Assembly: GCF_026410305.1 (NCBI RefSeq)
Contig: NZ_JAPMLQ010000007.1
Location: 62,001 to 126,000 of the forward strand
Direction: 5' to 3'
Origin: Sulfitobacter sp. F26204
Lineage (GTDB): Bacteria > Pseudomonadota > Alphaproteobacteria > Rhodobacterales > Rhodobacteraceae
Length of the DNA: 64,000 bases
Below the pieces are notes generated by a model. It had not been told where the DNA came from. It did no database searches and saw only the letters and a program-made list of their open reading frames with translations. This document shows, one piece after another, positions 1 to 64,000 of the stretch. Position 1 is the stretch's first letter; each line of letters starts with the position of its first letter. The position numbers and the translations under genes were made by a program.

Positions 1-582
1 AATATGGATTTCGAGGGGGCCAAATATGTCTGTTCGCCGCCGCCTCGCGATACGGACAGCCAGGCGGCGATCTGGGAAGGTTTACGTGACGGCACCTTCG
101 ATATTTTCGCTTCGGACCATTGCCCTTTCTTTTTTGATGCGCCGGCTGAGACCGGAAAAAACAACGCCCGCGCCCGTACGTCGTTCAAATGGGTGCCCAA
201 TGGCATACCGGGGGTCGAAACGCGGCTTTCCATTTTGTTTTCCGAAGGAGTGTCACAGGGGCGCATAAGTGCAGAGAGGTTTGTGGCCCTGACCGCATCC
301 AATCCGGCACGGCTTTATGGACTATATCCAAAAAAAGGCACCATAGCGATCGGGTCGGACGCCGACTTCACGCTTTGGGATGCCGACCGGAAGGTGACGA
401 TCAGCCAGAGTTTGTTGCATCACGGGGCGGACTACACGCCATACGAGGGTTTGCAGGTGACAGGTTGGCCCGTTCGGACAATTCTGCGGGGGCAAACAGT
501 TATGCAAGAGGGCGAAATCTCTTGCCGGAAGCCCGGTGGAGCCTACCTCAAGCGCGGTGTCAGCGGAATGGCATATCCCTGA
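1..582 (+). CDS. Dihydropyrimidinase/hydantoinase-type hydrolase, C-terminal part
   Basis: This is the C-terminal 193 codons of a cyclic amidohydrolase; the reading frame is open at base 1, so the true start lies outside the window. The SDHCPF motif (about residue 39 of the visible part) carries the metal-binding Asp of the dihydropyrimidinase/D-hydantoinase family, which opens dihydropyrimidine or hydantoin rings. The following GIPGVETR and LTASNPARLYGLYPKKGTI stretches are also typical of the family. A pyrimidine or hydantoin substrate would fit the cytosine-deaminase-like gene and importer at 20-26 kb, but that link is inference. Allantoinase or another cyclic amidase cannot be excluded without the N-terminal half. 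Confidence 0.85.
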   Translation, partial: NMDFEGAKYVCSPPPRDTDSQAAIWEGLRDGTFDIFASDHCPFFFDAPAETGKNNARARTSFKWVPNGIPGVETRLSILFSEGVSQGRISAERFVALTASNPARLYGLYPKKGTIAIGSDADFTLWDADRKVTISQSLLHHGADYTPYEGLQVTGWPVRTILRGQTVMQEGEISCRKPGGAYLKRGVSGMAYP

Positions 583-910
583 CCGGCACGGAAGCTCCAG
601 CGGTGCAATCCTATGAAAACGCGGAGCGCAGCTAAGATTTTGCGCAAAAATGGCTTGCCTCGCGTGCCCTGAGCAACCTTCCCGAAAACCTGACGAGTAC
701 AGCCCGGGATCAACGGGTGCGACGGCATCAATTAAGGGTCGTTGGATAGGCGCAACAAAGCTTGCCGGATGAAAGCCCTCGATTGATCCAGTGTTAAAAA
801 TGAAGTACTTAGAAGGCATTATCGGTCTTCTATCTGGCCGGTACCTGATTATCGTGGCTTTGTTCGACATTTGGCGCAAAGCTAACCAATAAATACAAGT
901 TTGGAGAGAA
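583..910. other. Intergenic region with two TTTGCGCAAA-like elements
   Basis: This 328-bp gap between the hydantoinase-type gene and the ThDP enzyme has no convincing coding sequence. It holds a perfect 12-bp palindrome TTTTGCGCAAAA at 638-649 and a related TTTGGCGCAAA at 870-880, close to the start of the ThDP gene. A GCGC-centred palindrome is the sort of site LacI-type repressors bind, and such a regulator is encoded at 2598-3620. The link is inferred only. A purine-rich ribosome-binding site (GGAGAG) lies at 903-908. Confidence 0.4.
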
Positions 911-2461
911 ATGATGAACGGTGCGGATAAGCTATGTGACGTGCTTTTGGTCAACGGTGTCGACGTCTGCTTTGCTAATCCGGGCACTTCGGAAATGCAC
1001 TTTGTCGCGGCGCTCGACAGAAAGCCTGAAATGCGCTGTGTACTAGGTTTGTTCGAAGGGGTGGTTACCGGGGCGGCAGATGGATACGCTCGCATGGCTG
1101 ACAAACCCGCAGCGACGCTGCTTCATCTCGGGCCGGGTCTCGCCAATGGGCTTGCCAACTTGCACAATGCGCGCCGTGCCGACACGCCGGTGCTCAATGT
1201 CGTGGGCGATCATGCTACCTATCATCTTGCTTATGATGCGCCGTTAACCAGTGATATAGAAAGTCTTGCGCAACCGATGTCAAAATGGGTCGGCCGGGCG
1301 CAAACAGCGGGTGATGTACGTCGTGTCACGGAAGAGGCCTATGTTGCCTCGGTCAGCCGCCGTGGCGTTTCCACCATGATCTTGCCTGCGGATGCTGCCT
1401 GGGGCGAAGTCGAACAGGAAGATTTGACAAGAGCGGCAGTGCCTGTCGCAGAACCGGCCGTAGCCGGACAGTTGCACGCGGCGGCGGTGGCGTTGAAAAG
1501 CGGCAAGCGCGTGGCGATGATCCTCGCTGGAAAAGCGCTGCGTTCCGACGCGCTTGAGGTTGCAGGCAAGATCGCGGCAGCCACCGGGGCGTCTTTGTTC
1601 TCCCAGCAATCGGATCGACATGAGCGCGGTGCAGGCAGCGTTGCCATCAAGGGGGTCCCATATCCAGTTGGTATGGCCGTCGCCGCCCTTGCTGAATTCG
1701 AGGTTGCGATATGTTTGGGGAAACCTGCGCCTGTCGCATTTTTTGCCTATCCGGACATGCCAAGTTCTCTGCTGCCTGCGGATTGCGAAGCGATCGAGCT
1801 TGGCAGTGCGTCAACGGATCTTCTTGAAACGTTAAAACTCCTGTGTTCGGAAGTCGGTGCCGGATCGGCAACACCGGTCACGAACCCCTTTGTTCAAAAC
1901 GAGATAGCCGAGCCCGAAGGTGATCTGACACCTGACACGATCGGACAGGCGCTGGCACGACGTTTGCCCGAAAATGCAATCGTTTGCGATGAGGCAATTA
2001 CCTCTGGCGGCGGCTTTGGCAAATTCGCGGCGGGCGTACATGTACATGACCACCTTTCATTGACCGGCGGAGCCATCGGGATCGGTGTTCCCTTGTCTGT
2101 GGGGGCTGCAATTGCCTGCCCTGATCGCAAGACGATCCTGCTTCAGGCAGATGGCAGCGGCATGTATACGCTTCAGGGATTGTGGACACAGGCCCGTGAA
2201 AACCTTGACGTGGTCACCATCGTTTACTCCAACCGGTCTTATGCCATTCTTCAAGGCGAGATGCGCAACGTTGGCGTAAACCAATTTGGCAAGAACGCCC
2301 GTGCCATGCTTGACCTTGATCGGCCAGAGCTTGACTGGTGCCTGATGGCCCGCGGTATGGGGGTCGAGGCGGGTAGGGCGACCACAATAGAAGAATTCGT
2401 ACGCCTTCTGGATTCGGCGCTCGCGAATAAGGGACCATTCCTGATCGAGGCAATGATCTGA
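911..2461 (+). CDS. ThDP-dependent decarboxylase/acetolactate synthase-like enzyme
   Basis: The 516-residue product has the full three-domain build of ThDP-dependent enzymes related to acetolactate synthase and benzoylformate decarboxylase. The catalytic Glu is in LFEGVVTGAADGYA (about residue 49). The C-terminal ThDP/Mg site begins ADGSGMYTLQGLW (about residue 415) and ends near the Asn of VYSNRSY. GGAGAG directly precedes the ATG. It probably decarboxylates or carboligates a 2-oxo acid in the cytosol. No small regulatory subunit gene is next to it, so housekeeping branched-chain amino acid synthesis is unlikely. The next gene is a LacI-type regulator on the same strand, suggesting substrate-controlled catabolism. 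The actual 2-oxo acid is unknown. Confidence 0.85.
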   Translation: MMNGADKLCDVLLVNGVDVCFANPGTSEMHFVAALDRKPEMRCVLGLFEGVVTGAADGYARMADKPAATLLHLGPGLANGLANLHNARRADTPVLNVVGDHATYHLAYDAPLTSDIESLAQPMSKWVGRAQTAGDVRRVTEEAYVASVSRRGVSTMILPADAAWGEVEQEDLTRAAVPVAEPAVAGQLHAAAVALKSGKRVAMILAGKALRSDALEVAGKIAAATGASLFSQQSDRHERGAGSVAIKGVPYPVGMAVAALAEFEVAICLGKPAPVAFFAYPDMPSSLLPADCEAIELGSASTDLLETLKLLCSEVGAGSATPVTNPFVQNEIAEPEGDLTPDTIGQALARRLPENAIVCDEAITSGGGFGKFAAGVHVHDHLSLTGGAIGIGVPLSVGAAIACPDRKTILLQADGSGMYTLQGLWTQARENLDVVTIVYSNRSYAILQGEMRNVGVNQFGKNARAMLDLDRPELDWCLMARGMGVEAGRATTIEEFVRLLDSALANKGPFLIEAMI

Positions 2462-2597
2462 GCCGACAGCGCATTTTGCCTGCAAAGCTAGTTCAAATCT
2501 TAAGGCGGTGCGGTCGATACCGGATTTGCCGCGAGATTGTTCAACTTTTCTTTTTACAACTGACTATTCTAAAAGATGAGCTAACGGAGGAAATGCC

Positions 2598-3620
2598 TTG
2601 CGACGAGTCGGTTCAATGACGATTAAGCAGATTGCGGATGAGCTTGGCGTTCACCCTTCGACGGTGTCACGCGCGTTGAACCCCGCGACGCGAGGATTAA
2701 TTGGCAAGGCCACAACCGAAAGAATAGAACAGGCAGCCAAGAAACTGGGGTATTATCCAAACGCAGCTGCCGCAAGCCTGCGCACGGGACGCTCCAAGCT
2801 GATTGGTGTTTTCCTGCCGGATATTACCAACCCTGTCTTCTCTCCGGTGTTGAGCAGTATTGCCGAGGTGATCTCGGGGGCAGGGTTTGCTACCATTGTT
2901 GCGGATGTCGGCAATGATGGGCGAAACCAGTCCAAGATGATGTTCGAACTGGTGGCGCGTCGTGTCGAGGGATTGATCCTTGCCACAGTAAGCCGCAACG
3001 ACAGTCTTGTTCAGCAGTGCATCAGTGAAGGATTGCCGGTTGTTCTGGTCAACCGCGCCGAAAGCAAAATGCGGGTGTCTTCCGTCACCTCTGATGATGC
3101 TTATGGTATGCGGCTGGCCATCGAGCACCTGCATGCCCTTGGCCACCGCCGGATTGGCCATCTTGCAGGTCCGCAAAACCTGTCGACGGGCTATCTGCGC
3201 AACAAAGGGTTTCACGACGCCGTGACCTCATTGGACTTTGATCCTGCTGATACGCCTGTTGTGGAATGCAGCGCCTACACGCGCCAAGCAGGTGCAGCCG
3301 CCATGAAGTCATTGCTTGAACAAAATGCAGACATCACGGCGGTTGCTGCGTCGAACGATCTTGTCGCGCTTGGTGCTTATGGTGCCTTGCAAGACGCAGG
3401 ATTGAAGGTGCCGGATGATATTTCTGTTGTGGGGCACAATGACATGCCGTTGGTTGATATGGTATCGCCGCCACTGACGACGATCCGGATCAGTCACCGG
3501 GAACTTGGCCGAGAGGCGGCCCGTCTATTGATGAGCGAAATCAATCAAGAGGGCAGCGGGCGGCGTAGTATCGTCTTGGCACCAGAACTGGTTGTGCGCA
3601 ATTCAACCCGGCAGATCTGA
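2598..3620 (+). CDS. LacI-family transcriptional regulator
   Basis: A 340-residue LacI/GalR-type regulator. The helix-turn-helix is MTIKQIADELGVHPSTVSRA (from residue 7), followed by the hinge (YYPNAAAASLRTGRS) and a periplasmic-binding-protein-like effector domain. I use the TTG at 2598 because GGAGG at 2586-2590 lies 7 bases upstream; the ATG at 2616 has no such site. It stands 136 bp after the ThDP enzyme and ends 25 bp from the end of the convergent ABC transporter operon, so it probably controls one or both. The effector is unknown. Candidate operators near 638, 870 and 2474 are described separately. Confidence 0.93.
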   Translation: MRRVGSMTIKQIADELGVHPSTVSRALNPATRGLIGKATTERIEQAAKKLGYYPNAAAASLRTGRSKLIGVFLPDITNPVFSPVLSSIAEVISGAGFATIVADVGNDGRNQSKMMFELVARRVEGLILATVSRNDSLVQQCISEGLPVVLVNRAESKMRVSSVTSDDAYGMRLAIEHLHALGHRRIGHLAGPQNLSTGYLRNKGFHDAVTSLDFDPADTPVVECSAYTRQAGAAAMKSLLEQNADITAVAASNDLVALGAYGALQDAGLKVPDDISVVGHNDMPLVDMVSPPLTTIRISHRELGREAARLLMSEINQEGSGRRSIVLAPELVVRNSTRQI

Positions 3621-3645
3621 GGCCAACAAAGGTACCTGCGTCTCT

Positions 3646-4476
3646 TTACACGGCGCCAATGGGGGCCATTCTCCCCGGAAGGCGCGGAATCGCGTCGAGC
3701 AGATCGCGTGTGTACTGATTTGCCGGGCGTTCGAATACGTCTGAAACGCTACCGATGTCAGTAAATTTACCATGCTGGAGTACACCGACGCTGTGGCAAA
3801 GGTTACGCACGACACCCAGATCATGGGAGATGAAAAGGTAGCTTAGGCCACGTTCTTGCTGAAGACGGCGCAACAGGGCGATCACCTGCGCCTGGGTAGA
3901 GACATCCAATGCGCTGACAGCTTCGTCGCAAATCAACATGCGCGGATCACATGCAAGAGCGCGCGCGATGGCGACACGCTGTTGTTGGCCACCCGATAAT
4001 TCATCCGGGTAACGATCACCCAGATAGCGGGGGAGTCCGACATCGTCAAAAAGCATATCCACTTGCCGCCCCAACTCAGCGCCCCTGAGCCCAAGGTGGA
4101 ATGAAACCGCTTCTGCGACTGTATCGCGCGCCAACATTCGGGTATTGAGCGACAATCGGGGGCTTTGGAAGACCACCTGAACCGCACGGCGGTAGGACAG
4201 GGGAATGTTCTTTTCTTTCCAGTCGGTGATACGCTCGCCTTCGAATGAGATCGTCCCGCCGATGACAGGTATCTGCCTCAGTATCGCTTTTGAAATGGTG
4301 CTTTTGCCAGAGCCAGACTCACCGACCAGCCCGAAGGTTTCGCCGCGTCGGATGTCAAAGGAAACCCCCTTTACCACCTCGCTATATCGCGGCGTCCCCC
4401 AAATGGAGCGGCTCTTTTCATAACGAACCCGCAGATCCTCTACGCGAAGGATGACCTCGTTACCTGTATCGGTCAT
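3646..4476 (-). CDS. Oligopeptide/dipeptide-type ABC transporter ATPase (DppF/OppF-like)
   Basis: A 276-residue ATP-binding subunit of the peptide/nickel/opine importer family. It has Walker [10 protein letters not shown] (about residues 53-61), the Q-loop VFQSP, the signature LSGGQQQR, Walker B LICDEAVSALD, and the switch His in ISHDLG. The C-terminal oligopeptide-transporter tail (RPANQYTRDLL) is present. Its ATG overlaps the stop of the upstream permease-ATPase fusion by 4 bp (ATGA), so translation is probably coupled. It is the last gene of a minus-strand operon that starts near 10.1 kb. The transported substrate cannot be read from the ATPase. Confidence 0.95.
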   Translation of the reverse strand: MTDTGNEVILRVEDLRVRYEKSRSIWGTPRYSEVVKGVSFDIRRGETFGLVGESGSGKSTISKAILRQIPVIGGTISFEGERITDWKEKNIPLSYRRAVQVVFQSPRLSLNTRMLARDTVAEAVSFHLGLRGAELGRQVDMLFDDVGLPRYLGDRYPDELSGGQQQRVAIARALACDPRMLICDEAVSALDVSTQAQVIALLRRLQQERGLSYLFISHDLGVVRNLCHSVGVLQHGKFTDIGSVSDVFERPANQYTRDLLDAIPRLPGRMAPIGAV

Positions 4477-6284
4477 GGCGTTTCCTCAATAGGGCCGTCC
4501 AGTACCTCACGCGCCTGCATGAGTTGACGGGTGTAGGGATGCTTGGGGGCTGAAAACAATTCTTCGGCAGTACCTTCTTCGACCAGTTCCCCCAGTTTCA
4601 TAAACCCGACCCGGTCGCAAAGCTGACCGACTACGGCAAGGTCATGGGTGATGAACAGGATCGACATGCCTAGGGTATCGCGAAGTTCTCGCAAAAGTTC
4701 CAAAACCTGTTTTTGCACCGTGGCATCCAGTGCGGTTGTCGGTTCATCGGCAATCAGCAATTGAGGTTTGCAAATGAGAGCCGCGGCAATCATTGCACGT
4801 TGCGCCATCCCGCCTGAAAACTGATGGGGATATTCGTTTAACCGGTTGCGGGCGTCTGCCACGCCGACCAGATCAAGTAATTCTGCAGCCCGGACCAGCG
4901 CTTTCTTGCGTGAGATGCCCTCGTGTCGGACGAGGCCTTCGATCATCTGGTCGCCGACTTTGTGCACTGGTGACAGCGCCATCATGGGATCCTGAAATAC
5001 TGCGCCGATGTCGCGACCTCTAATCTGGCGCATTTCACGATCAGACAGACCGACAAGTTCGCGTGTACCAAGACGAATGCTGCCCTCTGAAATGCGGCCC
5101 GGTTTGGGCACCTGACCAAGGATTGCAGAACTTGTCATGGATTTGCCAGAACCGGATTCACCAACAAGTCCGTAAATTTGACCGGGCTTTATCGACAATG
5201 AGACCTTGTTGACAACTTTTTGATAGGCCCCATCGTGTCCGGGAAATTCGACACTGACTTTGTCCAATGAAAGTACGGTCTTTTCGGTACTGTCAGGTTC
5301 CTGTGCGAAAGGTTCCGGTGCGACGATCGGTGCCGCTGGCAACAGACGTTCCTTTTTGCGCTTGGTCATGATGATGTCGCTGTTAAAGGCATCGCGAAAT
5401 CCGTCACCTAACAGGTTGAAGGCAAGTACCGTCAAGGTGATTGCAATGCCCGGTACCAGCGATAACAAGGGCTGTTGCAACTGAAACCGGCGCGCATCGT
5501 CGAGCATCGCGCCCCAGCTGGGGCTGCCTGTTCCTACGCCAAGGCCAAGAAAGCTCAACATGGCTTCCAGGAGGATGGCAACACCGGCAAGGATCGAGGT
5601 TTGGACGGCGATTGGACCGATGGCATTCGGTAGAATGTGCCGGAACAGGATGCGCGGTGTTGAATACCCCTGAACCTCAGCCGCTTGAACGTAGGCCTTG
5701 GGTGTTTCGGCAAGTACGATGGCGCGTGTGAGGCGCAGATAGGACATGGCGAAACCAACGCTGACGGCCAGCATGGCGTTGGTCAAGCCGCGCCCGAGAA
5801 TCGCGATGAAGGTGAAGGCCAGCAGAAGCATCGGGATGGCCTGTTCAACTTCGAGCAGACGCATGATGATCCGGTCCCACCAACCACCACGATAGGCAAC
5901 GAATAATCCAAGCGGGACACCGACAAGGATCGCAGGCCCAACCGCCATCACAACCGCAAGGAGCGCAACTCGCGCCCCCCACATCGCGCGCGAGAGCAGG
6001 TCCCGCCCCAGATCGTCTGTACCCGCCAGATGCTCAAGCGACATGCCACGCAGACGGTCCATGACATTTGACGCATTCGGATCAGCCGGAGCAAGGTGCT
6101 CCGCGAAAATCGCAACTATGATGAGAAGGAAGACCCACAATAGCGCAAGCACTGTTGCAGGCTGCGAGATCAGGCGCATGAGGAAATTCGGTCGTTTCGG
6201 CGCTGTTTGCTCAAGGGCAGTTTCAAACGGCGCTTGGGTCATGTCACGGTCTTTCCCTAGGGCGGTGTCATTGGTAATTGTCAT
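4473..6284 (-). CDS. Fused ABC permease-ATPase (DppC-DppD-like)
   Basis: One 603-residue protein joins two subunits that are usually separate. Residues about 36-305 form a DppC-type permease with several membrane segments and the EAA-loop region ([20 protein letters not shown], 201-220). After a charged linker, residues about 335-600 form a DppD-type ATPase with Walker A GESGSGKS (375-382), signature FSGGMAQR (489-496) and Walker B LLIADEP (509-515). The frame is open throughout, so this is a true fusion and not an annotation artefact. The start overlaps the DppB-like gene by 4 bp, and the end overlaps the DppF-like gene by 4 bp. Permease-ATPase fusions of this family are known but less common. 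Confidence 0.93.
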
Positions 6285-7225
6285 TCCGGACGCACCTTTG
6301 GATCAAGCAGGCCATATCCGATGTCGACCAACAGATTTACAAAAATGATGAACAGGGCGACCATCACGATAACCGCCTGAAGCACCGGCACGTCACCACG
6401 GTTGATGGAATCGAGGATCAAATTACCGGCCCCCGGTAGCGAAAAGACCTTTTCTACAACAAAGGAGCCACTCAACATCAAAGCGGTGAGCATGCCGATG
6501 ATGGCCAAAACCGGCATCATTGCATTCTTGAGGCAGTACCGCATGATCAGCCGGCCCCGCGGACAACCGCGTGCGGTCAGAGCACGCGCATATTGAGAAT
6601 TGATCTGTTGAATCATCGAGGACCGCGTATGGCGCGCGATATTCGCAGTGGCTCCGAGGCCCAGCGCGAAGCACGGAAGGATAAAGCGGCTCAGCCAGGG
6701 CCAGAACCCCGCCGAGGGGGGCGCGTAGCCAGCAACCGGTAGCCAGCGCAATTTAACCGCAAAAAACAACACCAACAGGAGGGCAAGCCAAAAACCGGGC
6801 ATCGCCAGAAGCACTGAAACGATGCTGGTTAATGCGCGATCAAGAAGTGAGTTGCGATAGAGCGCAGACAGAACACCAATGGGCACACCAAGCAAAATCG
6901 CGATGCTGATCCCCCCCAATGCAAGCGTAAGCGTGACGGGGATGCGGTGGGCAATTTCCGAGGCCACATCGCGACCGGTCACATAGGAGTTTCCAAAGTC
7001 GCCCCGCAGGGCATTGCTGATCCATTCAAAAAAGATGATCGGTGCAGGCCGGTTGAGCCCCATTTCCTCAGTCAATCTCGCAATCGCTGCGGGTGTCGCC
7101 GAATCCCCGAGGATCGCCGTGGGTGCCTGAACCGGGACAAAGCGAAACAAAATGAAGGTGCAGAGCCCCACAAGAAAAACGACCGGAACTGCCGCAATTG
7201 TCCGGGAGAAAGTCAGTTTCCACAT
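6281..7225 (-). CDS. Peptide/nickel-type ABC transporter permease (DppB-like)
   Basis: A 314-residue inner-membrane permease of the DppB/OppB type. The N-terminal signal-anchor (FSRTIAAVPVVFLVGLCTFILF) is followed by the family's periplasmic loop and about five further membrane segments. The EAA-type loop is YARALTARGCPRGRLIMRYC, and the ending [10 protein letters not shown] is characteristic. It lies 130 bp downstream of the substrate-binding protein gene; two RNA hairpins lie in that gap. It is translationally coupled to the permease-ATPase fusion. Confidence 0.95.
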   Translation of the reverse strand: MWKLTFSRTIAAVPVVFLVGLCTFILFRFVPVQAPTAILGDSATPAAIARLTEEMGLNRPAPIIFFEWISNALRGDFGNSYVTGRDVASEIAHRIPVTLTLALGGISIAILLGVPIGVLSALYRNSLLDRALTSIVSVLLAMPGFWLALLLVLFFAVKLRWLPVAGYAPPSAGFWPWLSRFILPCFALGLGATANIARHTRSSMIQQINSQYARALTARGCPRGRLIMRYCLKNAMMPVLAIIGMLTALMLSGSFVVEKVFSLPGAGNLILDSINRGDVPVLQAVIVMVALFIIFVNLLVDIGYGLLDPKVRPE

Positions 7226-7261
7226 GTGTATTGCCTCTTAATGCCGGAAAATTCTGCAAGG

Positions 7262-7293
7262 AACACAGCCCCGGAGTGGTCTGGGCCTGTGTT
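7262..7293 (-). other. Hairpin between binding-protein and permease genes (distal)
   Basis: An inverted repeat with arms AACACAG (7262-7268) and CTGTGTT (7287-7293), extended by CCC/GGG after one mismatch, with a 10-base loop. On the minus-strand transcript it is the second hairpin after the binding-protein gene. It has no run of U behind it, so it is more likely an RNA-stabilising or attenuating structure than a full terminator. Confidence 0.5.
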
Positions 7294-7303
7294 ACGTAGT
7301 TCC

Positions 7304-7326
7304 GGCGGGAGGCGAAGCCCCCCGCC
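7304..7326 (-). terminator. GC-rich hairpin after the binding-protein gene (attenuator-like)
   Basis: The arms GGCGGGAGGC (7304-7313) and GCCCCCCGCC (7317-7326) pair over 10 bp with one G-U wobble on the minus-strand RNA and a 3-base loop. It lies 30 bp after the stop of the substrate-binding protein. There is no U-tract, so I expect partial termination or protection of the binding-protein mRNA 3' end, a known way for ABC operons to make more binding protein than permease. Confidence 0.55.
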
Positions 7327-7355
7327 GAGAAGTGCAATATGTTTGCCCTTCTGCA

Positions 7356-8867
7356 TTATTTCACGAGGCGCACATCTTTGTAACGCAGCGCCGAAGGTTC
7401 CCAAACGGTAGTTGCTATATTCGCAATGGTATTGGTGTTGTAATGCACCACGCCAACCGTGTCGAAATAGCCGCAATCAAGTGCTTCATCATGAATGATC
7501 TGCGTCATTTCCTGCAAGAGGGGGGGCTGTTCTTCGACGGGTGCAACAAGCGCCTGCTGATACAGCTCCTCCAGGCGCGCCGGGGGTTCGACATCATAGG
7601 TATTCGCTGCGCCGCCCATGCCGAAACGGAATGGGTAATAGTTGAACATGCCACCATTTTCAGCTGTCATCGTATTGATAAGGAAAGGGTAGCGACCGGA
7701 ATAGAAATTCTGGAAATATTCCGGAATTGGCATCATCACGATTTCAGTTTTCAACCCGCTGTTGTCAAAGCTTTCCTTTGCCAAAGAAGATATGACCCGC
7801 ATGAAATCGGGGCTTGGCAGTTCGAGGTTGATGTCCGGATTCCCAGCCTCAGCAAGCAGCGCTTTCGCGCCTTCAATATCATATTTGTATGGTTCCAGGC
7901 CGGCAACATAAGCCGCGTTACCTTCGTCGAAACGTTGGCTTGGGAATTTCAGAAGCCCTTCGTAACGGGCGGCGTTGATGTTATCGAGCGGCATCGACAT
8001 GCACAGAGCTTTGCGGACATTGACGTCCCCCAACAGGTCTTTGCGGTCAAGCATGATCAGGTGGTAGCGTAGTGTGGACCAGTAATGGTTCGCAAACCCC
8101 ATGGATTCGGCTGCGGCAACCTGTGTCGGATCGCCATCAATCGCATCAACCTGACCGGCAAGAAGCACATTGTACCGCGCCGCAGAGTCAGGAAGATAAA
8201 AAATCTCTACCCGTTCCGGTCCGACTGCCTCCGGGTTGTGGTACCCCTCAAAATAATCAAACACATAGTTCGACCCGCTCACCGTTTCGGCTTCGTTAAA
8301 GGTATAGGGGCCGGTGCCGATAGGTTTGGTCTCCCATGTGCCATCAGCAAGCGCTTTGGGACTGGTGAAATGCAGGCCCCGTTGGGCCAGTGTGAAGAGC
8401 AGTGCGGGGCTTGGCGTGTTCAGGTCCAGCCGAACGGTGTAATCATCAACCTTCACGACGTCTTTGATGCCAGCGACGGTCTCGCGCCAGCGGTTGGAAG
8501 CAGCCTGCACATTCTTGATGTTCGCGATCACGGCATCGGCGTTGAAGGGTGTCCCATCATGGAATACGACACCTTCGCGCAGTTTGAAGGTGATGTCTGT
8601 CGGCGTGACTGTCCATTCATGGGCCAAACTCGGTAGCAGAGTCTCTCCATCGGGGCCCATTTCAAGCAGACCTTCATAGATCAATTGTGAAAAGGTGGTG
8701 TTTGGCTGTACCTGCGGGTTCCACCCCTGAGGTTCAAAGGCCGCGCCCCATCTGAGCGTGCCCGACGGTTCAGCCCAGACGGCGCCGCCGACCCCCGCAA
8801 TGGCCAGACACCCGGCTGCAACTGAATATCTAACGCTTTTCGCGACTTTGTTTATCATTGATTTCAT
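7356..8867 (-). CDS. ABC transporter substrate-binding protein (peptide/nickel family, SBP_bac_5)
   Basis: A 503-residue periplasmic solute-binding protein. An N-terminal signal peptide (about residues 1-32, ending AVWA) precedes the family hallmark LIYEGLLEMGPDGETLLPSLA. The typical stretch FKLREGVVFHDGTPFNADAV lies at about 95-115. It binds the solute and delivers it to the DppB/DppC-type permeases encoded downstream. The start has the site AAAGGGAG upstream; a second ATG three codons in is possible. The family takes up peptides, opines, nickel and many small organic compounds, so the ligand cannot be predicted. It is probably made in excess because of hairpins behind it. Confidence 0.94.
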   Translation of the reverse strand: MKSMINKVAKSVRYSVAAGCLAIAGVGGAVWAEPSGTLRWGAAFEPQGWNPQVQPNTTFSQLIYEGLLEMGPDGETLLPSLAHEWTVTPTDITFKLREGVVFHDGTPFNADAVIANIKNVQAASNRWRETVAGIKDVVKVDDYTVRLDLNTPSPALLFTLAQRGLHFTSPKALADGTWETKPIGTGPYTFNEAETVSGSNYVFDYFEGYHNPEAVGPERVEIFYLPDSAARYNVLLAGQVDAIDGDPTQVAAAESMGFANHYWSTLRYHLIMLDRKDLLGDVNVRKALCMSMPLDNINAARYEGLLKFPSQRFDEGNAAYVAGLEPYKYDIEGAKALLAEAGNPDINLELPSPDFMRVISSLAKESFDNSGLKTEIVMMPIPEYFQNFYSGRYPFLINTMTAENGGMFNYYPFRFGMGGAANTYDVEPPARLEELYQQALVAPVEEQPPLLQEMTQIIHDEALDCGYFDTVGVVHYNTNTIANIATTVWEPSALRYKDVRLVK

Positions 8868-8873
8868 CTCCCT

Positions 8874-9110
8874 TTAGCTTGGCATTTCAGTATGTTGGTC
8901 TAGTTGACGTTCTTGCGGTGCGTTGTTTCGCCCGGCGTATTTCTTGGCGTGATGGCATAACCTCTTGGGCCAATTCCCTCCGAAGGGTCCGACAAACTCG
9001 CTGAACGGGGCGTCGGGCACGCAAAACATTGCGCCCGACACTGTTAACCGGCCACCGAAGTCATCGGGCGCTTGGCATCCTGTCATTGCGGAGAAATTCG
9101 AGACCGTCAT
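8874..9110 (-). CDS. Possible small protein of unknown function
   Basis: A 78-codon open frame sits between the MDR oxidoreductase and the binding protein. Its ATG overlaps the oxidoreductase stop in an ATGA arrangement, and it ends 6 bp before the binding-protein start, so it fills the gap exactly as a coupled gene would. I recognise no domain; there is no signal peptide or membrane segment. The C-terminal third is rich in Lys, Arg, Gln and His. It could equally be non-coding spacer that happens to stay open. Confidence 0.35.
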   Translation of the reverse strand: MTVSNFSAMTGCQAPDDFGGRLTVSGAMFCVPDAPFSEFVGPFGGNWPKRLCHHAKKYAGRNNAPQERQLDQHTEMPS

Positions 9111-10138
9111 TTGTCACTCTCTGGAATGATGAAGACCCGCTCGCGACTTGAGGTCATGACGGCTGCATAGGCCTCTGAAATATTCTGAAGGCTGTATTGG
9201 GCTCCGTCTGCGACAGTGAACGGCTTTAATGCACCACTCTCGAAACCTGGAAGCAGTTCCTTGAGCACGTCACCGGTTTCGGCGCTGGACAGTGCGAGGG
9301 TATCAATGCCGTAATAACTATGTCTGCCGCGATAGAACTCAAAAATGTTGAAATCTACGACGTGATTGATCGCAGCAATCAGGATTTGCCTGCCGAGCTT
9401 GCCAAGGCTTTTGTGTGCAGCTGCGAAATAGGGGTCACCAACCGTGTTAAATACAATATCGGCACCGCGCCCATTCGTAAGGGCACCAACACGCTCACCA
9501 ACGTCTTCAACTGCTGCGTTTATGATTTCGACCTCCGCTGAGGCATGGCCTTCGTAGCCTTCATCGCGGCGCACAACGCCAATCACACGCGCGCCGCGCC
9601 AGGTCGCAATCTGGGTGGCGGCCTGGCCCACTTTTCCGTTGACCCCCATGACAACCACAACGTCTTTGGCCGTTGGCATGCCGGCACGACGAAAACCTTC
9701 TGTCGCCGTGACGAAAGGGACACCAATACTAGCGGCTTCAGCAAAACTCATGGCCGAGGGTTTGGGAACCAGCCCGCCTCTAGGTACGATGACATGCGTG
9801 CCGTGCGTCCCGTCACGACGAATACCGAGATCCCCCGAGGATCCGAAGACATCCTTGCCGATCAGATCTGCCGGACCAGCGATAACCGTTCCGGCGAAGT
9901 CACGCCCCGGCGTACGCGGAAATACAGCGTAGGGCATCAAGCCGGTTGCAGCTTTTACATCGGATGGATTCACCGCAGCTGCACGAACCTGAACAATCGC
10001 ATCGTTTTCATCGTCTGTCGTGATTGCCTCTGTCACGATTTCGGGGCTAAGCGATGCGATCTCAGCTACCTTCGTCGCGAGGCGCGCACGGGTCGCCAAC
10101 ATTTCGGTAGGAGTGCTGGATGAGGATTCGAGGTTCAA
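9107..10138 (-). CDS. MDR-superfamily oxidoreductase (quinone reductase-like)
   Basis: A 343-residue medium-chain dehydrogenase/reductase. The catalytic domain has AAAVNPSDVKAATG and PRTPGRDFAGTV. The Rossmann domain has VVVMGVNGKVGQAATQIATWRGARVIGVV, a variant of the usual GxGxxG. The four-Cys lobe of structural-zinc alcohol dehydrogenases is not visible, so a zinc-independent quinone or enoyl reductase is most likely, using NADPH. I chose a TTG start at 10138 because AGGAG (10150-10146 on the minus strand) stands 7 bases before it; a GTG at 10213 and an ATG at 10102 are alternatives. It heads the ABC transporter operon, so it may act on the imported compound. Confidence 0.82.
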   Translation of the reverse strand: MNLESSSSTPTEMLATRARLATKVAEIASLSPEIVTEAITTDDENDAIVQVRAAAVNPSDVKAATGLMPYAVFPRTPGRDFAGTVIAGPADLIGKDVFGSSGDLGIRRDGTHGTHVIVPRGGLVPKPSAMSFAEAASIGVPFVTATEGFRRAGMPTAKDVVVVMGVNGKVGQAATQIATWRGARVIGVVRRDEGYEGHASAEVEIINAAVEDVGERVGALTNGRGADIVFNTVGDPYFAAAHKSLGKLGRQILIAAINHVVDFNIFEFYRGRHSYYGIDTLALSSAETGDVLKELLPGFESGALKPFTVADGAQYSLQNISEAYAAVMTSSRERVFIIPESDK

Positions 10139-10840
10139 GGCGTAGCTCCTGAAGAAGTTAGAAATATTGAGCGGTTTCGCTGCGTCGTTTGTGTCAACCT
10201 GGCTGCCCGGCACCTCAAGCGTGTCGCTTTGGTTGCGTTCAGTGGCGGCAATCGGCTTGCGTCGACAGGGAGAAAGTTATCGCAATCGTTTGCACGATGT
10301 CAATATGGAATGTCTGCGCATAGGTCGCAATGAGGTGTCACTGAACCAACTCGGGCTTAACAGGGCGGTTTGCTGTATGAATACTACGCAGCAAGGTTTG
10401 TGGTGGGTTTGATCAACTGACCCTGCTGGTTTTTCACGGGATCGATCGCGTGAATTTAGAAAAAATCAATCATTATCAATAATTTAAGATTGATCTCGTG
10501 GCTTGCGAAGCGGGAGATTCAAGTCTCTCGGGGAGATTCCAAACATTTAATTCGCCCTGCTTGATTCGGATGTCTTTTTGATTCGGTTGCGGATTTTGAC
10601 CTTAAGAAGCACCTGTTTTGTCGCGGGATTTATGGTGGGGAGGGTGGGTGTGGAATGGCATTGACGTCGAAAATTTATTTGCCTAGTGTGCAATCGATTG
10701 CTGAATCGTGCAACGCTTGCGATTGACCCCGACTGGAAACGTCTGTTGCGTTTAATGATTGGTTGAGGGGTTGATCTGATAAATCGCCGCACCGTGCCTG
10801 TGCATCCTGGTCGGCCTGAAGAATGCTTGGAGCTAGAACC
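10139..10840. promoter_or_regulatory. Long divergent regulatory region with repeats
   Basis: About 700 bp separate the minus-strand MDR/transporter operon from the plus-strand catabolic block. No gene is supported here. An AT-rich segment near 10450-10500 contains a 7-bp inverted repeat, ATCAATC (10465-10471) and GATTGAT (10488-10494). Two direct repeats follow: GGGAGATTC at 10512 and 10531 (19 bp apart), and TTGATTCGG at 10561 and 10578 (17 bp apart). These look like operator half-sites for unknown regulators serving one or both divergent operons. Confidence 0.45.
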
Positions 10841-12241
10841 TTGAAAAAAACGCTAATCAAATGTGGGTGGCTCGTCACTCAGGATCCTGCTGTCGGTAAC
10901 TTGGTCGGGGGGGAATTGCTGATCCAGGGTGATCGGGTTCTGGCTGCTGGCAAATCTCTGGATGCGGCTCATGATGAGGTGATTGATGCATCCGAAATGA
11001 TTGTTATGCCGGGTCTGATCAATGGTCACATCCACGTTTGGCAATGCGGCCTGCGCGGGATTGGGTCTGAATGGATGGGGCCGGATTACCATGCCAACAT
11101 CCATGCGAATATCGCAACGCGCTATGGTCCGCAGGACAATTATCTGGGCAACCTGATCGGATCCTTGGCGCAGATCGACAGTGGTGTCACCACGGTTGTC
11201 GATTTCTGTCACAACCTGAAATCACTGGAAATGGCGGAATCGGCCATTGATGGTCTGGAGGAATCTGGCATCAGAGCGGTGTTTGCCCATGGTACGGCCA
11301 AGCCGCCCGCGGCACCGGGGGAAGTTCCCTTTACCCATGTCCCGCATCCGCGTGATCGGATCGAGGCATTGCGCAATGGCCGCATGGCTTCGGATGATCA
11401 GCGGGTCACCTTGGCGATGGCGGTGCTTGGACCTCATTACGGCACCCAAGAGGTTGCAGAGGCGGATATCCGTCTTGGCCGTGAATTTGGCCTTTTCACA
11501 ACTTCACATGCGACGAAACCCAACGACAAATGCATCACGCCGCGGGGCTATCTGGCTCTGGCCAAGGCCGGGTTGCTTGGCCCAGATCACAACATCGTTC
11601 ACGGCAACTACATCGATGACGAAGAACTGAAGGCGATCGTCGATTGCGGCGCGACAATTACTGCTACGGTGCTGGTCGAATTGCATGGCCATGCGCCAGA
11701 GCCCATGGTGATGCGTGTGCGCGAACTGGGGGGCATGCCTTCCATCGGTGTGGATGTTGAACCCATTGTCACCGGCGAAATGTTTCGGGAGATGCATGCC
11801 GCGCTGATGAGTGCACGATGGATCGCCCATTGTAATAATGCCAAAGAAGGCAAGCCCGCGCTGACCGAAATGCCGGTCCTCACACGTGAGGCTCTTGAAT
11901 GGGCTACAATCGGCAACGCCAAAGCGATGGGAATCGACGATCGTGTCGGCACGCTTGCGCCGGGCATGAAGGCAGACATCACCATGCTGCGCGCCAACGA
12001 CCTGAACATCTTCCCGGTGCATGATCCGGTCTACACCATCGTGGAACAGGCCAGCGCCAAGAACGTGGATACGGTTATCGTTGACGGGGTTGTCCGCAAG
12101 CGGCATGGCAAGTTGGTCTTTGATGACCAACTTCTCGCCCAGCGAATGAAAGAGATGCATGCATCTGCGCAACGCGCAATGGAAGAAGCCAACTTTACGC
12201 CCGGTGCGGCCTTGGCCCAAGAGGGAGAGCAACGCTCATGA
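10841..12241 (+). CDS. Amidohydrolase-superfamily enzyme (AtzB/TrzN/MtaD-like), copy 1
   Basis: A 466-residue metal-dependent hydrolase of the group that includes s-triazine hydrolases and methylthioadenosine/guanine deaminases. Likely metal ligands are His63 and His65 (NGHIH), His223 (TSHAT), His254 (VHGNY) and Asp305 (GVDVE). Many relatives have a Glu three residues after the third His (HxxE); here Lys226 takes that position, so the chemistry may differ from a normal deaminase. The TTG start at 10841 has GGAG 8 bases upstream, and its MKKT beginning matches the next gene. It overlaps that paralogue by 4 bp and opens a catabolic block. The substrate, probably an amino- or chloro-substituted ring or an amide, is unknown. 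Confidence 0.88.
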   Translation: MKKTLIKCGWLVTQDPAVGNLVGGELLIQGDRVLAAGKSLDAAHDEVIDASEMIVMPGLINGHIHVWQCGLRGIGSEWMGPDYHANIHANIATRYGPQDNYLGNLIGSLAQIDSGVTTVVDFCHNLKSLEMAESAIDGLEESGIRAVFAHGTAKPPAAPGEVPFTHVPHPRDRIEALRNGRMASDDQRVTLAMAVLGPHYGTQEVAEADIRLGREFGLFTTSHATKPNDKCITPRGYLALAKAGLLGPDHNIVHGNYIDDEELKAIVDCGATITATVLVELHGHAPEPMVMRVRELGGMPSIGVDVEPIVTGEMFREMHAALMSARWIAHCNNAKEGKPALTEMPVLTREALEWATIGNAKAMGIDDRVGTLAPGMKADITMLRANDLNIFPVHDPVYTIVEQASAKNVDTVIVDGVVRKRHGKLVFDDQLLAQRMKEMHASAQRAMEEANFTPGAALAQEGEQRS

Positions 12242-13605
12242 AAAAGACAATAATCCGCTGTGGCTGGGTCGTTTCACTGGATGATACCATTGGGGATGTA
12301 ACAGGTGCCGACATTCTGATTGGTGATGACAAGATTCTGGCCATTGGCACTGATCTTGGCGAGGCTGACGAGGTGATCGACGCCAGCGAGATGATCGCCA
12401 TTCCCGGCATGGTCGATGCCCATCTGCACACCTGGGAAACCGGGCTGAAGGCGATCGGTTGCGATTGGCGCAAAGGGGAATATCTGCGCGACGTCTTTGC
12501 CGGTATGAGCGTTTATTTCACCCCCGAGGACAACTACATCGCAACGCTTGCCGGGTCGTTAAGCAGGCTCGACGCCGGCGTCACGACATTGCTGGACTAT
12601 TGCCACAACATCCGTTCGACGGATCAGGCAGAGCGTTCGGTCGATGGTCTTGAGGATTCCGGCATTCGCAGTGTCTATGTGTTGGGAACTGGTGTGCTGC
12701 GCCCAGAAGAGGAAAAAGACACGCCGTTAGATCAGCGCACCCATCCGCGTGAGCGGGTCAAGCAAATCCGAGACCGGCTTTCGAGCGACGAGAAGTTGGT
12801 GACGATGGCTCTTGCAATTCCTGGCCCCCATTGGGCAAAGGAACCGGCGATCCGTGCAAACATTGCTTTGGCCCGTGATTTTGGCCTGCGCACCACCTCT
12901 CATGCGACCAAACGCAAGCATGAAGAGCTGATGAAGGATGGCTATTCAATCCTGATCAAGGAAGGTATCCTTGGGCCGGATCATAATATTGTACACGGTA
13001 ACTATCTGTCCGATGAGGAACTACGCGAGATCGTGGAAGCGGGCATCACCGTCACTTCCTCTGTGCAAAGCGAGGTCCGTGGCTATGGGCGCCCGCCGGC
13101 TGTTAATCGCGTGATCAACTTCGGCGGTCTTCCGTCACTGGGTGTTGATGTTGAACCCAAAATACCGGGGGATATGTTCCGCGAGATGCAGCTTGCGCTC
13201 GCCTATGTATTGAACGAACGCGTCCGCGAAGACCTTGTGAAGCCGGAAACGCCAATCGAGAACAAGCCTGTTACCACGCGTGATGCGCTAAAATGGGCGA
13301 CGATCGGTGGCGCAGAAGCCCTGGGCCTCGGCCATCGTATCGGGACGCTGACCCCGGGAAAACAGGCCGATATTGTCTTGCTGCGGGCCAATGATCTCAA
13401 CCTGTTTCCAGTGCGTAATCCGCTGTTTTCAGCCGTTGAATTTGCCCACGCCGGAAACGTCGATACCGTTTTGGTGGCCGGTGAGGTGCGAAAGCGCGGC
13501 GGTGTCCTGGCTTATGGAGATGACAAGCTGCGTTCGGTGCGGACCCGTTTGGTGGAATCTTCTGATCGGATCATGCGCGATGCCGGCTATACGGTTGCCA
13601 GCTGA
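12238..13605 (+). CDS. Amidohydrolase-superfamily enzyme, copy 2 (tandem paralogue)
   Basis: A 455-residue paralogue of the preceding gene, clearly related along its length (for example MKKTIIRCGW, VIDASEMIAIPG, GPDHNIVHGNY). Likely metal ligands are His62 and His64, His222, His253 and Asp304. As in copy 1, a Lys (225) stands where many deaminases have the Glu of HxxE. Its ATG is inside the stop of copy 1 (ATGA), so the two are co-translated. They may act on successive intermediates of one pathway or form a hetero-oligomer. The N-terminal and C-terminal parts form the small beta domain usual in this family, including the final GVLAYGD stretch. Confidence 0.88.
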   Translation: MKKTIIRCGWVVSLDDTIGDVTGADILIGDDKILAIGTDLGEADEVIDASEMIAIPGMVDAHLHTWETGLKAIGCDWRKGEYLRDVFAGMSVYFTPEDNYIATLAGSLSRLDAGVTTLLDYCHNIRSTDQAERSVDGLEDSGIRSVYVLGTGVLRPEEEKDTPLDQRTHPRERVKQIRDRLSSDEKLVTMALAIPGPHWAKEPAIRANIALARDFGLRTTSHATKRKHEELMKDGYSILIKEGILGPDHNIVHGNYLSDEELREIVEAGITVTSSVQSEVRGYGRPPAVNRVINFGGLPSLGVDVEPKIPGDMFREMQLALAYVLNERVREDLVKPETPIENKPVTTRDALKWATIGGAEALGLGHRIGTLTPGKQADIVLLRANDLNLFPVRNPLFSAVEFAHAGNVDTVLVAGEVRKRGGVLAYGDDKLRSVRTRLVESSDRIMRDAGYTVAS

Positions 13606-13786
13606 TCGCTTCTCGTCGGTTCGCACTTCGGTCACCAATCGGCCAACCCGGCACAAGTGTTCGCCATTTGCTCATCGCATCGCTGAACAAGGCAGCGACC
13701 CGGTCGGTGCCGTCAGGCTGGATGGATGGCGCAAGCCTTTGCGGGCGGTCGAGAATGCCGCTCAATAAAAATTGAATGAGATCGCT

Positions 13787-14743
13787 ATGGATAAACAAGA
13801 GCTACAGGATCCCGCGCTGACTAATCTGATCATTTCTCGCGAAGATCAGGTAACGCCCAAAGTGTTAAACGCGATGGCGCAGACCGACGATGCACGGTTA
13901 AGAGAGATCATGGCGTCGCTTGTGCGCCATATCCATGCATTTATCCGTGAGACCCGGCCAACAGAGAAGGAATTCGAGACAGGTCTGCAATGGATCACTC
14001 GTTTGGGACAATCGACCAATGAGAGCCATAATGAAACTGTCCTGGCCGCCGATGTTCTGGGAATTTCGACATTGATTGATCTGATCAACAATGACGGGAT
14101 GCAGGGTGAAACCATGTCCGCGCTGCTGGGGCCGTTCTATCGCGGAGAAAGCCCGGTTTGCAAACTTGGCGAGACTATCGCCCGTTCCGTCACTCGAGGT
14201 GCCGAGTTTTTTATCAAGGGACGCGTTACCGGATTGGATGGCAAACCGGTCGAAGGGGCGACATTGGATATATGGCAGGCTTCGCCTGACGGGCTCTATG
14301 AAAATCAGGATCCGGATCAGGACGACTTCAATCTGCGGGGTGTCCAGTTGACCGGCGCTGATGGCTGCTATGAGTTTCATTCGGTTCGCCCCAAGGGGTA
14401 TCCGGTGCCCACCTTTGGTCCGGCGGGTGAATTGTTGAAAGCACAAAACCGGATCCCAATGCGCCCGGCTCATGTCCATTTCATTGTGTCGGCACCGGGC
14501 CATAAGACACTGATCACACAAATTTTTACGGACGACGAACAGTCGATGGCGATGGATGTCGTCTTTGGCGCGAAACGGCAAATCTGTGGTGAACTGGTTG
14601 AACATACAAAGCCGCATGCAGATTACCCGAAGGCCCAGGTGCCATTCTATACTTGCGAATATGATTTTGTTTTGAAACCTGGCACTCCGACCTTCCCGGT
14701 TCCACCGATAACAGGCAAGACAAAGGCGGCGCATAATGGTTAA
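13787..14743 (+). CDS. Intradiol ring-cleavage dioxygenase (hydroxyquinol 1,2-dioxygenase-like)
   Basis: A 318-residue non-haem Fe(III) intradiol dioxygenase, which cleaves a catecholic ring between two hydroxyl-bearing carbons. All four iron ligands are visible: Tyr171 (DGLYENQD), Tyr205 (KGYPVPT), His229 and His231 (RPAHVHF). The N-terminal helical dimerisation domain (residues about 10-115) with LLGPFYR is as in hydroxyquinol and chlorocatechol dioxygenases. The ATG at 13787 is preferred to a TTG at 13772 because of its better-placed GAG. The stop overlaps the SDR gene by 8 bp. Neither a maleylacetate reductase nor a muconate cycloisomerase gene is nearby, so the ring-fission product must be handled in another way. 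Confidence 0.92.
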   Translation: MDKQELQDPALTNLIISREDQVTPKVLNAMAQTDDARLREIMASLVRHIHAFIRETRPTEKEFETGLQWITRLGQSTNESHNETVLAADVLGISTLIDLINNDGMQGETMSALLGPFYRGESPVCKLGETIARSVTRGAEFFIKGRVTGLDGKPVEGATLDIWQASPDGLYENQDPDQDDFNLRGVQLTGADGCYEFHSVRPKGYPVPTFGPAGELLKAQNRIPMRPAHVHFIVSAPGHKTLITQIFTDDEQSMAMDVVFGAKRQICGELVEHTKPHADYPKAQVPFYTCEYDFVLKPGTPTFPVPPITGKTKAAHNG

Positions 14744-15482
14744 GAAATTGCAGGACAAGATTGCAGTTGTGGTTGGTGGTTCGGGTGGTATCGGCTCCGC
14801 AACTTGCCAGAAACTTGCCGCAGCAGGCGCGACCCTCGTCGTCGGCTATCGCTCCAACCGCGAGAAGGCCGAGGCGCTGCTAAGGCGCCTGCCGGGTTCC
14901 GGACATATTGCCCTGCAGGTGAGCGTGATCGACAGCGCAAGCATCACGGCATTCCAGTCCGAGATTGCAAGGCATTTTGGTCGTGCCGACATTCTTGTGA
15001 ATGCGGCGGGGACAACGACGCCTGTGCCTCACCACAATCTTGACGGTTTGACCGACGAGATCATTGACGAAGTGTTTGCCTCAAACTGGCGCGGTGTCTT
15101 TGCGACGATCCGGGCAATTGCGCCGTTGCTCAAGGAATCTGGAAAGGGTGTCATCATCAACGTATCCTCAATCGCCGCTTATAAAGGGTTTGGTTCATCA
15201 GTGGCCTATTGCGGTGCCAAGGCGGCGCTTGATTCCATGTCGCATACACTGGGTCTTGCATTGGCACCGGAAATACGGGTTTTGTCCGTGTCACCCGGCA
15301 TGGTTGCCACGGCCTTTGTACCCGGACGCAGCGCAGCCGAGATACACAAGGCAGGTACCGCGACGCCGCTTGGCCTGGTCGCCCAACCCGAAGATGTTGC
15401 GGATACGATCTACGCGGCAATTGCACATATGCCCTTGTCCACAGGTATTCGTATCCCGGTGGATGCGGGGCGGGCATTGTGA
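14736..15482 (+). CDS. Short-chain dehydrogenase/reductase (SDR)
   Basis: A 248-residue classical SDR. The cofactor motif GGSGGIG is at 14-20, the NAG-type motif NAAG at 89-92, and the catalytic Ser144/145, Tyr158 and Lys162 lie in NVSS and YCGAK. The dinucleotide fold has Arg39 after the second strand (GYRSNR), which favours NADP(H). Its start lies 8 bp inside the dioxygenase gene, and its stop shares a base with the start of the BKACE gene, so the three are translated together. A role in oxidising or reducing a hydroxyl intermediate of the ring-degradation route is inferred. Confidence 0.92.
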   Translation: MVKKLQDKIAVVVGGSGGIGSATCQKLAAAGATLVVGYRSNREKAEALLRRLPGSGHIALQVSVIDSASITAFQSEIARHFGRADILVNAAGTTTPVPHHNLDGLTDEIIDEVFASNWRGVFATIRAIAPLLKESGKGVIINVSSIAAYKGFGSSVAYCGAKAALDSMSHTLGLALAPEIRVLSVSPGMVATAFVPGRSAAEIHKAGTATPLGLVAQPEDVADTIYAAIAHMPLSTGIRIPVDAGRAL

Positions 15483-16363
15483 TGCAGCCGAAAGCCATTA
15501 TTACCTGTGCAGTGACTGGCAATCTCGCCACCCGAGAGAACCATCCGGACTTGCCCGCAACGCCTGAGGAAATTGCCGCTGCCTGTCTCGAAGCCGCTGA
15601 TGCGGGGGCAGCTATCGCGCATATTCATGTGCGCGATCCCGAATCCGCAGCGCCGTCGATGGATCTGTCTTTATATGCCAAAGTGGTCGACTTGATCCGC
15701 GCCAGGAACACCTCACTCATCCTGAACCTGACAACGGGTCCGGGGGGGAGGTATGTGCCGTCCGAAAGTGATCCTGCCATTGCCGGTCCAGGCACGACGC
15801 TGCTGCCTCCTGAAAAAAGGGTGGAGCATATTTCCGCGCTTAAACCGGACATTTGCACGCTTGATCTCAACACTATGAATTCTGGCGGACAGGTAGTGAT
15901 CAACACGCCACGCAATGCCCGCATCATGGCGGAGATTATCCGGGATGCCGGCGTCAAACCGGAGATTGAACTATTCGATACGGGCGACATCGGTCTGGCG
16001 CACGATATGCTCAGGGATGGATCTCTTGCAGGACCGATGCTGTGCTCCATCGTAACGGGCGTGAAATACGGGCTGCCATCGACCCCGGACGCGCTGGCGA
16101 CCGCTGTGCGGATGCTGCCCGCCGGAAGTACATGGACCGGTTTCGGGATTGGGCGCATGGCTTTTCCCATGCTGGTGCAATCATGGTTGCTCGGTGGTCA
16201 TTTGCGCATTGGAATGGAGGACACCAGTTTTATTGCGCGCGGGCAGCTGACAAAGGGCAATGGTGAACTTACCGAACGTGCACGCGACCTGATTGAAAAC
16301 CTGGGTGGGAAAATTGCAACGCCAGACGAAGCGCGGGCGCTATTGGGGCTACCCGAATGCTAA
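15482..16363 (+). CDS. Beta-keto acid cleavage enzyme (BKACE, DUF849)
   Basis: A 293-residue member of the family founded by 3-keto-5-aminohexanoate cleavage enzyme (Kce), which condenses a beta-keto acid with acetyl-CoA and releases acetoacetate plus a new CoA ester. The zinc-binding HIH motif is at 47-49 (AHIHVRDPE), with the conserved STGPGG-like LTTGPGG and the ending region of a TIM barrel. The ATG at 15482 overlaps the SDR stop (TGATG). Placed after a ring-cleavage dioxygenase and an SDR, it may split a beta-keto acid formed from the opened ring. BKACE substrates vary widely, so this is a guess. Confidence 0.92.
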   Translation: MQPKAIITCAVTGNLATRENHPDLPATPEEIAAACLEAADAGAAIAHIHVRDPESAAPSMDLSLYAKVVDLIRARNTSLILNLTTGPGGRYVPSESDPAIAGPGTTLLPPEKRVEHISALKPDICTLDLNTMNSGGQVVINTPRNARIMAEIIRDAGVKPEIELFDTGDIGLAHDMLRDGSLAGPMLCSIVTGVKYGLPSTPDALATAVRMLPAGSTWTGFGIGRMAFPMLVQSWLLGGHLRIGMEDTSFIARGQLTKGNGELTERARDLIENLGGKIATPDEARALLGLPEC

Positions 16364-16446
16364 TTCGGCAAAGGAGAAATCCCTGATGTTTACCCGGACC
16401 ATCATGCATATCGCACCAGCATTGCATTTTGCTCAAGAGGTCTAGG

Positions 16447-16788
16447 ATGCACGTAAACAGGTTATCCGATGTGCAGTCCTATTCCGCCCCCGAACATTTC
16501 GACATGAAATGTTTGCGCCTGCAGGGCAAAGAGGCAAGCGCGGCAAAATCAATGTGGATGGGGATGTCTCAATTGCTGCCGGGGGGGCACACCTCGCTCA
16601 AGGAATCGGCGCAGGAGAAACTCTACCTCGTTATCGACGGGCATGTGACCGTCAGTAACGGTATTGAAGAGATGGTTCTCGGCCCCATGGATTCATGCTT
16701 TTTCGCACCGCATGAGGCACGCTGCCTGAAAAACGATACGAACCGTCCCGCAACGATCGTTTTGGTCATGCAAGAAATACCAGATTGA
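16447..16788 (+). CDS. Small cupin-domain protein
   Basis: A 113-residue single-domain cupin. The first motif region is LLPGGHTSLKESAQEKLYLVIDG, with His and Glu at the expected positions, and the second is APHEARCLKNDT with one His. It may be a metal-dependent enzyme (isomerase, dioxygenase or decarboxylase) or a ligand sensor. AGAGG at 16436-16440 precedes the ATG by 6 bases. It lies 83 bp after the BKACE gene and 163 bp before the aminotransferase, so it probably belongs to the same catabolic transcript. Confidence 0.82.
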   Translation: MHVNRLSDVQSYSAPEHFDMKCLRLQGKEASAAKSMWMGMSQLLPGGHTSLKESAQEKLYLVIDGHVTVSNGIEEMVLGPMDSCFFAPHEARCLKNDTNRPATIVLVMQEIPD

Positions 16789-16951
16789 AAAGTTGAAAAT
16801 GAACATTCAAAAATTTCTGTGTCTGATAAAGCCATCAACGATTGCGCCTACCCTGCATGTTGAAAGGCTGAACCGGATTCGTTCGGTAGGTTCACTACGG
16901 ATGCAGAGCCTATTGCAACATTGCGCGGCAAAACTGGAGAAAAGCTGAGTC

Positions 16952-18331
16952 ATGAATATCCTTCCCAATTCTTTCGAGGCGCGTGATGTCGCGTATCATT
17001 TCCACGGTTACACCAATGCCCGGACCCACGAGGCCAAAGGCCCCATGGTGATAGAAACGGGCAAGGGCATTCGCGTTTTCGACAACACTGGCAAATCCTA
17101 TATCGAGGCGATGGCGGGCCTGTGGAGCGTTGCTGTAGGGTTTGATGAGCAACGCCTCGTGGATGCAGCCGCACAACAGATGGCCAAGCTGCCATTCTAT
17201 CACAATTTCTCGCACAAGAGTCATGGGCCTGCTATCGATCTGGCTGAACGCTTGATCGGCATCGCGCCCGTCCCGATGAGCAAGGTCTTTTACACCAATT
17301 CCGGCTCCGAAGCGAACGATACTATCCTCAAGATGCTGTGGTACCGCTCGAATGCGATGGGTCAGCCGCAAAAGAAGAAAATTATTTCACGTCTTGGCGG
17401 CTACCATGGTGTGACTATTGCCGCAGCATCAATGACGGGTCTGCCCAACAATCACCGTTCGTTCGACCTGCCGATCGAAGGCGTTTTGCATACGACCTGC
17501 CCATATTATTGGCGGGACGGGCGTGATGGCGAAAGCGAAGAAGATTTTGCGACGCGCTGTGCAGAGGATCTCGATGCGATGATCAAGGCTGAAGGGCCCG
17601 ATACCATCGCGGCCTTTATCGCAGAGCCAATTATGGGTGCGGGCGGGGTGGTCGTGCCCCCGGCGACCTATTGGACCAAAATTCAGGCGGTGCTGGCAAA
17701 GTATGACATCATTCTGGTCGCAGATGAGGTCATCTGCGGATTTGGCCGTACCGGCAAGATGTTCGGCTCGGAAACCTTGGGCATCACCCCGGATGTCATC
17801 ACCATGTCCAAGCAAATCACCTCTTCTTATTTCCCGTTTGCCGCGATCATGGTCAATGATCGTTTCTATCAGCCCATTGCGGACGAGAGCGAAAGGATCG
17901 GCGTATTGGGGCACGGGTTTACGGCCGGTGGTCATCCGGTGGGCGCGGCTGTCGCGCTCGAAAACCTCAATATCATCGAAGAGCGTGGTCTGGTTGAACA
18001 GGCGGCAGAGGTAGGTGGGCATTTGCTGAGACGTCTGAATGAAATGACGGCCCATCCCCTGGTCGCAGAGGCGCGCGGCAGGGGCCTTCTTGCCGCAATT
18101 GAAATTGTACCGCCCAAGGAGAGCGACACTATCTTCGCTCCGGGAGAACTCGGGGGGCGTTTGAACGCCCTTATGTCCGAAAATGGTGTCATTTCACGCA
18201 ATATGGTTGACGCGCTTGCCTTTTGTCCACCGCTGATCATTACACAAGCAGAAGTTGATGAGATGCTCGGGATTGTCACAAAAAGCCTCGATCAACTCGC
18301 ATCTGAACTGGGCAGCAAAGGCACCGCATGA
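16952..18331 (+). CDS. Class III aminotransferase (omega-amino acid:pyruvate type)
   Basis: A 459-residue PLP-dependent fold-type I aminotransferase. PLP Lys287 lies in ITMSKQITSSYFP, and Asp258 in VADEVICGFGRTG would bind the pyridine nitrogen. The phosphate-cup motif YTNSGSEAND is at 114-123. The N-terminal FHGYTNARTHEAKGP and SSYFPFAA stretches match the beta-alanine/taurine/putrescine:pyruvate group, which moves a terminal amino group to pyruvate or a similar acceptor. It could act on beta-alanine from reductive pyrimidine breakdown, given the hydantoinase-type gene, or on an amine of the unknown substrate. GGAG lies about 13 bases upstream. Confidence 0.92.
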   Translation: MNILPNSFEARDVAYHFHGYTNARTHEAKGPMVIETGKGIRVFDNTGKSYIEAMAGLWSVAVGFDEQRLVDAAAQQMAKLPFYHNFSHKSHGPAIDLAERLIGIAPVPMSKVFYTNSGSEANDTILKMLWYRSNAMGQPQKKKIISRLGGYHGVTIAAASMTGLPNNHRSFDLPIEGVLHTTCPYYWRDGRDGESEEDFATRCAEDLDAMIKAEGPDTIAAFIAEPIMGAGGVVVPPATYWTKIQAVLAKYDIILVADEVICGFGRTGKMFGSETLGITPDVITMSKQITSSYFPFAAIMVNDRFYQPIADESERIGVLGHGFTAGGHPVGAAVALENLNIIEERGLVEQAAEVGGHLLRRLNEMTAHPLVAEARGRGLLAAIEIVPPKESDTIFAPGELGGRLNALMSENGVISRNMVDALAFCPPLIITQAEVDEMLGIVTKSLDQLASELGSKGTA

Positions 18332-18506
18332 TGCTGTGCTTTGCTGCCGGCGGCGTCCAAAAAAAACGCCGATGCGCGTTCCCTGCGCACCATTCGATGG
18401 CCGAAATCATAAAAGGTCACGGATTTTTTGCCGGATTGCGTTGTGCGGATAGTTACGTACGCCGTTCTGGCCAAAGCTGTTGGAAATCGGAAGTAGGAGT
18501 GAGGCA

Positions 18507-19712
18507 ATGACAAATTTCAATTCAGCAGCGGGTGGGCGCGGGTATCTGGCTATTCCCGGCCCTTCGGTAATACCCGATGCTGTGCTGCGTGCCATGCACA
18601 GGGCCGCGCCCAACATTTACGAAGGCGAGCTGCCCGATATGATGCCGGAGCTGCGAGAGGGCCTCAAATCCATCGTTGGGACCAAACACAATGCCACGAT
18701 TTACATCGCTAACGGGCATGGTGCCTGGGAAGCTGCGCTCGCGAACGTCCTGACCGAGGGCGACGAGGTGCTGGGTATTTTCAACGGTATTTTTGGTGTC
18801 GGTTGGGGCGAGGTCGCGACCCGGCTGGGCGCGCAGGTGCAGCCGTTGAATTGCGGTCCGAGCACGCCCGTCACCAGTGAGGCGTTGGAGGCTGCGCTGC
18901 GGGCTGACACCGAGGGCAAGATCAAGGCTGTGATCTGCACGCATGTCGATACTTCCACCTCGGTACGCAATGATATTGAGCTGATCCGAAAGACCATGGA
19001 TGTCGTCGGCCATGACGCTTTACTGATGGTGGACTGCATCGCGACGCTTGGCACTGAAACATTCCGGATGGATGACTGGGGCGTCGATGTCGTGGTTGGT
19101 GCCTCGCAAAAAGGTCTGATGGTTTCACCGGGGCTTGGATTTGTCTTTTTCAATGAAAAGGCAGCAGAAGTGCGCGCCCGTATGAAACGCGTGAGCCTCT
19201 ATTGGGATTGGATTCCCCGTGCTGCCCCGCAAATGTTCTATCAGTGTTTTGCAGGGACGGCACCCATTCACCATCTCTATGGCCTTCAAGCCGCTTTACA
19301 AATGATCCATGGTGAGGGCTTGGACGCGGTCCATGCGCGACACGCCAAGCTCGCAAGCGCCATTTGGGCGGCTTGCGATGTCTGGGGGCAAAAGGGACCG
19401 CTGGCGATGAATGTAGCAGAACGTGCGCATCGTTCGCACGCCGTCACGACACTTCATATCGGCAAGGAGTATGGCGTGGCCCTGCGCCGCTGGACTGAGC
19501 AAGAGGCGGGTGTCACCCTTGGCATTGGACTTGGCATGTCGACCCCGGATGACCCCGCGGGCCAAGGCTTTTTCCGCATCGGGCATATGGGCCATATCAA
19601 TGGGCATATGCTGATGGGCGTATTAGGCAGTATGGAAGCGGGTTTTGCCGCACTTAATGTGCCACGCGGCACGGGAGCCTTGGAAGCTGCAGCCGCCATA
19701 TTGGCAGGCTGA
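18507..19712 (+). CDS. PLP aminotransferase, pyridoxamine:pyruvate/serine:glyoxylate type
   Basis: A 401-residue class V aminotransferase related to alanine:glyoxylate and serine:glyoxylate aminotransferases, and especially to pyridoxamine:pyruvate aminotransferase. PLP (or substrate pyridoxal) would bind Lys202 in GASQKGLM. The start region YLAIPGPSVIPDAVLRAM and MVDCIATLGTETFRMDDWGVD fit the group. AGGAG and GAGG before the ATG at 18507 fix the start. In vitamin B6 catabolism, pyridoxamine:pyruvate aminotransferase makes pyridoxal, but the other genes of that pathway are not visible here, so another amino donor is equally possible. Confidence 0.88.
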   Translation: MTNFNSAAGGRGYLAIPGPSVIPDAVLRAMHRAAPNIYEGELPDMMPELREGLKSIVGTKHNATIYIANGHGAWEAALANVLTEGDEVLGIFNGIFGVGWGEVATRLGAQVQPLNCGPSTPVTSEALEAALRADTEGKIKAVICTHVDTSTSVRNDIELIRKTMDVVGHDALLMVDCIATLGTETFRMDDWGVDVVVGASQKGLMVSPGLGFVFFNEKAAEVRARMKRVSLYWDWIPRAAPQMFYQCFAGTAPIHHLYGLQAALQMIHGEGLDAVHARHAKLASAIWAACDVWGQKGPLAMNVAERAHRSHAVTTLHIGKEYGVALRRWTEQEAGVTLGIGLGMSTPDDPAGQGFFRIGHMGHINGHMLMGVLGSMEAGFAALNVPRGTGALEAAAAILAG

Positions 19713-19974
19713 AAGGCCGTTAGCTACTTTTTACGCCGGGAATGTAAGGTCGAACTCAAACTTCAGGCCAGGTCGGTTTGTGACTCTCCGGCCCGAAAGA
19801 TCCTCAAGCTGTCGCCCCCACACACCTTTTTTCGTGACCTCAGAAAGGGAATAGGCACGCATTGCAGGCGCTGACCCTTTAATGTGATCGAAAAGGTTGC
19901 AATTTCAGTGACACACCTTGACTCACCGGTGCCGCTGCCAAACGATCAATGTAGAAATGAACATGGGGGTTCAC

Positions 19975-20982
19975 ATGACAGATCATAGATACACGCGCCG
20001 ACACTTGTTGGGCAGCGCCGCAATTCTGGCAGCGGCTGCGACCTTGCCCAAGACGGCTTTTGCCGCTGAGACCATCAAGGTCGCCGGGATCTATACCGTG
20101 CCCGTCGAACAGCAATGGGTCAGCCGAATCCATCTGGCCGCTGAAACTGCGCAAACGCGGGGCGATATTGCATATACCTTTACCGAGAACGTTTCAAATA
20201 CCGACTATGCCCGCGTCATGCGAGAATATGCCGAGGCGGGCAATACATTGATCATCGGCGAGATATTTGGCGCAGAGCAGGAAGCTCGCGAAGTGGCGGC
20301 AGACTATCCAAATGTGGCCTTCCTGATGGGATCATCCTTCAAGGAAGACCCCGGCTTGCCGAACTTTGCGGTCTTTGACAACTACATCCAGGATGCGGCT
20401 TATCTTTCCGGCATCATCGCGGGATCAATGACACAAAGTGGCAATATTGGCATGGTCGGGGGCTTTCCGATTCCCGAAGTGAACCGACTCATGCATGCCT
20501 TCATGGCCGGGGCAGCGGAAATAAAACCGGACATTCGGTTTCAGGTCAGCTTTATCGGCTCGTGGTTCGATCCGCCAAAGGCCAAGGAAACCGCCTTTGC
20601 CATGATCGAAAATGGTGCGGATTTGCTATATGCCGAACGCTTTGGCGTGTCGGATGCGGCCAAGGAAAAGGGTATCTTGGCTATAGGCAACGTGATTGAC
20701 ACACAGAATGATTACCCGGAAACAGTTGTGGCTTCGGCGATCTGGCATTTCGAACCCACACTCGACGCGGCCATTGCTGCAGTACAGGCGGGTGAGTTTG
20801 CTGCCAAGGATTACGGTGTCTATTCATTGATGAACGCGGGAGGGTGCTCGCTGGCACCGTTCGGCACCTTTGAAGGTAAGATCCCCGAGGAAGCGCTGGC
20901 TTTGGTTGCAGAACGTACTGCGGCGATCAAAGACGGCAGTTTCGTCGTTGAAGTGAACGATGAAGAGCCGAAGTCCAGCTAG
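19975..20982 (+). CDS. BMP-family ABC substrate-binding protein with Tat signal
   Basis: A 335-residue periplasmic binding protein of the basic membrane protein (BMP) family, which binds nucleosides and related ring compounds. The N-terminus has a twin-arginine signal (TRRHLLGSAAILAAAATLPK, cleaved after AFA near residue 30), so it is probably exported folded. The mature part has the KVAGIYTVPVEQQWVSRIH and NYIQDAAYLSGIIAGSMT stretches of the family. I chose the ATG at 19975, which has GGGGG just upstream; ATGs at 19957 and 19963 are alternatives. The ATPase gene follows immediately, at the next base after the stop. Confidence 0.9.
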   Translation: MTDHRYTRRHLLGSAAILAAAATLPKTAFAAETIKVAGIYTVPVEQQWVSRIHLAAETAQTRGDIAYTFTENVSNTDYARVMREYAEAGNTLIIGEIFGAEQEAREVAADYPNVAFLMGSSFKEDPGLPNFAVFDNYIQDAAYLSGIIAGSMTQSGNIGMVGGFPIPEVNRLMHAFMAGAAEIKPDIRFQVSFIGSWFDPPKAKETAFAMIENGADLLYAERFGVSDAAKEKGILAIGNVIDTQNDYPETVVASAIWHFEPTLDAAIAAVQAGEFAAKDYGVYSLMNAGGCSLAPFGTFEGKIPEEALALVAERTAAIKDGSFVVEVNDEEPKSS

Positions 20983-22527
20983 ATGAACGTTAACAAAGAG
21001 GCGCAGGTTGTCTTGCGCCTCGATAAAATTACCAAGCGTTTTGGTGCTTTGACAGCCAATGACGCGATCAGTTTTGACCTGAGGCAAGGCGAGGTTATTG
21101 CGCTTTTGGGAGAGAACGGCGCAGGCAAGACGACGCTGATGAACATCCTGTTCGGTCACTATACGTCCGACGCCGGGCGTGTTGAGGTCTTTGGTCAAAC
21201 CATGCCTCCGGGTAATCCACGTAGTGCACTGGCGGCGGGGGTTGGCATGGTGCATCAACATTTCACGTTGGCCGACAACATGACTGTGCTGGAAAACATC
21301 GTTTTGGGTACTGCGCGCTTGTGGCACCTGGGGTTTGGCAAGGCAGTCGCACGTCAGCGCATCCTGTCGTTGGTGCAAGACTACGGGTTACAGGTCGATC
21401 CCGATGCAATTGTGGGTAGATTAAGCGTGGGCGAACGCCAACGGGTTGAAATCCTCAAGGCGTTGTATCGCGATGCGCGGATATTGATCCTGGACGAACC
21501 GACTGCGGTACTGACCCCGCAGGAAACCGATGACTTGTTCGTGACCATGCGCCGCGCTGTGGCGCTGGGGCTGTCTGTGATTTTCATCAGCCACAAATTG
21601 CACGAAGTGATGGCGATCTCGTCCCGTGTCGTGGTCTTGCGTCATGGCAAATTGATCGCGCAGGCCGATACGGCGGATGTGGATAAACACCAGCTGGCCC
21701 AGATGATGGTGGGAACTGAGGTCGCAGCACCAGAGGTGCGCAAAGCCAATCCGGGCAAGGTACTGGTCAAATTGGAAAGGGTATCTACACCCGACAAAGG
21801 TGCGGCACCGGGACTGAAACAGGTTGATATGAACTTACATGCAGGCCAGATTGTCGGCCTTGCTGGGGTGTCGGGCAATGGTCAAACGGCCTTGGCTGAC
21901 CTTTTGGGAGGGTTGACGACACCCGCCACAGGCCACATGCGTCTGTCAGACGAAATACCCCGGAATTGGCATCCCCGCGCTGCCTTGGATGCCGGGGTCG
22001 CCCGGATCCCCGAAGACCGACACAAGACAGGGACAATCGCCGATTTCAACCTCATTGAAAACGCGATGTTGGAATTATATGCCACCGCGCCCTTCAGTCG
22101 TAATGGCTGGATGGACTGGTCTGCTGCGAGAACGTTCGCGCAGAGGGTTCTTGACGGATATGATGTGCGCTGTCCCGGTCTCGATACCCCTATCCGGCTA
22201 TTGTCGGGTGGAAACATGCAAAAGCTGATCTTGGGGCGTGCGTTTGAGACAGCACCGCAAGTCATTCTGGCCAATCAACCTGTTCGCGGCCTTGATATTG
22301 GTGCCTTGACCTATGTGCATGAACAACTGTTGGCAGCACGCGATCGTGGTGCAGCGGTGTTGCTGATTTCGGAAGATCTGGACGAGATTACCGCGCTGTC
22401 AGACGTGATCCACGTGATTTCCGAAGGGCGTTTGTCGCCACCTTTTGCCCGCGGCGCATTAAGTGCCGTAGAGCTGGGTATCTGGATGGCGGGACACGGA
22501 TTTGAGGGTCATTCGGATGCGGCTTGA
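20983..22527 (+). CDS. BMP-type ABC importer ATPase (two nucleotide-binding domains)
   Basis: A 514-residue double ATPase of the sugar/nucleoside importer class. The first half has Walker A LLGENGAGKTTL (about 42-53), signature LSVGERQRVE and Walker B ILILDEPTAVLTP. The second half has the degenerate Walker A GVSGNGQTAL, signature LSGGNMQKL and VILANQPVRGLD in place of a normal Walker B. A degenerate second site is usual for this class. It energises the two permeases encoded next and begins one base after the binding-protein stop. The related transporters import purine or pyrimidine nucleosides. Confidence 0.94.
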   Translation: MNVNKEAQVVLRLDKITKRFGALTANDAISFDLRQGEVIALLGENGAGKTTLMNILFGHYTSDAGRVEVFGQTMPPGNPRSALAAGVGMVHQHFTLADNMTVLENIVLGTARLWHLGFGKAVARQRILSLVQDYGLQVDPDAIVGRLSVGERQRVEILKALYRDARILILDEPTAVLTPQETDDLFVTMRRAVALGLSVIFISHKLHEVMAISSRVVVLRHGKLIAQADTADVDKHQLAQMMVGTEVAAPEVRKANPGKVLVKLERVSTPDKGAAPGLKQVDMNLHAGQIVGLAGVSGNGQTALADLLGGLTTPATGHMRLSDEIPRNWHPRAALDAGVARIPEDRHKTGTIADFNLIENAMLELYATAPFSRNGWMDWSAARTFAQRVLDGYDVRCPGLDTPIRLLSGGNMQKLILGRAFETAPQVILANQPVRGLDIGALTYVHEQLLAARDRGAAVLLISEDLDEITALSDVIHVISEGRLSPPFARGALSAVELGIWMAGHGFEGHSDAA

Positions 22528-23566
22528 ACCTATTGCCAACCCGGGCCTTTTGCGCAGGCTGGGCCTGCCTGCGCTGGCGCTCGGCGTGACAGTGGTTGTC
22601 GCATCCATTCTCGCGATGATTGCCGGTGCACAGCCTTTTTCGGTGCTTGGGTTGATCATCAAAGGTGCCGTTGGGTCAAAATTCGCGGCCTTGGAAACGC
22701 TCAACCGCGCGACGCCGCTGATCTTTACCGGTCTGGCCGTTGCGGTCGCCTTTCGAGCGCAATTGTGGAACATCGGGGCCGAAGCTCAGCTATATGTTGG
22801 TGCGGTCGTTACTGTGGTGTTGGGAACCGGGGCGCTTGGCTGGCCGGCTTTTGCGCTGCTGCCTACCATAGCCGTGGCCGGGATGTTTGCCGGGGCGCTT
22901 ACATTGTTGGTGCCAACCTTTCTTAAAACACGGTTCGGCGTTGATGAGGTCGTGACGACATTGCTTTTGAATTTTGTGGTGATCTTGTGGGTCTCCATGC
23001 TGCTTGAGGGCTCTTTGAAAGATCCCATGGGGCTGGGATGGCCCAAATCCGCACGCCTGATCGCCGAGGCGCGATTGCCACGCATGGTGGATGGGTTGCG
23101 TCTGCATTGGGGATTCGGGCTTGCTTTGCTGTCCGCGTTTGTCGTCTGGATAATCCAGATCCGCACAACCCTGGGGTATGAGATGCGGGCAGTGGGATTG
23201 AACAAAGAAGCAGCGCGTTTTGCGGGCATCCCGGTAACGGGCGTTCTGATCAAGACGGCGTTGTTGTCCGGTGGCCTCGCGGCTCTTGCGGGTTTCTCTG
23301 AAGTGGCGGGCCTCAAGGGGGCGCTTACTTTGGATATTTCACCTGGTTTCGGCTATACGGGCATTATCGTTGCGATGCTGGCGCTTTTGAACCCGCTTGG
23401 TGTCGTGATTTCCGCATTGTTCGTTGCGGGTATTTTCGTCGGTGCGGACAGCATGAGCCGTGCGGCGGGGGTGCCGACCTATCTTGCAGACATCATGCTT
23501 GCTCTTGCATTGCTGTTGATGGTTTTGGCAATCATGCTGACCAAATTTAGGGTGAGGCGCGAGTGA
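22517..23566 (+). CDS. BMP-type ABC importer permease 1
   Basis: A 349-residue multi-spanning permease of the BPD_transp_2 family, with about ten hydrophobic segments. The characteristic GAEAQLYVGA stretch and EAARFAGIPVTGVLIKTALLSG cytoplasmic loop are present. The ATG at 22517 lies 11 bp inside the ATPase gene and has GAGGG 8 bases upstream; a TTG at 22502 is less likely. It forms a heterodimeric channel with the next gene product. Confidence 0.93.
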   Translation: MRLEPIANPGLLRRLGLPALALGVTVVVASILAMIAGAQPFSVLGLIIKGAVGSKFAALETLNRATPLIFTGLAVAVAFRAQLWNIGAEAQLYVGAVVTVVLGTGALGWPAFALLPTIAVAGMFAGALTLLVPTFLKTRFGVDEVVTTLLLNFVVILWVSMLLEGSLKDPMGLGWPKSARLIAEARLPRMVDGLRLHWGFGLALLSAFVVWIIQIRTTLGYEMRAVGLNKEAARFAGIPVTGVLIKTALLSGGLAALAGFSEVAGLKGALTLDISPGFGYTGIIVAMLALLNPLGVVISALFVAGIFVGADSMSRAAGVPTYLADIMLALALLLMVLAIMLTKFRVRRE

Positions 23567-24510
23567 TGGATATTTTCGAGATCCTGCTTTCAGCCAGCTT
23601 CTGGACAGCCGCTATTCGTATCGCTTCGCCGCTGATCTTTGCCGCTCTGGGGGAACTGATCTGCGAACGGGCGGGGGTGCTCAACCTCGGGATCGAGGGC
23701 ATCATGGTCGTGGGAGCATTTGCGGGCTGGATGACCGTATACCTGGGGGGCGGTCTGTGGTTTGGTGTCATTATCGCGATGACATCCGGCATGTTTTTCG
23801 GCCTGCTGCATGGGGTGCTGACGGTCCCTTTCGGGCTAAGTCAACACGTCGTCGGCCTTGGAATAACATTGTTCGCAACTTCTCTGACCTATTTTTGCTA
23901 TCGGCTTGCTTTGCCCGAAGTCACCTCGCCCCCCAAGATCGAAGCCTTTCAACCCTTTGAAATTCCGGTATTGTCGGAGTTGCCCATTCTCGGGCCTGCA
24001 TTGTTTTCGCAGACACCGATGACCTATCTGGCCTTTGTGCTGGTGCTGGTGGTCAGCCTTGGCCTTTATCACACGCCGCTCGGGCTGGCGGTGCGGGCTG
24101 CGGGTGAAAACCCCGCCGCTGTAGAGGCGCAGGGACTAAGTGTCAGCAAGATCCGCATTGGCGCGGTTATGGTGGGGAGCGGCCTGATGGCAGTGGGCGG
24201 GGCGTTTTTGACCATGTCTGCCTTTAATTCGTTCTTTTTCGAGATGGTAAACGGACGCGGCTGGATCTGTATTGCGCTGGTTGTGTTCGGCTCATGGAAA
24301 CCGGGCAAGACACTCCTTGGCGCAATCCTTTTTGCAGCTTTCGATGCGCTTCAAATCCGGGTGCAGCAAACGCCTCTGGGTGCCGACATCCCCTATCAGA
24401 TCTTCCTCATGGCACCCTATGTCCTTTCCATTCTTGCCTTGGTTGTCATGTCGCGCCGCGCACAGGTGCCCGCCGCCTTGATGGTGCCCTTTAACAAAGG
24501 AGAACGCTGA
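23563..24510 (+). CDS. BMP-type ABC importer permease 2
   Basis: A 315-residue permease of the same family, with the hallmark GELICERAGVLNLGIEGIMVVGA near residue 30 and a second loop AAGENPAAVEAQGLSVSKIR. It overlaps permease 1 by 4 bp and the next gene by 1 bp (TGATG), showing one transcription and translation unit from the binding protein through the cytosine-deaminase-like enzyme. Confidence 0.93.
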   Translation: MMDIFEILLSASFWTAAIRIASPLIFAALGELICERAGVLNLGIEGIMVVGAFAGWMTVYLGGGLWFGVIIAMTSGMFFGLLHGVLTVPFGLSQHVVGLGITLFATSLTYFCYRLALPEVTSPPKIEAFQPFEIPVLSELPILGPALFSQTPMTYLAFVLVLVVSLGLYHTPLGLAVRAAGENPAAVEAQGLSVSKIRIGAVMVGSGLMAVGGAFLTMSAFNSFFFEMVNGRGWICIALVVFGSWKPGKTLLGAILFAAFDALQIRVQQTPLGADIPYQIFLMAPYVLSILALVVMSRRAQVPAALMVPFNKGER

Positions 24511-25790
24511 TGTTTGATCTGATCATCAAAGGTGGCAACTTGCCCGACGGGCGGGTCACGGATATTGGTATCAAAGACCACAAGATCGTTGCAATTGAAA
24601 CACTCGATGCCGACGCAGCAGAGGTGATCGACGCAACCGGAGACCTTGTCAGTCCGCCATTTGTCGACCCCCATTTTCATATGGACGCGACGTTGAGCTA
24701 TGGCACGCCGCGCATTAATGCGTCCGGTACGCTATTGGAGGGGATCGGTCTTTGGGGTGAATTGAAACAAGTGATGACTCCCGATGAGGTAAAGGCGCGG
24801 GCGCTGGAGTACTGTGACTGGGCCGCCTCACTGGGGTTGCTCGCGATCCGCTCACATGTGGATACCTGTCACGATAGCCTGATGGGCGTCGAGGTATTGC
24901 TGGAGGTGCGTCGTGAGGTGGCGGATTACATCGATCTGCAACTGGTTGCCTTTCCACAAGACGGGCTGTTTCGTAGCCCGACAGCTTATGACAACACGAT
25001 CCGCGCGCTGGACATGGGTGTGGATGTCGTCGGGGGCATTCCGCATTTCGAACGCACGATGGCGGATGGCGCAAGATCCGTTACGACGCTTTGTGAAATT
25101 GCGGCAAAGCGCGGTTTGAGGGTCGACATGCACTGTGATGAAACCGATGATCCACATTCGCGCCACATCGAAACGCTGGCGTTCGAGACACAGCGGCTTG
25201 GCTTGCAGGGGCGTGTCGCAGGTTCGCACCTTACATCAATGCACTCGATGGATAGTTACTATGTCTCCAAACTTTTGCCCTTGATTGCAGAAGCACAAGT
25301 CGCGGCGATCCCAAATCCCTTGATCAATATCATGTTGCAGGGTCGCCATGACAGCTTTCCCAAAAGGCGCGGACTGACCCGTGTCAAGGAAATGCAAGCG
25401 ATGGGTATCACCGTTGGATGGGGGCAGGATTGCGTGATGGACCCATGGTATTCGCTGGGCACGGGCGACATGCTTGATGTGGCATTTATGGGACTACATG
25501 TTGCCCAGATGAGCAGCCCTGATGAGATGCGGCGTTGTTTTGACATGGTAACAAACGTCAATGCGGCGATCATGGGGCTGGAGGAATACGGCTTGCGTAT
25601 CGGGGCCAAGGCATCGCTTGTGGTGTTGGATGCGGGCAATCCGATTGAGGCATTGCGGCTTCGTCCGGACCGGCTTTGTGTTGTGGCGAACGGTAAGGTG
25701 ATTTCTCGCAAGTCGCGCAATGACGCACGGCTTTCCTTGTCAGGACGGCCCGAGTTCCTGCGTCGTCGCCATGGGGCGCATTCAGGTTAG
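24510..25790 (+). CDS. Cytosine deaminase-like amidohydrolase (CodA family)
   Basis: A 426-residue amidohydrolase that follows the E. coli CodA motif pattern. Metal ligands are His55 and His57 (PHFHMDATL), His208 (HCDETDD, with the catalytic Glu211), His240 (SHLTSMHSM) and Asp307 (GQDCVMDPWYSLGTGDML). CodA has HDD where this has QDC, so the ring specificity may differ: cytosine, isoguanine, creatinine-like or triazine-derived rings are all possible. AAAGGAG stands before the ATG, which overlaps the permease stop by 1 bp. Coupling to a BMP-type importer indicates that the transported compound is its substrate. Its last 9 bp overlap the convergent nagA-like gene. Confidence 0.88.
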   Translation: MFDLIIKGGNLPDGRVTDIGIKDHKIVAIETLDADAAEVIDATGDLVSPPFVDPHFHMDATLSYGTPRINASGTLLEGIGLWGELKQVMTPDEVKARALEYCDWAASLGLLAIRSHVDTCHDSLMGVEVLLEVRREVADYIDLQLVAFPQDGLFRSPTAYDNTIRALDMGVDVVGGIPHFERTMADGARSVTTLCEIAAKRGLRVDMHCDETDDPHSRHIETLAFETQRLGLQGRVAGSHLTSMHSMDSYYVSKLLPLIAEAQVAAIPNPLINIMLQGRHDSFPKRRGLTRVKEMQAMGITVGWGQDCVMDPWYSLGTGDMLDVAFMGLHVAQMSSPDEMRRCFDMVTNVNAAIMGLEEYGLRIGAKASLVVLDAGNPIEALRLRPDRLCVVANGKVISRKSRNDARLSLSGRPEFLRRRHGAHSG

Positions 25791-26918
25791 CTCCGCCACC
25801 GTTAGCACACGAAAATCCGGTGTGAGATAAATCAGGCCGCTCTCATTGTCGGGCCATTCTCCTGCACCTTGGGGGCTGCGCAATAGTGATGCCGGAATCG
25901 ACGTTGCGCGTGCAAAGGCCTGTTCGGTTGGTTCGCCAACCTCATTGATCATCACGCGCAGCGCCCTCGCCATGTCGAGGTCTGCCCCCGCCAATGTGCC
26001 ATCCTCAAGGGTTAATTTGCCTCCATTGCGCAGGATCTTGCGCCCGTTTAGCATGAACTGGTTGATGTCCGATCCTGCACAGGCCATCGCATCCGTGACA
26101 AGGAATACCGCCCCCGGACCTGCCTTGGCCGCCAGGGCGGATCGGATGGTCGCGGGGTGCACATGGATGCCATCAGCGATCAAGCCGCAGGAGGCAGCAC
26201 CTGTGTTCAGCGTGGCACCAACAAGACCGGGCGCGCGGCTGGTCAGTTGGCTCATTGCGTTGAACAAATGAGTGGTGCCCTGCGCACCAGCATCAAAGGC
26301 TGCGGCAGCCGTTTCAAAATCACAGTCGCTGTGACCAAGAAAAACAATAGCACCCGCGTCCCTGAGGGTGCTGATTTGCGCAGCTGTGACGCTTTCGGGC
26401 GCGACTGTGATCAGAAGATTGGGCAGGGTGCGGGCAGCGGCGCTCAATTCAGCGCAATCGGTATCGTCCATGCGGCGGATCAAGGCAGCGTCATGAGCGC
26501 CTTTACGGCTCGTGGAAAGGTGAGGACCCTCAAGATGCAGGCCAATGATTCCGGGGACGCCCAGTTCGACGGCTGCTGTTACGGCTGCAATTGCTGCGGT
26601 GGTCTGGGCGGGCGTATCGGTGATCAACGTAGGGAGAAAGGCGCGCGTCCCGAGACGGGAATGGGCGCGGGCTATGGTGGTGAGACAGGTGATATCAGGT
26701 GAATCGTTGAACATCACACCACCGCCGCCGTTGACCTGCAGATCGACAAAACCGGGGAGGAACGTGCCGCCCTGAAGAGTAACCAATGAAATCGAACCGG
26801 AGAGTGTGGTAGGCGGCAGGATTTCGGGTTGACCGTTTGCAACCACCACTGCTTGACCCGTCAGCAGGCGCTTTCCGTCGAACACATCTGCACCGACAAA
26901 TGCTTGGGGTTGTGTCAT
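25782..26918 (-). CDS. nagA: N-acetylglucosamine-6-phosphate deacetylase
   Basis: A 378-residue amidohydrolase that removes acetate from GlcNAc-6-phosphate in the cytosol, giving glucosamine-6-phosphate. Seen are GFVDLQVNGGGGVMFND (the NagA version of the first metal region), HLEGPHLS with the metal Glu, GHSDCDFETA, THLFNAMSQL, LIADGIHVHP and the catalytic Asp in LVTDAMACAG. The ATG at 26918 overlaps the stop of the BadF-type kinase gene (ATGA), which fixes the start; a longer open frame upstream is not needed. With the kinase it converts GlcNAc to GlcN-6-P. No nagB is seen in this window. Confidence 0.93.
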   Translation of the reverse strand: MTQPQAFVGADVFDGKRLLTGQAVVVANGQPEILPPTTLSGSISLVTLQGGTFLPGFVDLQVNGGGGVMFNDSPDITCLTTIARAHSRLGTRAFLPTLITDTPAQTTAAIAAVTAAVELGVPGIIGLHLEGPHLSTSRKGAHDAALIRRMDDTDCAELSAAARTLPNLLITVAPESVTAAQISTLRDAGAIVFLGHSDCDFETAAAAFDAGAQGTTHLFNAMSQLTSRAPGLVGATLNTGAASCGLIADGIHVHPATIRSALAAKAGPGAVFLVTDAMACAGSDINQFMLNGRKILRNGGKLTLEDGTLAGADLDMARALRVMINEVGEPTEQAFARATSIPASLLRSPQGAGEWPDNESGLIYLTPDFRVLTVAELT

Positions 26919-27796
26919 TTTTGACCCTTGGCGAGTTGCAGCGCCATGGCAAACGCGCCATCCAGAGCCGAGCCCTGCGGCGGTTGAAGGTTGAATTTGA
27001 AGTAATTCGGAAGATGCTTTGCATAATGCGGTCCGACACCACCGGCAAGCGTAAGCCAATCTCCGGTCTCGAAACCGAGCGCATTCAGTGCTTTTTCCAG
27101 ATAAGCAGCACCTTGCGCGATCAAGCCAAGCGCCAGAGTGTCGCCTAATTCGACCGCCTCAATCACCAAGCGTGCGTATTGCGCATAATCGGCGGGTGAG
27201 GCCAGGCTGCTGAATTCAACTATACCAACCAGCCCGCCTTTGGCTTTGAGGGTTCTGCGGCTCAGTTCAGTATGGGCGCGCAATCCATCTTCGGCTAGAA
27301 CAACTTCCTCCAACAGCCGCCGGCCCAGCCACGCGCCGGATGCCTGATCTGAAAGATGGAAACCCCATCCGCCCACGGTGCGCATTTGCAAGTTTTCCTG
27401 CCGGGCGACAATCGTGCCTGTGCCAAGGGCAACAAGAAACCCGTCCGCATCCCCAAGGGCACCGCGGACCGAGGTATCGCGGTCGCCGGATACAGTGACC
27501 CGACCATAGGGCAGGGCAGCAAGGAGCGCTGAAATTTCCACTGTTGAATGCGCACCGGCGACGCCAAGATGTGCGGTGATCTGGGCGGGTGAGGTGTTTT
27601 GCAAACCTGCGTTCAGCAAGGCCCGGTCAATGGTATCCGTCAAATTGGCAAGGGCGCTGCGAAAATCACTGTGGATATTGCCGGAACCGCCTATGGCCTG
27701 CGCGATGATTCCGCGCGAAACGGTTCCCGCTGCGGCACGGCAGCCACTGCCACCGCCATCCGCGGCCACGATCACCTGAGGTATTGAGGTATCCAT
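26915..27796 (-). CDS. BadF/BadG-type ATPase, probable N-acetylglucosamine kinase
   Basis: A 293-residue ASKHA-fold kinase. The phosphate-1 loop is VIVAADGGGSGCRAA at the N-terminus, followed by GSGNIHSD, the second phosphate loop LVALGTGTIVA, GGWGFHLSDQASGAWLGRR (the family's structural hallmark) and LAGGVGPHYAKHLP (adenosine region). The family includes eukaryotic GlcNAc kinase; coupling to nagA supports GlcNAc as substrate. The ATG at 27796 is preferred to a TTG at 27826, but neither has a clear ribosome-binding site, so the start is uncertain. Confidence 0.87.
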   Translation of the reverse strand: MDTSIPQVIVAADGGGSGCRAAAGTVSRGIIAQAIGGSGNIHSDFRSALANLTDTIDRALLNAGLQNTSPAQITAHLGVAGAHSTVEISALLAALPYGRVTVSGDRDTSVRGALGDADGFLVALGTGTIVARQENLQMRTVGGWGFHLSDQASGAWLGRRLLEEVVLAEDGLRAHTELSRRTLKAKGGLVGIVEFSSLASPADYAQYARLVIEAVELGDTLALGLIAQGAAYLEKALNALGFETGDWLTLAGGVGPHYAKHLPNYFKFNLQPPQGSALDGAFAMALQLAKGQK

Positions 27797-27850
27797 TTCT
27801 GGATTATAGGGCAGCCCGCTTATCAAAGCCTAGGGGGATAATCGCAGGCC

Positions 27851-28378
27851 TTACAAAGAAGCCGCAGCCCGGCTTGCCTGATCATATTGCCCCGACATGG
27901 CCCGCAATCCGGCCGCGATCTGACGCAGGTCGTCCCCGTCTGTATCCAAACGCGACAGCCCATCCAGGAAGCAAACCTTGCGGATGGCGCGGTAAGCCTC
28001 GCATAGGGCTTCGCCCTGTTCAGACGTGCGATAAAATACTTCCTTGCCGCGTTTGTCGGATTCCAACAAACCGGATTTAAGCAGTTTGCGAAGCGCGTAA
28101 TTCACCGTATGGGTATCCTCGATATTCAACAAAAAACAGATGTCTGTAAGACGTTTCTCGCGTCCACGATGATTGGTGTTGTGCAGTACAAGGATTTCCA
28201 GCGGGGTCAGCTCTGTGTTTCCCGCCGCCGCCATGCAGCGCGTCATCCATCGCGTAAAAGCGTTAAAGGCAATGATCAAACCATACTCAAGTTCGGATGA
28301 CTCCCATCCTTCGCCTTCGGCAAGATGGCGCGAGGAAACAATACGCCGTTCAGAGAGTGGTTTAGGAGTATCAGTCAT
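27851..28378 (-). CDS. MarR-like winged-helix transcriptional regulator
   Basis: A 175-residue regulator with a central winged helix: LTPLEILVLHNTNHRGREKRLTDICFLLNIEDTHTVNYALRKLLKSGLLE spans the DNA-binding domain (about 56-108). The following KRGKEVFYRTSEQGEAL is the wing. It is first in the minus-strand amino-sugar operon, 54 bp before the kinase, and faces a 371-bp divergent intergenic region. It may control nag genes or the Hint protein gene; repeats in that region are candidate sites. Confidence 0.85.
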   Translation of the reverse strand: MTDTPKPLSERRIVSSRHLAEGEGWESSELEYGLIIAFNAFTRWMTRCMAAAGNTELTPLEILVLHNTNHRGREKRLTDICFLLNIEDTHTVNYALRKLLKSGLLESDKRGKEVFYRTSEQGEALCEAYRAIRKVCFLDGLSRLDTDGDDLRQIAAGLRAMSGQYDQASRAAASL

Positions 28379-28749
28379 AGGGCCTCATGTTATCCAAAGA
28401 CAAATCGTTCGCAATATGTCGGCGAGTTACCAGCGTTTGTCGGGTGCATTGATCACTAGATCACAATCCAAAGGATGAGCGAAGTGGATTTTACACACGT
28501 TAAGGTTGCTGAAATGCCGTTCCGAGAAAAGAAACAAGGTGACGTGACGTCAGCAATATGTCGGGATATATTCGATATATTGTGATGATGGCGCTGGCGG
28601 GCGCAATATGTTGATCTCTCGCATGGCGGGAAAGCGGTCCCTGCGTGAATTTGCAACACCTGATTGTCTGTCACAAAAAACAAACTTTCCCGATGATTCG
28701 CATTTTGTTAGCCTTGCGTTAATAAAAACTGAGGCAGGCAGTACGAGCA
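28379..28749. promoter_or_regulatory. Divergent intergenic region with GCAATATGT repeats
   Basis: This 371-bp region between the MarR-like gene and the Hint gene holds no supported gene. The 12-mer GCAATATGTCGG occurs exactly at 28411-28422 and 28553-28564, and GCAATATGTT at 28603-28612. Between the last two is an AT-rich palindromic element, ATATATTCGATATAT (about 28566-28580). These are candidate operators for the adjacent MarR-like regulator or for a factor acting on the Hint gene. A TTAATAAAAA-like AT-rich stretch lies about 25 bp before the Hint start. Confidence 0.5.
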
Positions 28750-29826
28750 ATGAAAACGGGCTTAAAAGGCACGTTCGTCATAAGCTGGTCGCAAACAGAA
28801 ATCGACGGCCTTGATGCCGCACCCGTGCAATCCCTTTCTGTAGGTGCCGCATGGGCGTGGCGGGGTGATGCCATCAGCGTTGATGGACCGAACGATGTCT
28901 TGCGACTGGACCAGGCAGACGGGGCAGAAAAATTAAGAAAACGAGCGGCGCGAATGGTCCATCGCTTGGTCGGGGCAGCTCTTGAAAAAGAGGTACCGTC
29001 CGTATCCGGGGCAAACCAGGATGCGTTGGAAACGACACCATTGATGGACAACAGTTTTGTTGTGACGGACGGGGGCAAAAGCTACACCGTGACGCTGATC
29101 GAAGTGGGTGGTGGCAGTCAGCCTTTGTTGATGTTTCTTGACGAAATCCCGCCTCGTGATTGCGAACTCTGGATCGTTCATCACACGCTAGGGTCAACAC
29201 CTCATGATGTTGATGGCCACGGAAGCGGCGGGGTCATTTGTTTTACCCTTGGAACTCGGATAGCGACGCCCGAAGGTCTGGTGCGTATCGAAGATCTGCG
29301 CGAAGGGGATATGGTGCAGACAAAAGATAGCGGCGTGCAGGCGATCCGCTGGATCGGCAGCAGACGGATGAGTGGCGCGCGCTTGTTCGCGATGCCAAAA
29401 CTACGCCCGGTTCGGATCAGTGCCGGCATTCTGGGCGAGGATAGACCAGACGAAGATTTGATCGTGTCACCTGAGCACCGTATTCTGATCAAGGGTGACA
29501 AGGCCCAGGACCTGTTCAACACTTCAGAGGTTCTGGTTGCCGCCAAGGATCTGATCAACGGGGACACCATTACAGTTGACCTGAAACTGCGCGAGGTCAC
29601 CTATGTGCATCTGTTGTTTGATAGGCATCAGGTTCTCTGGGCCAATGGCGTTGAGACAGAAAGCTTTCACCCCGCTTCGGCTGCACTTAGCGCATTGGAC
29701 GATGTGGACCGCGCCCGCCTGCTGGCGACGCATCCCGAGTTGGAATTTGATCCACATACCTACGGCAGTTTCGCGCGGCGCAACCTGTCTTCGTCGGAAT
29801 CTGCCATTCTGAAGTACGCCGCCTGA
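28750..29826 (+). CDS. Hint_2 (Hedgehog/intein-fold) domain protein
   Basis: A 358-residue protein with an unrecognised N-terminal region (1-160) and a Hint-type domain from Cys164 (CFTLGTRIATPEGLVRIEDL) to about residue 320. The conserved block with His (SPEHRILIKG, about 239-248) is present, as is the late VLWANGVETESFHP. Hint folds catalyse self-splicing or self-cleavage through the N-terminal Cys; Rhodobacterales carry many such proteins of unknown purpose. Whether this one cleaves after Gly-Val-Ile is not known. No N-terminal signal peptide is visible, although family members can leave by type I secretion. It stands alone. Confidence 0.87.
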   Translation: MKTGLKGTFVISWSQTEIDGLDAAPVQSLSVGAAWAWRGDAISVDGPNDVLRLDQADGAEKLRKRAARMVHRLVGAALEKEVPSVSGANQDALETTPLMDNSFVVTDGGKSYTVTLIEVGGGSQPLLMFLDEIPPRDCELWIVHHTLGSTPHDVDGHGSGGVICFTLGTRIATPEGLVRIEDLREGDMVQTKDSGVQAIRWIGSRRMSGARLFAMPKLRPVRISAGILGEDRPDEDLIVSPEHRILIKGDKAQDLFNTSEVLVAAKDLINGDTITVDLKLREVTYVHLLFDRHQVLWANGVETESFHPASAALSALDDVDRARLLATHPELEFDPHTYGSFARRNLSSSESAILKYAA

Positions 29827-29866
29827 CCCTGCAGCCCGGTCCGCGGCTTCCTTGTCCTTGATGGCG

Positions 29867-30436
29867 TTATTTTTCAACGCGGCTCTTGATCAAAGCCTTG
29901 ACAATGGCCTTGGCGCTGTCGCTGTCCCATTTGGCATCCCCACGCAATCGGGCAATCTCTCGCCCTTCGGGGTCGATCAATACTGAAATCGGCAACCCGA
30001 ATATGCCCATTTGTGAGGCCAGTTGTTGTTTCGGGTCTTGGTGACGCGGCAGACTGTCGATGCCGGCCTCGGAAAAAAACTTGGTAATTCCAGCGGGAGA
30101 ATTACGCCCGGTGGCGATGGTAAGGACCTCGAAATCCTCGCCACCGAATTCTTTTTGCAAAGCATTCAGCTGCGGCATTTCCTTGCGGCAGGGCGCACAC
30201 CAGGTGGCCCAGAAGTTCACCAGAACATATTTGTCGCGATACTCTGCGAGCGTGGCAGTTCCCGCATCATCGGCCAAATCAAATGCTGAATCCGACACTG
30301 CCTGGGGGCTGTCATGAACGATCAATTTCTTCATATCGCCTGTGCGCAGGGATAAAATGTCAGGTCCTGCAGACAACGCGGCATTTGCACCTGTCAAAAG
30401 GGCCGTATACAGGAGACCGAACACTAAATTTCTCAT
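29867..30436 (-). CDS. TlpA/ResA-like thiol:disulfide oxidoreductase
   Basis: A 189-residue thioredoxin-fold protein kept outside the cytoplasm. An N-terminal hydrophobic signal or anchor (about 5-22) precedes a domain with the active site WCAPC in [16 protein letters not shown]. The cis-Pro loop is [12 protein letters not shown]. It reduces disulfides in the periplasm, often for cytochrome c maturation or copper proteins. The ATG at 30436 has GGAGGG 7 bases upstream. Its start is only 23 bp from the start of argH on the other strand, an arrangement discussed as a finding. Confidence 0.93.
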
Positions 30437-30459
30437 CTGTCCCTCCAAAGGGTTTTGTA

Positions 30460-31851
30460 ATGACTGACACGACTTCCAACAAAATGTGGGGTGGCCGTTT
30501 CGCCGCCGGTCCCGATGCCATCATGGAGGCTATTAACGCTTCCATAGGTTTTGACAAGCGGATGGCGGCCCAGGATATCGCAGGCTCGCGTGCTCATGCC
30601 GCGATGTTGGCCGCAACAGGCATCATCACTGATAAAGATGCAGAAGCGATCGGGGAAGGGCTTCTCACGATCTTGTCAGAAATCGAAGACGGGACCTTTC
30701 AATTTTCGACCGCACTGGAAGACATCCACATGAATGTCGAAGCGCGTTTGAAAGAGGTGATCGGCGAACCTGCGGGGCGCTTGCATACGGGGCGTTCACG
30801 CAATGACCAGGTTGCGACGGATTTCAAACTTTGGGTACGCGATCAGCTGGATGCATTTGAAGGCGGGCTGATGGCGTTGATCCGTGCCTTGCTGGGACAG
30901 GCAGAGGCGGGGGCAGATTGGGTCATGCCAGGGTTCACTCATCTACAAACCGCGCAACCCGTGACCTGGGGCCATCACATGATGGCCTATGTCGAAATGT
31001 TCGGGCGCGATCTGTCCCGTGTACGTGATGCAAGAGCGCGGATGAACGAAAGCCCCCTTGGGGCCGCGGCGCTTGCGGGTACATCCTTTCCGATTGACCG
31101 TGATATGACGGCGCAGGCTCTTGGCTTTGACCGGCCTGCGGCCAATTCGCTGGATGCCGTTGCCGATCGTGACTTTGCATTGGAGTTTCTGGCGGCGGCG
31201 AGCATCTGCGCCATGCATCTGTCACGCTTTGCAGAGGAATTGGTGATTTGGTCGTCAGCACAGTTCCGGTTTGTGACACTTTCTGACCGGTTTTCAACAG
31301 GATCCTCGATCATGCCACAGAAAAAGAACCCTGACGCAGCGGAGTTGATCCGCGCCAAGGTAGGGCGGATTTTCGGGGCCAATACCGCGCTCATGATGGT
31401 GATGAAGGGGCTGCCGCTGACCTATTCCAAGGACATGCAGGAAGACAAGGAACAGGTGTTTGACGCCGCCGACAACCTGATGCTGGCTTTGGCCGCGATG
31501 GAAGGCATGGTGCGCGATATGACGGGGCAACGCGACAATCTGGCCGCAGCTGCCGGGTCTGGGTTTTCCACGGCAACCGATCTCGCCGACTGGCTGGTGC
31601 GGGTGCTGGGCCTGCCGTTTCGCGAGGCCCATCACGTCACGGGGGCCTTGGTCGGGATGGCCGAAAAACAGGGCTGCGACCTGCCTGACCTGACACTGGC
31701 GCAGATGCAATCGGTGCATGCCGATATTTCCGAGGGCGTTTTTGATGTGCTTACGGTGGAAAATTCGGTGAATTCGCGTATGTCTTACGGGGGGACCGCA
31801 CCAGCGCAGGTGCGGGAGCAGATCAAGCGTTGGAAAGGTTTGTTGGCATGA
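30460..31851 (+). CDS. argH: Argininosuccinate lyase
   Basis: A 463-residue fumarase/aspartase-superfamily enzyme for the last step of arginine synthesis, splitting argininosuccinate into arginine and fumarate. The N-terminus MWGGRF is diagnostic. [18 protein letters not shown] and [14 protein letters not shown] are followed by the superfamily signature [20 protein letters not shown]. The ATG at 30460 matches the family length; the frame is open further upstream, but into the divergent tlpA gene. Its stop overlaps the start of a small lipoprotein gene (ATGA). Confidence 0.97.
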
Positions 31852-32027
31852 GATTGGCCATCGCAATCGGACTTTGCCTAAGCCTTGCGGCCTGCGGTGC
31901 CGACGGCGAACCCGTGCAGCCGACGCGCAGTGCGACCATTTCCCTTACGGACAGGGGGCTTGCTGCCTCTGGTCAAGTGGCTTTGCATCAGGGACCGGTT
32001 GCCGTCACGCTGGGACTGGGATTTTGA
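31848..32027 (+). CDS. Tiny lipoprotein, copy 1
   Basis: A 59-residue predicted lipoprotein. The signal [16 protein letters not shown] ends in a perfect lipobox (LAAC, Cys16). The short mature part ends in alternating hydrophobic residues closing with Phe. The ATG overlaps the argH stop (ATGA), so its output is tied to argH. I recognise no domain. It overlaps a second small lipoprotein gene by 4 bp. A structural role in the envelope near lysine and arginine synthesis genes makes no obvious sense, so conservation of the position would be the main evidence. Confidence 0.72.
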
Positions 32028-32185
32028 AGGGCGGTTTGCTACTTGCGATGTTCATTGCGCTGGCGGGTTGCAATGCCTCCGGGAGCAGCGGTGGCCCGGT
32101 TCATCCGCGGCAGGAAACCAGCAGGACCACGCCAGGATTGCATCTTTCAGGATATGTGAATGTCGGCGTGGCGAGGACTTTTTGA
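32024..32185 (+). CDS. Tiny lipoprotein, copy 2 (TTG start)
   Basis: A 53-residue predicted lipoprotein read from a TTG at 32024, overlapping the previous gene's stop by 4 bp (TTGA). The signal [15 protein letters not shown] ends in a lipobox (LAGC, Cys17). The mature part has Gly, Ser, Pro and charged residues and ends GYVNVGVARTF; like its neighbour, it closes in an alternating pattern with a terminal Phe. It was likely to be missed because of its size and TTG start. No domain recognised. Confidence 0.6.
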   Translation: MKGGLLLAMFIALAGCNASGSSGGPVHPRQETSRTTPGLHLSGYVNVGVARTF

Positions 32186-32186
32186 A

Positions 32187-32504
32187 ATGTCGGCTTTGCG
32201 CATGATTTTCCTGGGATTGGCGATTTGGGGAGCACTTCATCCCCTGTACCATTTCATCAGCTGGTTCAATACAAACGGCTATGACGTCATTGCAATGATC
32301 GACGCATGGCATGCGAATGCAGCATCCAGCGGCTTGGTCTGGGATCTGACGATTGCTGCTGTCACACTGACTGTCTGGATTATCGCCGAGGTGGCCGTGC
32401 GGCGCAACTGGCTGGCCTTGATCGCCATTCCGGCAACATTCTGTATTGGCGTAAGCTGTGGCTTGCCGCTCTATCTATTTTTGAGAACAGCGCCTGTTCG
32501 GTAG
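32187..32504 (+). CDS. Small membrane protein, DUF2834-like
   Basis: A 105-residue protein with three hydrophobic segments (about 5-21, 51-69 and 76-97) and the GLVWDLTIAAVTLTVWIIAE pattern that I associate with DUF2834. The function of the family is unknown. It begins 1 bp after the second lipoprotein gene and ends 31 bp before lysA, so argH, two lipoproteins, this gene and lysA form one probable operon. Confidence 0.75.
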   Translation: MSALRMIFLGLAIWGALHPLYHFISWFNTNGYDVIAMIDAWHANAASSGLVWDLTIAAVTLTVWIIAEVAVRRNWLALIAIPATFCIGVSCGLPLYLFLRTAPVR

Positions 32505-32535
32505 GGCGGATTTGAGTTTAAGGGCAAGATGAAGC

Positions 32536-33801
32536 ATGGATCATTTCCTCTATCGTGACGGCGCGCTTTATGCGGAGGATGTGCCGATAACAGAGATCGC
32601 AGCGGCCGTGGGGACGCCTTTTTATGTCTATTCCACGGCGACTTTGCTGCGTCATTTCCGGCTGTTCGACGAGGCGTTGGAAGGACTGGAGCATCTTGTC
32701 TGCTATGCCATGAAGGCAAATTCCAATCAGGCCGTCTTGCGTACATTGGCTGCTGTCGGCGCCGGTATGGATGTGGTGTCGGGTGGGGAATATCGCAGGG
32801 CGCGTGCCGCCGGCGTACCGGGGGACAGGATTGTGTTTTCCGGTGTCGGCAAGACCCGCGAAGAGATCCATCTGGCCCTGACAGGGGGGATCCGGCAATT
32901 CAATGTCGAAAGCGAACCGGAGATGCAGGTGCTGGATGCCGTTGCGCGGGATCTGGGGGTTGTTGCACCGATCACCATTCGTGTGAACCCCGATGTGGAT
33001 GCCAAGACCCATGCAAAGATCGCGACGGGAAAGTCCGAGAACAAATTCGGTATCCCGATCGCCCGGGCGCGCGAAGTCTATGCGATGGCTGCGGCGATGC
33101 CGGGCCTGGAGATTATCGGGATCGATGTGCATATCGGGTCGCAGTTGACCGATCTTGAGCCTTATGAACTGGCCTACCAGAAGGTTGCTGAGCTCACCGA
33201 GGTTCTGCGTGCGGATGGTCATAACATCAAACGTCTCGATCTTGGAGGCGGCCTTGGCATTCCCTATGAGCGGAGCAATGCCGATCCCCCTCTTCCGTCG
33301 GATTATGGGGCCTTGGTCAGACGCAGGTTGGGGCATCTGGGGTGCGAAATCGAAATTGAGCCGGGGCGGTTGATCGCGGGTAATGCGGGGCTGATGATCA
33401 GCGAAGTGATCTATGTCAAGAAGGGGGAGGGACGCGAATTCCTGATCCTGGACAGCGCAATGAACGACCTGATCCGCCCTGCCATGTATGACGCCTATCA
33501 CGATATTATTCCGGTTTTGGAGCCTGCCATCGGGGTTGAAAAACAACCCTTCGATATTGTCGGCCCGGTTTGTGAGTCCGGTGATACCTTTGCCAAACAG
33601 CGCATGATGCCGCCCCTGTCGGCGGGGGACCAAGTCGCGTTCAGATCTGCCGGAGCCTATGGTGCGGTGATGAGCAGTGAATACAATTCACGCCCCCTTA
33701 TTCCCGAAGTTCTGGTGCGAGGAGATCAATTTGCGGTTATCCGCGCGCGTCCGACCTTTGACGAAATGATAAATCGCGATACCATCCCTGAATGGCTATA
33801 G
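32536..33801 (+). CDS. lysA: Diaminopimelate decarboxylase
   Basis: A 421-residue alanine-racemase-fold PLP enzyme that makes L-lysine from meso-diaminopimelate. PLP Lys is in YAMKANSNQAVLR (about residue 60). The His of VHIGSQLTDL and the Gly-rich LGGGLGIPY follow. The active-site Cys is in VCESGDTF and the substrate Tyr in AGAYGAVMSSEYN. The length and motifs match LysA rather than ornithine decarboxylase. The ATG follows the DUF2834-like gene by 31 bp, as part of the argH operon. Confidence 0.97.
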   Translation: MDHFLYRDGALYAEDVPITEIAAAVGTPFYVYSTATLLRHFRLFDEALEGLEHLVCYAMKANSNQAVLRTLAAVGAGMDVVSGGEYRRARAAGVPGDRIVFSGVGKTREEIHLALTGGIRQFNVESEPEMQVLDAVARDLGVVAPITIRVNPDVDAKTHAKIATGKSENKFGIPIARAREVYAMAAAMPGLEIIGIDVHIGSQLTDLEPYELAYQKVAELTEVLRADGHNIKRLDLGGGLGIPYERSNADPPLPSDYGALVRRRLGHLGCEIEIEPGRLIAGNAGLMISEVIYVKKGEGREFLILDSAMNDLIRPAMYDAYHDIIPVLEPAIGVEKQPFDIVGPVCESGDTFAKQRMMPPLSAGDQVAFRSAGAYGAVMSSEYNSRPLIPEVLVRGDQFAVIRARPTFDEMINRDTIPEWL

Positions 33802-33837
33802 GGCACAACAGGTCAAAGCCATGAGGGAGCCGATGCG

Positions 33838-36438
33838 ATGAGCAGTTTTACCCCCAACGATTTGCGACGCAGCATGGCAAAATTGCGCTGGCCTATGCGG
33901 CTGACCTGGTTCGGGTTGTTTTCCGAAAGTCTGGTGCAGGCGCTGTGGCCGTTGATGAGCGTCGTCTTATCGGTATTGGCGGCCTTGATGTTGGGCCTGC
34001 AGGATTCCGTGATGATCGAGATCGTTTGGGCCGGCATTGTCATTGCCTTCTTCGCTTTCGCATTTGGCCTTGTCTATGCTTTGCGACGGTTTCGCATTCC
34101 TTCGAAAGCAGCAGCAATGGAACGTCTGGATGCCAGCCTGCCGGGACGTCCGATCCGAGCGATGCTGGACACCGCTGCAATCGGCGATGGCGATGATGCC
34201 GCCATGGCGGTGTGGCGCGCCCATAAATCGCGCATGGCCCAGCGGGCTACTGCTGCCAAAGCCGTTCCGGCCGATTTGAGAGTTGCAAGCCGCGACCCAT
34301 ATGCCCTGCGGTATGTGGCGGTCCTGGCATTTTCGATGGCGCTGTTGTTCGGTTCGTTCTGGCGCGTAGGCTCTGTCGTCGGGATGGCACCGGGGGCAGA
34401 GTCCATGGCAAGCGGACCGGTCTGGGAAGGATGGGCCGAGCCGCCGCGCTACACAGGGCGCCCGACCTTGTACCTGAATGATTTGCCTGCCGGCCCGCTT
34501 GACCTGCCTAAGGGCACGTTGATTACCCTGCGCTTTTACGGAGAGGTCGGTGCGCTTGCCCTGACGGAAACGGTGTCGGGCCGGACAGCAGATATGCCTG
34601 CGGCAACCGACCCCGCGCAGGATTTTGCAATCGTGCAACAGGGCAGCATTGCAGTCGAAGGGCCGAGTGGGCGGGCCTGGAACGTGACCATGCGTCCGGA
34701 TGCACCGCCTGAAGTACAGATTCTGGGCGAGACCAAGGTCACAGCATTGGGTGAGATGCGGTTGCCCTTTAGCGCCACGGATGACTATGGAGTCGAGGCG
34801 GGTGAAGCCCAATTCATTCTAGATCTGGCGGCGGTCGATCGGCGCTACGGACTGGAGACCGCCCCGGACCCCCGCGAACAGATCATCGTTGCGTTACCGA
34901 CGCCGATCGCGGGCAACCGTGCTGCCTTCGAGGAAAATCTGATCGAAGATTTTTCCAAACATCCCTGGGCAAATTTGCCGGTAAAACTGACTCTTACAGT
35001 GTTGGATGCAGTAGAGCAGCAAGGCGAAACTATCCCTTTGGATATGCTGTTGCCAGGGCGGAGATTTTTCAATCCATCCGCTGCGGCCCTGATCGAGATG
35101 CGGCGCGATCTGTTATGGTCCACAAAGAATGCGACACATACGGCGCAGGTCCTGCGCGCTGTATCCTGGCACGCGGAGGATCTGTTCAGTAGTGCAACTT
35201 CTGCATTGCGGTTGAAACGGATCATCGAGAAGCTGGAAATCCGCACGCGGTATGGGCTGGATGCAGAGGTCGTTGATGAACTGGCCGAAGACCTGTGGGG
35301 ACTGGCACTGGAACTGGAAGAGGGTGAGCTGGCGGATGCACTGGAACGTCTGCGTCGTGCGCAGGAACGGTTACAGGAGGCAATGAAGAACGGAGCATCG
35401 GACGAGGAAATCGCCGAATTGATGGATGAGTTGCGCCGCGCGACGGATGACTACATGCGCCAACTTCAGCGACAGCAGGCGCAGGAAGCAGAGCAAAACT
35501 CCGATGGTGACCAACAGCAGGGCGAAAACATGCAAATGACGCAGGATGACCTGCAACGCATGATGGATCGGATTCAAGAGTTGATGGAAGAAGGCCGCAT
35601 GGCCGAAGCAGCCGAAGCCCTGCAACAGCTTCAAGAAATGATGGAGAACATGCGTGTCACCGAAGGACAGCCGGGGCAGGGGGGGAAATCTCCGGGTGAA
35701 GAAGCGATGGAAGGCATGGCTGATATGCTGGGCGAACAGCAAGGGCTGAGTGATCAGGCGTTTCGCGATCTGCAAGAAGGGTACAATCCTGATGCCCGGG
35801 CAGGTGAAAACCAGGACAATGAAGGGCGCAATGGCGGTCAGGGACGCGGTCAAAGCCATGACGGCCAAGGCGAAGGCAATGGCGAGCGATCAGACCCAAA
35901 TGGACAGAATGGTGAACAGAACCAGCAATTTGGCGAGGGAGAGCAAGGCCTGGCCGAACGCCAGCGTGCCCTACGTGAAGAATTGAACCGCCAACAAGGG
36001 CGTTTGCCCGGACAAGGAACACCTGATGGCGATGCCGCGCGAGAGGCACTTGATCGTGCAGACCGGGCCATGCGGGATGCCGAGGAAGCATTGCGCAAAC
36101 GTGATCTGGCGGAGGCCATTGATAATCAAGCCCAAGCCATGGAGGCTCTGCGCGAAGGCATGCGTTCGCTGAGTGATGCTCTGGCGCAGGATCAGCAAGA
36201 CCAGAGCCCCGGCCAAGGCGAGACAGAGGCGGACCGGCGCGCAGACAACCGTGATCCCTTGGGGCGCGAGCAGGGAAGCAATGGATCCTCAAGCACCGAC
36301 GGGCCGCTGGCCTTGGGACAGGAAAACGGACGTGCCCGTGCCCGTGAATTGCTGGATGAAATCCGCCGTCGGTCAGGGCAAAAAGAGCGACCAGAGGCAG
36401 AGCGGGATTATCTGAACCGATTGATGGAACGGTTCTGA
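33838..36438 (+). CDS. TIGR02302-family membrane protein (DUF4175)
   Basis: An 866-residue envelope protein known from alphaproteobacteria but without a known function. Two membrane segments lie near residues 30-75, and a third near 160-180. The middle is beta-rich and ends in a long helical region (about 440-620) full of Glu, Gln and Met. A low-complexity Gly/Asn/Gln/Asp stretch (about 640-705) is followed by a second helical segment and a charged C-terminus. GGGAG precedes the ATG by 8 bases. It is 36 bp downstream of lysA. A scaffold or stalk role at the membrane is only inference. Confidence 0.9.
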   Translation: MSSFTPNDLRRSMAKLRWPMRLTWFGLFSESLVQALWPLMSVVLSVLAALMLGLQDSVMIEIVWAGIVIAFFAFAFGLVYALRRFRIPSKAAAMERLDASLPGRPIRAMLDTAAIGDGDDAAMAVWRAHKSRMAQRATAAKAVPADLRVASRDPYALRYVAVLAFSMALLFGSFWRVGSVVGMAPGAESMASGPVWEGWAEPPRYTGRPTLYLNDLPAGPLDLPKGTLITLRFYGEVGALALTETVSGRTADMPAATDPAQDFAIVQQGSIAVEGPSGRAWNVTMRPDAPPEVQILGETKVTALGEMRLPFSATDDYGVEAGEAQFILDLAAVDRRYGLETAPDPREQIIVALPTPIAGNRAAFEENLIEDFSKHPWANLPVKLTLTVLDAVEQQGETIPLDMLLPGRRFFNPSAAALIEMRRDLLWSTKNATHTAQVLRAVSWHAEDLFSSATSALRLKRIIEKLEIRTRYGLDAEVVDELAEDLWGLALELEEGELADALERLRRAQERLQEAMKNGASDEEIAELMDELRRATDDYMRQLQRQQAQEAEQNSDGDQQQGENMQMTQDDLQRMMDRIQELMEEGRMAEAAEALQQLQEMMENMRVTEGQPGQGGKSPGEEAMEGMADMLGEQQGLSDQAFRDLQEGYNPDARAGENQDNEGRNGGQGRGQSHDGQGEGNGERSDPNGQNGEQNQQFGEGEQGLAERQRALREELNRQQGRLPGQGTPDGDAAREALDRADRAMRDAEEALRKRDLAEAIDNQAQAMEALREGMRSLSDALAQDQQDQSPGQGETEADRRADNRDPLGREQGSNGSSSTDGPLALGQENGRARARELLDEIRRRSGQKERPEAERDYLNRLMERF

Positions 36439-36475
36439 TCCGCGTCTGCCTGGTCTGAGAAGTTTCGAACCTGCC

Positions 36476-37318
36476 TTAACTGGCGGATTGGGTTGCAACA
36501 CTGTCCAGCCAGCCCAAAAGGGCTTTGATGTGTCCGTCGAGTGCTACGCGCAATTGGTCGACCCAAGCGACATAGCTGGTCAGTATTCCATCAAGCGCCG
36601 GGACTGTCGCGGCAATCCGGGGCGCATTGGTGTAAATCAACAAGAGCACCAGGAAAAGGATTACAACCATGAAAAAGCCCCGGCGGAAACCACGTTCTTT
36701 CTTGTGCGCGCCGCCGGCACCCAATTCGGCGCGGGCATCGGCATCCACGCCACTGGGCGTTTGATCATTACGGAGTGTCGAATTGATTTCTTCAATATCG
36801 GGAAGTAATTCCCGACGTGAAGACATGGCCGCGGCTGTCGCCGCAGCTTCGGCGACAGGTTCGGTTTCGCCCCGCAAACGCGCCATGCGTCGTCTTGCAT
36901 CCAAGGCACGTGCATCATCGTCTTCTCCTGATGCACGGGCCAGCGACGACGGGTGCTCACCAGTATCAAGGCCCAGATCCGGTTGGCTCTCAAGGGTTTC
37001 GGACTGACGGCGTTTGCGCGCTTCGAACTCGGCTTCGGCTTCTTGCCGCAAGATATCGGCGACAGCGGGATCAAGCTGTTTGCGTGGCGGATCCTTGGGC
37101 GGGGGCGGTGCAGGGGGCGGAGGTGGTGAGACCTCTTCGTCCGGGTCCGGTGCTCCCGAACCCAGCGGAGGTTCATCTTGGGCAGCGGAGGCATGGTCAG
37201 GATGCTCCTGAAACCATGTCTTGCCACAGTTCGAGCATTGCACATCCCGACCGGAGGCTGGAACAACCTCGTCAGGTACCTCGTATTGGGCATCGCAATT
37301 GGGACAGGTCAGCCGCAT
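36476..37318 (-). CDS. Zinc-ribbon (MJ0042-type) membrane protein
   Basis: A 280-residue protein that starts with an MJ0042-type zinc ribbon (CPNCDAQYEV...CSNCGKTWF; two CxxC pairs). A Pro-rich stretch (SPPPPPAPPPPKDPP, about 64-78) follows, then a charged segment with DUF-like low complexity. A single membrane segment, GFFMVVILFLVLLLIYT (about 218-234), precedes a short C-terminal domain. The layout suggests a cytoplasmic zinc ribbon tethered to the membrane. It is divergent from ftsE and convergent with the TIGR02302 gene. Related alphaproteobacterial proteins are of unknown role. Confidence 0.85.
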   Translation of the reverse strand: MRLTCPNCDAQYEVPDEVVPASGRDVQCSNCGKTWFQEHPDHASAAQDEPPLGSGAPDPDEEVSPPPPPAPPPPKDPPRKQLDPAVADILRQEAEAEFEARKRRQSETLESQPDLGLDTGEHPSSLARASGEDDDARALDARRRMARLRGETEPVAEAAATAAAMSSRRELLPDIEEINSTLRNDQTPSGVDADARAELGAGGAHKKERGFRRGFFMVVILFLVLLLIYTNAPRIAATVPALDGILTSYVAWVDQLRVALDGHIKALLGWLDSVATQSAS

Positions 37319-37482
37319 ATAGTGTCTCGTTGCTCACTCATGACTAGATTTGTACGCTTGAGGGTAGCATATGTTCAACAATCCAGAGGTAAAAGCGTTA
37401 ACTGTTGCCAAAGTCCAGAAGTGCTGCATTGAATCCCCAGCGATGCTGAGGCACAACAGGCGCGGATGGCAAGGATGCTAAA

Positions 37483-38160
37483 GTGATTGAGCTGGAAAAT
37501 GTGGCCTACAGCTATGGCGGTGGCGAATTGCTGTCGGATATTTCGCTGAAACTAGCGCCTGGATCATTCCATTTTCTGACCGGACCGTCGGGTGCGGGTA
37601 AAACCACACTGATGAAATTGTGCTATGGAGCGCTCTTGCCGACGGCCGGTCACGTGCGCCTGTTTGGGGCCGATGTTCGTGGGTTGAGCCGCGATGACAT
37701 CGCGGGAATACGCCGTCGTGTTGGGGTTGTGCATCAGGATGTGCAGTTTCTCGATCATATGAGTGTGACAGACAACATTGGACTGTCGCTGACGGTGTCG
37801 GGCCGGCACGCTGAAACATCCGGCGGCGATCTGGATGAACTGATGTCTTGGGTTGGGTTGACGAACCGTGCCGCGGCCTTGCCCCCCGAACTGTCAGGGG
37901 GCGAACGTCAACGCGCCGCCCTTGCCCGTGCCGTGATCATGTCACCTGATGTGGTACTGGCGGACGAGCCCACGGGCAATGTCGATTGGGAAATGTCGCA
38001 ACGACTGCTGCGTCTGTTGATCGAATTGAACAAAATGGGCAAGACCGTGTTGATCGCGACCCATGATCTGAGTTTGATCCGCGCAACCAAGGCTCATGTG
38101 CAGGCACGGGTTTTGCGGATTGCGAACCGGCGCATTCAGTTGGCGGGGGCAGATTTGTGA
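37483..38160 (+). CDS. ftsE: Cell division ABC ATPase FtsE
   Basis: A 225-residue ATPase of the FtsEX complex, which controls peptidoglycan hydrolysis at the septum. Walker A GPSGAGKTTL (about 35-44), Q-loop GVVHQD, signature LSGGERQR, Walker B VVLADEPTGNVD and switch His ATHDL are all present. The GTG start has AAGGA upstream. It overlaps ftsX by 4 bp. The NVDWEMSQRLLRLLIELNKMGKTVLIATHD stretch is typical of FtsE. The gene pair is followed by a phospholipid acyltransferase, so envelope building is the theme. Confidence 0.95.
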   Translation: MIELENVAYSYGGGELLSDISLKLAPGSFHFLTGPSGAGKTTLMKLCYGALLPTAGHVRLFGADVRGLSRDDIAGIRRRVGVVHQDVQFLDHMSVTDNIGLSLTVSGRHAETSGGDLDELMSWVGLTNRAAALPPELSGGERQRAALARAVIMSPDVVLADEPTGNVDWEMSQRLLRLLIELNKMGKTVLIATHDLSLIRATKAHVQARVLRIANRRIQLAGADL

Positions 38161-39062
38161 AGTTCGGCGTTTCCACCCTTCGGGCGCTGTTTGTTGGTGA
38201 CCATCATGCGGACAGGGTTGTGCCGCCGTCCGGTTTCACGGCTCAACTGACGTTTTTTGCTGCGGCAGCCATGGCTTTCCTGGCAGTTTTCGCGCTTGCG
38301 ATGTCACTGGCCACGGGCCGGTTGGCAAACCGTTGGGGCGAAGAGCTGGCGCGTTCGGCGACCATTCGAATCGTTGCCCCGATGGATCAGCGTGCCGCGC
38401 AAACACAGGCTGCGCTGCGTATCCTTGACACGACCAAGGGAGTTGCCCAGGCGCGCGCGCTGAGTGATGCGGAACAACAGGCATTGCTGGCCCCGTGGTT
38501 CGGTTCCAACTTTGCGCTTGATGCCCTTCCTGTTCCCCGCCTGATCGAGGTCATCGAAGACAAGGATGGCATGGATCCAGCGGGCCTGCGGCTGCGCCTT
38601 GCCGCCGAGGTGCCCGGTGCGGTGTTGGACGATCACAGCCGCTGGCGTGCGCCACTGGTCAAAGCGGCGTCGCGTCTGAGGTTGCTTGGATGGTTGTCTA
38701 TTGTCCTGATTGCCGCGACCGTTGCGGCGATGATCACGCTGGCAGCAAATGCCGCCCTGGCTGCCAATGCACAGGTCATTGCGGTTTTGCGGCTGGTTGG
38801 TGCCACTGACGAATATATCGCTTTGGCATTTGTCCGTCGTTTCACATTACGGGCCTTGTCGGGGGCAGCAGTTGGCACTGTGCTGGCCATGATTGCTGTG
38901 TTCTTCTTGCCATCCGCATCCGAAGCTGATGGTTTTCTGACCGGGCTCGGTTTTCAGGGGGTGCACTGGATATGGCCCTTGATCATCCCGATTCTGGCAG
39001 GTGTGGTCGCCTTTGTTGCCACCGGGGCGGCAGCACGGCGCACATTGAAGGAGCTTACCTAA
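38157..39062 (+). CDS. ftsX: Cell division protein FtsX
   Basis: A 301-residue four-span membrane protein, partner of FtsE. The first membrane segment is at about 30-55; an extracytoplasmic domain (about 60-175) follows, and three more segments lie at about 177-200, 223-250 and 270-295. The ANAQVIAVLRLVGATDEYIALAFVRRF loop before the third segment is the FtsX signature. Its start overlaps ftsE by 4 bp and its stop shares a base with plsC. Confidence 0.92.
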   Translation: MKFGVSTLRALFVGDHHADRVVPPSGFTAQLTFFAAAAMAFLAVFALAMSLATGRLANRWGEELARSATIRIVAPMDQRAAQTQAALRILDTTKGVAQARALSDAEQQALLAPWFGSNFALDALPVPRLIEVIEDKDGMDPAGLRLRLAAEVPGAVLDDHSRWRAPLVKAASRLRLLGWLSIVLIAATVAAMITLAANAALAANAQVIAVLRLVGATDEYIALAFVRRFTLRALSGAAVGTVLAMIAVFFLPSASEADGFLTGLGFQGVHWIWPLIIPILAGVVAFVATGAAARRTLKELT

Positions 39063-39787
39063 TGTTACAATGGATACGCTCGATCCTGTTCATCATACAG
39101 GCTACCATCGCAATGCCCGTGGTCGGCGTGGTTTTTGCGCCATGGGCGATGTTTTCCAAAACGGGCGCCTATTCTGCCTGCAAGAGCTATGCGGCGTGGT
39201 GCATGTGGAGCGCAAGCTGGCTGATCGGTCTGCGTTGTGAAGTCCGCGGCCAGGTACCTGACGGTGAGGTCGTGATCGCAGCAAAGCATCAGTCGTTTCT
39301 GGACATCATGATGATTTTCCACGCCCTGCCTCGGGCCAAGTTCATCATGAAACGAGAGATATTATGGACGCCAGTTATTGGCCAATACACCAAACGGATG
39401 CAGATGATTGCCGTGGATCGCGGCAAACGCGGCAAGGCAATTTCCAAAATGATGGAAGATGTCAATGCCGGTCGGATCGAGCCGGGCCAAATCGTCATTT
39501 ACCCTCAGGGTACCCGTGTCGCACCCGGTGCCAGCGTACCCTATAAAATTGGGACTGCCGTGCTCTACGATCAACTGAAGCAACCTTGTATACCTGTTGC
39601 GACCAACGCAGGATACTTCTGGCCACGTCGCGGGATCTACCGTCGCCCCGGTTTGGCCGTCGTTGAGTTTCTGGCCCCCATTGCACCCGGCCTCCCGAAA
39701 GATGTGTTCATGAAGGAATTGGAAACAACGGTCGAAACCGCCTCTGATGCATTGTTGCAAGAGGCGGGCTGGAAGTCGGATGCGTAA
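39062..39787 (+). CDS. plsC: 1-acyl-sn-glycerol-3-phosphate acyltransferase
   Basis: A 241-residue acyltransferase that makes phosphatidic acid from lysophosphatidic acid and an acyl donor. The H(x4)D motif is in KHQSFLD (about residue 80), followed by KREILWTPVIG and YPQGTR, and a terminal-region PxxPVAT-like block (PCIPVATNAG). Two N-terminal hydrophobic segments fix it to the inner membrane. The ATG overlaps the ftsX stop by 1 bp (TAATG); the longer upstream frame is not needed. Confidence 0.93.
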   Translation: MLQWIRSILFIIQATIAMPVVGVVFAPWAMFSKTGAYSACKSYAAWCMWSASWLIGLRCEVRGQVPDGEVVIAAKHQSFLDIMMIFHALPRAKFIMKREILWTPVIGQYTKRMQMIAVDRGKRGKAISKMMEDVNAGRIEPGQIVIYPQGTRVAPGASVPYKIGTAVLYDQLKQPCIPVATNAGYFWPRRGIYRRPGLAVVEFLAPIAPGLPKDVFMKELETTVETASDALLQEAGWKSDA

Positions 39788-40385
39788 GATCACGAAGATC
39801 GCAGCGCTTGAGGCGCTATACGGCAAACCAGGTGCAGCCGCGAAACGCAAGGTTGCGCGGCAAATGACGCCGCTCTATCGCAAATGGATCATGGCCTCAC
39901 GGTTCTGCATCCTCTCCACTGTCGGACCGGATGGCACCGACGGCAGCCCGAGGGGGGATGATGGACCCGTGGTTGCGGAATTGGATGAACACACTCTGGC
40001 ATTGCCGGATTGGCGCGGAAATAACCGTTTGGATTCACTGCGCAATATTGTTTCTGATGGCCGCGTCTCGCTGATGTTTCTGGTGCCTGGTTCGAACAAC
40101 GTCGTGCGTGTGAACGGCCGGGCATTTTTGACCGATGACCGGGAACTATGCGCAAAGTTCGAAAAACACAGCCGTCAGCCGGCAACTGTCATCGTCATCG
40201 AGATTGCCGAGATCTATAGCCAATGCGCGCGTGCCTTGATGCGCGCAGGCACCTGGGCAGGACATGATCAAAGCGGTGATTTGCCAAGTGTCGGTGATAT
40301 TCTGGCCGCGTTAACCGATGGCGAAGAAGGGGGCGCGTCATATGATGCCACCTGGCCGGGGCGTGCTCAGAATACCATGTGGTGA
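39780..40385 (+). CDS. Pyridoxamine-phosphate-oxidase-fold flavoprotein (PPOX class)
   Basis: A 201-residue split-barrel protein related to FMN-dependent pyridoxine phosphate oxidases and to the MSMEG_1061-type subgroup. The domain SRFCILSTVGPDGTDGSPRGDDGPVV (about 37-62) and LPDWRGNNRLDSLRNIVSDGRVSLMFLVPG (about 79-108) are the FMN-binding portions. It probably reduces a small flavin- or F420-type substrate, or acts as a general nitroreductase or haem-binding protein. It overlaps plsC by 8 bp. Confidence 0.85.
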   Translation: MRKITKIAALEALYGKPGAAAKRKVARQMTPLYRKWIMASRFCILSTVGPDGTDGSPRGDDGPVVAELDEHTLALPDWRGNNRLDSLRNIVSDGRVSLMFLVPGSNNVVRVNGRAFLTDDRELCAKFEKHSRQPATVIVIEIAEIYSQCARALMRAGTWAGHDQSGDLPSVGDILAALTDGEEGGASYDATWPGRAQNTMW

Positions 40386-40394
40386 AACAAGTTC

Positions 40395-40414
40395 GGGTGG
40401 GCGTTTGCCCACCC
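40395..40414. terminator. Hairpin between convergent genes
   Basis: A perfect 8-bp inverted repeat, GGGTGGGC (40395-40402) and GCCCACCC (40407-40414), with a 4-base loop, lies in the 36-bp gap between the convergent PPOX-type gene and lpd. No long T-run follows on either side, but the place and the stable stem make it a likely shared terminator. Confidence 0.65.
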
Positions 40415-40421
40415 TGATTGA

Positions 40422-41810
40422 TTACATGTGGATCGCACCATCACCACAGGCCAAAGCCGCTTCCCGGACTGCTTCGGAATAGGTTGGATGGGCATGACAG
40501 GTCATGGCCAGATCTTCGGCTGACGCACCAAACTCCATGGCGACGCAGACCTCATGGATCAGATCACCTGCACCCGGTCCTATGATATGTGCGCCCAGGA
40601 TACGGTCGGTTTCCTTGTCTGCCAGGATCTTAACAAATCCGTCACCTGCAAAAACCGCCTTGGCACGGGCGTTGCCCATGAAGGAAAATTTCCCAACCTT
40701 ATAGGCGCGGCCCGACTCTTTCAGCGTTGCTTCAGTTTCGCCCACATTGGCGACTTCGGGATGCGTGTAAATGACCCCCGGAATCACGTTGTAATTCACG
40801 TGGCCATGTTTCCCTGCGATGGTTTCGGCAGCGGCCATGCCTTCATCTTCGGCTTTGTGGGCCAGCATCGGTCCTTCGATCACGTCTCCGATTGCATAGA
40901 TGCCTTTGACGGATGTTTCCCAGGTTTCATTCACTGCGATTTGACCGCGCTTTGTCATTTCGACGCCAAGCGCCTCCAAACCCAATCCGTCATGGAAAGG
41001 TTTGCGACCTGTCGCGACCAACACAACATCCGCATCCAACTCATGTTCGCTATCGTCTTTGCGCAACTTGTACTGCACTTTGGCTTTGGTTTTGTTGGCT
41101 TCGGTTTTTTGCACCGCTGCCCCCATAACGAATTTCATGCCTTGTTTTTTCAACATCCGCTGAAAAACCTTCTGCACTTCGGGATCCATGCCCGGTGTGA
41201 CGGCATCAAGGAATTCGATAACGGTGACCTCCGTACCGAGGCGGGCATAGACACTGCCCAGTTCCAGCCCGATGACACCAGCACCGATGACAACCATTTT
41301 TTTTGGCACCTTGCCCAGTTCCAGCGCACCTGTAGACGTCACGACAACCTTTTCGTCGACCTCGACCCCCGGTAGTGATGCAGGCTCGGACCCCGTGGCA
41401 ATGATGATGTTCTTTGCTTCATGGATCTCATCACCAACCTTGACCTTGCCCGCTTCGGGAACCGACCCCCAGCCTTTGAGCCAGTCGATCTTGTTCTTCT
41501 TGAACAGAAACTCGATGCCCTTGGTGTTTGTGTCGATGGTGCCTTGTTTGTAAGTGAGCATCTGTTTCCAATCTACCGAGGGGCTTTTGCCCTTCAACCC
41601 CATCTCGGCAAAGTTATGCTCTGCCTCATGCAGCATATGGCTTGCGTGGAGCAGCGCTTTGGAAGGAATACAGCCAACATTCAGGCAGGTGCCGCCCAGC
41701 GTCTCGCGGCCTTCGACGCAGGCGGTTTTCAGGCCCAGTTGCGCGCAGCGGATGGCGGCAACATAGCCGCCCGGGCCGGAGCCGATGATGATGACGTCAT
41801 AGCTGGACAT
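40422..41810 (-). CDS. lpd: Dihydrolipoamide dehydrogenase (E3)
   Basis: A 462-residue FAD- and NAD-dependent disulfide oxidoreductase, the E3 subunit that reoxidises lipoyl groups of 2-oxo acid dehydrogenases. The FAD motif is [12 protein letters not shown], the redox disulfide is [13 protein letters not shown] (Cys42/Cys47), the NAD motif is [13 protein letters not shown], and the C-terminal His-Glu pair is [14 protein letters not shown] stands before the ATG. It is the last gene of the sucCD-sucAB block, so here it most likely serves the 2-oxoglutarate complex. Confidence 0.97.
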
Positions 41811-41828
41811 GGAGGGTCTCCTTGGGAA

Positions 41829-42224
41829 TTAGAAAAGCGCTGCAAGCAGCATGAAGAATGTAGCGAGAAAGCCTGCGAACCAGATATGGGACCGGCCCGG
41901 GGTCCAGCCGTAAGCGTACGCAGGGATATAAAGCACGCGGGCGATCAGGTAGGCCCAGGCGCAAATTGCGGTAAAGCCGGAGTTCTGGCTGGACATCTGG
42001 ACCACCCCAACGGCGATGGCGAAAAGGATCAGCCCCTGAAAGTGGTTGTCGAAAGCGCGACCCAAGCGTGCGGTGCGCTTTGACATCGGGCGGCTCGGCT
42101 CCTTGTCACGCGCTGACATGGTGTAGCCCATGCCGATTTCCTTGGTTGCGGCAACGGCATAGAGCACGAATTGCACGACTTGCAGGAGCGCGGCGAGGGT
42201 GAGTGCGGTGAGTTCGGCAGTCAT
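41829..42224 (-). CDS. MAPEG-family membrane protein
   Basis: A 131-residue protein with four hydrophobic segments in the layout of the MAPEG family (microsomal glutathione transferase homologues). The conserved loop LGRAFDNHFQGLILFAIAVG (about 54-73) and the YIPAYAYGWTP stretch are both there. Bacterial relatives have unknown or glutathione-linked roles. It sits between sucB and lpd, 86 bp after sucB. Confidence 0.87.
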   Translation of the reverse strand: MTAELTALTLAALLQVVQFVLYAVAATKEIGMGYTMSARDKEPSRPMSKRTARLGRAFDNHFQGLILFAIAVGVVQMSSQNSGFTAICAWAYLIARVLYIPAYAYGWTPGRSHIWFAGFLATFFMLLAALF

Positions 42225-42309
42225 GTCAAAGTCCTATAACGGTTAAGTCAGGGAGGCGCGCACCCCCCAGCTTTAAAATCTTAACGCGGGGTGGAGGCCC
42301 CGGCAAACG

Positions 42310-43830
42310 TTACAAATCCATCAACAACCGCCGTGGGTCTTCCAGCATCTCCTTGACCCGTACAAGGAACGTCACAGCGCCCTTACCGTCGATGATCCGG
42401 TGGTCATAGGACAAAGAGATATACATCATCGGACGGATCACGATTTCCCCGCCCACAACCATTGCACGGTCCTGAATCTTCGCCATGCCAAGGATGCCGG
42501 ACTGTGGCGGGTTCAGGATGGGCGCGGTCATCAGCGAACCATAGACGCCACCGTTGGAAATGGTGAAGGTGCCGCCGGTCATGTCCGCCATGGTCAGCTT
42601 GCCATCGCGGGCTTTCTTGCCCATTTCACCGATGCCTTTTTCGATTTCGGCGAATGACATCGTATCGACGTCACGAATTACCGGCACCACAAGGCCCGTG
42701 GGCGTGCCCGCAGCGACGCCCATGTGCACGTAGTTCTTATAAATCACATCGGTGCCGTCGATCTCGGCGTTGACCTCGGGGATTTCCTTGAGCGCATGGC
42801 AGCAGGCCTTGGTAAAGAAGGACATAAAGCCCATGCGCACACCGTGTTTCTTTTCAAAGTCGGCCTTATAGGTATTCCGGATCGCCATCACCTCGGTCAT
42901 GTCAACCTCGTTGAAGGTTGTCAGGATGGCGGCAGTGTTCTGCGCCTCTTTCAAACGACGCGCCATTGTTTGCTTGAGGCGTGTCATTTTCACGCGCTCC
43001 TCGCGCGAGGCATCTTCCGCAGCAGAAGGTGGGCGCGGCGCGGCTGGCTTGGCGGGCGCGGCAGAGGTGGTGCCACCGGCGGCGATTGCCTTGGCAACGT
43101 CCTCTTTCATCACACGGCCATCGCGGCCTGTGCCGGTAACCGCGTCACGGCTGATGCCACCTTCGGCCATTGCTTTTTTCGCTGAGGGCGCGTCTTCGAC
43201 GTCTTTGCCGCCCGCATCACCACTTGCGACAGGTGCGGCTTCGCTTTCTTTGGCCGTAGCGGCGGCCCCATCGCCGGAAGAGATCACCGCCAGTTTTGCA
43301 GAGGCCTCAACCGTGCTGCCTTCTTCGGCAAGAATTTCGGCCAAGATGCCAGCAGCAGGGGCTGGCACTTCGACGCTCACCTTGTCGGTTTCCAGTTCAC
43401 AGAGCATCTCGTCCTGTGCAACGCTGTCACCAACTTTCTTGAACCAAGTGCTGACCGTCGCTTCGGTCACGCTTTCGCCGAGGGTCGGGACCATCACATC
43501 AACAGATGCGCCGCCCTCATCACGCGGTGCTTGACTGGTGGCTGCTTCGTCCTTGGCCGCTTCTTTTGCCTTTGGTGCGGCTTCTGATCCAGCGTCACCT
43601 TCAGAAATATTGGCCAACAAAGCATCAACGCCGACAGTTTCGCCTTCTGCGGCGACGATTTCTGACAGGGTGCCCGCGACAGGGCTGGGCACTTCCACAG
43701 TTACCTTGTCGGTTTCCAGCTCACACAACATTTCATCCACCGCGACGGTGTCACCTGGTTTCTTGAACCATGTCGCAACGGTGGCTTCTGTCACGGATTC
43801 GCCCAGCGTGGGTACGCGTACTTCGGTCAT
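42310..43830 (-). CDS. sucB: 2-oxoglutarate dehydrogenase E2 (dihydrolipoamide succinyltransferase)
   Basis: A 506-residue E2 with two lipoyl domains (about 1-80 and 104-180; lipoyl Lys in ETDKVTVEV and ETDKVSVEV), separated by an Ala/Pro/Glu-rich linker. A peripheral subunit-binding segment (about 215-250: [24 protein letters not shown]) and the catalytic domain follow, with the active-site region [11 protein letters not shown]. Most succinyl-transferring E2s have one lipoyl domain; two are known in Rhodobacterales. The ATG overlaps the end of sucA by 4 bp. Confidence 0.95.
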
Positions 43831-46793
43831 TTCTTTGATCCTTCAAGTGTCAGCGCCTCGTCGATGAGGGCGGCTTGCTGTGATTTGTGCATGCTGGCCA
43901 AACCCGTGGCAGGCGAGGCAGCAGCGGCGCGACCGACGTAGGTCGGCCGTGATTGTTTGGCTTTGATACGGGTCAGAACCCATTCGATATTGGGCTCAAT
44001 GAATGACCATGCGCCCTGGTTCTTGGGCTCTTCCTGGCACCAGACCATATCGGCATTCTTGAACCGTTCCAATTCCTTGACCGCGGATTGAGCGGGGAAA
44101 GGATAAAACTGTTCAAAGCGCAGCAGGTAAATGTTGTCGATACCGCGTGCATCGCGTTCCTCAAGCAGGTCGTAGTAAACCTTGCCCGAACACATCACGA
44201 CGCGCTTGATCTTGTCATCTGGGACCAGGGACGTATCGGAATTGCCGTGCTGGGCATCGTCCCACAGGACACGGTGGAAAGAAGAACCTGTGGTGAATTC
44301 TTCGACCGTGCTGACAGCCATCTTATGACGCAGCAGCGACTTTGGCGTCATCAACATCAGTGGTTTACGGTAGCTGCGGTGCAACTGACGGCGCAGAATA
44401 TGGAAATAGTTTGCAGGCGTCGTGCAATTGGCAACAATCCAGTTGTCGCCGCCACACATTGTCAGGAACCGTTCCAGACGGGCAGAGGAATGTTCCGGCC
44501 CTTGTCCTTCATAGCCGTGTGGCATCAGGCAAACGAGCCCGGACATGCGCAACCATTTGGATTCACCGGAACTGATGAACTGGTCGAACATAATCTGTGC
44601 GCCGTTTGCGAAATCACCGAATTGTGCTTCCCAAAGGGTCAAAGCGTTGGGCTCGGCCAGAGAATAGCCATATTCAAAACCCAGCACCGCATATTCCGAC
44701 AGCATTGAATCGATGACTTCGTATTCAGCCTGGCCTTCGCGTATGTGGTTAAGCGGGTAATAGCGATCTTCATTTTCCTGATTGATCAGGGCAGAGTGTC
44801 GCTGGCTAAACGTCCCGCGCGACGAGTCTTGTCCAGCGAGCCGGACCTTGTAACCTTCGGTCAGCAAAGAGCCGAAAGCCAGTGCTTCGGCGGTTGCCCA
44901 GTCAAAGCCCTTGCCAGCCTTGAACATTTCGGCTTTTGCATCCAACAAACGCCCGACAGTCTTATGCAGAGGAAAGCCATCAGGTGCTTTGCACAGGGAC
45001 TTGCCGATTTCCGCAATGGTCTCGGGCTTTACGGCTGTTTTCCCGCGCTGGTATTTTGTACCGAGTTTATACAGATGCGACCATTTTCCGTCCAGCCAGT
45101 CAGCCTTGTTCGGGCGGAATTCCTTGCCGGCTTCGAATTCGTCATTCATCCGTTTTTGGAAATCGGCCTTCATGTCTTCGATTTCGCCCTCGGGCACCAA
45201 GCCATCTTTGACCAGCCGTTCAGCATAAAGGCTGAGCGTGGTCTTGTGGCCTTTGATCTTTTTATACATCACCGGGTTGGTAAACATCGGCTCGTCGCCT
45301 TCGTTATGACCAAAGCGGCGGTAACAAATGATGTCGAGCACGACATCCTTGTGGAACTTCTGGCGGAACTCTGTGGCGACGCGGGCAGCGTGAACGACGG
45401 CCTCTGGATCATCGCCGTTCACATGGAAAATCGGGGCTTCCACCACCAACGCATTGTCTGTCGGATATGGCGAAGAGCGTGAAAAATGGGGAGCGGTGGT
45501 AAAACCGATCTGATTGTTGACCACGATGTGCATCGTGCCCCCGGTCTTGTGACCCTTGAGCCCGGATAAAGCGAAACACTCGGCGACAACACCTTGGCCC
45601 GCAAAAGCAGCGTCACCGTGCAAAAGCACAGGCATGACGGAGATACGCTCGGTATCTTTCCTTTGGTCCTGTTTGGCGCGGACCTTGCCGATCACGACAG
45701 GGTTCACTGCCTCAAGATGCGAGGGGTTCGCAGTCAGCGACAGGTGCACCGTGTTATCATCAAACTCGCGGTCAGAAGAAGCCCCAAGGTGATATTTCAC
45801 ATCACCAGAGCCATCGACGTCTTCGGGTTTGAAACTGCCACCCTGAAATTCGTTAAAGATGGCACGATAGGGTTTCTGCATGACATTTGCCAGTACAGAC
45901 AAGCGCCCGCGGTGCGGCATGCCGATGACAATCTCTTTGACACCCAACTGGCCGCCGCGTTTGATAATCTGTTCCATCGCGGGGACAAGGCTTTCACCGC
46001 CGTCCAGGCCGAACCGTTTGGTTCCCATGTATTTGACATGCAGGAATTTCTCAAAGCCTTCGGCCTCCACAAGCGAACCAAGTATCGCTTTGCGCCCGTT
46101 CTTGGTAAAGGCGATCTCCTTGCCGTAACCTTCGATGCGTTCTTTCAACCAACCTGCTTCTTCGGGGTTTGAAATATGCATGTATTGCAGCGCAAAGGTG
46201 CCGCAATAGGTGGATTTCACGATGTCCACGATCTGTTTCAGCGTGGCGACTTCCAGACCCAGCACATTGTCGATGAAAATCGGACGGTTCATGTCGTCAT
46301 CGGTAAAACCATATGCCTTGGGATCGAGTTCAGGGTGGTCGCCCATGTCGCGCATGCCCAGCGGGTCAAGATCCGCCGCGAGGTGGCCGCGAATGCGATA
46401 GGCCCGGATCAGCATCAAGGCACGAATCGAATCCAGCACCGCGGTCCTGATCTGTTCGTCGCTGACGGCGACACCCTGTTCCGTTGCCTTCGCTTTTATC
46501 TTGTCCCCGGCGGCCTGTGCTTCGACAGGGTCCGGCCAGATGCCTGTTAATGCGCCAATGACTTCGCCCTGCGGGGAAGGAGGCCAATCGCGCCGTGCCC
46601 AGGATGGGCCGGCGGCCTCAGCTTCGACCGTCTTGCGTTCGTCACCCATGGCCTTGAAAAGCACATGCCATGCCTCGTCTACGGAAGACGGATCAGAAGC
46701 AAAGCGTGCATAAAGCTTTTCAAGATATTCCCCATTTTCGCCTTCCATAAAGGAAGACGCGTGGAAATTTGCGTTAGCAGGTTGTTCGGTCAT
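43827..46793 (-). CDS. sucA: 2-oxoglutarate dehydrogenase E1
   Basis: A 988-residue ThDP-dependent E1 that decarboxylates 2-oxoglutarate and passes the succinyl group to SucB. The N-terminus [17 protein letters not shown]-like and [14 protein letters not shown] are characteristic. The ThDP site is [13 protein letters not shown] (about residues 410-422) with [10 protein letters not shown], and the C-terminal domain has the [18 protein letters not shown] stretch. Full length for the family. It lies 47 bp after the DUF805 gene and is coupled to sucB. Confidence 0.97.
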
Positions 46794-46840
46794 GGCGTTA
46801 CCTAGCGATATAAGGTCGGGGCTTGCAGGGGAAGGAAGGG

Positions 46841-47305
46841 TCAGGTCAGTGATGTCGGTGGTGGCCCGTATGCATTGGTTTCAGGTTGTGACGGCCGTGT
46901 GAGCCACCACAGAAACAGCAGGCTGATGACCAGTTGAACAAGAGACAGCAGGCCAAACAGGATCATATTGCCGGCGTCGGGCATTTGGCCGGCTGCAATG
47001 GCGTCTTCTGTTGGGATGTCCGGTGCAATCACTGTGATAAGCAGGCTGAGACCGAAAGGGATCACGGCATACCACCCTGGTCGGCCCGTATCCTGCAAGC
47101 GGCGAAAGGCAGCCGCAAGCGCCGGACAAAGGATAGCAAGCGCAAAGATCAGATAAAGCAAACCCCAAATCAGTTGAGTCACAACCGCGCCTATAAAGAC
47201 AGCAAGGAAAAACCACCAATATTCTGACCGCGAGGCGCGGCCTTTGAAATCAGCATATTTTTGCGTCAGGCAAGTACGTACGGCAGTGGGAAAATCCATG
47301 GTCAT
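46841..47305 (-). CDS. DUF805-family membrane protein
   Basis: A 154-residue protein with four hydrophobic segments. The N-terminus FPTAVRTCLTQKYADFKGRASRSEYWWFFLAV is the DUF805 signature. The function of the family is unknown. A good site (AAGGGAG, 7 bases before the first ATG) fixes the start. It sits between sucD and sucA; other genomes have unrelated small genes there. Confidence 0.9.
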   Translation of the reverse strand: MTMDFPTAVRTCLTQKYADFKGRASRSEYWWFFLAVFIGAVVTQLIWGLLYLIFALAILCPALAAAFRRLQDTGRPGWYAVIPFGLSLLITVIAPDIPTEDAIAAGQMPDAGNMILFGLLSLVQLVISLLFLWWLTRPSQPETNAYGPPPTSLT

Positions 47306-47363
47306 GTTATGCTCCCTTATCCTATTTGGTGGTTGGATCGGGCAGGAACGCCCAACCGTTGAG

Positions 47364-48251
47364 TTAACCCTTTTCGATGGCTTCTTTCACCGCTTCTCCC
47401 AGGGTCGCTGGGCTGTCCGCCACAACGATACCGGCGGATTTCATCGCTTCGATCTTGTCCTCGGCACCGCCTTTGCCGCCGGCAACGATCGCGCCGGCGT
47501 GGCCCATGCGGCGGCCGGGAGGGGCGGTGCGGCCTGCAATGAAACCAGCGGTGGGCTTCCAGCGGCCTTTCTTTTTCTCGTCGGCGAGGAATTGTGCGGC
47601 TTCTTCTTCCGCAGAACCGCCAATCTCGCCAATCATGATGATTGACTGTGTTTCGTCATCCGCCAGGAACATTTCAAGGACATCGATATGTTCTGTGCCC
47701 TTGATCGGATCACCACCAATGCCCACGGCAGAGGATTGGCCATAGCCCAGATCGGAGGTCTGCTTGACCGCTTCATAGGTCAGGGTGCCCGAGCGAGAGA
47801 CAACGCCGCAAGAGCCGCGCTGGTGAATGTGGCCTGGCATGATGCCGATTTTGCAGGCATCCGGCGTGATCACTCCGGGACAGTTCGGGCCGATCAAACG
47901 AGATTTGGACCCTTCCAACGCACGTTGCACGCGCATCATGTCCAGCACCGGGATGCCCTCGGTGATGCAGACGATCAGTGGCATTCCTGCGTCGATGGCT
48001 TCAAGGATGGAATCCGCAGCAAATGGCGGGGGTACATAGATGACCGAAGCATTCGCCTCAGTGACATGCATCGCCTCGTGGACCGAATTGAAAACCGGCA
48101 GATCAAGATGGGACTGCCCCCCTTTGCCCGGGGTAACACCACCGACCATTTTGGTGCCGTAGGCAATGGCCTGCTCAGTGTGGAATGTCCCCTGCGAGCC
48201 GGTAAGGCCCTGACAGATGACTTTGGTATTTTCGTCTACGAGTACTGCCAT
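47364..48251 (-). CDS. sucD: Succinyl-CoA synthetase alpha subunit
   Basis: A 295-residue alpha subunit. The CoA-binding Rossmann region starts [19 protein letters not shown], and the active-site His is in the second half ([20 protein letters not shown]; phosphohistidine region GHAGA). With SucC it makes GTP or ATP from succinyl-CoA in the TCA cycle. In this genome sucC and sucD are separated by two small exported-protein genes. Confidence 0.97.
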
Positions 48252-48314
48252 TGAGGCGTCTCCTTGTTGGGTATTCGATCTGGTTTCGATGAGGCGTGAA
48301 CCGCCGGATTTGGA

Positions 48315-48593
48315 TCAGTCAATAATGGGGGTTGAGCCGTCGTTCGCGCCGTAGTGGGATACGGGCTGGCCGCAGGAATAGGTTTGATCACAAGGGGCTG
48401 CGACAGGGTCGGCAACAGGTATGTAAAAGACGGCTTCACCTGTTGATGTCTCGCCTTGCTGGGTGCCGCGCGCCAGAGCGGAAGAACTGGGATGCACAGC
48501 CTGCGGCCCGTCGCGCACTGTGAAATCACCTCCGCCACATGCGGCCAAGGTCGCAATCAGTGCGGTTCCTGCTATGAAACGGATCGTTGTCAT
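48315..48593 (-). CDS. Small lipoprotein of unknown function
   Basis: A 92-residue predicted lipoprotein. Signal MTTIRFIAGTALIATLAAC ends in the lipobox LAAC (Cys19) followed by GGGD. The mature part has two further Cys (CDQTYSC) that could pair. I chose the ATG at 48593 so that the lipobox is at the right distance. No domain recognised. It lies between the exported protein gene and sucD, so it is transcribed with the TCA genes. Confidence 0.75.
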   Translation of the reverse strand: MTTIRFIAGTALIATLAACGGGDFTVRDGPQAVHPSSSALARGTQQGETSTGEAVFYIPVADPVAAPCDQTYSCGQPVSHYGANDGSTPIID

Positions 48594-48613
48594 CCTGTTG
48601 TCCCTTCGTAAAT

Positions 48614-49126
48614 TCAATTCGTATGACCGAGGCCGTCATACAGACGGTCCACAGCCATAAATGTAGTTTTCTTGCCGTTTTGATCACGTGTACCCACATG
48701 AACGACCGCGACGCGACCTTGCAATAGAGCACGCCCTTCGATCAATGCGGTGCCTTCTAACGCCGTGTGGGTGTCAGGCAGTGGTATTTTGGTGCCAAAC
48801 ACCGGCGGTGTTTGCATCTGTCTGCGCAATGCGGTGATGGCCTGGAGGGAATGTGCCCCCTCAAAGACCACCTCGCAGCGCCGTTCGACACCTCGAGGGG
48901 CATCTGTGGGGCGCGGTTCAAGGCTGTCATCCCAGAATGACAACTCAAAAGACGCGGTGTCTGCCCTCATGTTCTTGCGTGCCTCCGCTTCGGTTTGCCC
49001 GGCTTTGAAACACCAGGCATTGAAGGCGGTGATTGCTACGGGTGTCTGATCCGCCATAGCACCGCCCGCCGCCCCGATGAGGGCAGTAAGGCCAAGCGCA
49101 TAAGCGACTGTCAGAGCCGAAGGCAT
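48614..49126 (-). CDS. Exported protein of unknown function
   Basis: A 170-residue predicted periplasmic protein. A signal peptide (about 1-25, ending AMA) precedes a mature domain with two Cys (Cys44 and Cys83), which may form a disulfide. No recognised domain; the pattern FELSFWDDSLEPRPTDAPRGVERRC is distinctive and could serve as a search probe. AAGGA lies about 9 bases before the ATG. It follows sucC by 22 bp. Confidence 0.72.
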   Translation of the reverse strand: MPSALTVAYALGLTALIGAAGGAMADQTPVAITAFNAWCFKAGQTEAEARKNMRADTASFELSFWDDSLEPRPTDAPRGVERRCEVVFEGAHSLQAITALRRQMQTPPVFGTKIPLPDTHTALEGTALIEGRALLQGRVAVVHVGTRDQNGKKTTFMAVDRLYDGLGHTN

Positions 49127-49148
49127 CCCTGCATTCCTTGTTCCGGAC

Positions 49149-50342
49149 CTAGCCTTTAACCGCTTTCACGATTTTCTGTGCGCCGTCTTTCAGGTCTTCC
49201 GCCGCAATCACGTCAAGACCGGAGTTGTTGATGATGTCTTTGCCCTGCTGCACGTTCGTACCTTCGAGACGCACAACCAGCGGCACTTTCAGACCGACTT
49301 CCTTGACCGCGGCGACAACGCCTTCGGCGATCACATCGCAGCGCATGATGCCGCCAAAGATGTTCACAAGGATGCCTTTGACCTTTGGATCGGAGGTGAT
49401 GATTTTGAAGGCTTCGGTCACTTTCTCTTTGGTGGCGCCGCCACCGACATCAAGGAAGTTGGCGGGTTCGGAACCATAAAGCTTGATAATATCCATGGTG
49501 GCCATGGCCAGTCCCGCACCGTTGACCATACAGCCGATTTCACCATCAAGCGTGATGTAGTTCAGGTCATACTTCGAAGCCTCAAGTTCCTTGGCATCTT
49601 CTTCGGTCTCGTCGCGCAATTCGTTGATGTCTGGATGGCGATAGATTGCGTTGCCGTCAAAACTGACCTTGGCGTCAAGCACTTTCAGATCTCCGGTATC
49701 CGTGACCACCAGGGGGTTGATTTCAAGCATCTCCATGTCTTTTTCAAGAAATGCCTTGTAGAGCAAACCCATCAGGCCGACGCATTGTTTGACCTGTTTG
49801 CCTTCCAGGCCAAGCGAAAATGCGATGCGGCGACCGTGAAAGGCTTGATACCCAGTAGCCGGATCAACCGAGAAGCTGAGGATTTTCTCGGGAGTGCTGG
49901 CTGCGACTTCTTCGATGTCCATGCCGCCTTCGGTCGAACAAACAAACGACACACGAGATGTCTGACGATCCACCAGCAACGCGAGGTAGAGTTCGGTTTC
50001 GATGCCGGAACCGTCTTCGATGTAGATCCGATTGACCTGTTTGCCTGCGGGGCCGGTCTGATGCGTGACCAGGGTGCGGCCCAGCATCTTCTTGGCTTGT
50101 TCTGCCGCGTCTTCCACTGATTTGGCCAGCCGAACGCCGCCCGCATCACCGGCATCGGCCTCTTTGAATGTGCCCTTGCCGCGGCCACCAGCGTGGATCT
50201 GCGCTTTCACAACCCAAAGCGGGCCGTCCATTTCGCCGGCTGCTGTCTTGGCATCTTCGGCCTTGAGGACAACGCGGCCATCTGAGACAGGTGCGCCATA
50301 GCTACGCAGAAGGGCTTTCGCCTGGTATTCGTGGATGTTCAT
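49149..50342 (-). CDS. sucC: Succinyl-CoA synthetase beta subunit
   Basis: A 397-residue ATP-grasp beta subunit. [16 protein letters not shown] starts the protein; [17 protein letters not shown] is the nucleotide-binding lid, LEINPLVVT carries metal ligands, and [17 protein letters not shown] and [17 protein letters not shown] follow. It is the first gene of the sucC-sucD-sucA-sucB-lpd block on the minus strand. A 277-bp upstream gap with two matching palindromes gives it its own promoter and operator region. Confidence 0.97.
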
Positions 50343-50451
50343 GAAAAGCGGTCCCGTATTTGTTCAAGTCACCAATTGGCAGCTGGTGAGTCTTATGGTT
50401 CAAAGCAAGCTTTGAGCAGTTTTGAATACATTGCCAGCAGAAAGCGACATT

Positions 50452-50482
50452 TGTGATCACAGTTGAAAAACGTGTGATCACA
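50452..50482 (-). promoter_or_regulatory. Paired TGTGATCACA palindromes upstream of sucC
   Basis: Two exact TGTGATCACA palindromes lie at 50452-50461 and 50473-50482, with centres 21 bp apart (two helical turns). They are 110-140 bp before the sucC start and downstream of the mch stop. The same double element, with the same 21-bp spacing, lies in front of sdhC (56767-56797). The symmetric core and spacing indicate cooperative binding of two dimers. The regulator is unknown; the 10-bp core lacks the six-base gap of a CRP/FNR site. Confidence 0.75.
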
Positions 50483-50619
50483 AAGCGACCATATAAGCGG
50501 GAATCGCTTGTTGCAGGTCGAATTGGACCCGCTCGGAAATATCATAATGACCCGATTGGGCAATATTGCCGTGCCGCTCTCTTCTGGTTCATGCGCCGTG
50601 TTGGGCCGCGATGACCGTT

Positions 50620-51651
50620 TCAAAGGGGCATTAATGCCCAGTAATCCAGATCCAAAAGGACATCCGGTTGGTATCTACCCTCTGTGTTGCGCAGATCGAA
50701 AAGTGCGCCGCCTTTGGTCGCCACCAGACGCAACCGGAGGGCACCGACACCTGGCGCATCGGTTTCAGCCTTGTCTATCACTTCAGACCAGGCACGGATT
50801 GTGTCACCAGCAATACATGGGTTCGCATGCGCGCCACCATTCAGCCCGACGATCATCTGAGCGTTGGCCAGTCCGTTGAACGATAGGGCGCGGGCCATCG
50901 AAATGACATGACCGCCATAGATCAGCCGTGTGCCGTCGGGTCGGGCAGAGGTGTCGAAATGTACCTTGGCGGTGTTCTGCCATAGGCGGGTGGCCATCAT
51001 GTGTTCGGCTTCTTCAACCGTGACGCCATCGACATGGTCAATCTGTTCACCGATCTCATAGTCGCCCCAGCGGTGCGGCTCACCGGCGAGTGAAAACTCA
51101 TAGTTGGTGAAATCGAGGCCCTCCGGGATCACCAGCTGATTCGCATCAAGCGCATCTGGCAGGTCGGGCACCATTGTTTCAGGCGCGGCTGCGTCCAGAT
51201 CACGCTTGCGCACCATCACCCAGCGCACATATTCCAAGACCGGTTCATCGTGCTGGTTCAGGCCTGTCGTACGCACATAAACCACACCGGTCTTGCCATT
51301 GGAGTTCTGCTTGAGACCGATCACCTCGGATTGGCTGCGCAGAGTGTCGCCAGGCCAGACTGGGGCCAGCCAGCGCCCCTGAGCATAACCGAGGTTGGCG
51401 ACAGCGTTCAGCGATACATCCGGCACGGTCTTGCCAAAGACGATATGAAAGGCAATCAGATCATCCAGCGGGCTGAACGGCAGGCCGCAGGATTTTGCAA
51501 ATTCGTCCGACGAATACAGTGCGTGGCGCGCCGGATAAAGCATGTGATAGAGGGCGCGTTCCCCCATCGTGACCGTACGTGGCACAGCATGATGCAATGT
51601 TTCACCAACGTGGTAGTCTTCAAAAAACCGGCCTGAATTTGTCTTGCTCAT
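50620..51651 (-). CDS. mch: Mesaconyl-CoA hydratase (MaoC-type)
   Basis: A 343-residue double-hotdog MaoC-type hydratase. SGRFFEDYHVGE at the N-terminus and RLWQNTAKVHFD plus YGGHVISMARALSFNGLANAQMIVGLNGGAHANP fit the enzyme that hydrates mesaconyl-CoA to beta-methylmalyl-CoA in the ethylmalonyl-CoA pathway. The neighbouring mcl2-like gene, and the conserved position next to sucC in Rhodobacterales, support this. The start is the ATG at 51651, which overlaps the DUF1737 stop by one base (TGATG). A perfect palindrome (GGGCATTAATGCCC) at the 3' end covers its last codons. Confidence 0.9.
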   Translation of the reverse strand: MSKTNSGRFFEDYHVGETLHHAVPRTVTMGERALYHMLYPARHALYSSDEFAKSCGLPFSPLDDLIAFHIVFGKTVPDVSLNAVANLGYAQGRWLAPVWPGDTLRSQSEVIGLKQNSNGKTGVVYVRTTGLNQHDEPVLEYVRWVMVRKRDLDAAAPETMVPDLPDALDANQLVIPEGLDFTNYEFSLAGEPHRWGDYEIGEQIDHVDGVTVEEAEHMMATRLWQNTAKVHFDTSARPDGTRLIYGGHVISMARALSFNGLANAQMIVGLNGGAHANPCIAGDTIRAWSEVIDKAETDAPGVGALRLRLVATKGGALFDLRNTEGRYQPDVLLDLDYWALMPL

Positions 51652-51854
51652 CAATGCGCCCCTAGTTTGGTGTCTGGGGTATAGGTGCCCTCGACGTCCT
51701 TCACGACCGATTGGCCACAACGCATGACGCCTGCCTTATGGTCCCATGTCTGTGTCGGGGACCCGTAAAGTTCCCATCCTTTGTTCAAGGCATCCGTGAC
51801 CTTGTGGCAAAATGCCGATGTGTCTTCTTCGGACAGAAAGCGATAGAGTTTCAT
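51651..51854 (-). CDS. DUF1737-family small protein
   Basis: A 67-residue protein with the DUF1737 pattern MKLYRFLSEEDTSAFCHKVTDALNKGWELYGSP. The function of the family is unknown. It is placed between nnrU and mch, with 1-bp overlap to mch. The short distances here suggest one transcript with mcl2 and nnrU. Confidence 0.85.
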   Translation of the reverse strand: MKLYRFLSEEDTSAFCHKVTDALNKGWELYGSPTQTWDHKAGVMRCGQSVVKDVEGTYTPDTKLGAH

Positions 51855-51864
51855 GACAGTTTCC

Positions 51865-52422
51865 TTAGCCAGAAAAGGGCGAAACGCCCAGCCACATGTG
51901 AATTGCGACCGTGAGGGTGAACAGGACTAGCGAAATTACGGCAAGGCGGATGTAGGTCGGGCGGCCGGCAGGGGCGGGGGGCACCCATTCAGGTGCGGCG
52001 CGGTTGATCAGGATCACCGACCCCACGGCCCAGGCCAGCATCCCACCGAACAAGATGATCGAGGCCAGATCGCCGTTTACCAAGAGATGCGCAGCAGCCC
52101 AGATCTTAACAGCAAGTAGTTGCGGATGGCGGGTTTTGTATGCTGGCCATGCTTTTGCGCCTTTGGCAGCGGATGACCCAAAGACCCAGAATGCCAGCAG
52201 CATGGCGAGATTGTTGATGCCCGTCAGAAACGAAGGGGGCGTCCACACGGCAATGAAATCCGCACTTCGATAGCCAATGATCATCAATACAAGAGAAAGA
52301 ACAATGACAACAGCAATAATGCCTTTGCCCGGCATGCCAAGTGCACTTCGTGCGTCAGGCGCAAGGCGTTTGAAATAATGTGCACCGATCCAAAGGATCA
52401 GGCCGAGGATAAGAAGGGTCAT
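51865..52422 (-). CDS. NnrU-family membrane protein
   Basis: A 185-residue protein with five or six hydrophobic segments and the NnrU-family patterns RHPQLLAVKIWAAAHLLVNGDLASIILFG and PTYIRLAVISLV. NnrU was first linked to nitric oxide reductase expression, but related proteins occur in non-denitrifiers and the family resembles quinone-linked methyltransferase-fold membrane proteins. It begins 4 bp after the mcl2 stop. Confidence 0.88.
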   Translation of the reverse strand: MTLLILGLILWIGAHYFKRLAPDARSALGMPGKGIIAVVIVLSLVLMIIGYRSADFIAVWTPPSFLTGINNLAMLLAFWVFGSSAAKGAKAWPAYKTRHPQLLAVKIWAAAHLLVNGDLASIILFGGMLAWAVGSVILINRAAPEWVPPAPAGRPTYIRLAVISLVLFTLTVAIHMWLGVSPFSG

Positions 52423-52426
52423 TAGG

Positions 52427-53284
52427 TCACTCCGCGTTCAGGGCTGCGATTGCATCCAGCTTTGCCAATGTTTCGCGTGCCGTGGCAACATGTAGGTTTT
52501 CAACGATCTTGCCATCCACCACCGCGACACCCTGCCCGGTGGCTTCGACTTCTTCCAATGCAGCGATCTGGCGTCTGGCCAGGTCGACCTCTTCATCAGA
52601 GGGTGAGAATGCCGTATTGGCAACGTCCAATTGCGCCGGATGGATCAAGGTCTTGCCGTCGAAACCCATATCACGGCCCTGATCGCTTTCGACCTTCAGC
52701 CCCTTATCATCCTTGAAGGCATTATAGACGCCATCGATGATCGCACAGCCATGTGCCTTGGCGGCCAGCACACACAGACCAAGCCCCGCCATCAACGGCA
52801 GGCGGTCGGGGCGAAATCGGGTTTGCAGATCTTTGGCCAGATCATTGGTTCCCATGACCATCGCCTGCAATTGGCGATGCGCCGCAATCGCAGGCGCGTT
52901 CAGCATCGCACCTGGCGTTTCCATCATCGCCCAAAGGGGAATGTCACCGACAATCGCGGCCAGCGCTTCGAGATCCGCAGGGTTTCCGACCTTTGGCAAC
53001 AAGATGGCATCCGCGCCCATGGTCGCTGCTGCCGCTGCATCATCGGCCCCCCATTCTGTATCCAGCCCGTTGATACGGATCACCTTGTAGCGTTTGCCAT
53101 AGCCGCCCGCTTGCAACGCCGCAGCCAGGGTTGTCCGCGCCGCGGATTTTTCATCAGGAGTCACTGCGTCTTCGAGATCAAAGATGATTGCATCGCAGGG
53201 CAGGTTCCGTGCCTTGTCCAGCGCACGGTCCTTAGAGCCGGGAATATAAAGGACAGAACGCAGCGGGCGAGTGATCTTGGGCAT
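52427..53284 (-). CDS. mcl2: (3S)-malyl-CoA thioesterase (Mcl2-like), citrate lyase beta family
   Basis: A 285-residue HpcH/CitE-family TIM barrel. It starts MPKITRPLRSVLYIPGSKDRALDKA, with the metal and CoA-site residues in FDLEDAV (Glu and Asp), WAMMETPGAM and MGTNDLAKDL, and the C-terminal DGKTLIHP. It splits (3S)-malyl-CoA to malate and CoA in the ethylmalonyl-CoA pathway. Malyl-CoA lyase (Mcl1) is longer and starts differently, so Mcl2 is favoured by length and by the neighbouring mch. The ATG at 53284 fits; the frame is open further upstream. Confidence 0.85.
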   Translation of the reverse strand: MPKITRPLRSVLYIPGSKDRALDKARNLPCDAIIFDLEDAVTPDEKSAARTTLAAALQAGGYGKRYKVIRINGLDTEWGADDAAAAATMGADAILLPKVGNPADLEALAAIVGDIPLWAMMETPGAMLNAPAIAAHRQLQAMVMGTNDLAKDLQTRFRPDRLPLMAGLGLCVLAAKAHGCAIIDGVYNAFKDDKGLKVESDQGRDMGFDGKTLIHPAQLDVANTAFSPSDEEVDLARRQIAALEEVEATGQGVAVVDGKIVENLHVATARETLAKLDAIAALNAE

Positions 53285-53612
53285 GGGGAGTTTCCGTCTG
53301 TGATATAATGTTGCGCATAAAGGGCCAGCATTTTGCGAAAAGTACAAGCGCATTTTCGCCGCGATGCAGCAAAGTCCTGTCGCGTAATACCTGCGACCGC
53401 CGCGTTAACCATTATTTCAGGGCTGATCCGCAGTCTATACGCATCGCGCCGCTGGAAAGGTCTGCTCCTCCAAAGCTTTCGGGAATCCGGCTCGGGTCGG
53501 CGCATGAGTTTCAGGAACCGGTCCTCCTGGTTCCAAAGGAAAATCCGGAATTGCTCCGCTCTCCGTGGGGCCTGTTATGTTTAGAAAGGCGCGCAAGATG
53601 GGAAGACTTGGG
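53285..53612. promoter_or_regulatory. Divergent region with a 22-bp spaced GCATTTTSG repeat
   Basis: The gap between mcl2 and the small exported protein holds two direct copies of a GCATTTT-type element: GCATTTTGCG at 53328-53337 and GCATTTTCGC at 53350-53359, 22 bp apart. They lie about 45-75 bp before the mcl2 start on the minus strand, where a regulator of the ethylmalonyl-CoA genes could bind. No RNA gene or hairpin is clear. Confidence 0.4.
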
Positions 53613-53930
53613 ATGACGTTCAAGCTGGGCAGTCTACTGGCTGGAATGGTGTTGAATGTGGCTTCCGTCACGACCGCCACGGCACAAATCGGTAGAAATT
53701 GCGCCGCGCACGATACTGTAGTGGCACGATTGGCGGAAGGTTATGGTGAAACGCGGCAAATGATGGGGCTTGGGGCAAACAATGCAATCGTCGAGGTTTT
53801 TGCTTCCGAGCAGACTGGCAGTTGGACCATTACAGTGACGGTAGCTGGTGGGCTGACCTGTTTGGTCGCATCCGGTCAGGCGTTCGAAGTCCTGGCCGAA
53901 GCCAAGCCAGCAAAGGGCAAGGACGCTTAA
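53613..53930 (+). CDS. Small exported protein of unknown function
   Basis: A 105-residue predicted periplasmic protein. The signal MTFKLGSLLAGMVLNVASVTTATA (from the ATG at 53613, with GGAAG upstream) would be cleaved before QIG. The short mature domain has two Cys (CAAHD and TCLVA), which may pair. ATGs at 53565, 53577 and 53598 would extend the N-terminus. No domain known to me; the gene stands alone between divergent mcl2 and a convergent exporter gene. Confidence 0.75.
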   Translation: MTFKLGSLLAGMVLNVASVTTATAQIGRNCAAHDTVVARLAEGYGETRQMMGLGANNAIVEVFASEQTGSWTITVTVAGGLTCLVASGQAFEVLAEAKPAKGKDA

Positions 53931-53963
53931 CCTGGCATTGAGCCGTAAAATTTGATGATGAAA

Positions 53964-53988
53964 CAAGGCGGGCCCGAGGTTCGCCTTG
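53964..53988. terminator. Bidirectional terminator hairpin
   Basis: An 11-bp stem with two G-U pairs, CAAGGCGGGCC (53964-53974) and GGTTCGCCTTG (53978-53988), with a 3-base loop, lies between two convergent genes. A short T-run (TTTT at 53993-53996) follows on the plus strand. It would stop both transcripts. Confidence 0.7.
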
Positions 53989-54009
53989 CGCGCTTTTACG
54001 ATGCTGAAA

Positions 54010-54765
54010 TCAAACTAATCCATCCCAGATGAGTTTGGTGCCTGTCACCATCAACAGAACATATGTGGTGCCAAAAAACAGTCGCTCTGGCACAATGTGA
54101 TGGGCACGCACACCGATCCAAGTTCCCAGCAGCGCAAAGGGGGCCAGGACGATATTTGCCAGAAAGCTCTGGGATGTGAACATTCCAAGAGCCGCATAGG
54201 GAAGAAACTTCGCGATGTTGAGCATCCAGAAAAGGATCACGGTGGTGGCCTGAAACTGGGTCTTGGTCAATCCTCGGCTCAACAAGAATATCGAAGCGGG
54301 TGGACCGCCCGCGTGGCTGATAAAAGTCGTGAACCCAGCGATCGTTCCAAAGAGCAGGCCAGCACTGTCCGGCATACGTTCATTTGTGATCCGCACGGCA
54401 CCTGTTGCCAGCGAAATTCGCCATAACACAAAGACAACAGAAACGCTGCCAATCAACAGTCGAAGCAAATCGGGCGAGGCTACGCGATACAACAGCGCGC
54501 CTGCGACGACGCCCGGTAATCCGCCAATGACCAGCAATCTCACGTCCGGGGTGCTCCACCTGCGCCAATAGGGTTTGAGGGAACTGACATCAATTAACAT
54601 CAACAACGGCAGCATGATCCCAAGGGCCATGCCGGGTTCGACAACAAGCGCCAGGACCGTTGCTGAAGCAAATGCAGCCCCTGACCCAAATCCCGCCTTG
54701 GAAACACCTGCAAAAATGACAGCTGGTCCGGCAATACAAAAGAAATACAGATCAAGATCTACCAT
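54010..54765 (-). CDS. Sulfite/organosulfonate exporter, TauE/SafE family
   Basis: A 251-residue protein with about eight membrane segments and the two-repeat TauE/SafE pattern. KAGFGSGAAFASATVLALVVEPGMALGIMLPLLMLIDV starts the first repeat and GLLFGTIAGFTTFISHAGGPPASIFLLSRGLTKTQFQATT the second. Family members export sulfite or sulfoacetate, or move other small anions. No sulfur-metabolism gene is nearby, so the substrate is open. Confidence 0.93.
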   Translation of the reverse strand: MVDLDLYFFCIAGPAVIFAGVSKAGFGSGAAFASATVLALVVEPGMALGIMLPLLMLIDVSSLKPYWRRWSTPDVRLLVIGGLPGVVAGALLYRVASPDLLRLLIGSVSVVFVLWRISLATGAVRITNERMPDSAGLLFGTIAGFTTFISHAGGPPASIFLLSRGLTKTQFQATTVILFWMLNIAKFLPYAALGMFTSQSFLANIVLAPFALLGTWIGVRAHHIVPERLFFGTTYVLLMVTGTKLIWDGLV

Positions 54766-54843
54766 AAATCAGATGTAAGCAGTTTTTCTGATCAGGAACA
54801 TCGACAATATGAATTGCGGGCAAAACCAGGTTACCAAACCTGA

Positions 54844-55968
<1,125 letters not shown>

Positions 55969-55994
55969 CGCAATATTCTGTTTCGACAGCTTGA

Positions 55995-56020
55995 ACGCGT
56001 CCCGTTTCGGGGCGCGTTTT
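55995..56020 (+). terminator. Intrinsic terminator after mdh
   Basis: ACGCGTCCCG (55995-56004) and CGGGGCGCGT (56008-56017) pair over 10 bp with one wobble and a 3-base TTT loop, and a T-run (TTTT, 56017-56020) follows. It is about 26 bp after the mdh stop, so mdh is transcribed separately from the sdh genes. Confidence 0.85.
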
Positions 56021-56095
56021 GCGTACTCAGGCGGTCGAATGACCCCTCGCGCAAAAGAGAGGTGCGTCAGCAGGGCGGTTGGCCTAAGCTGAGGC

Positions 56096-56764
56096 ATGCG
56101 CCTGCTCCTGTTCCTCTGCTGTGCCGTTTTCCCTTCCTGCGCAACTGCTTGCGGATTGGCACTCGTTTTGGCCGTGGATGTGTCTGGGTCGGTTGATCAA
56201 ACTGAATATCGCATGCAAATGGACGGGTTGGCTGCCGCATTGCTGGATGGGATTGTCGTTGATGCCCTGATTGATCAGGAGGCACATGTCAGCTTGGTCC
56301 AATGGTCCGGTTCGTCGCGTCAGGCCCAAACAATTCCCTGGACGCCGATCACCTCGTTTGATGACGTCAGAGCGCTGGCAGATGCAATTGTCTCCGATCC
56401 CCGCAAATGGCGCAATTATTCTACTGCGATCGGCGAAGCACTTGACCTGTCTGCCGAAAGTTTTACCCAGGTCGTCTGGTGTAAACGCCACGTTATCGAT
56501 GTTTCTGGTGACGGAGTTTCGAACGAGGGCCAGTTGCCACGCGAAATGCGACAATCCATGCGACTGTCGGGTATCACTGTGAACGCTCTGGCGATCGAGA
56601 CCGATGATACGGATTTGACAGCCTACTTTTACGAGAATTTGATCGTAGGAGAGGGGGCATTTGTGATCACCGCCAATGGGTTTGCCGATTATCCCGAAAA
56701 AATACGTCGTAAATTGCAGCGCGAAACAACAAAGCGGCTGAGTCGTCTCGACAATTCCCAATAG
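56096..56764 (+). CDS. DUF1194-family exported protein with VWA fold
   Basis: A 222-residue predicted exported protein. A signal peptide (about 1-20, with Cys near the end) precedes a von Willebrand A-like domain with the MIDAS metal motif in LAVDVSGSVD (DxSxS) and a second Asp at VSGDGVSN. The DUF1194 family's partner is unknown; VWA domains bind ligands through a divalent metal. It lies between mdh and the sdh operon, and a TTTGTGATCACC element in its coding region is discussed in the findings. Confidence 0.9.
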   Translation: MRLLLFLCCAVFPSCATACGLALVLAVDVSGSVDQTEYRMQMDGLAAALLDGIVVDALIDQEAHVSLVQWSGSSRQAQTIPWTPITSFDDVRALADAIVSDPRKWRNYSTAIGEALDLSAESFTQVVWCKRHVIDVSGDGVSNEGQLPREMRQSMRLSGITVNALAIETDDTDLTAYFYENLIVGEGAFVITANGFADYPEKIRRKLQRETTKRLSRLDNSQ

Positions 56765-56766
56765 TC

Positions 56767-56797
56767 TGTGATCACAGTTAAATACCACGTGATCACA
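56767..56797 (+). promoter_or_regulatory. Paired TGTGATCACA-type palindromes upstream of sdhC
   Basis: TGTGATCACA lies at 56767-56776 and CGTGATCACA at 56788-56797, centres 21 bp apart, just after the DUF1194 stop and 158 bp before sdhC. The composite element, including the AACTGTGATCACA flank, matches the one before sucC but in the opposite orientation. Its position about 50-70 bases before a candidate transcription start suggests activation of sdhCDAB. Confidence 0.75.
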
Positions 56798-56805
56798 AAT
56801 CATTG

Positions 56806-56834
56806 TTGTTATCAGGCAATCAGCCGATTTTAAT
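56806..56834 (+). promoter_or_regulatory. Candidate sdhC promoter
   Basis: A TTGTTA (56806-56811) and TTTAAT (56829-56834) pair with 17-bp spacing resembles a housekeeping sigma promoter. It lies 120-150 bp before sdhC and downstream of the paired palindromes, which would sit at about -70 and -49. This is a pattern match only. Confidence 0.35.
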
Positions 56835-56954
56835 GTTATTTGTCTGTCGGGGCGTGCGTCAATTTCGCGAACCCCCGTGACACCACTTCAAAAAGCGTTA
56901 TGAGTCGAAGGTAGCCAAGTCGACAATACGCAGCCACCGTAAAGGACCCGTGCC

Positions 56955-57338
56955 ATGGCCGATGTAAACCGGGGCAATCGTCCCCTGTCCCCCCATTTGA
57001 CGATTTACCGTCCGCAATTGACCTCGATGACCTCGATCCTGACTCGGATCACGGGGAATGCCATGTTGGTCGCGGCATTGATGATTGTCTGGTGGTTTCT
57101 GGCCGCGGCCAGTTCGCCCGACTATTTTGCAATTGCCAATGGTTTTGTAACCAGCTGGTTTGGCGACCTGATCATGTTCTTTTCTGTTCTGGGGTTATGG
57201 TATCACACCTTGGCAGGGGTTCGGCATTTGATCTGGGATGCGGGTCACGGGATGGACATCCCGACGGCCGAGAAGCTGGGTTGGGCCTGTATTGGTGGAT
57301 CGGTCTTGTTGACGATCTTTACCGTACTGGCCGTATAA
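56955..57338 (+). CDS. sdhC: Succinate dehydrogenase cytochrome b556 subunit
   Basis: A 127-residue three-span membrane subunit that anchors the complex and binds haem and quinone. RPLSPHLTIYRPQLTSMTSILTRITG is the family start motif, and the haem-ligand His is in WYHTLAGVRHLIWD. AAAGGA lies upstream of the ATG at 56955. It opens the sdh operon, 12 bp before sdhD. Confidence 0.95.
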   Translation: MADVNRGNRPLSPHLTIYRPQLTSMTSILTRITGNAMLVAALMIVWWFLAAASSPDYFAIANGFVTSWFGDLIMFFSVLGLWYHTLAGVRHLIWDAGHGMDIPTAEKLGWACIGGSVLLTIFTVLAV

Positions 57339-57349
57339 GGGGGATAGAA

Positions 57350-57721
57350 ATGGCATATCTTACAGATCGCAAACGCGCGATGGGGCTTGGCTCTGCAAAG
57401 ACAGGTACGGCGCATTACTGGTCGATGAAGGTCAGCTCGGTTGCCTTGCTGATCCTGATCCCGTTGTTTGTATTCACCTTCGGTTCCGCTCTTGGCGGCA
57501 CCTACGAGGAAATCCTGGCCTATTACAGTCGTCCGGGCCCTGCGATCATCGCAGCTTTGACGATTGCCGTAGGGTTCAAGCATTTCAATGATGGCGTTCA
57601 GACCCTGATCGAAGATTATGTACACGGCATAAGTCAGAAGGTGGCAATTATTCTGATGACCTGCCTGAGCTATGGTGCTGCAGCCGTTGGCGTTTTTGCC
57701 ATCGTGAAACTGGCGCTTTGA
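57350..57721 (+). CDS. sdhD: Succinate dehydrogenase hydrophobic membrane anchor subunit
   Basis: A 123-residue three-span partner of SdhC. The pattern [31 protein letters not shown] is typical of the alphaproteobacterial type, and the haem- or quinone-region His is in [17 protein letters not shown]. The ATG at 57350 has AGGGGGA upstream; a longer upstream frame runs over sdhC and is rejected. Confidence 0.93.
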
Positions 57722-57749
57722 ACTATTTATTCCCACGGGGAGACGATTA

Positions 57750-59555
57750 ATGGCCGCATATGAGTATGAAACCCACGAGTATGACGTGGTGGTTGTGGGC
57801 GCTGGTGGTGCGGGTTTGCGTGCAACCCTTGGCATGGCAGAGCAGGGATTGCGTACTGCCTGTATCTCCAAGGTATTTCCAACGCGATCGCATACTGTTG
57901 CTGCACAAGGCGGAATCGCCGCCTCGCTTTCTAACATGGGCCCTGACAACTGGCAGTGGCATATGTACGACACGGTCAAAGGCTCGGACTGGCTCGGTGA
58001 TACGGATGCGATGGAGTATCTGGCACGCGAGGCGCCAAAGGCCGTTTATGAGCTTGAGCACTATGGCGTGCCATTCTCGCGTACAGAGGAAGGCAAGATT
58101 TATCAGCGTCCCTTTGGCGGCCACACCACTGAATTTGGCGAAGGCCCTCCCGTTCAGCGCACCTGTGCCGCTGCGGACCGTACCGGCCACGCTATTCTCC
58201 ACACGCTTTATGGCCAATCTCTCAAACAGAAGGCCAATTTCTATATCGAATATTTCGCCATTGACCTGATCATGTCGGACGATGGGGTGTGTCAGGGCGT
58301 GCTGTGCTGGAAGCTGGACGACGGCACGATGCATCTGTTCGCTGCCAAGATGGTGGTGCTGGCGACCGGCGGCTATGGTCGCGCCTATTTCAGCGCAACA
58401 TCGGCGCATACCTGCACTGGTGACGGCGGTGGGATGACGGCACGTGCGGGTCTGCCTTTGCAGGATATGGAGTTCGTGCAGTTCCATCCTACCGGCATCT
58501 ACGGTGCCGGCTGTCTTATCACCGAAGGGGCGCGGGGCGAAGGCGGATACCTTACCAACTCCGAAGGCGAGCGGTTCATGGAACGCTATGCGCCGACCTA
58601 CAAGGATCTGGCGTCGCGCGACGTGGTTTCGCGCTGCATGACCATGGAAATCCGCGAGGGTCGCGGCGTAGGCGAGAACAAGGATCACATTCACCTGCAC
58701 CTCAACCATCTGCCGCCGGAAACGCTGGATCTGCGCCTGCCGGGCATTTCGGAATCCGCGCGCATCTTTGCAGGTGTGGATCTGACCAAAGAGCCGATCC
58801 CGGTGCTGCCTACGGTGCACTACAACATGGGTGGCATTCCAACAAACTATTGGGGCGAGGTGCTTGCGCCGACGAAGGATAATCCAGACAATGTGTCCCC
58901 AGGTCTGATGGCCGTGGGCGAGGCAGGCTGTGCATCTGTGCACGGCGCCAATCGACTGGGATCGAACAGCCTGATCGACCTCGTGGTCTTTGGTCGCGCC
59001 GCGGCCATCCGCGCCAAGGAAGTCGTGGATGCCGAAGCCGCAGTGCCGACGCCCAACAAACGGTCGGTCGAAGCGGCATTCAGCCGGTTTGACGGGTTGC
59101 GCTATGCCAAGGGGCATGTGCCCACGGCGGAGCTGCGCCTCGAGATGCAAAAGACGATGCAGGCGGATGCCGCCGTATTCCGCACCGACACGACCCTCGC
59201 CGAGGGCGAGGAGAAGATGAAGGGCGTGGCAGGCAAGCTTGTCGATCTACATGTGACGGACAAGTCGCTGGTCTGGAATTCGGATCTGATGGAAACATTG
59301 GAACTGACCAATCTGATGCCTAATGCGGTGGCCACGATCACTGCTGCGGCGGCCCGCAAGGAAAGCCGCGGTGCCCATGCGCATGAGGACTATCCTGACC
59401 GCGATGACGAGAACTGGCGCAAGCATTCCTTGATCTGGTTCGAGGGTAATGAGGCGACACTCGGTTTCCGGGGCGTGCATCTCAAGCCGCTTTCCAGCCA
59501 TAACGAAGGTGGTATCGATCTGAAAAAGATCGCACCAAAAGCGAGGGTTTATTAA
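57750..59555 (+). CDS. sdhA: Succinate dehydrogenase flavoprotein subunit
   Basis: A 601-residue flavoprotein. FAD site [15 protein letters not shown] at the N-terminus, covalent FAD His in [11 protein letters not shown] (about residue 49), active-site His and Arg in the capping domain ([34 protein letters not shown] and [21 protein letters not shown]), and [15 protein letters not shown] at the C-terminal end. It oxidises succinate to fumarate at the membrane face. It ends in the first base of the next gene's ATG. Confidence 0.97.
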
Positions 59556-59866
59556 TGCGGATATTGTTCAACCTGGGAAAAATCTATGCGATTGCACTGA
59601 CCTGCGCTGCGCTGCCGATGGCAGGACATGCAGACGGTCAAAGTCAGGAATTTTTTGGCACCAAAGGGTATGTCGGAGAAAAGGGTTATGTGGGCGAAGT
59701 GGCTCAGCCTTCGGACCGCAGCCATTATGCTCAAAATCGGACCAATGGCAATCAACCTAAACGGGTGTTTTATGGTGAACGTCTGACCGTTCCGGGATGC
59801 CCTGAAAATTTTTCCGGCATGTATCGGGGCACTCTTTATTGCGTCGATGGCAGACCGCTCGACTGA
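59555..59866 (+). CDS. Small exported protein with GYVGEK repeat
   Basis: A 103-residue predicted exported protein, overlapping the sdhA stop by one base (TAATG). A signal peptide (about 1-27, ending GHA) precedes a mature part with the tandem repeat GYVGEKGYVGE (about 38-48). Two Cys (about 89 and 99) could form a disulfide. No domain recognised. Its place inside the sdh operon, after sdhA, suggests co-expression with the complex. Confidence 0.75.
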   Translation: MRILFNLGKIYAIALTCAALPMAGHADGQSQEFFGTKGYVGEKGYVGEVAQPSDRSHYAQNRTNGNQPKRVFYGERLTVPGCPENFSGMYRGTLYCVDGRPLD

Positions 59867-59884
59867 TGTGGGTGAAGCGCTGAC

Positions 59885-60211
59885 ATGAAGGGATTTGCAG
59901 CGGCATTGGTATTGTTTGTGGCGGCTTGCGCCCCGATGCAAGAGGCTGTGGACAATACCGCGCGCCAGGGGGCCAAGAGCGTCGTGACTGAAACCCTGGC
60001 AACCCGTTTCCCACAAGTGCCCAAGCAGTTGATCACCCCCTTTACGGATTGCATCATCGACAATTCCTCGGCACTGGAAATTCGCGATTTCGCCAAGGCG
60101 GCGGTCTTGGGCGTGGATGATCAAACCGTTGCTACAATACGTGCGGTTCTGTCCCGTCCTGAGACAGTTCAGTGCCTGCAATCGCGCGCGCTGAGCAGTG
60201 GGATCATTTAG
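59885..60211 (+). CDS. Small lipoprotein of unknown function
   Basis: A 108-residue predicted lipoprotein. Signal MKGFAAALVLFVAAC ends in a lipobox (VAAC, Cys15). The mature helical segment includes Cys residues in FTDCIID and VQCLQS. It is the second of three genes between sdhA and sdhB. A shared function with SDH assembly is possible but not seen in the sequence. Confidence 0.75.
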   Translation: MKGFAAALVLFVAACAPMQEAVDNTARQGAKSVVTETLATRFPQVPKQLITPFTDCIIDNSSALEIRDFAKAAVLGVDDQTVATIRAVLSRPETVQCLQSRALSSGII

Positions 60212-60214
60212 ACA

Positions 60215-61027
60215 ATGTGCGCAATGACAAACCCAGCTTTCAATCCTGTTGATGCGCCGATCTTGTCAGCGTCGTTGCGGCCGGTCTTTCGCGCTGCGGA
60301 CAAGGCGGCCCGGCAATTGCTGGTGCCGATCCTGCCGCCCGAGGTGATCGAATTTACCGGTGTGCGCATGTATGTGGACCCACGTGACAATTATACCGAT
60401 CGCATGATCTGGCGGGATGGGCAGCCGCCTGAAATACAGTCATTGATGGCACTGGTTGAACTGGTTGAGGGGCGCAAGGCACTGGTTTTGGATATTGGCG
60501 CAAATTCTGGCTCCTTTGCCATTCCTTTGGGCGTTGCGGTGGGGGCAGGCGGGCGCGTGATAGCCTTTGAGCCAAATCCAGCGATGATCGGGCGACTAGG
60601 GCACAACCTGTGCCTTAATCAGCTTGGCGATGTCGTGCGGATCGAAGGCTGCGCATTGGGTGATGCCACCGGGGAGGCAATGTTGAATTTCCGCAAAGGC
60701 AACTTTGGTCAGGCCTCTTTGAAACCTGTCGAACCTGGTGCTCAGGATGGTGCAATGCTGGTGCCTGTCCGCCCCCTGCTTGAATTTGTTGCGGACGCTG
60801 ACAATTATGATCTGACGGTGATCAAAATCGACGTCGAAGGAATGGAAGTAGCAGTGCTTGGGCCGATGCTGGATGCTGGCGGCTGGATGCCTGATGCGAT
60901 GCTGGTCGAGGTGGCCCATGCGGATGAGTGGGATTCAGATCTCGTCGGCCGTATTCTGGAACTGGGCTATGAGATCAGGCTGCAAGCCGAACAAAATTCG
61001 CTGTTTGTCCGTAAAAACGCGGTCTAG
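60215..61027 (+). CDS. FkbM-type SAM-dependent methyltransferase
   Basis: A 270-residue Rossmann-fold methyltransferase. SAM motif ALVLDIGANSGSFAIPLGVAVG (about 88-109), the acidic VIAFEPNPAMIGRL (motif II) and KIDVEGMEVAVLGPM (the FkbM hallmark) are clear. FkbM enzymes O-methylate sugars, peptides or small molecules. Its position between sdhA and sdhB is unusual for such an enzyme; the target is unknown. Two in-frame ATGs (60215 and 60224) are possible starts. Confidence 0.9.
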   Translation: MCAMTNPAFNPVDAPILSASLRPVFRAADKAARQLLVPILPPEVIEFTGVRMYVDPRDNYTDRMIWRDGQPPEIQSLMALVELVEGRKALVLDIGANSGSFAIPLGVAVGAGGRVIAFEPNPAMIGRLGHNLCLNQLGDVVRIEGCALGDATGEAMLNFRKGNFGQASLKPVEPGAQDGAMLVPVRPLLEFVADADNYDLTVIKIDVEGMEVAVLGPMLDAGGWMPDAMLVEVAHADEWDSDLVGRILELGYEIRLQAEQNSLFVRKNAV

Positions 61028-61096
61028 AAATTGCCGCCCCCTGGGTGGCCAAACCTATGAAACGGGCAAGTCAGCCCAGAAAGATGGAGACGCGAC

Positions 61097-61876
61097 ATGG
61101 TTCAGCTCACACTCCCAAAGAACTCGCGCATGACGAGCGGCAAGACATGGCCCAAGCCCGAGGGCGCAAGCAACCTCAAGGAATTTCACATCTATCGCTG
61201 GAACCCGGACGATGGCAAAAACCCCGCGATTGACACCTACTTTGTTGACATGGACAGCTGCGGGCCGATGATTTTGGACGCGCTGATCAAAATCAAGAAT
61301 GAAATCGATCCAACTCTGACCTTCCGTCGCTCCTGCCGCGAAGGCATTTGCGGATCCTGCGCCATGAATATCGATGGCATCAATACCCTGGCTTGCACCT
61401 ATGGTCTGGCCGAAGTTGCGGGGGTGGTCAAAATCTATCCATTGCCCCACATGCCGGTTGTCAAAGACCTGATCCCCGATCTGACACATTTTTACGCGCA
61501 GCACGCGAGCATTCAACCTTGGTTGGAAACCGAAACGCCGGCACCTGTGAAAGAATGGAAACAATCGATCGAAGATCGCTCGAAACTCGACGGCCTATAT
61601 GAATGTATCATGTGCGCCTGTTGTTCGACTTCCTGTCCCAGCTATTGGTGGAATGGCGACCGCTACCTTGGGCCAGCCGCGCTCTTGCACGCCTATCGTT
61701 GGATCATCGATTCACGGGATGAGGCGACGGGCGAACGCCTGGACGATCTGGAAGACCCATTCAAACTGTATCGTTGCCACACGATCATGAACTGTGCCAA
61801 GACCTGCCCAAAGGGGTTGAACCCAGCAGCGGCAATTTCCAAGATCAAGAAATTGATGGTGGAGCGCACCGTCTGA
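61097..61876 (+). CDS. sdhB: Succinate dehydrogenase iron-sulfur subunit
   Basis: A 259-residue protein with three iron-sulfur clusters. The plant-type 2Fe-2S site is [22 protein letters not shown], the 4Fe-4S site is [12 protein letters not shown], and the 3Fe-4S site is [12 protein letters not shown]. It carries electrons from SdhA to the quinone. It is separated from sdhA by about 1.5 kb holding three genes, an arrangement I recall from other Rhodobacterales. Confidence 0.97.
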
Positions 61877-61892
61877 ATAGGGCAACCCACTG

Positions 61893-62120
61893 ATGCCCTT
61901 TCTTTTTGCCTTTCTTTTTGCCTTTCTATGCGCTTTTGTCATAGCTGCGGTCGTTGCCTGGAAAAACAAGGGCCGCAGACAATGCCGATGGCGCCAAAGC
62001 ACCTGTGGCAGTCGTGGCACAATGACCAAATACAATTGTATCACCTGCGGGGTTGAAATCTTCAGCAGTCAGGGCAGGCCTGATAGCTGTATGGCGGTCC
62101 AAACTCAATCGGGCCTTTGA
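61893..62120 (+). CDS. Small membrane protein with Cys-rich domain
   Basis: A 75-residue product with a strongly hydrophobic N-terminus (PFLFAFLFAFLCAFVIAAVVAW) and a Cys-rich end (CRWRQSTC and YNCITCG, with a further Cys). It looks like a zinc ribbon on a membrane anchor. Its start is 16 bp after sdhB. A 12-bp unit repeated twice and a half encodes part of the membrane segment. The small size and lack of a strong ribosome-binding site leave it uncertain, but the Cys pairs argue for a real gene. Confidence 0.6.
   Translation: MPFLFAFLFAFLCAFVIAAVVAWKNKGRRQCRWRQSTCGSRGTMTKYNCITCGVEIFSSQGRPDSCMAVQTQSGL
61897..61930 (+). repeat. 12-bp tandem repeat in a membrane-segment coding region
   Basis: The unit CCTTTCTTTTTG occurs at 61897-61908 and 61909-61920, followed by a diverged third unit (CCTTTCTATG). 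It encodes four residues per unit in the hydrophobic N-terminus of the small Cys-rich protein. A change in copy number would stay in frame. Confidence 0.7.
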
Positions 62121-62182
62121 CGCGGGCCGTGCTCGACAAATGATGTCGTCAAGATCTATCGTCACCTGAGAATGGGGGGCAA

Positions 62183-63835
62183 ATGACCGATAAGAATTTC
62201 AAGGCGGATGTCATAATTGTAGGTGCTGGCCTTGCAGGGATGGTCGCCGCTCATGAAGCGGTCCTGCGCGGTCGCCGTGTGCTTTTGCTGGATCAGGAAA
62301 CGCCACAATCCTTGGGAGGACAGGCATTTTGGTCCTTGGGGGGGCTGTTTATGGTGGATACCCCTGAACAGCGGCGCATGGGTATCAGGGACAGTCATGA
62401 TCTGGCGCTGCAGGATTGGATGGGGTCGGCACAATTTGACCGACGTGAGGATGCAAACCCCCGTCTTTATGCGGAGCGCTTCATCGACTGGGCGGCAGGG
62501 TCGATGCGCCAATGGTGTTTTGACCACGGGATGCGATGGTTTCCTGTTGTAGGTTGGGCAGAACGCGGTGGCGGCCTGGCGCATGGCCATGGGAATTCGG
62601 TGCCGCGTTTTCACATTACATGGGGCACGGGCACGGGCGTTGTGGCCCCCTTTGCCAAGCTGATGACCGAACACGCAGCGACAGGCATGCTGAAAATGGG
62701 GTTTCGACATCGTGTGACAGACCTGGTTACGACAAATGGATCGGTGACTGGTCTTCGGGGGGATCTGTTGGAAAACTCGGTCGACGCGCGTGGTCAAAGC
62801 ACGTCACGCGTTGTCGTTGGAAACTTTGCTTTTGCGGCGGAGGCCGTCGTTTTGGCCACGGGCGGGATCGGGGGCAATCATGCAGTCGTGCGCAAGCATT
62901 GGCCGACCGACCGTCTGGGCAAACCGCCCAAAAGGATGGTTGCGGGCGTGCCGGACTATGTAGATGGAAAAATGCATGCCATTGCCAGAAAGGCCGGTGC
63001 AGGTCTGATCAACGAAGACCGTATGTGGCACTATTGCGAAGGCGTCCAGAACTGGAATCCGATCTGGCCAAACCATGGCATCCGAATACTCCCCGGACCA
63101 TCGTCGATCTGGTTTGACGCAAAGGGGGAACGCATGGAGGCCCCTTTTCTACCGGGATTTGATACTTTGGGAACGCTCAAACGCATCCTGCAAGCCGGTG
63201 AACACAGTTGGTTCATTCTGACACAAAAAATCATCGAAAAGGAATTTGCCCTGTCCGGGTCGGAACAGAACGCCGATTTGACGAATGGCCGCTGGTTGGA
63301 TGTTCTAAAGGCGCGTCTGGGCAAAGGTGCCACCCCTGCGGTCGAGGCCTTCAAAAACAAGGGTGCGGATTTTGTCGTCGCCGATGATCTGGAAACCCTT
63401 GTTGACGGAATGAACAAGATCACGCCAGATCAGCCGCTAGACCTCGAAAAAATCCGCAACCAGATTGCGTCACGCGATGCGCAACTTGCCAACCCCTTTA
63501 GCAAGGATGCGCAGATCACTGCTATTCGCGGTACCCGTACCTATCGTGGTGACAGATTGGTGCGGACGGCCAAACCACATGCGATTTTGGACAAGAAGAA
63601 CGGGCCGTTGATTGCAGTACGGCTGAACATCCTGACTCGCAAGTCGCTTGGCGGCCTCCACACAGATATTCATGGCCGGGTTTTGACACCGGCGGGCGAA
63701 GTGTTGTCTGGGCTTTATGCAGCCGGAGAAGTTTGCGGGTTTGGCGGTGGCGGATACCACGGCTACAATGCGCTTGAGGGGACATTCTTGGGCGGATGCC
63801 TGTTTTCTGGCCGCCTCGCGGGGCAAAACGCATGA
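62183..63835 (+). CDS. FAD-binding dehydrogenase (fumarate-reductase/KstD-type)
   Basis: A 550-residue flavoprotein of the FAD_binding_2 family. The FAD site is DVIIVGAGLAGMVAAHEAV (about 11-29), and ATGGIGGNHAVVRKHWP and GLYAAGEVCGFGGGGYHGYNALEGTFLGGCLFSGRLAG complete it. Relatives are soluble dehydrogenases (steroid or other unknown alkenoate substrates) that use FAD. It is not a second sdhA: the covalent-FAD His and quinone-linked context are missing. GGGGGG stands before the ATG. It overlaps the next gene by 4 bp. Confidence 0.88.
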   Translation: MTDKNFKADVIIVGAGLAGMVAAHEAVLRGRRVLLLDQETPQSLGGQAFWSLGGLFMVDTPEQRRMGIRDSHDLALQDWMGSAQFDRREDANPRLYAERFIDWAAGSMRQWCFDHGMRWFPVVGWAERGGGLAHGHGNSVPRFHITWGTGTGVVAPFAKLMTEHAATGMLKMGFRHRVTDLVTTNGSVTGLRGDLLENSVDARGQSTSRVVVGNFAFAAEAVVLATGGIGGNHAVVRKHWPTDRLGKPPKRMVAGVPDYVDGKMHAIARKAGAGLINEDRMWHYCEGVQNWNPIWPNHGIRILPGPSSIWFDAKGERMEAPFLPGFDTLGTLKRILQAGEHSWFILTQKIIEKEFALSGSEQNADLTNGRWLDVLKARLGKGATPAVEAFKNKGADFVVADDLETLVDGMNKITPDQPLDLEKIRNQIASRDAQLANPFSKDAQITAIRGTRTYRGDRLVRTAKPHAILDKKNGPLIAVRLNILTRKSLGGLHTDIHGRVLTPAGEVLSGLYAAGEVCGFGGGGYHGYNALEGTFLGGCLFSGRLAGQNA

Positions 63836-64000
63836 AAAATCCACCAGCAGACGCCGAAGCACGCCGCGCTATCAAGCCGGTAGTATGTTATCCGGTCGAA
63901 ACTTTGCCCCAGCCCGACATGGCGGCCAATGCAAAGGCGAGACAAGGTTTGCGCAAAACCGAAGAAATCTTGGTCCCACCTCGCGAAGCGCGAACATTCA
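63832..64000 (+). CDS. Partial gene, probable DUF1989 protein
   Basis: The frame opens with ATG at 63832, overlapping the FAD dehydrogenase stop (ATGA), and stays open to the window end (56 codons). The start reads KNPPADAEARRAIKPVVCYP, and the last visible residues (TEEILVPPREARTF) match the opening pattern of DUF1989 proteins, the family of urea carboxylase-associated proteins. Only the N-terminus is visible, so the call rests on a short match. Confidence 0.5.
   Translation, partial: MKNPPADAEARRAIKPVVCYPVETLPQPDMAANAKARQGLRKTEEILVPPREARTF

Follow-up and report, generated by a model that had tools for sequence, protein, structure and literature searches.

Palindrome pairs with 21-bp centres before sucC and sdhC in a Sulfitobacter genome: probable double operators of the GntR-family regulator AkgR

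The window analysed here, a stretch of 64,000 nucleotides from Sulfitobacter sp. F26204 (G000:C25:62001-126000, in a host genome of 4.24 Mb on 27 contigs), contains two operons of the TCA cycle, each preceded by a pair of short palindromes. On the minus strand, the open reading frame of sucC (49149..50342, ATG at 50342), which encodes succinyl-CoA synthetase beta and whose homologues also stand behind the pair in relatives, is followed by sucD (47364..48251, named by eye from the sequence) and by sucA (43827..46793, 2-oxoglutarate dehydrogenase E1), which lies downstream on the same strand and is not itself preceded by a pair; the relative L048 differs in having the pair directly before sucA. 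On the plus strand, the open reading frames of sdhC (56955..57338, ATG at 56955), sdhD (57350..57721, start picked at MAYLTDRKR), sdhA (57750..59555) and sdhB (61097..61876) make up sdhCDAB.

For sucC, the predicted -35 element TTTGAA (50399..50404, minus strand) is located 48 bp after the promoter-proximal core, where a T-rich box is kept in 49 suc promoters, and its putative -10 partner TGCCAA (50376-50381, minus strand) is weak. The predicted -35 element of sdhC, GTGACA (56877..56882, plus strand), is 80 bp beyond the proximal core, where 57-60 bp would be usual (a difference of about two turns), and is followed after 16 bp by the predicted -10 element TATGAG (56899..56904, plus strand). 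The centre of the proximal palindrome lies approximately 88 bp upstream of the predicted start at sucC and approximately 118 bp upstream at sdhC. Both promoters are predictions, that of suc being the weak one; for Rhodobacter sphaeroides, a set of mapped transcription starts is announced in PMC7471390.

The sucC pair is composed of two exact copies of the 10-bp palindrome TGTGATCACA, the promoter-distal one at 50473..50482 and the proximal one at 50452..50461, and the pair is kept upstream of sucC in relatives. Before sdhC, the distal site (56767..56776) is again an exact TGTGATCACA, while the proximal site (56788..56797) reads CGTGATCACA. A sequence-only reading of the window had placed two identical sites before sdhC, which is true of the 8-bp core GTGATCAC and fails for the 10-mer, because the fourth site is one outer base off. 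The same reading had set the centres of both pairs exactly 21 bp apart, and this distance was confirmed in the sequence, which supports its view of two sites separated by two helical turns. Both pairs also share a AACTGTGATCACA flank, which faces opposite ways with respect to the genes; it was given no weight and was dropped as a meaningful feature because the spacer is weakly conserved among relatives.

Allowing up to one mismatch, the window contains seven copies of the 10-mer where 2.25 would be expected, a count reached in none of 100 shuffles, and four of the six cores in the window fall within the sucC and sdhC gaps. Throughout the 4.24 Mb, the exact TGTGATCACA was found six times and its reversed control not once: three copies are in the suc and sdh gaps, one precedes a GntR-family gene, and the other two, on contigs C1 and C20, fall within reading frames judged by eye to be ABC-transporter-like and ketoacyl-synthase-like and are regarded as chance occurrences. 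None of these six places supports mdh, gltA or icd, which had been suggested as further targets. Pairs of GTGATCAC separated by 3 to 30 bases are confined to two places in the host genome, namely the sucC and sdhC gaps, and the looser pair TGATCA-N15-TGATCA matches nine places exactly and 72 at one mismatch. An extra core at window position 56663 is situated within the coding frame (FVIT) of a VWA-like gene before sdhC, and is probably explained by coding constraint; at the loci L288 and L292, one further GTGATCAC likewise lies 106-110 bp before the pair.

The half sites TGTGA...TCACA of CRP are similar to those of the palindrome, so that degenerate sites of the CRP/FNR type might be considered. 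CRP/FNR sites have separated half sites (TGTGA-N6-TCACA or TTGAT-N4-ATCAA), whereas those of the 10-bp palindrome overlap and leave no six-base spacer, which bears out the earlier statement that this is not a standard CRP/FNR site. A CceR site might be considered as well, given that PMC4344238 predicts RSP_1663 (CceR) to act at sdh of Rhodobacter sphaeroides; the RSP_1663 motif printed there, [A/G/T]GTT-N6-8-AAC[A/C/T], does not fit TGTGATCACA. With both motifs mismatched, CRP/FNR and CceR identities were rejected, and their probability is next to nil. Since the same source predicts NtrC in addition to RSP_1663 at sdh, the protein that binds the pair need not be the sole regulator of this operon.

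Comparison with relatives revealed that the pair is a family-wide feature. Of the 295 genomes sampled from the family, which was taken as Rhodobacteraceae on the strength of gene content and similarity, 267 contain the pattern GTGATCAC-N{3,30}-GTGATCAC, commonly at two places each, and one contains its reversed version; a fixed N13 pair at one mismatch was found in 261 of the 295. Among the places listed (at least 75, from 37 genomes), the spacing was N13, equivalent to 21-bp centres, in 65, N12 in five and another value in five, and the sampled genus mate G055 has N12 instead of N13 at both places. All eight named genomes tried (Cereibacter johrii, Rhodobacter calidifons, Pseudotabrizicola formosa, Mameliella alba, Roseovarius mucosus, Rhodovulum imhoffii, Puniceibacterium antarcticum and Maliponia aquimaris) gave at least two pair matches. 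A class-wide sample of 289 genomes gave 21 with the pair: all four of its family members have it, as do 17 of the 285 others, two of these 17 with N13; the reversed control matched two genomes, one of them 38 times.

From 105 fetched loci, 92 distinct assignable promoters were obtained (43 of sdhC, 48 of sucC and one of sucA), each promoter met twice being entered once. Nine unassignable loci were left out (L030, L043, L044, L208, L216, L222, L265, L295 and L296), L265 being a one-mismatch pair and L222, fumC-like, being treated apart. Core to core, the pair spans 29 bp in 82 of the 92 promoters and 28 bp in the other ten, and the 29-bp form, in which the centres are 21 bp apart, accounts for 38 of the 43 sdh promoters and 44 of the 49 suc promoters. 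The pair, whose absence from relatives was to count against the proposal, is accordingly conserved before both sucC and sdhC, and the suggestion of one regulon shared by these consecutive TCA steps is supported.

Several variants of this arrangement were encountered. In G042 (L222, G042:C16:228293-228321), a third 21-bp GTGATCAC pair precedes a class II fumarase gene (fumC-like, named by eye), so the regulon would span three consecutive TCA steps there. Rhodobacter calidifons and Pseudotabrizicola formosa (L218/L219 in G296 and G297, sites 11610-11652 and 12319-12361) have triple GTGATCAC arrays in 21-bp steps before sucC, and G265 and G135 carry ten and six GTGATCAC pairs per genome, respectively, instead of two. 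In another family, a 21-bp pair (L225, G448:C189:992-1020) stands shortly before a different GntR-type gene whose product is 29% identical to AkgR, the regulator introduced below, which suggests that AkgR relatives elsewhere may use the double operator.

The copy of TGTGATCACA at the GntR-family gene stops 7 bp short of its ATG. This gene, on another contig (G000:C11:637131; L053:10132-10782), is taken as the probable akgR orthologue. Its product of 216 aa matches the Pfam models GntR (1.7e-12) and FCD (2.9e-17), which agrees with the family to which AkgR belongs. None of the seven regulator matches in the host genome (E <= 1e-5) is on the contig of the window, in keeping with the earlier remark that no regulator is encoded beside the pairs. 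Across 52 distinct orthologue loci, a sample biased by being drawn mainly from the best-scoring matches, GTGATCAC is present within 110 bp upstream of the regulator gene at 43 and missing at nine, C. johrii included; L093, which has no regulator gene, and the repeats L094, L217 and L219 do not enter this count. At 36 of the 43 loci, a -35-like TTGA has its first base 18 bp ahead of that of the palindrome, which would therefore overlap the expected -10 element of the regulator gene. One genome (G187, about C1:3357949; L081/L094) has two GTGATCAC 13 bp apart at the regulator promoter instead of one.

The regulator gene and the pair also occur together. At E <= 1e-30, the gene was matched in 273 of the 295 family genomes; 263 have gene and pair, 18 neither, ten the gene only and four the pair only, with a Fisher p = 3e-18 that overstates the association because related genomes are not independent by shared descent. 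When weak matches (E > 1e-60) were treated as absent and the 261 genomes taken as at least 90% complete were used, the corresponding numbers became 237, 18, three and three. Four of the ten gene-only genomes have a one-mismatch N13 pair, and another five have only a weak gene match that is probably paralogous. The four pair-only genomes are 77% (two genomes), 93% and 100% complete, and an N13 pair with one mismatch is present in two of the 18 genomes without gene or exact pair (G004 and G102). Matches to the gene at E <= 1e-40 were obtained in all four family members of the class sample and, as a 36% relative, in one of the 285 others.

Many genomes encode a second GntR protein, approximately 36-40% identical to the first (e.g., at G000:C11:217809, 36%), and such a paralogue could conceivably be the true binder. 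Nevertheless, many pair-bearing genomes have a single match at 1e-30, five of the eight genomes with a weak match only are devoid of the exact pair, and the 130 bp upstream of the host genome's paralogue (L099) contain no exact GTGATCAC. The paralogue was rejected as binder on these grounds and is regarded as very improbable.

The protein encoded by RSP_0981 in R. sphaeroides is taken here to be AkgR, which was reportedly described by Imam et al. in 2015 as directly activating TCA genes. In PMC6365646, GTGATCAC, which the operators of the window contain, is printed as a motif among the AkgR binding sites of R. sphaeroides. According to the predictions in PMC4344238, sucCD, sdh and sucAB/2-oxoglutarate dehydrogenase are under the control of the GntR protein RSP_0981, and the pairs of the window stand before sucCD and sdh. 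Its locus tags comprise 2-oxoglutarate dehydrogenase RSP_0965-62 (sucA RSP_0965), sucCD RSP_0967-6, mdh RSP_0968 and sdh RSP_0974-6. C. johrii possesses a single close homologue of the regulator (77%, the next best being 31%) in the order GntR - sdhB - sdhA - sdhD - sdhC - [pair] - ... - mdh - [pair] - sucC - sucD - sucA, which agrees with the tag order of R. sphaeroides, RSP_0981 included, as far as these tags are given.

Because motif, predicted targets and gene order of C. johrii agree, the protein is very probably AkgR and the regulon a known one; the orthology to RSP_0981 itself is probable by gene order, the single close homologue in C. johrii and locus-tag numbers rather than by the RSP_0981 sequence. 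The pairs would then very probably be sites of an already described regulator, and the description of the regulon as unnamed does not hold for a motif that is in print and for targets already predicted. No related paper was found for TGTGATCACA, as judged by title and abstract start, nor a description of the 21-bp pair or its phasing in the literature searched, beyond which the original AkgR paper may contain one. Among the 33 regulators tabulated in the accessible part of Leyn et al. 2016 (PMC5343134), AkgR is not listed. The part that looks new is the strict spacing of the pair together with the whole-turn promoter distances.

These distances were measured from the proximal core to the -35 box. 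The sdh promoters have a box GTGAC[A/T] (in a few, TTGAC), then 15-17 (mostly 16) bases and a hexamer usually starting with TA. In 32 of 39 promoters with a recognisable box, the distance is 57-60 bp; the other seven have 48, 48, 69, 78, 79, 80 and 80 bp, the window providing one of the 80s, and, at 10.5 bp per turn, these values deviate from the mean (58.6 bp) by -1, +1 and +2 turns. Assuming independence, none of 20,000 random draws placed all seven outliers as close to whole turns, and the five distinct outlier distances gave P = 0.00035 against random placement. The count was made without four of the 43 sdh promoters that lack a recognisable box (L024, L040, L267 and L273) and with boxes that have poor -10 partners (L223, L234, L256 and L282, the last being one of the two 48s), and one of two competing boxes at L047, that at 58, was chosen by hand. 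At the suc promoters, the T-rich -35-like box is about 47-48 bp from the pair, one turn nearer than at sdh, with T at positions 48 and 49 in 85% and 79% of the 49 promoters. Three suc promoters (L025, L026 and L219) have GCGCTAA-containing palindromes between pair and -35, which presumably resemble CceR-type sites, and joint control is possible there.

Taken together, each pair is best read, with a probability of roughly 0.85, as a double operator through which AkgR would activate sucCD(-sucAB) and sdhCDAB, while the single site would repress akgR. Two AkgR dimers may bind side by side on each pair, two helical turns apart, well upstream of the predicted promoter and on a face of the helix that is kept in register with it. 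From there, AkgR would aid RNA polymerase at both operons, presumably by contacting it, in response to a signal that the scheme supposes. At its own gene, one dimer over the predicted -10 element would block transcription.

Alternatively, the same regulator might repress suc and sdh, or stand as a roadblock there, until a TCA intermediate releases it. FadR-type GntR proteins are better known for repression, most of them being repressors, and the palindrome at the regulator's own gene overlaps the predicted -10 element. At suc and sdh, in contrast, some 47-80 bp separate the pair from the predicted -35 downstream of it, with the two in register at sdh, which is an awkward place for a repressor, and AkgR is termed a transcriptional activator in PMC6365646. 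Repression of suc and sdh is considered unlikely. Activation by AkgR can be extended to a more general rule, which we would rate as about an even bet: AkgR would be a helix-phased double-dimer activator whose pair shifts relative to the sdh promoter by whole turns only (48, 58, 69 and 79 bp), the single -10 site would make it an autorepressor, and the number and position of sites alone would set the sign of regulation family-wide.

Naming the regulator corrects the reading of an unnamed regulon and provides a family-wide natural data set. Each genome usually contributes one regulator with two targets, and spacing and promoter distance could be used to test far-upstream activation by a FadR-type GntR protein. 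The best match by sequence among solved structures is McbR (YncC) of E. coli (PDB 4p9f, E 1.3e-21), which has weak identity to the regulator and different targets. CRP-type activators, the effect of which depends on helical phase, are comparable in acting upstream at whole-turn distances, while protein and site are unrelated. PS417_07240 of Pseudomonas simiae, in a deoxyribonate cluster, is a GntR-type protein 32% identical to AkgR with the palindrome GTGATCAC; unlike the system described here, it serves another pathway, where a single palindrome occupies positions -47 to -40 relative to the start codon, and no 21-bp pair is described in the accessible text (PMC6365646). Compared with C. johrii, whose regulator gene is without a palindrome, the host has its regulator on another contig and with its own palindrome. 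The closest likeness is to the AkgR (RSP_0981) regulon of R. sphaeroides, as far as its sources describe it, which shares the GntR family, the GTGATCAC motif and the sucCD and sdh targets (with sucAB a putative one here), and which is matched by the gene order in C. johrii, a close relative of R. sphaeroides.
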